From: a virus
Strand: one strand, 5' to 3'
Length of the DNA stretch: 28,310 nt
Virus record (IMG/VR): IMGVR_UViG_3300042905_005562
Span: 1-28,310 of that record
A program made the translations under genes and the position numbers. Below, in pieces: positions 1 to 28,310 of this stretch. The notes under the pieces were generated by a model, which was given only the letters and a program-made list of their open reading frames with translations, was not told the DNA's origin and made no database searches. The first letter of the stretch is position 1; each line of letters starts with the position of its first letter.

Positions 1-389
1 TTTATATCAATATCATATCCCATTTTGTTTAAAAGACGGTTTGTGAAATCAATCATTCCAGGATGATGACAGTCGCCTTGAGTAAAGGGATTAGAAAATT
101 TAGTCACCTCATCAAAAAATGGATTAACATGATAAACGTCATAATCTGGATTATTTAAAATTGAATCATAGAGTTGCTTGCCAGAAATTTTTGTTTTTTC
201 TGCAAATCTCCAACTCAGCATCCCCCAATATCCATCAAAATGTCTATTCTTAGAATAAAGATCAAGTATGATTGGATATTCTCGAAGTTCTGGTTTATCA
301 TTAGCCATATTGTTATATGGAATGAACATTTTATCTAGAGAAGCGAACTGCTGTCCCATGAAGAAAGATTGATAGATCTTAAGGCGCAT
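1..389 (-). CDS. Conserved phage protein of unknown function, C-terminus beyond the window
   Basis: An open frame runs from an ATG at 389 down to base 1 without a stop, so only the first ~129 residues are visible. The protein begins MRLKIYQSFFMGQQ and contains aromatic-rich stretches such as YWGMLSWRF and DYDVYHVNPFF. This style reminds me of uncharacterised domains found next to or fused with glycosyltransferases in marine phages, but I cannot name a family. The start overlaps the last 11 bases of the gp59-like gene, so the two are probably translationally coupled. It is called a gene because of the clean long frame, the overlap style shared with its neighbours and the protein-like composition. 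Confidence 0.7.
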   Translation of the reverse strand, partial: MRLKIYQSFFMGQQFASLDKMFIPYNNMANDKPELREYPIILDLYSKNRHFDGYWGMLSWRFAEKTKISGKQLYDSILNNPDYDVYHVNPFFDEVTKFSNPFTQGDCHHPGMIDFTNRLLNKMGYDIDI

Positions 390-981
390 GATTCACCAAA
401 TAATCTTTAGTTAGTGTTTTATACTTATCAACGTTCACATTCAAGAAGGCACCATACTTGCGCACCTTTCTTGACACTTTGGGATAGATGATATCATCTG
501 AAATCTTCTTGTCCCAAATTTGGATAAAGTTGAAGATGTTATTCAGAATCACAAGAGTCTCAATCGTTACATCTTTTTGGAGAAATGCCACTAACAATTT
601 TGGAAATTGTCCATCTTCAACTTTAAATAGATTGTTAAACTCTTTCGGATCAGGGCAAATCTTTTGTAAATCTTCAATATAGATTTTGCTCATGGAATCG
701 GTGGTTCGTTTCCAATCCCTATAAGTTTCTTCAGCCTGGTCTTCAAGCAATGACTTGGTCCAATTATCATCACTGTGTACAAAATTAGCAACCAGAAATG
801 GAACCATTTCATCGTCGCGATACTTCCGCGCAAGGCGGTGGAATAGAAACTTGTCACGACGTTTTTGAAATGCATCTACTGATACTCGAGTTTTGCCATC
901 ATATTGAAAGAAGTTATAACTCTCTGACGTGAAGTGCAGCTTGATGGCTTGATAGATGCAATACAAATCGTAACCGTTCAT
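379..981 (-). CDS. 59: T4 gp59-like loader of the replicative DNA helicase
   Basis: This 200-residue protein matches T4 gp59 in length (217) and in its most recognisable segment: VSVDAFQKRRDKFLFHRLARKYR near residues 33-56 corresponds to the T4 segment with AAYQKRRDKYFFQKLSEKYK. The N-terminal half also keeps the gp59 pattern of an opening helix (DLYCIYQAIKLHF) before that motif. In T4, gp59 binds fork DNA and gp32 and loads gp41 helicase onto the lagging-strand template in the cytoplasm. The start is ATG at 981, 3 bases after the stop of the upstream dioxygenase, with no clear Shine-Dalgarno. It marks the phage as T4-like. Identification rests on remembered sequence similarity. Confidence 0.9.
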   Translation of the reverse strand: MNGYDLYCIYQAIKLHFTSESYNFFQYDGKTRVSVDAFQKRRDKFLFHRLARKYRDDEMVPFLVANFVHSDDNWTKSLLEDQAEETYRDWKRTTDSMSKIYIEDLQKICPDPKEFNNLFKVEDGQFPKLLVAFLQKDVTIETLVILNNIFNFIQIWDKKISDDIIYPKVSRKVRKYGAFLNVNVDKYKTLTKDYLVNHAP

Positions 982-984
982 GAT

Positions 985-1578
985 TTAAATATCTGAAATG
1001 TTTGAGACTAGAGTAATTCTACCTTCTGCGCAATTATTCTTCGGCACAAAGTGCTCAATCCATGCATCGAATATTAATAACATTCCCTTTTTAGGAGGAA
1101 TCGAGAATATCTTTGCATTATGCATGGTATGTCTTATGATTGGTTTGTTAATAAATCTATGATGTGGTCTAGAATCATCAAAGCATATTGGTGAAGATCC
1201 TTCGGGCGTTTGCAAATAAAATACACTTGAGTATGAACAGTTTGGGTGGAAGTGAGGCAGATGCTCGTCATCTTTTACCATTTCGCTCGCAAAGGTTGTG
1301 ATTGATTTTATATTCATCAGATCATAACCCTTAATTCTGTTAAAGTTTTGAACATGATCGCATATAAAAGAATTATATAAACCAAATTCTTCTAAATTCC
1401 CAATACTTTTACTTGGGTCATAGTTGAATGTGCTTTTGTATTTGAAGATAGTAGATGCTGCGTACCTTTCGTCGCTGAGATATTTTTTCGCAAGTGGCAG
1501 CATCATATCTGCCAGTTCTACATCTTCCGCCACATACACTGATGTGGGGAAAAAATTTTCTATCTTCACATTACTCAC
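985..1578 (-). CDS. 2OG-Fe(II) dioxygenase (TIGR02466-like)
   Basis: A 197-residue single-domain double-stranded beta-helix oxygenase. The visible signature is the HxH pair in LPHFHPNCSYSSVFYLQ (about residues 107-123), a distal His in WIEHFVP, and an Arg in RITLVSN that should bind the 2-oxoglutarate C5 carboxylate. Such enzymes hydroxylate small molecules, sugars or amino-acid side chains; the substrate is unknown. It starts with GTG at 1578, whose GTGA overlaps the TGA stop of the gp33-like gene, and no other Met occurs until residue 25. It sits apart from the oxygenase cluster at 16.5-22.9 kb, between the coactivator and helicase-loader genes. Confidence 0.82.
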   Translation of the reverse strand: MSNVKIENFFPTSVYVAEDVELADMMLPLAKKYLSDERYAASTIFKYKSTFNYDPSKSIGNLEEFGLYNSFICDHVQNFNRIKGYDLMNIKSITTFASEMVKDDEHLPHFHPNCSYSSVFYLQTPEGSSPICFDDSRPHHRFINKPIIRHTMHNAKIFSIPPKKGMLLIFDAWIEHFVPKNNCAEGRITLVSNISDI

Positions 1579-1796
1579 AAAGGCAACTTACTTGATCTCG
1601 GTAAGAATCGTAACTCCATTGCTTCACCTTGAATGATGCTTTTAAGAGAATCATTAATTAGTGTAGCAGCAACTTCAATTTCTAGATTATTTCTTTCACA
1701 ATATGAAGTGATTGCATCCATATGATCAATCTTTTCTGAAATTGCCAAGTTCATAATCATCATAGAGAAGTTATTCTTTTCTTCGCGGCTTGCCAT
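1575..1796 (-). CDS. 33: T4 gp33-like late-transcription coactivator
   Basis: The 73-residue protein aligns with the core of T4 gp33: HMDAITSYCERNNLE corresponds to SYLEATTAFLEENSIP, and LKSIIQGEAMELRFLPRSS corresponds to IIEKIQSEAIDENLLRPS. In T4, gp33 bridges the RNA polymerase beta flap and the gp45 sliding clamp to activate late promoters with gp55. The C-terminus (SSKLPL) lacks the extended T4 clamp-binding tail. The start chosen is ATG at 1796, because GAGG lies 9 bases upstream; an ATG at 1811 (MRSNR...) and a GTG at 1817 would overlap the GMP reductase gene and have no good Shine-Dalgarno. The two NATAAATA motifs in this window fit a phage with this system. Confidence 0.8.
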   Translation of the reverse strand: MASREEKNNFSMMIMNLAISEKIDHMDAITSYCERNNLEIEVAATLINDSLKSIIQGEAMELRFLPRSSKLPL

Positions 1797-1800
1797 TCTA

Positions 1801-2823
1801 TTAGACCTCATATGCACTCAAGGAATTGTTCAATTGCTGAGTCACACGAACAAAAGTAGTTCGCTTGCTCAGTTCTTTCAATTCACTTGCCCCCACATAA
1901 GTACATGCCGAACGAAGTCCACCCAAAATATCTTGCATCGTAAGTTTCACCTCGCCACGATATGGAATCTCTACGGTCTTGCCTTCAGATGCTCTGTAAT
2001 TAGCAACACCACCATTATGTAAATCCATTGCAGTATCAGAACTCATGCCGTAGAATTTATTTCCACCAAGTGGTGATGCACCACCTTCCTTGTGACCTGC
2101 CAACATTCCACCAAGCATCACGAAATCGGCTCCCGCAGCAAATGCTTTCACTACGTCTCCAGGAACGGAACACCCTCCATCCGCTATGATGTGACCCTTG
2201 AGACCATGAGCAGCATCAGCACACTCGATAACCGCACTCAACTGCGGGTAGCCGACGCCTGTCTTTTTGCGTGTAGTGCAAACAGAACCAGGACCAATAC
2301 CAACCTTCACGATGTCAACACCTGCGAGAATTAGTTCTTCTGTCATTTCTGGTGTGACGACATTACCTGCCATCAATACAACATAAGGATAACGGTCGCG
2401 GAAATGGCGAACGAAATTTACAAAGGCTTGTGTGTAACCATTCGCAACATCAATACAAACTCTCATGTATCGATTTCCAACGGTATTGTATACATCATCG
2501 AATTTCTTTAAATCTTCACTGGAAGTGCCAAGAGAATAAATGGTGCTATCTAATCTTCGCGTAAAGTGACTAATTAATTCAGGCGCACCATAATGTTTAG
2601 TCAAAGCAACCAAACAATTATGTTTGGCGAACTCTAAATCCATTTCGAAAGTACCAACACCATCCATGTTGGCAGCAATAATTGGAACACCTTTCCAACT
2701 ATTGCCACTTCTGAAAGTAAATGTTCTTTCTAGATTTACTTCGCTTCTTGAAGAAAGACTAGATCGTTTCGGAGTGATGAGGACATCTTTATAGTCCAAC
2801 TTAACGTCTTCAATGATTCTCAT
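1801..2823 (-). CDS. guaC: GMP reductase
   Basis: This 340-residue TIM-barrel protein is close to E. coli GuaC in length (347) and sequence. It opens with the GuaC-type [18 protein letters not shown] and [13 protein letters not shown], and the catalytic loop [20 protein letters not shown] carries Cys182. The segments [16 protein letters not shown] and [16 protein letters not shown] form the phosphate and NADPH side. No CBS domains are present, which together with the loop sequence favours GMP reductase (GMP + NADPH to IMP + NH3) over IMP dehydrogenase. GAGG precedes the ATG. It lies between the cell wall hydrolase and gp33. In a lytic phage it probably recycles host guanine nucleotides toward the adenine branch; that role is inferred. 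Confidence 0.92.
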
Positions 2824-2829
2824 AGAACC

Positions 2830-3468
2830 TCAATGATAAAATATATGATTGCCAATCTTGCGAATCAATTTCTTCTTTTCTGCCCAAGAAGGATCAACAT
2901 AATCTGCGTGAAAATACTTTGCAGATCCAATTATACCATACTTCCTGTCTAAAATCAATATAGTCTCTGCAATTTGCAAGGACTCTTTCCATGCCGCACG
3001 ATTGATAATTGCTTTCTTGCCTTCACACACCCAAGAAAATTGGCAAGTACCTTTAGTCTTTTGATAGACGACACCACAAACAGAACGAGGGAATTGCTTG
3101 CTCTTGACGCGATTCATCGTCACTTCAGCAACTGCAATTTTACCAGCCCGTGGTTCGCCCTTTGCTTCGAAGTAAATGTTCTTCGCAAGGCAATCGACCT
3201 CTCGCATGACTTTTTGCTTTTCGTCATAACTGAGTTGCAAGAATTTCATCTCGCGAGACATATCATTGACTTGGGTAGCAAGATATGTATTCTGAGTTTG
3301 ATATGCTGACAGTTGAGCAGTCAGGGATGCTTCTTGTATTGCTAACATTCTGTATGGTATAAAGATTCCGAAAAATATTAGGCAGAATAATCCACCCCAC
3401 ATACAGAACAAATTGTGATTGCGATCAAAATATTTTTCAACATTATGTAATATATCTACTGCATTCAT
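2830..3468 (-). CDS. Membrane-anchored SleB/CwlJ-type cell wall hydrolase
   Basis: A 212-residue protein with an N-terminal membrane segment (about 24-39, WGGLFCLIFFGIFIPY), a Gln/Leu-rich probable coiled coil (45-90) and a C-terminal Hydrolase_2 domain. The domain shows the family signatures NIYFEAKGEP (putative catalytic Glu101), AVAEVTMNRVKSKQFP, TCQFSWVC and AKYFHADYVDPSW. SleB-type enzymes are peptidoglycan lytic transglycosylases; here the anchor would leave the enzyme in the periplasm, consistent with an endolysin or spanin-like lysis role (inference). The start is ATG at 3468, preceded by GGAG at 8 bases; a longer frame from 3483 (METRN...) has no ribosome site. It follows the tmRNA terminator. 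Confidence 0.85.
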   Translation of the reverse strand: MNAVDILHNVEKYFDRNHNLFCMWGGLFCLIFFGIFIPYRMLAIQEASLTAQLSAYQTQNTYLATQVNDMSREMKFLQLSYDEKQKVMREVDCLAKNIYFEAKGEPRAGKIAVAEVTMNRVKSKQFPRSVCGVVYQKTKGTCQFSWVCEGKKAIINRAAWKESLQIAETILILDRKYGIIGSAKYFHADYVDPSWAEKKKLIRKIGNHIFYH

Positions 3469-3494
3469 GTTTCGAGTCTCCATTATTGCAGTGG

Positions 3495-3526
3495 AAAGAA
3501 AAGGGTGGTGGTTCGCACCACCACCC
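3495..3526 (-). terminator. Rho-independent terminator after the tmRNA
   Basis: On the minus strand a 9-bp perfect stem (GGGTGGTGG / CCACCACCC) with a 6-base loop is followed by TTTTCTTT. It lies just past the tmRNA coding piece. Only the minus direction has the U tract. The hairpin could alternatively be kept as the last helix of the coding piece. Confidence 0.75.
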
Positions 3527-3815
3527 CAGACCTTTCTGTTACCGAGCGGTCAACTCTTTGTACTCAATGTGCTTATTAGGCAGCGAGAGCCATAGGTGTA
3601 AATGAATCATCGTTTGCATTTACGTTTTTTGCGCTGATTGAGTCAGTCGCCTCACTGGTTGCTGTCAGGTTATTACTTGCCCTGTCGAAGCCAAATTCAT
3701 CCCCGTCAGATAGCCATCACGTACATTACTGCAGAGGTGATGGGCATTTGGTGGAGATGTCGGGGGTCGAACCCGAGTCCAGAACACCTTTAGTTGTCAG
3801 TTTACAACCATTATT
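3527..3815 (-). ncRNA. ssrA: Circularly permuted (two-piece) tmRNA
   Basis: Read on the minus strand the gene starts with the acceptor piece (about 3815 to 3749). It has a T stem-loop TCGGG-TTCGACC-CCCGA, acceptor strand CATCTCC and an encoded ACCA ending at 3749. An intervening segment (3748-3705) with a 7-bp hairpin follows. The coding piece then starts at 3704 with GGGGATG, which pairs with CATCTCC (one G-U), then the D-like AATTTGGCTTCGACA. The tag frame ends in a double stop TAATAA (3573-3578). The likely resume codon GCA at 3617-3615 gives ANDDSFTPMALAA, whose ALAA end is a typical ClpXP degron; an upstream GCA at 3632 would give AKNVN plus this tag. Piece outer boundaries are approximate. 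tmRNA with SmpB rescues stalled ribosomes. Confidence 0.9.
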
Positions 3816-3960
3816 TTTGATCTATTACTTGTCCAGACAAACCCCGCTCAATACCTTGTTGAATTTCTTTGTCAACATCGATGCCGAGTTCAGTCAATTC
3901 TTTCCTGACTTCTTTGTCAACATGCACTTCAACGGTATTTTCATTCACTTCAATCTTCAT
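3811..3960 (-). CDS. Small acidic phage protein, 49 aa
   Basis: The frame begins ATG at 3960 and encodes 49 residues, starting MKIEVNENTVEVHVDKEVRK and ending GQVIDQK. It is highly charged and probably helical in its second half (KELTELGIDVDKEIQQGIER). There is no recognised domain. It lies 11 bases downstream of the CDGSH-like gene and its stop abuts the 5' end of the tmRNA acceptor piece. The ribosome site is weak (AAAGA). Support comes from gap-filling position, orientation and plausible composition only. Confidence 0.6.
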   Translation of the reverse strand: MKIEVNENTVEVHVDKEVRKELTELGIDVDKEIQQGIERGLSGQVIDQK

Positions 3961-3971
3961 AATATTATTCT

Positions 3972-4130
3972 TTAGTCAATTAGAAACTGTGGTTTGGTTT
4001 GCTCATTCAACGACTTCTGCTGCTCCTCAAGATATCTCTTGTACTGCTCAGTTGTCATTGCATGCAAGCCAACGCAATAGCCAGTTGGACTGCGTCCGCA
4101 TGCGCATGGATATTGTTTCACTTCAGACAT
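3972..4130 (-). CDS. CDGSH-like cysteine mini-protein, 52 aa
   Basis: The ATG at 4130 is preceded by GGGAG at 6 bases. The protein has C9-x-C11-x2-S14-x4-C19-x-G21-x-H23 (CACGRSPTGYCVGLH), then a helical tail TEQYKRYLEEQQ. This spacing nearly equals the CDGSH [2Fe-2S] motif (CxCxxSxxxPxCDGxH) with one residue fewer between Ser and the third Cys and Val-Gly in place of Asp-Gly. It may bind an Fe-S cluster or zinc; that is inference. It lies just downstream of AhpD and rubredoxin, which fits a redox role. I know similar short CxCG...C...H proteins from phages, all uncharacterised. Confidence 0.75.
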   Translation of the reverse strand: MSEVKQYPCACGRSPTGYCVGLHAMTTEQYKRYLEEQQKSLNEQTKPQFLID

Positions 4131-4165
4131 ATTATACTCCCAATAATAGAAAAAGGTAGTATTAT

Positions 4166-4678
4166 TTAGCCAGCAAGAACTTTTGCGACTGAATTGACAA
4201 CTGCAGCAATACGACCGACGTCGCGGAGTTGCTCAACTGTCATACCCTCTTTCTTGAGAGTATCATAGTGCGCCTTTACACAGAAGTGGCATTTGCCTAC
4301 GATTGAGGCAGCGAGAGAATATGCTTCAAAATTGACCTTTGAAGTGCCACCGTGATTAATAATTCCATTCATACGAAGTAATGCAGGCAATCCTTTAAGC
4401 GCAGGATCATCAGCCATTTCAACGTATGGATACCAAACATTATTTTGAGCCATAATTGCAGCAGCAGTCAACGCAGCGTCCGCTTCCTTACGGTCCTCGA
4501 ACTCTGCGTCGATTGCTGTTGCTAATCGAGAATTACCTGCGGCAAATGCTGCTGCAAGTGCGCATCCTTGCGCAACCAATGGGTCAAGGGAACTGCGAAG
4601 TAACACTGCATCAAGATTCAACTTTGTATCTTTTGCGTAATCTGGTAGACCTTCTTTAACTACATTGACCCAATTCAT
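4166..4678 (-). CDS. ahpD: AhpD-like alkylhydroperoxidase / AhpC reductase
   Basis: A 170-residue all-alpha protein of the carboxymuconolactone decarboxylase/AhpD fold. Near the C-terminus FEAYSLAASIVGKCHFCVKAH carries the Glu-(11)-CxxC-xxx-His relay seen in Mycobacterium AhpD, followed by the family tail DVGRIAAVVNSVAKVLAG. AhpD reduces oxidised AhpC, using dihydrolipoamide-linked electrons in mycobacteria. The start ATG lies 7 bases after AAGGAGAT and overlaps the rubredoxin stop (ATGA). Its presence in the same transcript as AhpC and rubredoxin argues for a dedicated peroxide-reduction chain. Length is normal for the family (about 175). Confidence 0.92.
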   Translation of the reverse strand: MNWVNVVKEGLPDYAKDTKLNLDAVLLRSSLDPLVAQGCALAAAFAAGNSRLATAIDAEFEDRKEADAALTAAAIMAQNNVWYPYVEMADDPALKGLPALLRMNGIINHGGTSKVNFEAYSLAASIVGKCHFCVKAHYDTLKKEGMTVEQLRDVGRIAAVVNSVAKVLAG

Positions 4679-4827
4679 TCTTTTATCTCCTTCTCTTCAA
4701 ACAAGTCTTTCTCTGAGCGACATTCTGGACATTCAAAGTCATCAGTTAAACTTTCCCAATCTCCATATCTACCGTCATACTTCCATCCGCAAATAATGCA
4801 AACATGATCGACTTGTTTGTTAGACAT
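4675..4827 (-). CDS. Rubredoxin-like electron carrier
   Basis: A 50-residue protein with the rubredoxin layout: C10-x-x-C13-G at the first knuckle, an aromatic/Asp stretch (WKYDGRYGDW), and C33-P-x-C36 at the second, followed by SEKDLFEE, close to the GKDQFEE ending of classical rubredoxins. It should bind one iron in a Cys4 site and carry single electrons in the cytoplasm. The spacing between knuckles is shorter than in classical rubredoxins (19 residues between C13 and C33, versus about 29), so zinc binding is possible. The start ATG is at 4827 with AAAGGA upstream. The stop overlaps the ahpD start. Confidence 0.85.
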   Translation of the reverse strand: MSNKQVDHVCIICGWKYDGRYGDWESLTDDFECPECRSEKDLFEEKEIKE

Positions 4828-4830
4828 AAA

Positions 4831-5079
4831 TTAAGCGTCCTTTGGTACTTCCATGCAGCGATCAAACAAATAACGTCTTGCTTGACGCATTTCTGCATTT
4901 GTTAAAAAGCCATCACCATCCTTATCAGCACGATCAAAGAGACCCTTTGATACTGTGCAATAACGATTTACATCTTCAAATGAAACTTTGCCGTCCTTGT
5001 CAAAGTCATACTGAGCCACACGATCTTGAGCCATCGCTGGCGCAGATAACATCATCAATCCAATGATTAGTTTTTTCAT
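4831..5079 (-). CDS. Secreted EF-hand calcium-binding protein, 82 aa
   Basis: The N-terminus MKKLIIGLMMLSAPAMA is a clear signal peptide with an AxA cleavage site before Gln18. Two EF-hand loops follow: D25-F-D27-K-D29-G-K-V-S-F-E-D36 and D52-K-D54-G-D56-G-F-L-T-N-A-E63, separated by a helix. Cys41 and Cys75 could form a disulfide in the periplasm. AAGGAAAG precedes the ATG at 5079. The gene lies between ahpC (15 bases) and rubredoxin (3 bases), so it is cotranscribed with cytoplasmic redox genes although itself exported. The function is unknown; calcium sensing or envelope stabilisation are guesses. Confidence 0.88.
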   Translation of the reverse strand: MKKLIIGLMMLSAPAMAQDRVAQYDFDKDGKVSFEDVNRYCTVSKGLFDRADKDGDGFLTNAEMRQARRYLFDRCMEVPKDA

Positions 5080-5094
5080 TTAAGTTTCTTTCCT

Positions 5095-5679
5095 TTATTT
5101 TGAGAGAGTTGCTTCACCAACCTGACGATTGCACTGGCAAAGTTCACCCGTCTGCAAAGCATCGAGGATACGAAGTGTTTCCTCTGGATTGCGTCCGACG
5201 TTTAGATTATTCACAGTCACATGCTGAATGATATTGTCAGGATCGACAATGAATGTTGCACGAAGAGCAGCACCTGCTGGCTTGTAGAATACACCAAGTT
5301 GTTGAACCAGACTTTGTGTATCTTCGTCCCAAACATCTTCAAGGTCGCGTGCTGTATCAGCAAAGAACCAGCAAGTGGTTTTCTTTAGATCTTCGTGAGC
5401 ATTCTTCCATGCCAACTTACAGAACTCGTTGTCTGTTGAACCGATCAAAAGAACCGCATCGCGGTCAGCAAAGTCTGAATTCAACTTATCATAGGCAACG
5501 ATTTCTGTTGGGCAAACAAAGGTGAAGTCCTTTGGATAAAACACAACGACCTTCCACTTACCTTCAAAAGAAAGATCTGTAATCGTTTCAAAAGCATTAT
5601 CTGGCGTCAATGCTCCTGGCTTGACACCAGTAACTGCGAAATTCTTTACCTTATCTCCAACTGTCTTCATTCTATTCAT
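5095..5679 (-). CDS. ahpC: AhpC-type 2-Cys peroxiredoxin
   Basis: A 194-residue peroxiredoxin. The peroxidatic Cys56 is in DFTFVCPTE, the FIVDPDNIIQHVTVNN strand region is family-typical, and the C-terminal GELCQCNRQ has Cys181 and Cys183. A paired C-x-C resolving site is what mycobacterial AhpC uses with AhpD, and an ahpD gene lies downstream. It reduces H2O2, alkyl hydroperoxides and peroxynitrite. The start chosen is ATG at 5679, with GGAG 7 bases upstream; a TTG two codons earlier is less likely. It is the first gene of the cassette, and an upstream direct repeat (5701-5721) may regulate it. Confidence 0.95.
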   Translation of the reverse strand: MNRMKTVGDKVKNFAVTGVKPGALTPDNAFETITDLSFEGKWKVVVFYPKDFTFVCPTEIVAYDKLNSDFADRDAVLLIGSTDNEFCKLAWKNAHEDLKKTTCWFFADTARDLEDVWDEDTQSLVQQLGVFYKPAGAALRATFIVDPDNIIQHVTVNNLNVGRNPEETLRILDALQTGELCQCNRQVGEATLSK

Positions 5680-5700
5680 TTTCAAACTCCTGTATAATGA

Positions 5701-5721
5701 AAACCTATACGAAACCTATAC
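5701..5721 (-). promoter_or_regulatory. Direct repeat upstream of ahpC, possible operator
   Basis: Two perfect 10-base copies of AAACCTATAC (plus strand) lie at 5701-5710 and 5712-5721, an 11-base period equal to one helical turn. They sit about 20-40 bases upstream of the ahpC start in the 120-base gap before the membrane protein gene. I see no good sigma70 pair here, so a phage middle-type or activator-dependent promoter is possible. Confidence 0.4.
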
Positions 5722-5799
5722 ACAAACGTATATATGCAAAATGCTACTACAATTCATCGTTTTTGCGATAAATTAATTTAATCGAAATGATAGGTAAAA

Positions 5800-6153
5800 T
5801 TAATTGATTAAATTTTGTACGATAACTGCAACTGCCAACCAAACCCAAAGAGTGTTAAATCCAACCAATGTTGGGAGAAGTTTTTCATTTGATGCCCAAA
5901 TCAATGTCAAACTAGTTAGCAAAGCAAAAAAATAGAGCCACCAGATTTGTATTCCAAATACGAGCCCAGGAATAATAATGATTGCTTTTGCGAACCAACT
6001 TGCAGCCTCAACAATATTATATGGCTTCCAATATTCTCGAGTGAACCACATGTGGTAACAATCAATAATTTTTTGCCATCCTGTGAGAGCGTAGACAGTT
6101 CCGATTAAAAAAGCCCAAAGGGAAAACGTCCAAATGATTTGATCAAAAGTCAC
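5800..6153 (-). CDS. Small multi-pass membrane protein, 117 aa
   Basis: The frame starts with GTG at 6153, whose GTGA overlaps the stop of the upstream 54-residue gene. It encodes about four hydrophobic segments: residues 5-25 (WTFSLWAFLIGTVYALTGW), 54-68, 68-88 and 93-115, joined by short polar loops such as FTREYWKPYN. The inner-membrane location is clear from composition. No family recognised; Trp-rich character (9 Trp) is notable. A 120-base gap follows before ahpC. Confidence 0.75.
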   Translation of the reverse strand: MTFDQIIWTFSLWAFLIGTVYALTGWQKIIDCYHMWFTREYWKPYNIVEAASWFAKAIIIIPGLVFGIQIWWLYFFALLTSLTLIWASNEKLLPTLVGFNTLWVWLAVAVIVQNLIN

Positions 6154-6314
6154 GCCACAATCCCATACTCTTCGCGAAGAATTTTCTTGTATGGCTTGCC
6201 TTCGATAATTAATTGCTCAACAAGTTTGAGGCGATCAGCAAGTTCAAGTTGATTGTCTTTTTGAAGAGCAATTACAACATCACGCAATTCATCAATATTA
6301 ATTGGCAGATCCAT
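6150..6314 (-). CDS. Small helical phage protein, 54 aa
   Basis: ATG at 6314 opens a 54-residue frame beginning MDLPINIDELRDVVIALQKD and ending REEYGIVA. It is Leu- and charge-rich and probably two helices (ELRDVVIALQKDNQ and ADRLKLVEQLIIEG). It overlaps the upstream glycine-zipper gene by 17 bases and the downstream membrane gene by 4 bases, the coupling style used throughout the region. No family recognised. Confidence 0.65.
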   Translation of the reverse strand: MDLPINIDELRDVVIALQKDNQLELADRLKLVEQLIIEGKPYKKILREEYGIVA

Positions 6315-6699
6315 TTAATCCATCCTCAAATGCTTGTCTTTCAAGTTCGCGTTGTTGACGTTGTAAACGAGTTACGCATCCAGCAATCCATCGATCACGA
6401 AGATTTGAATATTGCTCATAGCGATGCGGAACTTCAGAACGACACCAGCGACGAAAATCATTTTGATCCAATCTCATAAAATCACGATGTTCATCAGAAC
6501 GCAATACACGCTCACCCATACGATAACCGATAATGGCTCCAATGACTGTAGCAGCCTTTTGCCCATCACCGTCTCCAATAGTGCTGCCAAGTGCGCCGCC
6601 AGCAATTGCACCCAACACTTGTTCCGTACTTTGGGTGTTTGCGACGGTGCTTGAGAAGCCAAGAAGAAGGCTTGCAATTATAACAGGAATACATTTCAT
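6298..6699 (-). CDS. Exported glycine-zipper protein
   Basis: A 133-residue protein with an N-terminal signal peptide (MKCIPVIIASLLLGFSSTVA) and a glycine-zipper segment at about 30-62 (GAIAGGALGSTIGDG ... VIGAIIGYRMG), as in 17-kDa surface antigen or OmpA-like 2TM proteins. The C-terminal half is Arg- and Gln-rich with Cys pairs (WCRSE, AGCVTR). There is no lipobox Cys at the cleavage site. It likely inserts in or spans an envelope membrane, possibly in lysis or superinfection exclusion (inference). GGAG lies 6 bases before the ATG, and a sigma70-like promoter lies at 6723-6751. Confidence 0.75.
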   Translation of the reverse strand: MKCIPVIIASLLLGFSSTVANTQSTEQVLGAIAGGALGSTIGDGDGQKAATVIGAIIGYRMGERVLRSDEHRDFMRLDQNDFRRWCRSEVPHRYEQYSNLRDRWIAGCVTRLQRQQRELERQAFEDGLNGSAN

Positions 6700-6722
6700 T
6701 TAATTCTCCAAAAGACAGATAT

Positions 6723-6751
6723 ATTGTACTACATTACGCAAGCAAGGGCAA
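6723..6751 (-). promoter_or_regulatory. Sigma70-like promoter for the glycine-zipper gene
   Basis: Minus strand TTGCCC (6751-6746), 17-base spacer, TACAAT (6728-6723). It lies 24 bases upstream of the ATG at 6699 and overlaps the end of the nuclease gene. It resembles four other early-type promoters in the window. Confidence 0.55.
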
Positions 6752-7420
6752 ATTATTCTTGGTTCGATATGCCTCGATGTATTTCAGTAATTCTTGCTTG
6801 TGGAGTTCTAACTCATCCTCTTTTACGACAAGAGTTTGGCAAAAGTTCGCCGTATCAACACCAATCAGAATAATGACTTGCTTGGCATCTAGACCAGTCA
6901 TCTCGTAGAACATCTGGCGATAGGCAGCGGCTTGCATAAAGTAGTTGCCGATGTTTTCTTTCTTCTTGAGGCGAACGGAAGTCTTAAAGTCGATCACAGA
7001 AAGAATGCCGTTATGTTCCGCAATACAGTCTACGGTTCCAGCAAGTTTGAGTTCGTGAGAGAACAAACGATCTTCCAAGCAATGGATGTTATTGACCTTT
7101 GCATCTATTTCTTGCTTCATTCGAACGAAAAGAGACTTGACGTTCGGCAACATTTCGAGAGAGGAGATGTCCTCATTCTTAAGATACATCTCGAGTGCTT
7201 TGTGGACGCTAGTCCCTCGAGTGGTGGCTTTGCGAGAGACTTCGTTTGCTTTGGCTTCACCGACTCTCTTGCGCCATTCTAGAATTGCTTCTTTCCCATA
7301 ATCAGAAAGAACTGTCGTGACAGAAGGATACTTTTCCCCTGTTGGTGTTACATAACAGCGAGTGCCGTCGACGTTCTCTTGCAAGAGTTTGGGGAAATCA
7401 TGGTGTATATGGTTAAACAT
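6734..7420 (-). CDS. PD-(D/E)XK exonuclease (MGME1/Cas4-like)
   Basis: A 228-residue nuclease. Visible motifs are GTSVH (69-73), Glu116 in CLEDRL, Asp131 in GTVDCIA, the core IDFKTS with Asp144-x-Lys146, and the QxxxY motif in MQAAAYR (Gln163, Tyr167). This arrangement is that of RecB/Cas4/MGME1-type exonucleases that process single-stranded DNA ends. The opening TPTGEKYPSVTTVLS is typical of the phage branch. It probably acts in recombination or host DNA degradation. ATG at 7420; driven by the strong sigma70-like promoter at 7454-7482, so likely an early gene. Confidence 0.87.
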   Translation of the reverse strand: MFNHIHHDFPKLLQENVDGTRCYVTPTGEKYPSVTTVLSDYGKEAILEWRKRVGEAKANEVSRKATTRGTSVHKALEMYLKNEDISSLEMLPNVKSLFVRMKQEIDAKVNNIHCLEDRLFSHELKLAGTVDCIAEHNGILSVIDFKTSVRLKKKENIGNYFMQAAAYRQMFYEMTGLDAKQVIILIGVDTANFCQTLVVKEDELELHKQELLKYIEAYRTKNNLPLLA

Positions 7421-7453
7421 TATAAAGTATCTCTATCAAAACCGACATAGTCT

Positions 7454-7482
7454 ATTGTATAACAAAGTCAAGTAAAAGTCAA
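7454..7482 (-). promoter_or_regulatory. Sigma70-like early promoter for the exonuclease gene
   Basis: Minus strand TTGACT (7482-7477), 17-base spacer, TACAAT (7459-7454): five of six matches in each box. The start would be near 7447, giving a leader of about 27 bases before the ATG at 7420. The -35 box overlaps the phoH stop. A second TTGACT lies 11 bases closer. Confidence 0.7.
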
Positions 7483-8234
7483 GTATTTTCTTGTCTTTCG
7501 TATTTCTCAACAGCAATCAAGAAGTCCTTGACAAGACTACTGCGGACGATATCCTCTGTCGTAAACTCGATATTGGTGAACGACTTCATAGTCTTGGCAA
7601 CTTCGTGGAACTTTCGAAGTCCACTCTTGTCCTTGGTATTGCGATATAAATCTGTCTGTTTGTAATCGCCACAGAAGATGATCTTAGAACGATGACCAAC
7701 ACGAGTCATAATTGTTGTCAATTCTTCCCAAGTCATATTCTGACATTCGTCGACGATGATCACAGCATCATCGAAACTCATACCACGAATGAAACTAGTA
7801 GAGATAAACTCAATACGACCGCATTCCTTCATTGCGTCATATGCATCACGACGACCAAACAGCGTATGACAGATTTGCATATATGGTTGTTCATACAAAC
7901 TCATCTTTTCTTCTACGGATCCTGGAGTGAATCCAAGATCACGAGACTGAACAGCAGAGCGAACAATCACGATGCGATGAAATGGTGATGAGCGATCAAG
8001 AACTTCTTCAATTGCTTTGTAACATGCAATGAATGATTTACCAGTACCTGCTGAACCACAGAGCATCGTGAAGTAATCTCCACGAGCATAGGCTTCAAAG
8101 AATTTTGCCTGATTTGGTGTGAGTGGTTCGAACTTTTTCAATTCCGCTGCTTTGATTCGCGGTGGCTTTTTCTCCGTAGTTTCCGACGTTATTTCGATGT
8201 AAGTGTTAGTGTTTCCATTTTTCTTCTTGCTCAA
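7479..8234 (-). CDS. phoH: PhoH-like P-loop ATPase
   Basis: A 251-residue PhoH family protein. The P-loop GSAGTGKS is at residues 60-67, Walker B VIIVDE at 158-163 followed by CQNMTWEE, and the sensor-like KIIFCGDYKQTD with GLRKFHE downstream. Preceding QAKFFEAYARGDYF is the usual phage PhoH lead-in. PhoH ATPases are widespread in marine phages; they may act as RNA or nucleotide-linked helicases, and the role in infection is unknown. The start appears to be TTG at 8234 after GAGGGGG, eight bases past the previous stop; no Met occurs before residue 57. Confidence 0.92.
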   Translation of the reverse strand: MSKKKNGNTNTYIEITSETTEKKPPRIKAAELKKFEPLTPNQAKFFEAYARGDYFTMLCGSAGTGKSFIACYKAIEEVLDRSSPFHRIVIVRSAVQSRDLGFTPGSVEEKMSLYEQPYMQICHTLFGRRDAYDAMKECGRIEFISTSFIRGMSFDDAVIIVDECQNMTWEELTTIMTRVGHRSKIIFCGDYKQTDLYRNTKDKSGLRKFHEVAKTMKSFTNIEFTTEDIVRSSLVKDFLIAVEKYERQENT

Positions 8235-8241
8235 AACCCCC

Positions 8242-8571
8242 TCACTTCCCTGCTCGAGCAGCGGCTTGCTTTTTACGATGCTTTTCTAACACTTGATCAG
8301 TCTTAATGCGCTTGGTGTCCTTGCGCAAAACTTTATCAGCAAGAGGCGAGCGAGGATTCTGTTCAGCAATCTTGCTCATGACTTCTTTCCAAGTGTTATC
8401 GGTTTTCTTTCCTGCAAAATCACCAGTGCCACTGTAACTATACAATGGTGGTTCGCTGTAATATCTTTCTAGATGCGGATTATCTGCCTTGAACTGATCG
8501 TAGGCAGAAATAGACATTGAATGTTCTTCAAGTTTCTTTGTCTTTGTATTCACAAACTCATAAATTGGCAT
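8242..8571 (-). CDS. FmdB-like phage protein without zinc ligands
   Basis: A 109-residue protein opening MPIYEFVNTKTKKLEEHSMS, the lead of FmdB-type zinc-ribbon proteins, but it contains no Cys. The middle has a Tyr/Pro segment (HLERYYSEPPLYSYSGTGD) and the C-terminus is very basic (RIKTDQVLEKHRKKQAAARAGK). The same type of protein is common near phoH in T4-like marine phages, where it is unassigned. ATG at 8571 follows the upstream stop by a few bases (GGGTGATATATG). Function unknown; nucleic-acid binding via the tail is a guess. Confidence 0.7.
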   Translation of the reverse strand: MPIYEFVNTKTKKLEEHSMSISAYDQFKADNPHLERYYSEPPLYSYSGTGDFAGKKTDNTWKEVMSKIAEQNPRSPLADKVLRKDTKRIKTDQVLEKHRKKQAAARAGK

Positions 8572-8574
8572 ATA

Positions 8575-9192
8575 TCACCCAGTGTAACGTTTGGACTTTC
8601 CATCTGGCTTCACGTGATGCGCATTAAAATTAATGTGCGGAAATTCTTTCTTCAAATCTAAAAATGACTTGAGATTTTGTTCGCTGTCGTCATAAAGAGA
8701 AACATGTTTATAATTTCCCTTTTGAATTTGATTGCGAATGATTGATGCTTTCTTATCAGCAACAGTGCCTGAAGTTTTCATATTACCTGCACGGTGAACA
8801 TGAATATTATCAATGTCGACTTTGTGCTTGCGGAAAGCATCTAGAAAACGATCTTTATCGTCGAAGTCAGCGCGAGCGGTATTGATAATGACTTTGCCGC
8901 CAGCCTTCTTTGTTTTGTCGTGCAATTGCTTCATCTTCTGAATCATACGCTGATTTGGTTTTGATTCAGTATCGAACTTTTCTGAAGAACGAAACTCCGA
9001 GAAGTCATAGTGATGACCATCTGGAAGTTTGTGCGTATTGTATTCTGAATTAGAAAGAGAAGCGACTTGTTTCTTTCCCTTCATCACACGGATCTTGGCA
9101 GTCGTGTGAAAAAGAGTATCGTCCACGTCGAATACATGGAGCCCATGGGCTTTCGCGGTTTCTTCTTGTAGATAATCGAGGAATTTCTTCAT
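8575..9192 (-). CDS. HAD-superfamily phosphatase-like protein
   Basis: A 205-residue protein. Motif I is HVFDVDDTLFHT with Asp22 and Asp24; motif II is VIINTAR; motif IV is VSLYDDSEQN. Between them is a basic linker (MKQLHDKTKKAGG). It resembles the phosphatase half of polynucleotide kinase and related phage HAD proteins, so a nucleotide or nucleic-acid phosphatase is plausible. The start is ATG at 9192 (MKKFLDYLQEE), just after AAGAGG; a longer in-frame extension to 9240 would run into the upstream gene. Confidence 0.78.
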   Translation of the reverse strand: MKKFLDYLQEETAKAHGLHVFDVDDTLFHTTAKIRVMKGKKQVASLSNSEYNTHKLPDGHHYDFSEFRSSEKFDTESKPNQRMIQKMKQLHDKTKKAGGKVIINTARADFDDKDRFLDAFRKHKVDIDNIHVHRAGNMKTSGTVADKKASIIRNQIQKGNYKHVSLYDDSEQNLKSFLDLKKEFPHINFNAHHVKPDGKSKRYTG

Positions 9193-9196
9193 CCTC

Positions 9197-9745
9197 TTAT
9201 TTATACCACGAAGGAACCTCGCGATTGGTCCATTTAGCAAAACGTTTCTTGTAGACTCGATAATAGTTTTTATATGCAGTGATCGAGTCTCCAGGAACCT
9301 TTACATCCTCTGGCATGGCTTGTGGTGGCTCGGAAAAGATTCCAGTTCGAGGAATGTTATCAGGAGCAAAACTGAGTTTCTGAATGACTAGCGAGGACTT
9401 GTGCTGCTTATCATTTGCGCCACCATAACGATGACGATATTCCTGACAGAGTTCAGAAGCCATATTCCAGAGCCATTGATAGTGATCGAAAGACTCGCGA
9501 ACCCAAATAGCCGAGGGATGATTCCAACTCACTGCATGATACATCGTACCTTCACGATACTGATCTAACTTCCAGCGATGAATCTTTCGATTATTTTTGC
9601 TTTTGTCGAAATAGTGATTGCCATCTAGAATGCGATGAGCAGTTGACATCAATTGCGCATACTCAACGATCATCTTTACGACATGTTTGTCGCAATGCTC
9701 TTGAGCGCAGACTTTTGTATCACGATTTAGATAAAAGATATTCAT
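9197..9745 (-). CDS. Conserved phage protein of unknown function, 182 aa
   Basis: It begins MNIFYLNRDTKVCAQEHCDKH and has VVKMIVEYAQLMSTAHRILDG, then an aromatic helical core (WNHPSAIWVRESFDHYQWLWNM). This protein type recurs in phages of many hosts and I recognise it as a family without known function. The His/Cys-rich start (C13, H17, C18, H21) could bind metal. AGAGG lies 7 bases before the ATG at 9745, and the start overlaps the previous gene by 26 bases. The last codons create a TATAAATA sequence on the minus strand. Confidence 0.75.
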   Translation of the reverse strand: MNIFYLNRDTKVCAQEHCDKHVVKMIVEYAQLMSTAHRILDGNHYFDKSKNNRKIHRWKLDQYREGTMYHAVSWNHPSAIWVRESFDHYQWLWNMASELCQEYRHRYGGANDKQHKSSLVIQKLSFAPDNIPRTGIFSEPPQAMPEDVKVPGDSITAYKNYYRVYKKRFAKWTNREVPSWYK

Positions 9746-9977
9746 GCGGAACCTCTAATGTTCGATCTTTCTCTTCCCAATACTCTTCAATTGCTCGTTT
9801 AGCATATTCTAATTCAACATACTGACCGAGGATCAATTCCTCAGCAGCATTGATTGGAATCTTTGCACCCCAAACAATCGTATGAACAACGTTGTATGCA
9901 TGACCTACAATCAATCCATTGTGAGACTGATGATAGTAATGATTGTTTTTATCAGCAAGACGCCATTGACGATTCAT
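9720..9977 (-). CDS. Small phage protein, 85 aa
   Basis: ATG at 9977 shares its A with the stop of the upstream gene (TAATG), giving MNRQWRLADKNNHYYHQSHN... and ending VPHEYLLSKS. The sequence is His- and Tyr-rich at the N-terminus and acidic-helical near the end (ELEYAKRAIEEYWEEKDR). No known family recognised. A longer frame to 10007 starts with GTG and would overlap the neighbour more, so the shorter start is preferred. Confidence 0.65.
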   Translation of the reverse strand: MNRQWRLADKNNHYYHQSHNGLIVGHAYNVVHTIVWGAKIPINAAEELILGQYVELEYAKRAIEEYWEEKDRTLEVPHEYLLSKS

Positions 9978-10180
9978 TATTTGACTCGAGTGATTAATGC
10001 ACCACACTTATTTGTGTAGATGCTTGGTGAGATTTTGTTGATTCTAAATTTTCTATTGCTCATGTGATGCGCGATAGAGCGAATCGTACTCAAATGATTT
10101 TGTAATGTTAAGTTAGATTTTCGATTGATGAACGTTTGTTGTTTTGGTTCTAACGACATTATGATCTTTGTGATATTCAT
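9977..10180 (-). CDS. Small basic phage protein, 67 aa
   Basis: ATG at 10180 overlaps the upstream stop (TGATG). The product is basic and Asn/Ser/Ile-rich: MNITKIIMSLEPKQQTFINR ... ISPSIYTNKCGALITRVK. A second start at MSLEPK is possible. It has no recognisable domain. It is kept because it fits exactly between coupled genes on the same strand. Confidence 0.55.
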   Translation of the reverse strand: MNITKIIMSLEPKQQTFINRKSNLTLQNHLSTIRSIAHHMSNRKFRINKISPSIYTNKCGALITRVK

Positions 10181-10707
10181 CAATTCACACTCAAAACTTG
10201 ATCAACACGACCATTGACTTTATAAACCAAACGGCATCGATTTTCGCCACGTGGATCATTCGCAATGAAGTTATCGAACATCGATTCAGCAATGCGCTCA
10301 TCGTTTGATCCTGGACCATCAATCCAACTTCCATGACGACGATATTGAATCACATATGAACCATAATCATCACTGGAATGCGAGAAAGAGCCACCACCTT
10401 TAGAAAATGCGCCGAATAATCCTTGCAAAAATGCTCGTTGATGTTCGGGATTAGACCAGTCCATCTTACGAAATGCAACAATGATTATTGCAAGAACATT
10501 AATCGCAACAAAACAGAATGCAAAGATTAATGATAGTGCAAATCCAAGACTGAATAACTCACTACCACTCTCATCGGCAAGACTTAAAAATGCACCAAAC
10601 AATCCAATTGGAACATATAGAAACAAACTATACTTTCCGACTTTGTCACCCCAGAACATTTTAGTCAACCACCAGGCAAGAGTGATTGTAATGATAAAAA
10701 TAATCAT
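10180..10707 (-). CDS. Inner-membrane protein with cytoplasmic tail, 175 aa
   Basis: Three hydrophobic segments are visible, about 1-17, 27-45 and 52-78, followed by a ~95-residue soluble part with Ser/Gly-rich linker (FSKGGGSFSHSSDDYGS) and a domain ending RCRLVYKVNGRVDQVLSVN. No family recognised. The ATG at 10707 overlaps the upstream stop by one base (TGATG), indicating coupling with the 83-residue gene. Confidence 0.68.
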   Translation of the reverse strand: MIIFIITITLAWWLTKMFWGDKVGKYSLFLYVPIGLFGAFLSLADESGSELFSLGFALSLIFAFCFVAINVLAIIIVAFRKMDWSNPEHQRAFLQGLFGAFSKGGGSFSHSSDDYGSYVIQYRRHGSWIDGPGSNDERIAESMFDNFIANDPRGENRCRLVYKVNGRVDQVLSVN

Positions 10708-10958
10708 CAGTTCAATCTTCCTGCAGTTCCATATTCTTCAAATGATTTGATTTCATCTCGGCTGTCTGAGATAGCATTGATCATTGAATTGTAGTCTTCA
10801 GCATTCAATGAAGTCTTGTATATCATGAATGCCAACTTGGTCATTACTGCAGCGCAGGCAAATGGATTGATGCCTTCTTCTGCAAACTTGCGAGTGAGTT
10901 CGCCATAAGCAACTTCAATTGCAAGCAACTCATCATCATTTGTATTAATTGTGGTCAT
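10707..10958 (-). CDS. Small helical phage protein, 83 aa
   Basis: It begins MTTINTNDDELLAIEVAYGE and includes GINPFACAAVMTKLAFMIYK, then an acidic helix (NSMINAISDSRDEIKSFEEY). It looks all-alpha and soluble. No function is known to me, although similar short proteins occur in other myoviruses. AGGTGA lies 4-5 bases before the ATG. It is the first gene after the terminator at 10972-10999, with no promoter seen, so terminator readthrough may feed it. Confidence 0.65.
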   Translation of the reverse strand: MTTINTNDDELLAIEVAYGELTRKFAEEGINPFACAAVMTKLAFMIYKTSLNAEDYNSMINAISDSRDEIKSFEEYGTAGRLN

Positions 10959-10971
10959 TTTTCACCTGTAG

Positions 10972-10999
10972 AAAAAAGTGGGGACCGAAGTCCCCACTT
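10972..10999 (-). terminator. Rho-independent terminator after the winged-helix gene
   Basis: Minus strand stem of 10 bp (AAGTGGGGAC / GTCCCCACTT) with a TTCG tetraloop, followed by TTTTT. The tetraloop and U tract make this a strong terminator; the plus direction has only a short T run. Confidence 0.85.
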
Positions 11000-11013
11000 T
11001 GCTAGAACAATTC

Positions 11014-11436
11014 TTACTCCGAATAAGAATCGCCCAGACCCAACTCAGCCTTCAGCGAGGCAAGTTCATCGAACCCAACCTCTTCAACCTCGACCGTCGG
11101 AACCTCATCGGTCACAACAGCCTTCGGCTTACGACCGACGGTGGTCTTGGTCTTCAGCACAGCGACCTTCGCAGCCTTCGGTGCCTTGGTTGCCTTGCTC
11201 TTACCGACCATCTTGCTCGCAATAGCAGCAGCATTATGCAACTGATACGAGTCAACCTTACGACCATCGCGGATCGTCTCAATTTCAGCATCGCAGTCAC
11301 GCTTCAATGCACAAATCAAGACCATCGCGGTCACAGGCTTGCAGCCGAGTCGCGAAACAAGAGTATCGAACTTCAGCGGCTTGCCGTCCTTCAACATCTC
11401 ATACACTTCAATCATCTTTCGAGTAGGATTAGCCAT
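11014..11436 (-). CDS. Winged-helix-like DNA-binding protein with flexible tail
   Basis: A 140-residue protein. Residues 1-66 look like a winged helix: RKMIEVYEMLKDGKPLKFDTLVSRLGC, a recognition-helix candidate (VTAMVLICALKRD) and a beta wing (DGRKVDSYQL). A Lys/Ala/Val/Thr-rich linker follows (KSKATKAPKAAKVAVLKTKT) and an acidic C-terminus. The ATG at 11436 has GGAG 8 bases upstream. It is flanked by its own promoter (11475-11503) and terminator (10972-10999), so it is probably a monocistronic early gene, perhaps a regulator (inference). Confidence 0.72.
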   Translation of the reverse strand: MANPTRKMIEVYEMLKDGKPLKFDTLVSRLGCKPVTAMVLICALKRDCDAEIETIRDGRKVDSYQLHNAAAIASKMVGKSKATKAPKAAKVAVLKTKTTVGRKPKAVVTDEVPTVEVEEVGFDELASLKAELGLGDSYSE

Positions 11437-11474
11437 TTTCAAAACTCCATAACAAATTAATAACGGACAACAAT

Positions 11475-11503
11475 AGTATAAAACAAATCAAAGCAAAAGT
11501 AAA
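11475..11503 (-). promoter_or_regulatory. Sigma70-like promoter for the winged-helix gene
   Basis: Minus strand TTTACT (11503-11498), 17-base spacer, TATACT (11480-11475), about 40 bases upstream of the ATG at 11436. Confidence 0.55.
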
Positions 11504-11513
11504 CCAGCAAGAA

Positions 11514-11654
11514 TTACAGGCTATGCAACGGATTTCGTTGCCGCAAGAATGCGAGTGCTTCTTGCTTGCTGCCAAACTTGCCACTGATCGGAGTCTGATG
11601 CCGACCACGGACGATGTACCAACCACCTAACAACTTATTGAATACGACTTTCAT
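11514..11654 (-). CDS. Small phage protein, 46 aa
   Basis: ATG at 11654 shares a base with the upstream stop (TAATG). The product starts MKVVFNKLLGGWYIVRGRHQ and ends FGSKQEALAFLRQRNPLHSL. It looks like a compact beta-beta-alpha fold (GWYIVRGRHQ strands, SKQEALAFLRQR helix), similar in style to DUF2188-like mini-proteins, and is basic, so it might bind nucleic acid. A competing 65-residue frame over the same bases is Cys/Ser-rich, lacks coupling and was rejected. Confidence 0.68.
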   Translation of the reverse strand: MKVVFNKLLGGWYIVRGRHQTPISGKFGSKQEALAFLRQRNPLHSL

Positions 11655-11863
11655 TAAGCAACCACTGCTTCAGTCTGGGCTTGCTCTCGCACGAGCCACT
11701 CGCGGAGACGAGTCCATCGTGCTTTCTTGCCATCGGTCAAACTCTTGCGAGCCAGAACCAAATCCACACGAACGATCGCATCAGCATGTTTGACCACACC
11801 AGTGGAGACCAGAGTCTTGATATCGCTGACGCTCGCCAACAAAAGAGGATTCACATTACTCAT
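11654..11863 (-). CDS. Small phage protein, 69 aa
   Basis: The ATG at 11863 lies 8 bases after AAGGAA and yields MSNVNPLLLASVSDIKTLVS... ending REWLVREQAQTEAVVA. It is probably helical, with a basic centre (RKSLTDGKKARWTRLREW). A longer frame to 11944 would read through the terminator and promoter at 11896-11942 and is rejected. It is cotranscribed with the 46-residue gene. Confidence 0.68.
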   Translation of the reverse strand: MSNVNPLLLASVSDIKTLVSTGVVKHADAIVRVDLVLARKSLTDGKKARWTRLREWLVREQAQTEAVVA

Positions 11864-11895
11864 AAAAAAAGTTCCTTCATCAACCTTGTACAACA

Positions 11896-11924
11896 ATTCT
11901 AACGCACAGCAAGAGAAAAGGCAA
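11896..11924 (-). promoter_or_regulatory. Sigma70-like promoter for the 69-residue gene
   Basis: Minus strand TTGCCT (11924-11919), 17-base spacer, TAGAAT (11901-11896), about 33 bases before the ATG at 11863. The -35 box is built from the arm of the preceding terminator. Confidence 0.55.
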
Positions 11925-11942
11925 GGGGAAAAACCCCTTGCC
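11913..11942 (-). terminator. Rho-independent terminator after the coiled-coil gene
   Basis: Minus strand stem GGCAAGGGG / CCCCTTGCC (9 bp) with a 5-base T loop, then TTTTCTC. It ends the transcript of the gene at 11953-12327. Confidence 0.8.
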
Positions 11943-11952
11943 ATTCAATCAC

Positions 11953-12327
11953 TTACGAATTCAGCGCAGCAATCTCATCAGCCGACCAAACCTTCACAGG
12001 GCTGGCTTTTCGCTGATTCTTGCGAATCGTCTTGGGGGCAGTCGCCTTCAGGCGCAACTCAGCAAGACGCGCCTCCGCTTTCGCGATCCGATCAGCCACT
12101 CGCTGGGCTCGCTTCGCCGCACGTGCTTCCTTCACAGCGCGACGATGATCTTCCTTCACGACGCGATTAATCTGCGTCTCGCGACGAATCTCAGCGCGCA
12201 GAGCACTCTGCATCGCACGCGATGCTTTAATCGCTTCTCGCGTCGCCTTCATGGCGCCGATCATATCCTTCACAACCTGACGCTCACGAGCCAGATTCGC
12301 CTTCATTTGATTTAGTGTAAGACCCAT
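11953..12327 (-). CDS. Basic coiled-coil protein, 124 aa
   Basis: MGLTLNQMKANLARERQVVK opens a protein that is almost entirely one Ala/Arg/Lys-rich helix (about residues 5-95, many heptad-like REAIKASRAM / AVKEARAAKRAQR runs), followed by a basic tail and WSADEIAALNS. Its GC content is clearly above that of the flanking genes. Such proteins often bind nucleic acids or host polymerase, but nothing in it fixes a function. AAGGAAAG precedes the ATG by 7 bases. It has its own promoter and terminator, so it is likely an early, separately expressed gene. Confidence 0.75.
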   Translation of the reverse strand: MGLTLNQMKANLARERQVVKDMIGAMKATREAIKASRAMQSALRAEIRRETQINRVVKEDHRRAVKEARAAKRAQRVADRIAKAEARLAELRLKATAPKTIRKNQRKASPVKVWSADEIAALNS

Positions 12328-12533
12328 AATTTTCTTTCCTTCAGTTTCGGGGACCGTTTCCCCATCCGATAAGACAATTATGCCCCAGACCTACTGCAAA
12401 AGCAATAGTAAAAAACCGAATAAAATCAATAACTTACGAGATCCCCGTAAAACCGAAGGAGAAGCCCCGAGAGAGGGGCTGTTTTAGGCTAGGGAAAGGG
12501 GAGGGGAGGGGCGATAGAGCTCCCCATTCGGGC
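12328..12533. other. Intergenic region with hairpins and a G-quadruplex-like tract
   Basis: No gene seen in these 206 bases. They hold the promoter of the coiled-coil gene, an AGCCCC-GAGAGA-GGGGCT hairpin near 12464-12481, a small TTACG/CGTAA hairpin, and on the plus strand GGGaaaGGGGaGGGGaGGGG at 12492-12511. The region separates the early-gene block from the glycan island. Confidence 0.6.
12377..12405 (-). promoter_or_regulatory. Sigma70-like promoter for the coiled-coil gene
   Basis: Minus strand TTGCTT (12405-12400), 17-base spacer, CATAAT (12382-12377), about 50 bases before the ATG at 12327. The -35 match is modest. Confidence 0.45.
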
Positions 12534-13184
12534 TCAGACTCTGATCGTCTTACATTCCCCCAGAAATTCATTCTTCGCCGATCGGAGCATGAACGCAAAA
12601 TCTAGTTGAAAGATAATTCCCTCAGCCTGATGAACTTCGAGCAATTCAACAGGAATGTAATCATAATCTCGAAAAAATGTGAGATACTCAGAAATGTTCG
12701 GCGCACCTTGATTGTATTCAATCAATGGTGTTTCACAAAAAATCAATTCTGTCTTTCCCATGACTTTTTTTGCGGCAGAAAGAATATCCAATTCTGAACC
12801 TTGTGTATCAATTTTCAACAAATTGGGAACTGGAAGATCTTTATTTTCGATCATTTTGTCTAAAGTTGTGCATGACATCTTCACTGGAGTTTTGCCATCA
12901 TACCAAGTTGTTGTCTCTTTATAATATGAATCACCAGTATTGCATCCAGGATAGAATTCAACAAACTCACGACCTTCATTGGAAAGAACATTCAAGAAGA
13001 ATGAATGTCCTGTAACAATTAAATCAGACAAATAGTGAGCGTTTGCTTCAAAAAGATAAAATGATGATTCAGGCAATACCTCACGTTTCGCTTTATTACT
13101 CCATGAACCGTTGCATGCACCCACATCATAGCATATAGGAAATTGCATTCCTCTTGACTTTAAATGTTTTATAAACTCAATCAT
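12534..13184 (-). CDS. FkbM family SAM-dependent methyltransferase
   Basis: A 216-residue class I methyltransferase. It shows ICYDVGACNGSWSN as motif I, SSFYLFEANAHYL as the acidic motif II, and the FkbM hallmark LLKIDTQGSELDIL, with MSCTTLDKMIE before it. FkbM enzymes O-methylate sugars or small molecules and are common in glycan gene clusters. The ATG at 13184 overlaps the stop of the N-terminal carbamoyltransferase gene (ATGA), placing it as the last gene of that operon. The target is probably the same carbamoylated or glycosylated product (inference). Confidence 0.88.
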   Translation of the reverse strand: MIEFIKHLKSRGMQFPICYDVGACNGSWSNKAKREVLPESSFYLFEANAHYLSDLIVTGHSFFLNVLSNEGREFVEFYPGCNTGDSYYKETTTWYDGKTPVKMSCTTLDKMIENKDLPVPNLLKIDTQGSELDILSAAKKVMGKTELIFCETPLIEYNQGAPNISEYLTFFRDYDYIPVELLEVHQAEGIIFQLDFAFMLRSAKNEFLGECKTIRV

Positions 13185-14437
13185 ACAATTGCCTCGTTCA
13201 TAAAGTGTTCTATAGTTTGTTCCAATTCGTTTAAATCATATTCAGGACCAAGATATATTGTTTCCAGCCCTTGTGGTTTTTTAATCAATGTTCCTTGCAT
13301 TCTTTCTACGTTATAGTGATGAATGCCTAATCCGATTGAATGCGTCGCATCATTTGCAATCGGATCAACGAAAATGTTAAATTCTGGATGCTTCTCTTTA
13401 ATTATAGAAACTCCCAGAATATTTAAAGCGCAGCCACCACCAACAATCAAGTTTCTAATTTTAGAATTCTCTTTGATAAATTGTGCATGATGAAGAAAGA
13501 CTTTTTCCAATGCTCTTTGAACTTCATATGCCAGATCTGCCTTTTGTTGAAACGTTAATTCGTCAAAAAGTTCAGGATACAAATTGTAATTCAATTCTCT
13601 TCCGCAACCAAATAGATTGTTGTTTGAGTAGATGGTATCACCAACAAGAAATGGTGGCAAGTTATTGTCTGCCTTTCCATATGCTGATAATCCCATGACC
13701 TTTCCATATCCATTCGCTCCCATCTTAAGATGGCGTGTAATCGTTTCATACATGTTACCAATATCCATATGAGCCGAAGCATCAAACTTATATGGAATTT
13801 TATCAAATCCAATTTTAGGATCGATCAACTCACTTATTCCACCATTCGAACTATAAACAGGGATTGAATCTTTCACATAGACAGGACCGCACTGAGATTT
13901 CTTATAGAGATAATTTCTTCGATATCTTGAATCAATTTCTAAGATAGAAGTGTTCTCAGATCCACCAACCCCTAAATTGTTTTTAGGGTTTTGAATCACA
14001 TATCCAGAACCTAGCGCATCAACAATTAAGCAAACTGCTTCGTCAAATGGAGACATATAAAATGCAGATATCGCATGACTACAATGATGAGAGTATTTGG
14101 TGAAATCATTTTTAAGATTGATTGTTCCACGACGCTCGCTTGTTTCAATTATTTTACCAAACTCAAACATCTGAGTAATTTTATCATAGATCTGCATACA
14201 ACTCTTTTCTTCTGGTAAAAGAGTATTCATGGTTTTAAATCCATGAGCAACCAATAAATCTATTTTTTTGGTGATCTTATTGCGAATGTATTCAAATGGT
14301 TTTAAATTAAATAGCACATCATTCTTTTTACGAGTCGCTCTTTCTGCTTGCAAAAAGAAAATGAGTTTTTCATCTTCAAATAATGCTACAGAGGCATCAT
14401 GTCCAAGTGTTTGAATTGCTAGTGTGTAGTAACTCAT
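13181..14437 (-). CDS. Carbamoyltransferase N-terminal (Kae1-like) domain as a separate protein
   Basis: This 418-residue protein is the N-terminal ASKHA domain of the NodU/TobZ/CmcH family. It opens with LAIQTLGHDASVALFEDEKL, has the metal-binding region YSHHCSHAISAFYMSPFDEA, the signatures GKVMGLSAYGK and NLIVGGGCALN, and ends at YLGPEYDLNELEQ, the hinge where a C-terminal domain normally continues. Family members use carbamoyl phosphate and ATP to O-carbamoylate sugars or antibiotics. The missing C-terminal domain is encoded by the gene immediately upstream, with ATGA overlap. Together they would make about 603 residues, the usual family size. Confidence 0.9.
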   Translation of the reverse strand: MSYYTLAIQTLGHDASVALFEDEKLIFFLQAERATRKKNDVLFNLKPFEYIRNKITKKIDLLVAHGFKTMNTLLPEEKSCMQIYDKITQMFEFGKIIETSERRGTINLKNDFTKYSHHCSHAISAFYMSPFDEAVCLIVDALGSGYVIQNPKNNLGVGGSENTSILEIDSRYRRNYLYKKSQCGPVYVKDSIPVYSSNGGISELIDPKIGFDKIPYKFDASAHMDIGNMYETITRHLKMGANGYGKVMGLSAYGKADNNLPPFLVGDTIYSNNNLFGCGRELNYNLYPELFDELTFQQKADLAYEVQRALEKVFLHHAQFIKENSKIRNLIVGGGCALNILGVSIIKEKHPEFNIFVDPIANDATHSIGLGIHHYNVERMQGTLIKKPQGLETIYLGPEYDLNELEQTIEHFMNEAIV

Positions 14438-14991
14438 TTTGCTAGAATCGTTTTTAATTCTGGGAAGTAAATAACGTCAATATCTGAATTATGAAAAGTC
14501 TTAAGAGCATCAAATGGAGTTTCTACAATCGGCTCGCCAGCAAGATTAAATGATGTGTTTAGAAGAAGAGGAACTCCAGTTAGATCATTGAATGCAGAGA
14601 TTAAATTATAGTAATGTTCGTTTTGTTCTTTGCGAACAGTTTGAATTCTACACGAACCATCAACGTGAATAACTGAGGGAATCTCGTCAGTCTTATCTGC
14701 CTTCGCCGCAAAGGAATACGTCATATATGGTGCTTCTGGAATTTGAGACATATCAAACCAATCAGCAGCATATTCGTAAAGTATTGAAGCGGCAAGTGGG
14801 CGAAATAATTCTCTACCCTTCATTTTGTTAATGCGATCTCTGCCATCAGGATCAACAGGAGTATAGAGCATTGATCTATTTCCTAATGCTCTTGGTCCTG
14901 CCTCTGACCTTCCTTGGAAGATTGCAACTATTTTCTTTTGCGCTAAGAGTTGAGCAACTTCAATCGGTTTAACATTAATCAACTTTCTCAT
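14434..14991 (-). CDS. Carbamoyltransferase C-terminal domain as a separate protein
   Basis: This 185-residue protein corresponds to the C-terminal domain of NodU/TobZ carbamoyltransferases: FQGRSEAGPRALGNRSML, then RELFRPLAASILYEYAADWF, VIHVDGSCRIQTV, YYNLISAFNDLTGVPLLLNT and AGEPIVETPFDALKTF. It starts at the natural hinge. The ATG at 14991 has GAGG 9 bases upstream; a TTG one codon earlier is possible. It is transcribed before the N-terminal domain gene, so the domain order on the transcript is reversed compared with the single-chain family. It overlaps the glycosyltransferase gene by 17 bases. Confidence 0.9.
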   Translation of the reverse strand: MRKLINVKPIEVAQLLAQKKIVAIFQGRSEAGPRALGNRSMLYTPVDPDGRDRINKMKGRELFRPLAASILYEYAADWFDMSQIPEAPYMTYSFAAKADKTDEIPSVIHVDGSCRIQTVRKEQNEHYYNLISAFNDLTGVPLLLNTSFNLAGEPIVETPFDALKTFHNSDIDVIYFPELKTILAK

Positions 14992-15982
14992 CAATGAAAA
15001 CCTCTTTGAACTTTGCCATCACATTTTTGGGATTATATTTCTCTACAGCCAACTCTCTATAGTTGACTCCAATCTTACTGCGCAAAGTTGTAATCTTTTT
15101 ATAAAGATCTTCTTCATCATTCTCTCTATAAATGAGATCAAATGGCTTTAGTGTTTCAACGTGATTGCGATCAAATCCAACATCACATGCAAGAACTGGT
15201 CTGTTGAAGAAAAGAGATTCCGCAATTGCTAATCCAAATGATTCACCTAACCATCTAGCGTGTATAAATGCATCACATGCGTTGATGTAGTTAGACTTTT
15301 GTTGATTTCCCAAGAATGGTCCCAAGAAAATAACATTTGGTAGATCGCAAAAAGGTTCCGTGTTTGCAAATAAGAAAACAATATCATCTCTTTCTTGCGC
15401 AACTCTGATTACAACGTTCCGAACAAATTGTAAGTCAAATGTTTTGTAACCACCAAATCTTCCAATGACAAATTTATCTTTTGGAATACCAAGAGCAGTT
15501 CTTGTATCGTAATCTGGCTCTGGTAAATCTACAATATATGGAACCCATGGATGAACAGGGGCATTGTACATTTTAGAAACGTTATGCGACATCCACTCAG
15601 AGATATACGCATACACATCACCATGAGGGTCGTACCATTGAAACACACAATGCACACCCATCTTTGTTGATGTGATTACTGCATTTTCTCTTTTTGTGTG
15701 AGAGTCAACTCGTTCACCAGCACGTTGACTGTAGAAAAGATCGTATCCTGAAGCAATTTCGTTTAAATGATTGTTGTCATTGTATGTGAGGAGTTTAAAT
15801 TTTTTACTCACATCATCGATGACTGCAGGAACACTTCCAACATCTAAACCTTCAGGATTTTCTTGAGAATATACGATGACGCTCTCATTTCCCAAAATTT
15901 CTTGATTGTAGTGAGCATACTCTAGAATGGAGTTAGTTGTTCCGCGATAATTTAACTGCTCAGCATGAAATAGAATTTTCAC
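14975..15982 (-). CDS. GT-B glycosyltransferase
   Basis: A 335-residue retaining-type GT-B protein. The N-terminal half begins MKILFHAEQLNYRGTTNS (glycine-containing acceptor loop); the C-terminal half has VIGRFGGYKTFDLQ, VIFLGPFL, a helix ACDAFIHARWLGESFGLAIAES with the nucleotide-sugar E-x7-E style, and RPVLACDVG. It transfers a sugar from an activated donor; donor and acceptor are unknown. The start is GTG at 15982, 7 bases after the previous stop. It is the first of four coupled genes (glycosyltransferase, carbamoyltransferase C and N, FkbM), a convincing tailoring operon. Confidence 0.87.
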   Translation of the reverse strand: MKILFHAEQLNYRGTTNSILEYAHYNQEILGNESVIVYSQENPEGLDVGSVPAVIDDVSKKFKLLTYNDNNHLNEIASGYDLFYSQRAGERVDSHTKRENAVITSTKMGVHCVFQWYDPHGDVYAYISEWMSHNVSKMYNAPVHPWVPYIVDLPEPDYDTRTALGIPKDKFVIGRFGGYKTFDLQFVRNVVIRVAQERDDIVFLFANTEPFCDLPNVIFLGPFLGNQQKSNYINACDAFIHARWLGESFGLAIAESLFFNRPVLACDVGFDRNHVETLKPFDLIYRENDEEDLYKKITTLRSKIGVNYRELAVEKYNPKNVMAKFKEVFIDEKVD

Positions 15983-15989
15983 AAATTTA

Positions 15990-16151
15990 TCACTCTTTAG
16001 TTACAATTTCCCACTGCTGTTGCACAGAAGTCTTTACAACTCGACGAGTTGATGGTTCTGCGCCAAAATCTCTTTCGTAAACAGTTTTGCCTTTGTCTGG
16101 GCTTTCGTAGATCTTTGGCTTTAATTCTTCAAACATATCAAGTTGTTCCAT
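15990..16151 (-). CDS. Small conserved phage protein, 53 aa
   Basis: ATG at 16151, inside the last codons of glutaredoxin, opens MEQLDMFEELKPKIYESPDK, then GKTVYERDFGAEPSTRRVV and ends with VQQQWEIVTKE. The 'GKTVY-R-FG..PS.R..V' pattern is familiar from short phage proteins of unknown role. It is charged and soluble. It overlaps glutaredoxin by 14 bases and precedes the glycosyltransferase start by 7 bases, so it is cotranscribed with both. Confidence 0.72.
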   Translation of the reverse strand: MEQLDMFEELKPKIYESPDKGKTVYERDFGAEPSTRRVVKTSVQQQWEIVTKE

Positions 16152-16377
16152 TTTTCACCTCAAAGTGTTTCACAAGGTCATCATAACCGCCAATATACTC
16201 ATCGTCAAGAAAAATCTGAGGAACTGTTCTTGCATTTGGAACTGACTCAAGAAGTTGCTCTTTAGTCCACCCAAATTCCAACTTTCGTTCTTCAATGAAG
16301 TACCCCTTTAAATTTAAAAGATTGACTGCTCTTACGCAGTAGGGGCAATTTGTTTTCGACCATACGATTGCTTTCAT
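16138..16377 (-). CDS. Glutaredoxin
   Basis: A 79-residue glutaredoxin with the CPYC active site at Cys11-Cys14, TVPQIF with the cis-Pro at 53, and GGYDDL at 63-68. The size and motifs match T4 NrdC-type phage glutaredoxins, which reduce phage ribonucleotide reductase and can replace host thioredoxin. GGAG lies about 5 bases before the ATG at 16377. It is the first gene after the tRNA at 16391-16466, so it may be read from a transcript containing that tRNA. Confidence 0.93.
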   Translation of the reverse strand: MKAIVWSKTNCPYCVRAVNLLNLKGYFIEERKLEFGWTKEQLLESVPNARTVPQIFLDDEYIGGYDDLVKHFEVKNGTT

Positions 16378-16390
16378 AATAACTCCAAAA

Positions 16391-16466
16391 TGGTAGCGGG
16401 GGTTGGATTCGAACCAACGGAAACTGGATTATGAGTCCAGTGACTTGACCTCTAGTCTACCCCGCA
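16391..16466 (-). tRNA. tRNA with CAT anticodon (elongator Met or Ile2)
   Basis: Minus strand cloverleaf: acceptor TGCGGGG/CCCCGCT, D arm GACT-AGTC, anticodon arm CTGGA-CTCATAA-TCCAG, T arm GTTGG-TTCGAAT-CCAAC, encoded ACCA. Position 1-72 is a T-T mismatch. The anticodon stem lacks the three G-C pairs of initiator tRNA. Met and lysidine-modified Ile cannot be separated by eye. The upstream small gene ends inside its 5' acceptor strand. Confidence 0.9.
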
Positions 16467-16579
16467 GTTTTTTGTTTCGGTTGCTTCTTCTGACCGAAGA
16501 TGCGTTCCCAGTTTTCATCAAATTGTTTTCTTGGCACGCTCAATGGGCGTGGTTTACTTCCTTTTCCACCAGTGCTCAT
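16457..16579 (-). CDS. Small conserved phage protein, 40 aa
   Basis: ATG at 16579 overlaps the stop of the upstream dioxygenase (ATGA). The product is MSTGGKGSKPRPLSVPRKQF, followed by DENWERIFGQKK and a basic tail. The 'KGSKPRP..V....F..NW..IFG' pattern recurs in phage mini-proteins, which supports it being real. Its TAG stop lies within the 5' strand of the CAT tRNA, so the protein frame and tRNA share 10 bases. Confidence 0.75.
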   Translation of the reverse strand: MSTGGKGSKPRPLSVPRKQFDENWERIFGQKKQPKQKTAG

Positions 16580-17115
16580 AAAACTTTAAACCTATATGCT
16601 AATGTTATTCTAAATCCTTCGAAGTATCTCGTTGGTGCTTCGGCAAAATGCGCGATATATCCTTTAAACAGCAACGCAGAATTATATCTAGGATAAAATA
16701 TCTTTGTTGCGTTATTTCCAACGAGACCATCTTGTTGTTTACTGTAATGTCTATTTATGAATACTGTCTGACCGCCCCATTCAATATTCCATTCTTTGTT
16801 CATATAAACAAGGAAAACATTTACATCCTCATCATGAGCATCAACATGAACGCTTGAAGACATTGAAGTCGTTGTAGCGTTAAAGTATACGTCATTCAAC
16901 GTTGCATTTAATTGAGTCGTCTGTAAAACTTTCTGAAAGAGAGTTTGAGTGAACAACTCATCATTCATTAGATTCATTCGCCAAAATGGTCTTTTTGGAG
17001 AGGATCCACTGATAGCCATTTCCCATTTTGGACGGCAAGACATGTTGTCAATGAGTTCTAATTCTTCCTGATTAAAAACGTTTTCAAATTCTTTAATTTG
17101 TGAGAGAAAATCCAC
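16576..17115 (-). CDS. 2OG-Fe(II) dioxygenase (prolyl-hydroxylase-like)
   Basis: A 179-residue DSBH enzyme. HVDAHDEDVNVFLVYM supplies the HxD pair, IEWGGQTVFINRHY is the conserved mid strand, YIAHFAEAP gives the distal His and FRITLAYRF the 2OG-binding Arg. It is clearly paralogous to the genes at 19247 and 22307, with the same ending (APTRYFEGFRITLAYRFK). The start chosen is GTG at 17115: GGAG lies 6 bases upstream, it forms TAGTG with the HNH stop, and it aligns with the start of the 22307 paralog. A TTG four codons earlier is possible. Confidence 0.85.
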   Translation of the reverse strand: MDFLSQIKEFENVFNQEELELIDNMSCRPKWEMAISGSSPKRPFWRMNLMNDELFTQTLFQKVLQTTQLNATLNDVYFNATTTSMSSSVHVDAHDEDVNVFLVYMNKEWNIEWGGQTVFINRHYSKQQDGLVGNNATKIFYPRYNSALLFKGYIAHFAEAPTRYFEGFRITLAYRFKVL

Positions 17116-17681
17116 TAATTTCTCCAAACACGACTGTTCTTTGGGATGCTTGCTTTTAAATATTCCATTTGATCAGCAAGCACTCTACGATTCTTTAAAA
17201 GAATGCGCTCATGTACAGTTGGTGCATAGGGAACATAAAGCAGATGCATCTTCGCTTCTTCTGGCGTTTTGTCACCTTTCTTATGGTTACACGCCCGACA
17301 TGATGTAACGCAATTGTTCCATTGATTCCCACCACCGCGAGATTTAGGCATAACATGGTCAATAGTTAATTGGCTAGTGCTAAACTCATCTCCACAATAA
17401 GCGCAGATATGCCAATCTCGAGCATATAATGTCATTCGATCAGCAAATTTAGTTTGTTGATTGTAGAATTTGTCACCTAGCAATGGACCACTTACGCCAA
17501 TGATGCAAGAAATATCAATGCGTGATTGTTCGCCATGCTCATTGTGACCACCGAGCATGGTTTTCATCTTTTCGCCTAATTCCCAGATAACTTTCTTTTT
17601 GGCATAGTAACATGCCGCCATTTCAAAGTTCACCCAGTCTTTCGGCATTCCACCTTTGTCTACAACTAATACTAAACTCAT
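17115..17681 (-). CDS. HNH endonuclease
   Basis: A 188-residue protein. The HNH fold lies at about 90-135: CAYCG (Cys93, Cys96), LTIDHVMPKSRGG (Asp108-His109), the N residues of NQWNNCVTSC, and CRACNHKKGD (second zinc pair). It cuts DNA in a metal-dependent way and may be a free-standing homing nuclease or take part in phage DNA metabolism. Similar McrA-type HNH proteins are common in T4-like phages. A late-type promoter motif GATAAATA lies 20 bases upstream of its ATG, so it may begin a late transcript. Confidence 0.88.
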   Translation of the reverse strand: MSLVLVVDKGGMPKDWVNFEMAACYYAKKKVIWELGEKMKTMLGGHNEHGEQSRIDISCIIGVSGPLLGDKFYNQQTKFADRMTLYARDWHICAYCGDEFSTSQLTIDHVMPKSRGGGNQWNNCVTSCRACNHKKGDKTPEEAKMHLLYVPYAPTVHERILLKNRRVLADQMEYLKASIPKNSRVWRN

Positions 17682-17700
17682 ATTAATCTCTAGTTTTAAT

Positions 17701-17708
17701 TATTTATC
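17701..17708 (-). promoter_or_regulatory. T4-type late promoter GATAAATA
   Basis: Minus strand GATAAATA at 17708-17701 matches the NATAAATA late motif of T4-like cyanophages (TATAAATA in T4). It overlaps the stop of the glycosyltransferase gene and lies 20 bases before the HNH ATG. A gp33 homolog in the window fits its use. Confidence 0.5.
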
Positions 17709-18408
17709 ACTCAAAATAGAATTTAACACTTTCACAATATTCTTGATCTTGTAACTGAATTCGGTTAAAATTCGGATCAACTCCTTCTGCTAAATTTTTC
17801 CAAGTAGTATGCCATGGTGTATCCGTATCACAATTCACCACAACATAATTTTTTTTAATCGGATCCAATCGATTCCATTGTAGTATTTCGCCGTGAAATA
17901 TCTTAACGAATGGTATTTCTTTCCAATGCTTTTTCTTGATGAAAAACAAATTCCCCATTCCCGCTGCACTAGGTCGTTTTCCGACCTCGCCTTCATGGAT
18001 ATAAATTATATCAATATTTCCATCTCTGTAAAAGCGTTGGTATGTGTCGTCACCTTCATATCGAAAGACAGTTCCCACAATACCAACGTTGTCTTCAACA
18101 TCTTGCGATAAAAAATCATCAACCTTTCGAAAGATGTTGATGTTTACAAACACATCATCTCCCAAAAAAGCCAGATGCTCAAATTGTGCAAGATTTGCTC
18201 CCAAATTCCAAGAGGGAGCAACATATAAATTTGATTCTGAGTTATGTATTCTAACCTTCGGATGAGAAAAAATCAAGTCGTTGGGAGTTTCTTGTTTATT
18301 GTTATTGATGATGATGAGTTCACCAATGCATCCGATGTGAACCAAACTCTTGAAAAATTCCAAGAATGGTGGATGTTTCCACATTGTGGGAACAATAACA
18401 GAAATCAT
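17707..18408 (-). CDS. Family 2-like (GT-A) glycosyltransferase
   Basis: A 233-residue protein beginning MISVIVPTMWKHPPFLEFFK, the GT-A nucleotide-binding start. It has IGELIIINNNKQE, an acceptor-side NLYVAPSWNLGANLAQ, and a FLGDDVFV that takes the place of the DxD metal motif. GMGNLFFIKKKHW lies in the catalytic half. It probably transfers a sugar, donor unknown. The ATG overlaps the stop of the UDP-glucose dehydrogenase-like gene (ATGA), so donor synthesis and transfer may be coupled (inference). Confidence 0.82.
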   Translation of the reverse strand: MISVIVPTMWKHPPFLEFFKSLVHIGCIGELIIINNNKQETPNDLIFSHPKVRIHNSESNLYVAPSWNLGANLAQFEHLAFLGDDVFVNINIFRKVDDFLSQDVEDNVGIVGTVFRYEGDDTYQRFYRDGNIDIIYIHEGEVGKRPSAAGMGNLFFIKKKHWKEIPFVKIFHGEILQWNRLDPIKKNYVVVNCDTDTPWHTTWKNLAEGVDPNFNRIQLQDQEYCESVKFYFE

Positions 18409-19250
18409 TTATTTTCAACAATCTCAAAAGACTTAAACATATTTCCATCGCGAAGATCATCGTTGATATAAACTGCTTCTGTTAGAAGCCATAACTGAAT
18501 ACCATTTTCTTCGCAATAATTTAATAGTGCTGCGGTATCTTTCGGAAAGCAAGATCCACCAAATCCAAGTTTACCATCAGGTCCTGGAACTCTCCAGTGA
18601 GTGTGACCCAAACGTTTATCCAGAACAGCGAGTTCAGAGATCTTGTTATAATCAACATCAATTGAATCACACAAAGTTTTAAATTCGTTTGCAAAGGTGA
18701 CTTTAGTTGCCAAGAAACAGTTTGCAAGATATTTAAAGAGTTCTGCTTCTTTTGTCGTTCTTTGAATCACATGCGCAACATTATCAACTTTGCTATTAAA
18801 TTCATAATAAAGCTGAGTCATGACTGTTGCGATACCTGGATCATCTGCTCCAATCACAATGAGTGGTTGAGTTCGAAAATCATTATATGCCTTTGCTTCT
18901 GTCAAAAACTCTGGATTAAATCCGATCGTCATCTGAAAATCAGATGCAAGACGTTCAGTTGTTCCTGGAGTTACAGTTGACTTAATGACAACATACTTGC
19001 GGCGATCAACTTGAGCAATGTCGTCAATCACAGAACCAACAATGCTGATGTCGCATGAACCATCTTGTCTACTTGGTGTTGGAACGCAAACAAAAATAAT
19101 GTCGGATTTATCAACAAATTCTCGAAATGTTGCAACAGTGCGTTTTGTTTCATCCGTATCCCAAACCAGTGTATTGAAAACATCTTTAAAATTTTCATAC
19201 ATGGCACCACCAACAAATCCTTTACCAATAATTCCCACAGTGTAACTCAT
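18405..19250 (-). CDS. Short UDP-glucose/GDP-mannose dehydrogenase-like protein
   Basis: A 281-residue protein with an N-terminal Rossmann fold (GIIGKGFVGGAM, residues 7-17), FVCVPTP, STVTPGTTE and NPEFLTE, then the dimerisation helix segment (ELFKYLANCFLATKVTFANE) and the catalytic GFGGSCFPKDT with Cys234. This is the core of UDP-glucose 6-dehydrogenase and GDP-mannose dehydrogenase. The family usually has a third UDP-binding domain (total about 390-450); it is absent, and the next gene starts at the stop, so it is not a visible truncation by frameshift. It may oxidise a different nucleotide sugar. Confidence 0.85.
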   Translation of the reverse strand: MSYTVGIIGKGFVGGAMYENFKDVFNTLVWDTDETKRTVATFREFVDKSDIIFVCVPTPSRQDGSCDISIVGSVIDDIAQVDRRKYVVIKSTVTPGTTERLASDFQMTIGFNPEFLTEAKAYNDFRTQPLIVIGADDPGIATVMTQLYYEFNSKVDNVAHVIQRTTKEAELFKYLANCFLATKVTFANEFKTLCDSIDVDYNKISELAVLDKRLGHTHWRVPGPDGKLGFGGSCFPKDTAALLNYCEENGIQLWLLTEAVYINDDLRDGNMFKSFEIVENK

Positions 19251-19870
19251 GTTGATTCCTCAGTTTTTTTATATAATTTAAAAGCCATTGAAATTCGCAT
19301 TCCGCTAAAATCTTTAGTTGGACCAAATGCAAAGTGAATTATGTTTGCTGGAAAGAATACGCACAAATTTGGCATTGGAAACACTGTTACATGTTTACTT
19401 TTATCCAGCACTATGGTTTCATTTGTATCAGGATCAATGTAGCGATCGAATGCAACGAACTGCCCGCCCCATCTAAAATCCCAATATGGGTTTAGAAACC
19501 AAATGAATGTGTATGCATTTTCAATTTCACTATCGAAATGCGGATCTCCATCTTGACACGCAGTTTGTCCGTTCAGCAATAAATGATTTAATTCTAAAGT
19601 TGGTTCGCCTGTAATTTCTCTGATACGATTTAAACATACCGTATTGAAAAATTCTTCTTTGTGCCACATTCTACCTGCACCCCAAAATCGACGGATAGTG
19701 GGTGAGTATGATTCAATATTTGGAGAAACCCAATCATTATCAATGCCATCTTTTTGATTGCTTTGATTAGATTTCCATCTCGCCTTTGAAACCCAAGACA
19801 TCCCCTCATTAAATTCTTCTTGAGAAAATGCGTTTTCGTAAATTTTAACTTGATCTAATACTGTCTTCAT
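19247..19870 (-). CDS. 2OG-Fe(II) dioxygenase (prolyl-hydroxylase-like)
   Basis: A 207-residue DSBH enzyme with HFDSEIENAYTFIWFLN (HxD pair), FRWGGQFVAFDRYIDPDTNE, and NIIHFAFGPTKDFSGMRISM for the distal His and Arg. It is a paralog of the genes at 16576 and 22307 and more distantly of the others. TGA overlaps the next ATG (ATGA) at both ends, so it sits in a tightly coupled run with the UDP-glucose dehydrogenase-like gene. A role in hydroxylating the same product as the glycosyltransferases act on is an inference. Confidence 0.85.
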   Translation of the reverse strand: MKTVLDQVKIYENAFSQEEFNEGMSWVSKARWKSNQSNQKDGIDNDWVSPNIESYSPTIRRFWGAGRMWHKEEFFNTVCLNRIREITGEPTLELNHLLLNGQTACQDGDPHFDSEIENAYTFIWFLNPYWDFRWGGQFVAFDRYIDPDTNETIVLDKSKHVTVFPMPNLCVFFPANIIHFAFGPTKDFSGMRISMAFKLYKKTEEST

Positions 19871-20466
19871 TTTTTATAAATGTTTCCCGCAATAGAAATC
19901 CTCTCACCATCACTTGTTCTAAATGGATAAACGCAATGAATAAGTGTGGATGGAAACATCATAATAGTGCCTTCATGATTCTTATCTACGAATATAGCCT
20001 CATTTCTTATTGTACCGTCAAGTGTTGCATAAGTGAAGTCAAAACACGAATTTTTCGAAGAATAGTTTGGATTGTTATAAGAAGAATAATTCATTTCTTC
20101 TTCAATATCATATGGAATTTGCATCCAAACAACAAACACAGCAAGTGCTCCAGGGTGAGAGTGATTTGGATTGAACTCGCCTTTCTTCATGTAATTAGTC
20201 CAAACAGGACCAATTGAATATTCTGCAACCTCTGTGCAGTATGTTGTTCTCCATTCTTCATACATTTCTGAAATATATTGTATAAATTCTGGCACATAAG
20301 GTGTTGCAAACTCATCATCAATACTGCCAACAAGATCATGACTTAATGAGTTTGATCTGGCTTCTTCACTATGCACAACTCTCAGCATCGTTTCATATAA
20401 CGGCTGAGGAAGTTTACCAAGAAGAATTCCTGGATTATAGAGTTTTGGTATCGTGAATTTACTCAT
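19867..20466 (-). CDS. Putative 2OG-Fe(II) dioxygenase
   Basis: A 199-residue protein with an HxH pair in NHSHPGALAVFVVWMQIPYD, a strand GTIMMFPSTLIHCVYPFRTS containing a distal His, and an Arg in ERISIAGN. This pattern is the TIGR02466/putative 2OG family, also seen at 985-1578. It is adjacent to and clearly homologous with the gene at 20470 (MQIP, GTIMMFP, ERISIAGN versus IQIP, GTMIMFP, ERIAICGY), so the two arose by tandem duplication. Substrate unknown. ATG at 20466. Confidence 0.78.
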   Translation of the reverse strand: MSKFTIPKLYNPGILLGKLPQPLYETMLRVVHSEEARSNSLSHDLVGSIDDEFATPYVPEFIQYISEMYEEWRTTYCTEVAEYSIGPVWTNYMKKGEFNPNHSHPGALAVFVVWMQIPYDIEEEMNYSSYNNPNYSSKNSCFDFTYATLDGTIRNEAIFVDKNHEGTIMMFPSTLIHCVYPFRTSDGERISIAGNIYKK

Positions 20467-20469
20467 TTA

Positions 20470-20997
20470 TTATGCTGTTGCAATATATCCGCAAATTGCG
20501 ATTCGCTCTTCTCGTTCTTCGACTCTAGGGAAAACAGAATATGAGATTCCTGCAGGAAACATGATCATGGTTCCTTGATATGATTTATCAATTTCAATTG
20601 GATTATTACAGATTGATCCATTGTATTGAGAATAAGTCAATACAAGTTTTTCTCCTTTATCTGGAATCTGAATCCAAAGAATAAATGATACTGCTGAACC
20701 TTTATGTGATTCTAAAGAAACATAGTCATTCTTATTCAGAATCTGAGACCAAACCTGCAAATCCATTACAGTGTATTCAACTTCGAATGCTTTGCACCAA
20801 TTTGAATACATGTCTTGCAAATAGTCATTTAAACCATCATTAAATGGTAAGTGATACTTAAATGAGGTATTTTCTAGTGGCGTCTCTTTGGCAGTTGGGA
20901 GTGTGTAGAAACTCATTAATTCTCTGAAAAGAGTTTCTGGAATTTTCCCAGAAATCATTCCAGGATTAAAAACATAAGGATAGTTGTATTCGTTCAT
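20470..20997 (-). CDS. Dioxygenase-like paralog with eroded metal ligands
   Basis: A 175-residue paralog of the previous gene. Where the neighbour has NHSHPGA, this has LESHKGS (first His lost), and where the neighbour has LIHCVYPF, this has GISYSVFPR (distal His lost). The 2OG Arg position appears to be kept (ERIAICGY). It is intact as a frame, so this is not decay by frameshift; a non-catalytic binding partner is possible. Start chosen at 20997 with GGAG 6 bases upstream; a longer frame from 21009 (MEYK) overlaps the previous gene. Confidence 0.72.
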   Translation of the reverse strand: MNEYNYPYVFNPGMISGKIPETLFRELMSFYTLPTAKETPLENTSFKYHLPFNDGLNDYLQDMYSNWCKAFEVEYTVMDLQVWSQILNKNDYVSLESHKGSAVSFILWIQIPDKGEKLVLTYSQYNGSICNNPIEIDKSYQGTMIMFPAGISYSVFPRVEEREERIAICGYIATA

Positions 20998-21008
20998 TTT
21001 ATACTCCA

Positions 21009-21683
21009 TTAAATCGGAATCCAGTGGTTTTTATAACCAACCAACTGATTTTGGGGATCATTACACAAAGCCTCTGCTAATTTTTGAGGACCATTTAAAA
21101 CAATGTTTTGTTCTGGAACGATATCAAAGGCAATCGTGATTCTTGGATGCGAAAAGGACCATGCGGAACTTCTATGCGCATCGCCATCACTAATACCCAT
21201 AACAATCAATCCATCTTTACTTTCTACGTCAATGATATTCTCAACACCTTTCCATTTGTATGATGTTTTAGAATTTGGTTCAGTATCAACGCAAACAAAA
21301 CCATGCCACGCTTTTGGAAAATGCTCAGGTCGATTCATATTCCAATCATGATTGTGCCAATCAATAAAATCGTCTTTGAAATAAAAATTCAACCAACACT
21401 GAATGAACCAGTTATGATTTTCAGGAGGATCAGAATACAAATTTAATGAGTTATAGAACATTTTCTGAATTTCGAAATATAAACTTCGAATCTCAGGAAA
21501 TGGATACATTAAAAAGTTATATTTCTGAAAAATACTTTCATGAAGACCAATGTTCCCATTGTATTGATCGCCGTCATTGAAGTTGGAAAGTATGATTTCA
21601 TACATTGCATGACATGTTTGTTTCAATTCAGGAATGTTTAAATTTGTATGATCAGTATACAATCCACGAACATATTCTTTCAT
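21009..21683 (-). CDS. 2OG-Fe(II) dioxygenase-like protein, 224 aa
   Basis: A DSBH-type protein. FIDWHNHDWNMN carries an HxH pair, WHGFVCVDTEPN is a strand in which a sugar or peptide acceptor could bind, GISDGDAHRSSAW provides the distal His, and PRITIAFDIVP the Arg. A Trp/Phe-rich N-terminus (NHNWFIQCWLNFYFKDD) precedes it. It belongs to the same oxygenase neighbourhood but not obviously to either paralog group. ATG at 21683, 3 bases after the JmjC-like gene. Confidence 0.75.
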   Translation of the reverse strand: MKEYVRGLYTDHTNLNIPELKQTCHAMYEIILSNFNDGDQYNGNIGLHESIFQKYNFLMYPFPEIRSLYFEIQKMFYNSLNLYSDPPENHNWFIQCWLNFYFKDDFIDWHNHDWNMNRPEHFPKAWHGFVCVDTEPNSKTSYKWKGVENIIDVESKDGLIVMGISDGDAHRSSAWSFSHPRITIAFDIVPEQNIVLNGPQKLAEALCNDPQNQLVGYKNHWIPI

Positions 21684-21686
21684 AAA

Positions 21687-22208
21687 TCACCATATGTTTT
21701 CAGATCCAAACGACAATCCTGCTCTTGGCGTCATTGGTTTTGTATCATGCCACATACCTCGAGGAACATAAACAAGTTCTCCAGGTTCTAGCACCTTTTC
21801 AAAATTACGATATCTTCCTTCTATTTTCCATAAAGTATAACCAGTCATCTGCCAACACCATACATCCATTACATCACTATGACGTCCATAAGTGGCAGAT
21901 TCTGTGCTTAAACTTATATATGTGAGTGCCGTGAAGTGTTGGCGATCTCTGTGATGAGATTTACTCACTGCTTCTAAAAACTTACCAACAATAGGAATCT
22001 GTTGCGATTGATGCAGTACAAATCCTAATCTGTCTTGATACTTGAAGATTTCTTTATCGTTATTATATAAATGAATTTTGTATTCGCGATCAAACTCTTG
22101 TAATATATCTACCCAATCTGGAGTTGGAACAGAAAGTTTTCCGAAGTGATAATAATCTTCGTTATTTCTGGCATTCAAATAATCCGAATGTTGTAAAAAA
22201 TCAAACAT
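21687..22208 (-). CDS. JmjC/cupin-like oxygenase
   Basis: The frame starts at ATG 22208 (MFDFLQHSDYLNA); an upstream extension would read the tRNA-Leu gene and is rejected. The 173-residue protein ends in a cupin-like half: TYGRHSDVMDVWCWQMTGYT (HxD), LEPGELVYVPRGMWHDTKPM (distal His) and LSFGSENIW. This resembles the MINA53/ROXA branch of JmjC ribosomal oxygenases and cupin_4 proteins, though shorter. It may hydroxylate a protein or small molecule; substrate unknown. No strong ribosome site is visible. Confidence 0.72.
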   Translation of the reverse strand: MFDFLQHSDYLNARNNEDYYHFGKLSVPTPDWVDILQEFDREYKIHLYNNDKEIFKYQDRLGFVLHQSQQIPIVGKFLEAVSKSHHRDRQHFTALTYISLSTESATYGRHSDVMDVWCWQMTGYTLWKIEGRYRNFEKVLEPGELVYVPRGMWHDTKPMTPRAGLSFGSENIW

Positions 22209-22221
22209 ATCAGCACCAAAT

Positions 22222-22305
22222 TGGTGCCCACAGAGGGACTCGAACCCCCACGCTTTTGGCACTGGCTTCTAAGACCAGGGTGTCTACCAATTCCACCATG
22301 TGGGC
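22222..22305 (-). tRNA. tRNA-Leu (anticodon TAG)
   Basis: Class II tRNA on the minus strand: acceptor GCCCACA/TGTGGGC, anticodon loop CTTAGAA, long variable arm, T loop TTCGAGT, encoded ACCA. Reads CUA and probably other CUN codons. It lies between the JmjC-like and dioxygenase genes. Confidence 0.95.
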
Positions 22306-22306
22306 A

Positions 22307-22852
22307 TTATATTTCTTTCAAATGATATGCGATTGTGTACCTCATCTCATAAAAATCTCTACTTGGAGAACTTCCAAAGTGGACCATATTTGACGGAAAA
22401 AATACTGCAGTGTTCGGTATCGGATATACACTGTAAACACTATCGCTATTCATCACTTCTTCTGAATCTTCGTACCTATATCTATCAAAAAAGATTGTTT
22501 GACCGCCCCATTGATAGTCCCATGTTTTATTCGCGTAAAGAATAAAAGTGTAAGTATCTGTTGATTCACTATCAACATGAGGAGCACCATCTTGTAATGT
22601 TGATTGAGCGTTGGCAAGTATGCTTGTTGTGATAAATTTTTTTCCTGTTAACTCCTCAACAACGGAAAACACTTTCTTATTGAAGAAAGGTTCATCATCT
22701 AAACGCATCCCCCAAAATACTTTATGAGGACTATATTTGGGATCACTAACGCTCAACGCCCATTTGGGTTGTCTGAGATAACGATCGAGAATATCAAACG
22801 TCTCGGTATCTAAAACATCTTTGTATTGTTTAATTTTTTGTATGAATTCCAT
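22307..22852 (-). CDS. 2OG-Fe(II) dioxygenase (prolyl-hydroxylase-like)
   Basis: A 181-residue DSBH enzyme with HVDSESTDTYTFILYAN, YQWGGQTIFFDRYRYED, MVHFGSSPSRDF and MRYTIAYHL, supplying HxD, distal His and Arg. Its start MEFIQKIKQYKDVLD aligns with VDFLSQIKEFENVFN of the 16576 paralog. It stands alone between tRNA-Leu and tRNA-Ser. ATG at 22852. The gene is likely part of the same functional group as the other dioxygenases. Confidence 0.85.
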   Translation of the reverse strand: MEFIQKIKQYKDVLDTETFDILDRYLRQPKWALSVSDPKYSPHKVFWGMRLDDEPFFNKKVFSVVEELTGKKFITTSILANAQSTLQDGAPHVDSESTDTYTFILYANKTWDYQWGGQTIFFDRYRYEDSEEVMNSDSVYSVYPIPNTAVFFPSNMVHFGSSPSRDFYEMRYTIAYHLKEI

Positions 22853-22858
22853 AATTTT

Positions 22859-22948
22859 TGGCGGAAGGGGTGAGATTCGAACTCACGGTGAGGTTGCCCC
22901 CACGTCTGATTTCAAGTCAGGTGCCGTAAACCGCTTGGCTACCCTTCC
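22859..22948 (-). tRNA. tRNA-Ser (anticodon TGA)
   Basis: Minus strand class II tRNA: acceptor GGAAGGG/CCCTTCC, anticodon arm CTGA-CTTGAAA-TCAG, long variable arm, T loop TTCGAAT, encoded GCCA. Reads UCA. Confidence 0.95.
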
Positions 22949-22951
22949 GAA

Positions 22952-23311
22952 TTATTTCCTCAAACTGTGTCGAGTTGGTCTCCCATTTTCATCGACACAA
23001 ACAAAAACCATTTCTTCTATATTAACTATAATTCGTTGTGAAGTCAAGTCGCGCACTTGCACTTCTAGAGTGATACTAGTGCTTCCAACTTTCTTCAACG
23101 CAACTCCAATTTCAACAACATCACCCTGACGAGCAGGAGCAACAAAGTTGATCTCTGAAATACTCTTGGTCACAACACGTTTATGACGAGTTTCGATTGC
23201 AGCATATATAGCGGCTTCTTCGTCAATCCACTCCAAGCATCTTCCACCGAACAACGTATCATTCGCGTTCAGATCTTCAGGCTTAACCAACTTCCTTGTT
23301 AGAAATCTCAT
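22952..23311 (-). CDS. Hotdog-fold acyl-CoA thioesterase
   Basis: A 119-residue hotdog protein. It has VKPEDLNANDTLFGGRCLEWIDEEA (the family's central helix with the N-x-x-x-x-x-G-G-x-x-L-x-x-x-D pattern), VTKSISEINFVAPARQGD, and VGSTSITLEVQV. This is YciA-like: it hydrolyses acyl-CoA thioesters. ATG at 23311 after AGGTGA. It overlaps the upstream 115-residue gene by 29 bases and ends just before tRNA-Ser. In a phage it could redirect lipids or free CoA during infection (inference). Confidence 0.88.
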   Translation of the reverse strand: MRFLTRKLVKPEDLNANDTLFGGRCLEWIDEEAAIYAAIETRHKRVVTKSISEINFVAPARQGDVVEIGVALKKVGSTSITLEVQVRDLTSQRIIVNIEEMVFVCVDENGRPTRHSLRK

Positions 23312-23630
23312 TTGTCACCTTATTATACTCTTTCTGTATGAAAATATCAAGTGCCTCTACGATCTTGTCAATTCTATAAAATTGATTGTTCTTGGCTGCT
23401 TCTCGCGTGTGATTATTTAGATATGCTAAATCAAACAAAAGATTCTCAACAGTTGTTTCATTATTTCGCACACGTCGCAAGATTTCGCGATATATGTAAG
23501 CATTCTGAATCACTTGTTTATCGTGAGGAATGCCAGAAGATGATGCGCCTTTATTTTCTAGAGCATCACAAAGCATATCCACATGCGGCTGCAGATCTTC
23601 AAATCGTAATTGTTTTCCTGAACTTGACAT
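23283..23630 (-). CDS. Helical protein of unknown function, 115 aa
   Basis: MSSSGKQLRFEDLQPHVDML opens a wholly helical-looking protein with DKQVIQNAYIYREILRRVRN and RIDKIVEALDIFIQKEYNKV. No domain recognised. Starts at ATG 23630, just after the methyltransferase gene, and overlaps the thioesterase start by 29 bases, so it is cotranscribed with it. Hydrophilic, no signal peptide. Confidence 0.65.
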   Translation of the reverse strand: MSSSGKQLRFEDLQPHVDMLCDALENKGASSSGIPHDKQVIQNAYIYREILRRVRNNETTVENLLFDLAYLNNHTREAAKNNQFYRIDKIVEALDIFIQKEYNKVTNEISNKEVG

Positions 23631-23631
23631 A

Positions 23632-24378
23632 TTATTTTATCAACACATAAGCATAGTATAAATGCGCACGACTCTTGTAATGCTTGGCTTTATTTAAAAG
23701 CATTACTGTTAAAAAATGATATGCGCTTTCAGGAGGAATTTTATTCTCTCGTATATGTTGATGAATCTTTCGCATTGAGTGTATGCAGGAATCATAAACA
23801 TTCTGCACAATATCAATCTTTTCAACTACTCTAAAATATTTCAGAGCATGTTTCTCGTAAGGTTTAATCAACTCAGGTCTGTATGCATCGATGTACAGAA
23901 ACGTTCCTTCTGATTTTAAAACTCGATGAACAGAGGAAAAGAATCCCTCTATATTTCTGTAGCAATGAGATGATTCAACATTTATAACACAATCGAAAGA
24001 ATTCGATTCATATTTCGATAATGTTTGAGCATCATCAACTTCAAAATGAATACTTGAATGCGACTTGCGGCAAAAATCAATTGCCTTCTCTTCTAAATCA
24101 CAGGCATGAACTTCTGCGAAATTATAAGCAGTTTTTATTAGATTAGCGCCACCACCACGACCACAACCAACTTCTAAAATTTTTTTGCTTTCAGGATTTG
24201 AAATTCGATCTAAGAAATGACAATATAGACTTCCTGAAGAATCTAGAAATAGATGCGACGCTTTCTCATGAATTGGGTAATATCCATGATTCATGAAAGA
24301 AATATTTAAATCATCACCAAGCAATCCTGCAATTTTATCGTATGTGTCATACTTTGCAAGTATTCCATTATATTTCAT
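23632..24378 (-). CDS. Class I SAM-dependent methyltransferase
   Basis: A 248-residue protein with motif I ILEVGCGRGGG (residues 69-79), acidic motif II VHACDLEEKAIDF, motif III-like IHFEVDDAQTL, and the Methyltransf_11-type post-motif FDCVINVESSHCYRNIEGFF, then HRVLKSEGTFLYID. The C-terminal third is a helical cap (HQHIRENKIPPESAYHFL). It probably methylates a small molecule. ATG at 24378; the stop is 1 base before the next gene's ATG. Confidence 0.86.
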   Translation of the reverse strand: MKYNGILAKYDTYDKIAGLLGDDLNISFMNHGYYPIHEKASHLFLDSSGSLYCHFLDRISNPESKKILEVGCGRGGGANLIKTAYNFAEVHACDLEEKAIDFCRKSHSSIHFEVDDAQTLSKYESNSFDCVINVESSHCYRNIEGFFSSVHRVLKSEGTFLYIDAYRPELIKPYEKHALKYFRVVEKIDIVQNVYDSCIHSMRKIHQHIRENKIPPESAYHFLTVMLLNKAKHYKSRAHLYYAYVLIK

Positions 24379-24395
24379 AACAAATTAATTACTTT

Positions 24396-24725
24396 TTATG
24401 TCCACGGAAGCGGTTTTCGAGAAGTGCCGTCAATCAATCTTCCTTCAAGAGTTTCTTGGAGAAGGTTTTGCAATAATAGTTGCTCTTCTTCTAGATTTAA
24501 AGTTGATGTGATCCAAGTCAAGACATTAGACTCAGTTAAATCGTTATAGGCAACAAAGTTAGATGGATCTGCAGATGGCAAATCAAAAACATAAAGTCTA
24601 GAAAATTCTTTTCCAGCATCATCGTGAATTGTATATTTTGCACGAACTGTCTTTATGACATCACTCAACTCACCCTCAGATGGGGCTGTAATCATTTCTA
24701 TAATTTTCCAAGTAAATGTTGGCAT
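24396..24725 (-). CDS. Conserved phage protein of unknown function, 109 aa
   Basis: It begins MPTFTWKIIEMITAPSEGEL and ends GTSRKPLPWT. The block VAYNDLTESNVLTWITSTLN, Leu/Glu-rich helix and terminal PW fit a family I know from tailed phages without a confirmed role, where it is often near structural genes. AGGAG lies 7 bases before the ATG. It is followed by 17 bases before the methyltransferase. The function is not known. Confidence 0.7.
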   Translation of the reverse strand: MPTFTWKIIEMITAPSEGELSDVIKTVRAKYTIHDDAGKEFSRLYVFDLPSADPSNFVAYNDLTESNVLTWITSTLNLEEEQLLLQNLLQETLEGRLIDGTSRKPLPWT

Positions 24726-24752
24726 TTAAATGCTCCTAAAAAACTTATATAG

Positions 24753-25745
24753 TTAATTGAATGTGGCGAGGTGACAATTTTTACATATCTCGCTGTATGC
24801 CTGAAGAACCGTCTTTGCTCGTTTCTCACCCAACCAAACCTCTCTAATTGATTGTGTTTTTAAATCACCAAATTTATAATCGAAGTGATAATCGTTACAG
24901 CATAAGAAAGTATGTCCTGCAGAATTCACATTGAGCCATTCTTTAGAACGATCGCCACCATTATTGCAACCAGTAACTCGTTGAGTTTTTCTCAATTGTT
25001 TGATCCATGGCTTATTTGTAACGATATGATCAATTGTTCCAGCACGATCATAAAGATAATTCTTATGAACGTTGGTTTTAGGAAACATCTTTTTGCCAAG
25101 ATTAAATTGAGTTTCATGCTCGCCATGTTTTGAGTTTAAATCATATTGGTGCGATTCAAACTGCTCTCCTGTTGCAATGTATCCACCAGAAATTGGTTCT
25201 TGGTCGATTCCATTCACACCAATTTGAAGTTCGTCTCCTAGATGTTGTAATTGCTCTTGAGCATAATTTAAATTTTCCATCAGACGATCAAAATGATCTT
25301 CTGTGAATCCTGTTCGTTTTGCCCAGAGAGATTTTTCGAATGCAGGAACATTTAAACCAACATGAATGACCACATCTTTATATTCTTTTATGAGATCAAC
25401 TTTTTGCTTTGATAGTGGAATTCCATTACTTAAAACATAACATTTGAATGAATACTTTCTCAATAGCGCGAGCAATTCATCAAAATGCTTGTACAAAAGA
25501 ATTTCGTTATAGTGAGAGAGTGTCACCAGATTGAATAATGAATGAACAATGCCATCTGGTTTATTCTTTTCTTCGTAGATTTCTGACAGAATTTTATCTA
25601 CTAGTTCGATTGGCATGACCCCAGAACCTTCTTCGGGTTGGGGAAAATATTTAACTGGACAAAACCAACATTTTGCGTTACAATATCCGAATGGATCTAA
25701 TTGTAGAAATTTGATTTTGGTTTTGGCGAGGACATCAGAGAGCAT
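24753..25745 (-). CDS. Radical SAM/SPASM-like enzyme
   Basis: A 330-residue protein. The radical SAM cluster is DPFGYCNAKCWFCPVKY (CxxxCxxC, Cys22, Cys26, Cys29), with the usual YVLSNGIPLS and HVGLNVPAFEKSLW barrel strands. The C-terminal half ends in a SPASM-like set of Cys residues: TGCNNGGDRSKEWLN, LCCNDYHFDYKFGDL and ICKNCHLATFN. Such enzymes modify sugars, peptides or small molecules. The start is ATG at 25745 with AAGGAAA upstream; a TTG nine codons earlier is less likely. A 7-bp hairpin precedes the ribosome site. Confidence 0.85.
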   Translation of the reverse strand: MLSDVLAKTKIKFLQLDPFGYCNAKCWFCPVKYFPQPEEGSGVMPIELVDKILSEIYEEKNKPDGIVHSLFNLVTLSHYNEILLYKHFDELLALLRKYSFKCYVLSNGIPLSKQKVDLIKEYKDVVIHVGLNVPAFEKSLWAKRTGFTEDHFDRLMENLNYAQEQLQHLGDELQIGVNGIDQEPISGGYIATGEQFESHQYDLNSKHGEHETQFNLGKKMFPKTNVHKNYLYDRAGTIDHIVTNKPWIKQLRKTQRVTGCNNGGDRSKEWLNVNSAGHTFLCCNDYHFDYKFGDLKTQSIREVWLGEKRAKTVLQAYSEICKNCHLATFN

Positions 25746-25759
25746 ATATGTTTCCTTTT

Positions 25760-25779
25760 TTGTGAGAAACAACTCACAA
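25760..25779 (-). promoter_or_regulatory. Hairpin before the radical SAM ribosome site
   Basis: Minus strand TTGTGAG-TTGTTT-CTCACAA, 7-bp stem, followed by AAAAGGAAAC. No U tract follows, so it is not a terminator. It could cap the mRNA after tRNA-Arg processing or affect translation. Confidence 0.35.
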
Positions 25780-25803
25780 CAACTCTATATAGTCCTTTAA
25801 TAA

Positions 25804-25879
25804 TGGCACGCTCGGCAGGAATCGAACCTGCGACCTACTGCTTAGAAGGCAGTTGTTCTATCCCCTGAACTACGAGCGC
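25804..25879 (-). tRNA. tRNA-Arg (anticodon TCT)
   Basis: Minus strand: acceptor GCGCTCG/CGAGCGT (G1-U72), anticodon arm CTGC-CTTCTAA-GCAG, T loop TTCGATT, encoded GCCA. Reads AGA/AGG, codons frequent in AT-rich phage genes. Confidence 0.95.
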
Positions 25880-25883
25880 AAAA

Positions 25884-25957
25884 TGGAGCGGGATGAGAGA
25901 ATCGAACTCTCGACCGAAGATTGGAAATCTGCTGTTTTACCATTAAACTAATCCCGC
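25884..25957 (-). tRNA. tRNA-Gly (anticodon TCC)
   Basis: Minus strand: acceptor GCGGGAT/ATCCCGC, anticodon loop TTTCCAA, T loop TTCGATT, encoded TCCA. One weak pair (C-T) in the anticodon stem. Reads GGA/GGG. Confidence 0.93.
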
Positions 25958-25960
25958 ATC

Positions 25961-26045
25961 TGGTGCGACTGGTCGGACTCGAACCGACAAGGCTAATGCC
26001 GACAGATTTTAAGTCTGTTGAGTTTACCGATTTCTCCACAGTCGC
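25961..26045 (-). tRNA. tRNA-Leu (anticodon TAA)
   Basis: Minus strand class II tRNA: acceptor GCGACTG/CAGTCGC, anticodon arm ACAGA-CTTAAAA-TCTGT, long variable arm, T loop TTCGAGT, encoded ACCA. Reads UUA/UUG. Confidence 0.95.
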
Positions 26046-26051
26046 AAATCA

Positions 26052-26624
26052 TTATTCTTTTAGCGACTGCATAATATCATTGAAAACTTGACCCTGCTTA
26101 TCAGAAACAAGATCCCAAATATTATCAGACCAGAGATCCCAATATCGATCACTGTCAGTTTCTTCATTGAGTTCAGCAAGTTCAGGAACGGCTTCTTTCA
26201 TCATTTCCTCAATCTCACCTTCTTCGCCCCATTCACAACCATCAATCATACCATCTTTGTTGTAAACATATACACCAAAGAAGTTGGGCATCTCATCTTC
26301 ATAAAAAACAGAAGCGATGAAATCAGGATCAACTTTGGCAATCTGTTCAAAAAGCCACTCTATGCCTTTTTGTGGAAAACTCCAAGCAGAAGTTGTGTTG
26401 AAATAATCTTCTCCGCGATCTTCGAAGTAGCACCACTTCGGACCAACGTTTTCAATATTCCAGTCGTATTGATCTGTGATTTCTTTGTCAAGACCGAAGA
26501 TGTCACTGAACCATTCATATCCTTTATCTTCTGGACGAATGCGAGAGTAAAATTCGTTTAGATATGCTTTACCTGCATCATTGAGTTTCTCGAAACGAAC
26601 ATGAGTATTCACATGATTAGCCAT
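26052..26624 (-). CDS. Acidic phage protein, possibly YubB/DUF1281-like, 190 aa
   Basis: MANHVNTHVRFEKLNDAGKA opens an acidic protein with YDWNIENVGPKWCYFED, FNTTSAWSFPQKGIEWLF, and FGVYVYNKDGMIDGCEWGEE. The sequence W-x-x-E-N-x-G-x-K-W followed by an AWSxPxxxxxxLF block resembles the YubB ferredoxin-like domain proteins (DUF1281) of plasmids. That resemblance is by eye only. Starts at ATG 26624 with GGAG upstream, between tRNA-Pro and tRNA-Leu. Function unknown. Confidence 0.68.
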   Translation of the reverse strand: MANHVNTHVRFEKLNDAGKAYLNEFYSRIRPEDKGYEWFSDIFGLDKEITDQYDWNIENVGPKWCYFEDRGEDYFNTTSAWSFPQKGIEWLFEQIAKVDPDFIASVFYEDEMPNFFGVYVYNKDGMIDGCEWGEEGEIEEMMKEAVPELAELNEETDSDRYWDLWSDNIWDLVSDKQGQVFNDIMQSLKE

Positions 26625-26645
26625 AACAATCTCCAGTCATAAAAT

Positions 26646-26722
26646 TGGTCGGATATGCAAGATTCGAACTTGCGACCCCCTGCTCCCAAAGCAGGTGCAC
26701 TACCAGACTGTGCTAATATCCG
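26646..26722 (-). tRNA. tRNA-Pro (anticodon TGG)
   Basis: Minus strand: acceptor CGGATAT/ATATCCG, anticodon arm CCTGC-TTTGGGA-GCAGG, T loop TTCGAAT, encoded ACCA. Reads CCA/CCN. Confidence 0.95.
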
Positions 26723-26766
26723 AATTGTTTATATATTCTACTATAACAAACATCAAAAGTAAAGTG

Positions 26767-26994
26767 TTACTCTACAATTTCAATCTCACTTTCTGTAACT
26801 ACAGCAACTCTTGCACCACAAGGCAAGAGTGTTTTCTCATTTCCAGAATATACGACTTCACTTGGTCCATGAATCTTCACACGGTGACAATAAGTATTCT
26901 TCCTGCCTTCCTTGATGGTAAGCACAGGATTGTTTTCGTTGTTCTTTTTATTTGCACGAATGACGTGCTGATTGACATGAATATATTTTTTCAT
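26767..26994 (-). CDS. Small conserved phage protein, 75 aa
   Basis: The start chosen is ATG at 26994 (MKKYIHVNQHVIRANKKN), with GGAG 5 bases upstream; the ATG just before it at 26997 is also possible. The product continues with TYCHRVKIHGPSEVVYSGNE and ends CGARVAVVTESEIEIVE. I recognise this as a widespread short phage and plasmid protein of unknown function with a small beta fold. It follows tandem terminators, so a nearby promoter or readthrough would be needed. Confidence 0.75.
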   Translation of the reverse strand: MKKYIHVNQHVIRANKKNNENNPVLTIKEGRKNTYCHRVKIHGPSEVVYSGNEKTLLPCGARVAVVTESEIEIVE

Positions 26995-27003
26995 CATCAC
27001 TCC

Positions 27004-27032
27004 AAAAAAAGAGGGAGCACTTGGCTCCCTCT
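27004..27032 (-). terminator. Rho-independent terminator (second of a tandem pair)
   Basis: Minus strand AGAGGGAGC / GCTCCCTCT (9 bp, 5-base loop) followed by TTTTTT. Lies downstream of the Ala/Val-rich gene, after a first weaker terminator. Confidence 0.8.
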
Positions 27033-27044
27033 CTATCATATATT

Positions 27045-27079
27045 AAAACAGGCGTCGAAACAAACTTCGAACACCCGTT
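27045..27079 (-). terminator. Rho-independent terminator (first of a tandem pair)
   Basis: Minus strand stem AACGGGTGTTCGAA / TTCGACGCCTGTT: 13 pairs including two G-U and one T bulge, then TTTT. It begins 2 bases past the stop codon at 27081. Confidence 0.65.
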
Positions 27080-27080
27080 A

Positions 27081-27725
27081 CTATTTTCCCAATAGACTAT
27101 CGACCTTTGCTTCCGCAACTGCCAAACGTGCTTCTAGACCATCAAGAACTGGATCTGCAGGAGCAGCAACTGCAACTGCAAGTTCTTCCTTGACTTCTGG
27201 AGCAACTTCGGCACCTGTGGCGGCAGCAACAACTGCAGCAACAGCTTCTGTTGTGGCAGCAACTGCTTCAGCAGATGGAACTGGTGCTTCGGCAACTGCT
27301 TCCTTGATGAGCACAGCAACTGCTTCTGGATCCTTCACAACTTCTGGATCAGCAGCAACAACTGCAGCAACGGCAGCAGCAACAACAACTGCAACTTCTG
27401 GATTCTCAATTGCAGCAGCTTCATGTTGAGCATGAAGAACATCTTCAACAACAAGAACTGCATCTGAATCTTCAGCACTTGGTGAGAGAAGAACAACTTC
27501 TTCAACAGCGATAGTTGCAGCAGCTGCTGGAGCAGCAACGAGTGCAGCAACTTGTTCTTGTGTCTTAAGAGCAATCAATTGATCAACTTGAACTTCAACT
27601 ACTGAGAGTCTTTGATCGAATTCAGCAACATCATCGATAATATCTGTATTTGCAACTGTGCCAGTTAGTGTTGCTAACTTGGATTCAACAGCAGCGAGTC
27701 TTACGGCAAGATCGTGTAGTCTCAT
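27081..27725 (-). CDS. Ala/Val-rich low-complexity protein with coiled-coil ends, 214 aa
   Basis: The N-terminus MRLHDLAVRLAAVESKLATL and C-terminus GLEARLAVAEAKVDSLLGK are similar heptad-like helices. Between them is a long Ala/Val/Glu/Pro-rich region (runs such as VVVAAAVAAVVAADPEVV). The gene has a late promoter (27765-27772), a strong AGGAG at 8 bases and tandem terminators, so it is probably a highly expressed single late unit such as a virion decoration or accessory protein. There is no signal peptide. No family recognised. The opposite strand holds an open frame over the same bases, which is a composition artefact. Confidence 0.75.
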   Translation of the reverse strand: MRLHDLAVRLAAVESKLATLTGTVANTDIIDDVAEFDQRLSVVEVQVDQLIALKTQEQVAALVAAPAAAATIAVEEVVLLSPSAEDSDAVLVVEDVLHAQHEAAAIENPEVAVVVAAAVAAVVAADPEVVKDPEAVAVLIKEAVAEAPVPSAEAVAATTEAVAAVVAAATGAEVAPEVKEELAVAVAAPADPVLDGLEARLAVAEAKVDSLLGK

Positions 27726-27764
27726 TTGTCGGTCTCCTGGAGGGTGTTAGTTCGAATACAAACC

Positions 27765-27772
27765 TATTTATC
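27765..27772 (-). promoter_or_regulatory. T4-type late promoter GATAAATA
   Basis: Minus strand GATAAATA at 27772-27765, about 40 bases before the ATG at 27725, with AGGAG between. It matches NATAAATA and stands in intergenic DNA, the best-placed late motif in the window. Confidence 0.65.
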
Positions 27773-27812
27773 CTGAAGATTTAAGAATTACCGTTAAGAT
27801 TATATTAAATGT

Positions 27813-27899
27813 TGGTGGAAGGCAGTGTATTCGAAACACATTCCCAAAGGGAACCATCTGTTTAGCAAACAGCGACAGATCCTCTCTGCTTTACCTTCC
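27813..27899 (-). tRNA. tRNA-Ser (anticodon GCT)
   Basis: Minus strand class II tRNA: acceptor GGAAGGT/GCCTTCC, anticodon arm CTGT-TTGCTAA-ACAG, long variable arm, T loop TTCGAAT, encoded ACCA. Reads AGC/AGU. Confidence 0.95.
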
Positions 27900-27903
27900 A
27901 AAA

Positions 27904-27980
27904 TGGCGACTCGGATGGGGCTCGAACCCACGACCTCATGCGTGACAGGCATGTGAACTAACCAACTGTTCTACCGAGCC
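27904..27980 (-). tRNA. tRNA-Asp (anticodon GTC)
   Basis: Minus strand: acceptor GGCTCGG/CCGAGTC (one G-U), anticodon arm ATGC-CTGTCAC-GCAT, T loop TTCGAGC, encoded GCCA. Reads GAC/GAU. Confidence 0.95.
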
Positions 27981-27985
27981 AAAAC

Positions 27986-28060
27986 TGGTGCGCGATGAGA
28001 GGGTCGAACTCCCGACATTTGCCGTGTAAAGGCACTACTCTACCACTGAGTTAATCGCGC
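27986..28060 (-). tRNA. tRNA-Val (anticodon TAC)
   Basis: Minus strand: acceptor GCGCGAT/ATCGCGC, anticodon arm TGCC-TTTACAC-GGCA, T loop TTCGACC, encoded ACCA. Reads GUA/GUN. Confidence 0.95.
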
Positions 28061-28066
28061 ATAAAC

Positions 28067-28141
28067 TGGAGTTGCGGACTGGACTCGCACCAGCATAAAA
28101 GAGTTTTGCAGACTCTTGCATAACTTTTCTGCCACCGCAAC
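28067..28141 (-). tRNA. tRNA-Cys (anticodon GCA)
   Basis: Minus strand: acceptor GTTGCGG/CCGCAAC, anticodon arm AGAGT-CTGCAAA-ACTCT, T loop TGCGAGT (T54 to G, unusual), encoded TCCA. Reads UGC/UGU. Confidence 0.92.
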
Positions 28142-28145
28142 AAAA

Positions 28146-28231
28146 TGGTGGGTGAAGTAGGATTCGAACCTACTCAGCCAATGGCAGCGGATTTACAGTC
28201 CGACGCGACTCTCCAACTTCGCCGTTCACCC
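28146..28231 (-). tRNA. tRNA-Tyr (anticodon GTA)
   Basis: Minus strand class II tRNA: acceptor GGGTGAA/TTCACCC, anticodon arm CGGA-CTGTAAA-TCCG, long variable arm, T loop TTCGAAT, encoded ACCA. Reads UAC/UAU. Confidence 0.95.
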
Positions 28232-28235
28232 AATA

Positions 28236-28309
28236 TGGCTGAGGAGCATGGATTCGAACCACGATAAGCAGGATCAAAACCTGCTGTCCTGCCGTTAGAC
28301 GACTCCTCA
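28236..28309 (-). tRNA. tRNA-Gln (anticodon TTG)
   Basis: Minus strand: acceptor TGAGGAG/CTCCTCA, anticodon arm GCAGG-TTTTGAT-CCTGC, T loop TTCGAAT, encoded GCCA. Reads CAA/CAG. The array probably continues past the window end. Confidence 0.95.
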
Positions 28310-28310
28310 A

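Follow-up and report, generated by a model that had tools for sequence, protein, structure and literature searches.

The locus described here raises the question of whether a phage may carry a working peroxidase system of its own and, if so, whether the electrons that recharge it and the regulator that controls it belong to the phage or to the host. The window, that is, the whole stretch of DNA analysed, is a 28,310-base fragment (IMG/VR record IMGVR_UViG_3300042905_005562), which carries on its minus strand, at 4166-5679, a tight cluster in the order AhpC, EF-hand, rubredoxin, AhpD. The genes in and beside the cluster are as follows:

5095-5679, minus strand: AhpC-type peroxiredoxin with a C-terminal C-x-C (Pfam AhpC-TSA, 81.3 bits; also by residues and PDB match)
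4831-5079, minus strand: small EF-hand protein with a signal-peptide-like N-terminus (Pfam EF-hand_1, 39.6 bits, in two stretches)
4675-4827, minus strand: loop-shortened rubredoxin, C-x2-C-x19-C-x2-C (Pfam Rubredoxin PF00301, 29.0 bits, cut-off 23)
4166-4678, minus strand: AhpD, a predicted C-x-x-C disulfide reductase (Pfam CMD PF02627, 40.3 bits, cut-off 23; also by residues and fold)
3972-4130, minus strand: 52-residue mini-protein with C-x-C-G-R-S-P-x-G-x-C-x-G-x-H, a neighbour judged to lie outside the peroxidase system
3485-3849, minus strand: permuted beta-type tmRNA (ARAGORN, 3485-3841; Rfam beta_tmRNA, 117.9 bits at 3500-3849), downstream of the cluster and outside the peroxidase system

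The AhpC reading frame is listed as 5095-5685, the likely start being the ATG at 5679 behind AGGAG. By coordinates, a gap of 15 nt separates AhpC from the EF-hand gene and one of 3 nt separates the latter from rubredoxin, while rubredoxin and AhpD overlap by 4 nt, and these junctions suggest a single transcript for the four genes. The original prediction of four adjacent, coupled genes is confirmed, as all four reading frames are present, each above its curated Pfam cut-off, and the C-x-C resolving pair that it ascribed to AhpC is both present (Cys181 and Cys183) and conserved. PhoH and exonuclease genes lie near the cluster; the best matches of the exonuclease, at about 45% identity, are cyanophages that we take to be T4-like, and the two genes together point to a T4-like affinity of the window. 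The tmRNA, which in the window encodes the tag ANDDSFTPMALAA, occupies the same locus in 20 of 20 relatives tested, with variable tags, and the presence of a beta-type tmRNA near the cluster suggests a betaproteobacterial host. Elsewhere the window holds twelve tRNA genes (16391-16466 and 22222-28309, minus strand), mostly towards its end, and a Nol-like carbamoyltransferase gene (13181-14437, minus strand; phrog_1601).

The PxxxTxxC motif and catalytic arginine of AhpC (P, T, Cp and R) are kept in all 112 phage sequences and the C-x-C in 111, the remaining one being a gap, and E118, C130, C133 and H137 of AhpD are invariant in 101/101 phage sequences, L160 (see below) included. The best PDB sequence matches for both are Mycobacterium tuberculosis proteins (2bmx for AhpC; 1gu9 and 1knc for AhpD), and the predicted AhpD model (pLDDT 88) appears to have the same fold as 1knc (TM 0.87), with divergent sequences in which the C-x-x-C reads C-H-F-C in the phage versus C-S-H-C in M. 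tuberculosis. Against the NCBIfam ahpD model TIGR00777, AhpD scored 128 bits, under the cut-off of 192, and AhpC, at 109 bits, missed the cut-off of 272 for the equivalog TIGR03137, presumably the AhpF-linked type of AhpC. Median pairwise dN/dS is 0.103 for AhpC and 0.105 for AhpD, as compared with 0.054 for the exonuclease, 0.073 for PhoH, 0.115 for a dehydrogenase and 0.508 for a glycine-zipper gene; with values of about 0.10, AhpC and AhpD are under purifying selection. Host-like in sequence, set among phage genes and kept by selection, the ahpC-ahpD pair fits the description of a phage auxiliary metabolic gene.

IMG/VR holds at least 598 relatives of AhpD and at least 600 of AhpC. The best 80 of each gave, once 15 repeat contigs and the window's own copy (L001) had been removed, 143 distinct contigs, a set that represents the nearest relatives of the window proteins and not a random sample. 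AhpC and AhpD occur together on 118 of these contigs, on the same strand in 118/118; AhpC stands alone on 17 and AhpD alone on eight, in which AhpC may be cut off, because the contigs start within 1 kb upstream of AhpD. Among these nearest relatives, where 2.5 kb of flank was available, the 2.5 kb upstream of AhpD include AhpC in 61/61 loci and the 2.5 kb downstream of AhpC include AhpD in 53/65, AhpD being farther away in two of the 12 exceptions (L140 and L150). Judged by eye, the AhpC-AhpD gap in L051, L139, L063 and L145 holds TerC-like membrane, CxxCH c-type-cytochrome-like and class II aldolase-like proteins, and in L145 (5010-7484) AhpD is followed by a further AhpC match. Of the 143 contigs, 11 carry all four genes and 10 show the window's order; this recurrence, which had been proposed as a check, speaks against a chance arrangement. 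Eight of the ten leave no room for another gene, and in the other two AhpC and the EF-hand gene are about 570 nt apart; in four of the ten (L002, L003, L004 and L085) AhpC is near-identical to the window's. Where the locus is complete in a T4-like contig (30 cases), AhpD is present in 21 (and missing from nine), the EF-hand gene in 25, the CDGSH-like mini-protein in 19 and rubredoxin in 15; AhpD and rubredoxin are both present in ten, AhpD only in 11, rubredoxin only in five and neither in four, a distribution that shows no clear replacement of AhpD by rubredoxin. Rubredoxin is thus missing from 15 of the 30 complete same-clade loci, and also from 16/18 long phage records. AhpC or AhpD lies within 3 kb of 65 of 80 EF-hand relatives (the best 80 of 145; 37/41 with full flanks), and from the counts across loci AhpC-AhpD appears to be the core, with the EF-hand gene going with the locus and rubredoxin less so. 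Among 20 records checked whole, AhpD is present in four, the others being fragments or true absences; in a phage collection of 50,697 records no AhpD match was found at E 1e-5, and AhpC matches occur in 19 records, all under 60% identity. On the sequence evidence, the ahpC-ahpD pair is genuine and frequent in uncultured phages.

The nearest cellular relatives found for phage AhpC and AhpD are Burkholderiales proteins. For AhpD, the best 80 of 225 matches in a genome scan are nearly all titled Burkholderiales, at 51-61% identity, although the scan is confined to species that share exact peptides, so that nearer cellular relatives may have escaped it; two further draws, of 300 and 299 genomes, yielded 43 and 22 AhpD matches, the closest at 60% identity. 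In trees with more remote cellular sequences as the root, phage AhpD forms a single clade adjoining Burkholderiales (30 rows; SH-aLRT 82, moderate), as does phage AhpC (16 rows; SH-aLRT 100). L160 (JAURFW010000053.1), a contig titled as a Bacteroidota MAG, falls within the phage clade and is probably a fragment of a phage that was binned in error; it was counted as phage in the 30-row AhpD tree, and in another AhpD tree, where it was labelled cellular, the phage label needs two changes. AhpC is near AhpD in 78 of 80 cellular loci, the other two beginning less than 200 nt before AhpD, and in 40/40 loci of a second cellular set, and no rubredoxin, EF-hand or CDGSH-like neighbour was matched in the 80 loci, which are mostly from Burkholderiales. 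Because tree distances of phage AhpC and AhpD correlate weakly (Mantel r 0.26; 91 sequences; 0/999 permutations as high), swaps or uneven rates, and with them partly separate histories of the pair, are likely.

The region upstream of ahpC bears on the control of the operon and contains the following elements:

5768-5804, minus strand: 37-nt block similar to the consensus of the E. coli OxyR operator, overlapping the 3' end of an ORF at 5800-6153
5735-5767, minus strand: 33-nt spacer of variable sequence and nearly fixed length, from a comparison of 19 distinct sequences
5729-5736, minus strand: CATATATA, a candidate -10 box, its TATATA invariant in 17/17 chosen upstream regions
5701-5721, minus strand: tandem repeat of GTATAGGTTTC, presumably part of the 5' leader, in single copy in the window

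Besides the TATATA, the 17 chosen upstream regions share a ribosome site with an invariant ACAGGAGT and a conserved AT-rich block further up. The window contains three copies of CATATATA versus 0.93 expected, and 32 viral contigs share a 20-mer of the tandem GTATAGGTTTC repeat, which in 32/32 precedes the AhpC match by 39-48 nt. The T4 late-promoter motif TATAAATA was rejected as a candidate, with one copy in the window versus 1.41 expected. Across 19 distinct relatives, the most common base of the 37-nt block agrees with the E. coli OxyR operator consensus at 15 of 20 positions, and the window's block, which is identical to that of L002, agrees at 14. A TATATA box is present in 23 of 29 T4-like upstreams, where the block copies agree with the consensus at 12-16 of 20 positions; the six upstreams without the box score 10-12. 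With those six dropped beforehand, the distance from block to TATATA in the 19 distinct sequences is 33 nt in 16, 34 nt in two and 55 nt in one, and median identity is 68% in the block and 39% in the spacer. Since the length of the spacer is fixed while its sequence is free, the block suggests an activator site phased to the promoter.

A match to the OxyR consensus was counted as passing if it was equalled in no more than 5 of 100 dinucleotide shuffles. By this measure the T4-like phage ahpC upstreams, which are related and were deduplicated at 85%, gave a mean z of 2.13, with 11/20 passing and 9/20 not, Burkholderiales ahpC upstreams a mean z of 1.39 (12/38 passing), other phages outside the T4-like set 0.62 (7/72), and the upstreams of four control genes about zero (1/51). 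A phage-encoded LysR regulator was also considered, and no LysR-type gene was found in eight phage records, which points to a host regulator. We infer that the operon is controlled by a host OxyR-type regulator through the 37-nt block, and the OxyR-like block, if real, would fit a peroxide response. In Burkholderia thailandensis, ahpC and ahpD have consecutive locus tags and OxyR binds the ahpC promoter (PMC6626918). However, OxyR is described there as a repressor of ahpC (PMC6626918), whereas the phage layout suggests activation. The chances are about evenly divided as to whether the block is instead an element of a phage promoter, or is bound by some regulator other than OxyR, whether of LysR type or not, as the partial resemblance of the box-bearing copies would allow; a general phage promoter is ruled against because the block pattern occurs once in the window, and a regulator other than OxyR must be set against the near absence of OxyR-like matches in control upstreams of the same phages, the eight records without a LysR-type gene and the binding of OxyR at the ahpC promoter of the related cellular pair (PMC6626918).

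The enzymology of the pair may be modelled on that of B. thailandensis, from which the chemistry is taken by analogy. The B. thailandensis proteins are like the phage pair in having two C-terminal resolving cysteines in AhpC and a C-x-x-C in AhpD; its AhpC uses Cys57 together with either Cys171 or Cys173, and electrons pass along the route NADH-Lpd-SucB-AhpD-AhpC, with TrxC working too (PMC6626918). Reduction of AhpD by lipoamide proteins is also stated in a review (PMC8945050). The model proposes that the peroxidatic Cys56 of phage AhpC would reduce H2O2 or organic peroxides, that the oxidised enzyme would form a disulfide of Cys56 with Cys181 or Cys183, and that phage AhpD would re-reduce it through Cys130-Cys133. 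Host lipoylated dehydrogenase complexes and Lpd would then recharge AhpD at the expense of NADH, and in phages without AhpD the host thioredoxin could serve instead, such that the phage would supply the peroxidase and adaptor only. In 18 long phage records, some of which may be fragments, no lipoyl domain was found and no Pyr_redox_2 reductase above cut-off, with one short match below it; a second set of eight phage records, four of them new, likewise held no such reductase above cut-off. As neither a lipoyl domain nor a reductase was found, in records that may be fragments, the host is the most likely source of the electrons. Phage ahpC-ahpD probably functions as a peroxidase system that depends on the host for its reduction, and we infer that it is active during infection. 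It is possible, though improbable, that the function of the pair is thiol-redox control, or protection against a host defence that works through redox chemistry, and not the bulk removal of peroxide, AhpC perhaps acting as a chaperone; such a role is mentioned for Prx1-type enzymes (PMC8945050) and would accommodate the nine complete loci of 30 in which AhpC lacks AhpD, but every peroxidase residue is retained.

Still less likely is a path encoded wholly by the phage, in which a reductant would feed rubredoxin and AhpD and, through them, AhpC, as the original prediction had proposed. Of that interpretation, AhpC with an AhpD partner, the shared gene order and purifying selection stand, whereas the complete electron path does not, given the long records in which neither lipoyl domain nor reductase above cut-off was found. 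The rubredoxin has two C-x-x-C knuckles, the four cysteines of which are invariant in 15/15, and a loop that falls some ten residues short of the classical length, and it aligns best to the 39-residue entry 1spw. Its median dN/dS of 0.265 suggests function, but for a role as carrier to AhpC its position between AhpC and AhpD in the window would be the one argument. The five complete loci of 30 with AhpC and rubredoxin but no AhpD, which would suit such a path, are set against 11 with AhpD and no rubredoxin and four with neither. Moreover, rubredoxin has AhpC or AhpD within 3 kb in 38 of 80 loci (the best 80 of 300; 20/41 with full 3-kb flanks) and lacks both in the other 42 (21/41), and reduction of a disulfide by a one-electron carrier would be unusual. 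The EF-hand protein (median dN/dS 0.203), whose N-terminus looks by eye like a signal peptide, appears to be exported and is probably in another compartment than AhpC and AhpD.

The mini-protein at 3972-4130 was likewise considered as part of an electron path and rejected, since AhpC or AhpD lies within about 4 kb in only 21/74 family loci; the loci of six further members carry AhpC or AhpD. It resembles CDGSH iron-sulfur proteins in having three cysteines and one histidine in a short motif ending in G-x-H. However, the canonical motif is C-x-C-x8-C-D-G-[SAT]-H, and the spacing here, one residue shorter, is C-x-C-x7-C-x3-H in 73/73 members matching a looser motif. The full motif is invariant in 33 aligned members, none of which matched the CDGSH Pfam model, so that the earlier description of the protein as CDGSH-like does not hold at the level of the family. 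No related PDB match was found by profile or fold (AlphaFold model pLDDT 80.9). With at least 555 relatives and a median dN/dS of 0.295, the protein belongs, to judge from its relatives (L297-L370 among them), to an independent and widespread small phage family, possibly a new metal-binding mini-protein. That the ahpC-ahpD genes are passengers or host contamination with no role in infection is very improbable, for although the window, like its near relatives, comes from metagenomes and the phage collection gave no AhpD match at E 1e-5, the phage clades are separate from the cellular ones and under purifying selection, PhoH, exonuclease and tmRNA are neighbours in T4-like relatives, and, as a weaker argument, terminase-family matches occur in 11/18 long records, three at or near PhoH, with a model that also matched 11/14 cellular controls.

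The AhpC-AhpD enzyme system itself is already known. The B. thailandensis system is cellular, and the phage pair has the rubredoxin, EF-hand and CDGSH-like genes as neighbours. In the open-access literature searched, a virus-encoded ahpC appeared in one passage, on putative Microcystis viruses, and the available part of that report names the gene once, with no AhpD, operon or operator (PMC12542629); no description of a phage ahpC-ahpD operon or its operator was found in the same open-access literature. Based on the genes, residues, linkage, selection, clades and predicted AhpD fold, we consider it quite probable that the locus is a phage form of the Burkholderiales-type ahpC-ahpD with two small accessory genes between, whose peroxidase would be recharged by the host and may be controlled by a host OxyR-type regulator. 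The broader proposal, that in a large group of uncultured phages, with betaproteobacterial hosts in at least some cases, an ahpC operon inducible by peroxide is read by host OxyR and its peroxidase paid for through host lipoyl complexes, is tentative, the balance tilting somewhat against it. If the pair is active, infections of a kind barely represented in phage collections would repeatedly require the removal of peroxide. If the broader proposal is true, the phage would sense the oxidative state of the cell through the host's own sensor and deploy its own peroxidase, and a phage-borne operon under the command of a host stress regulator would tie phage gene expression directly to the cell's oxidative state.
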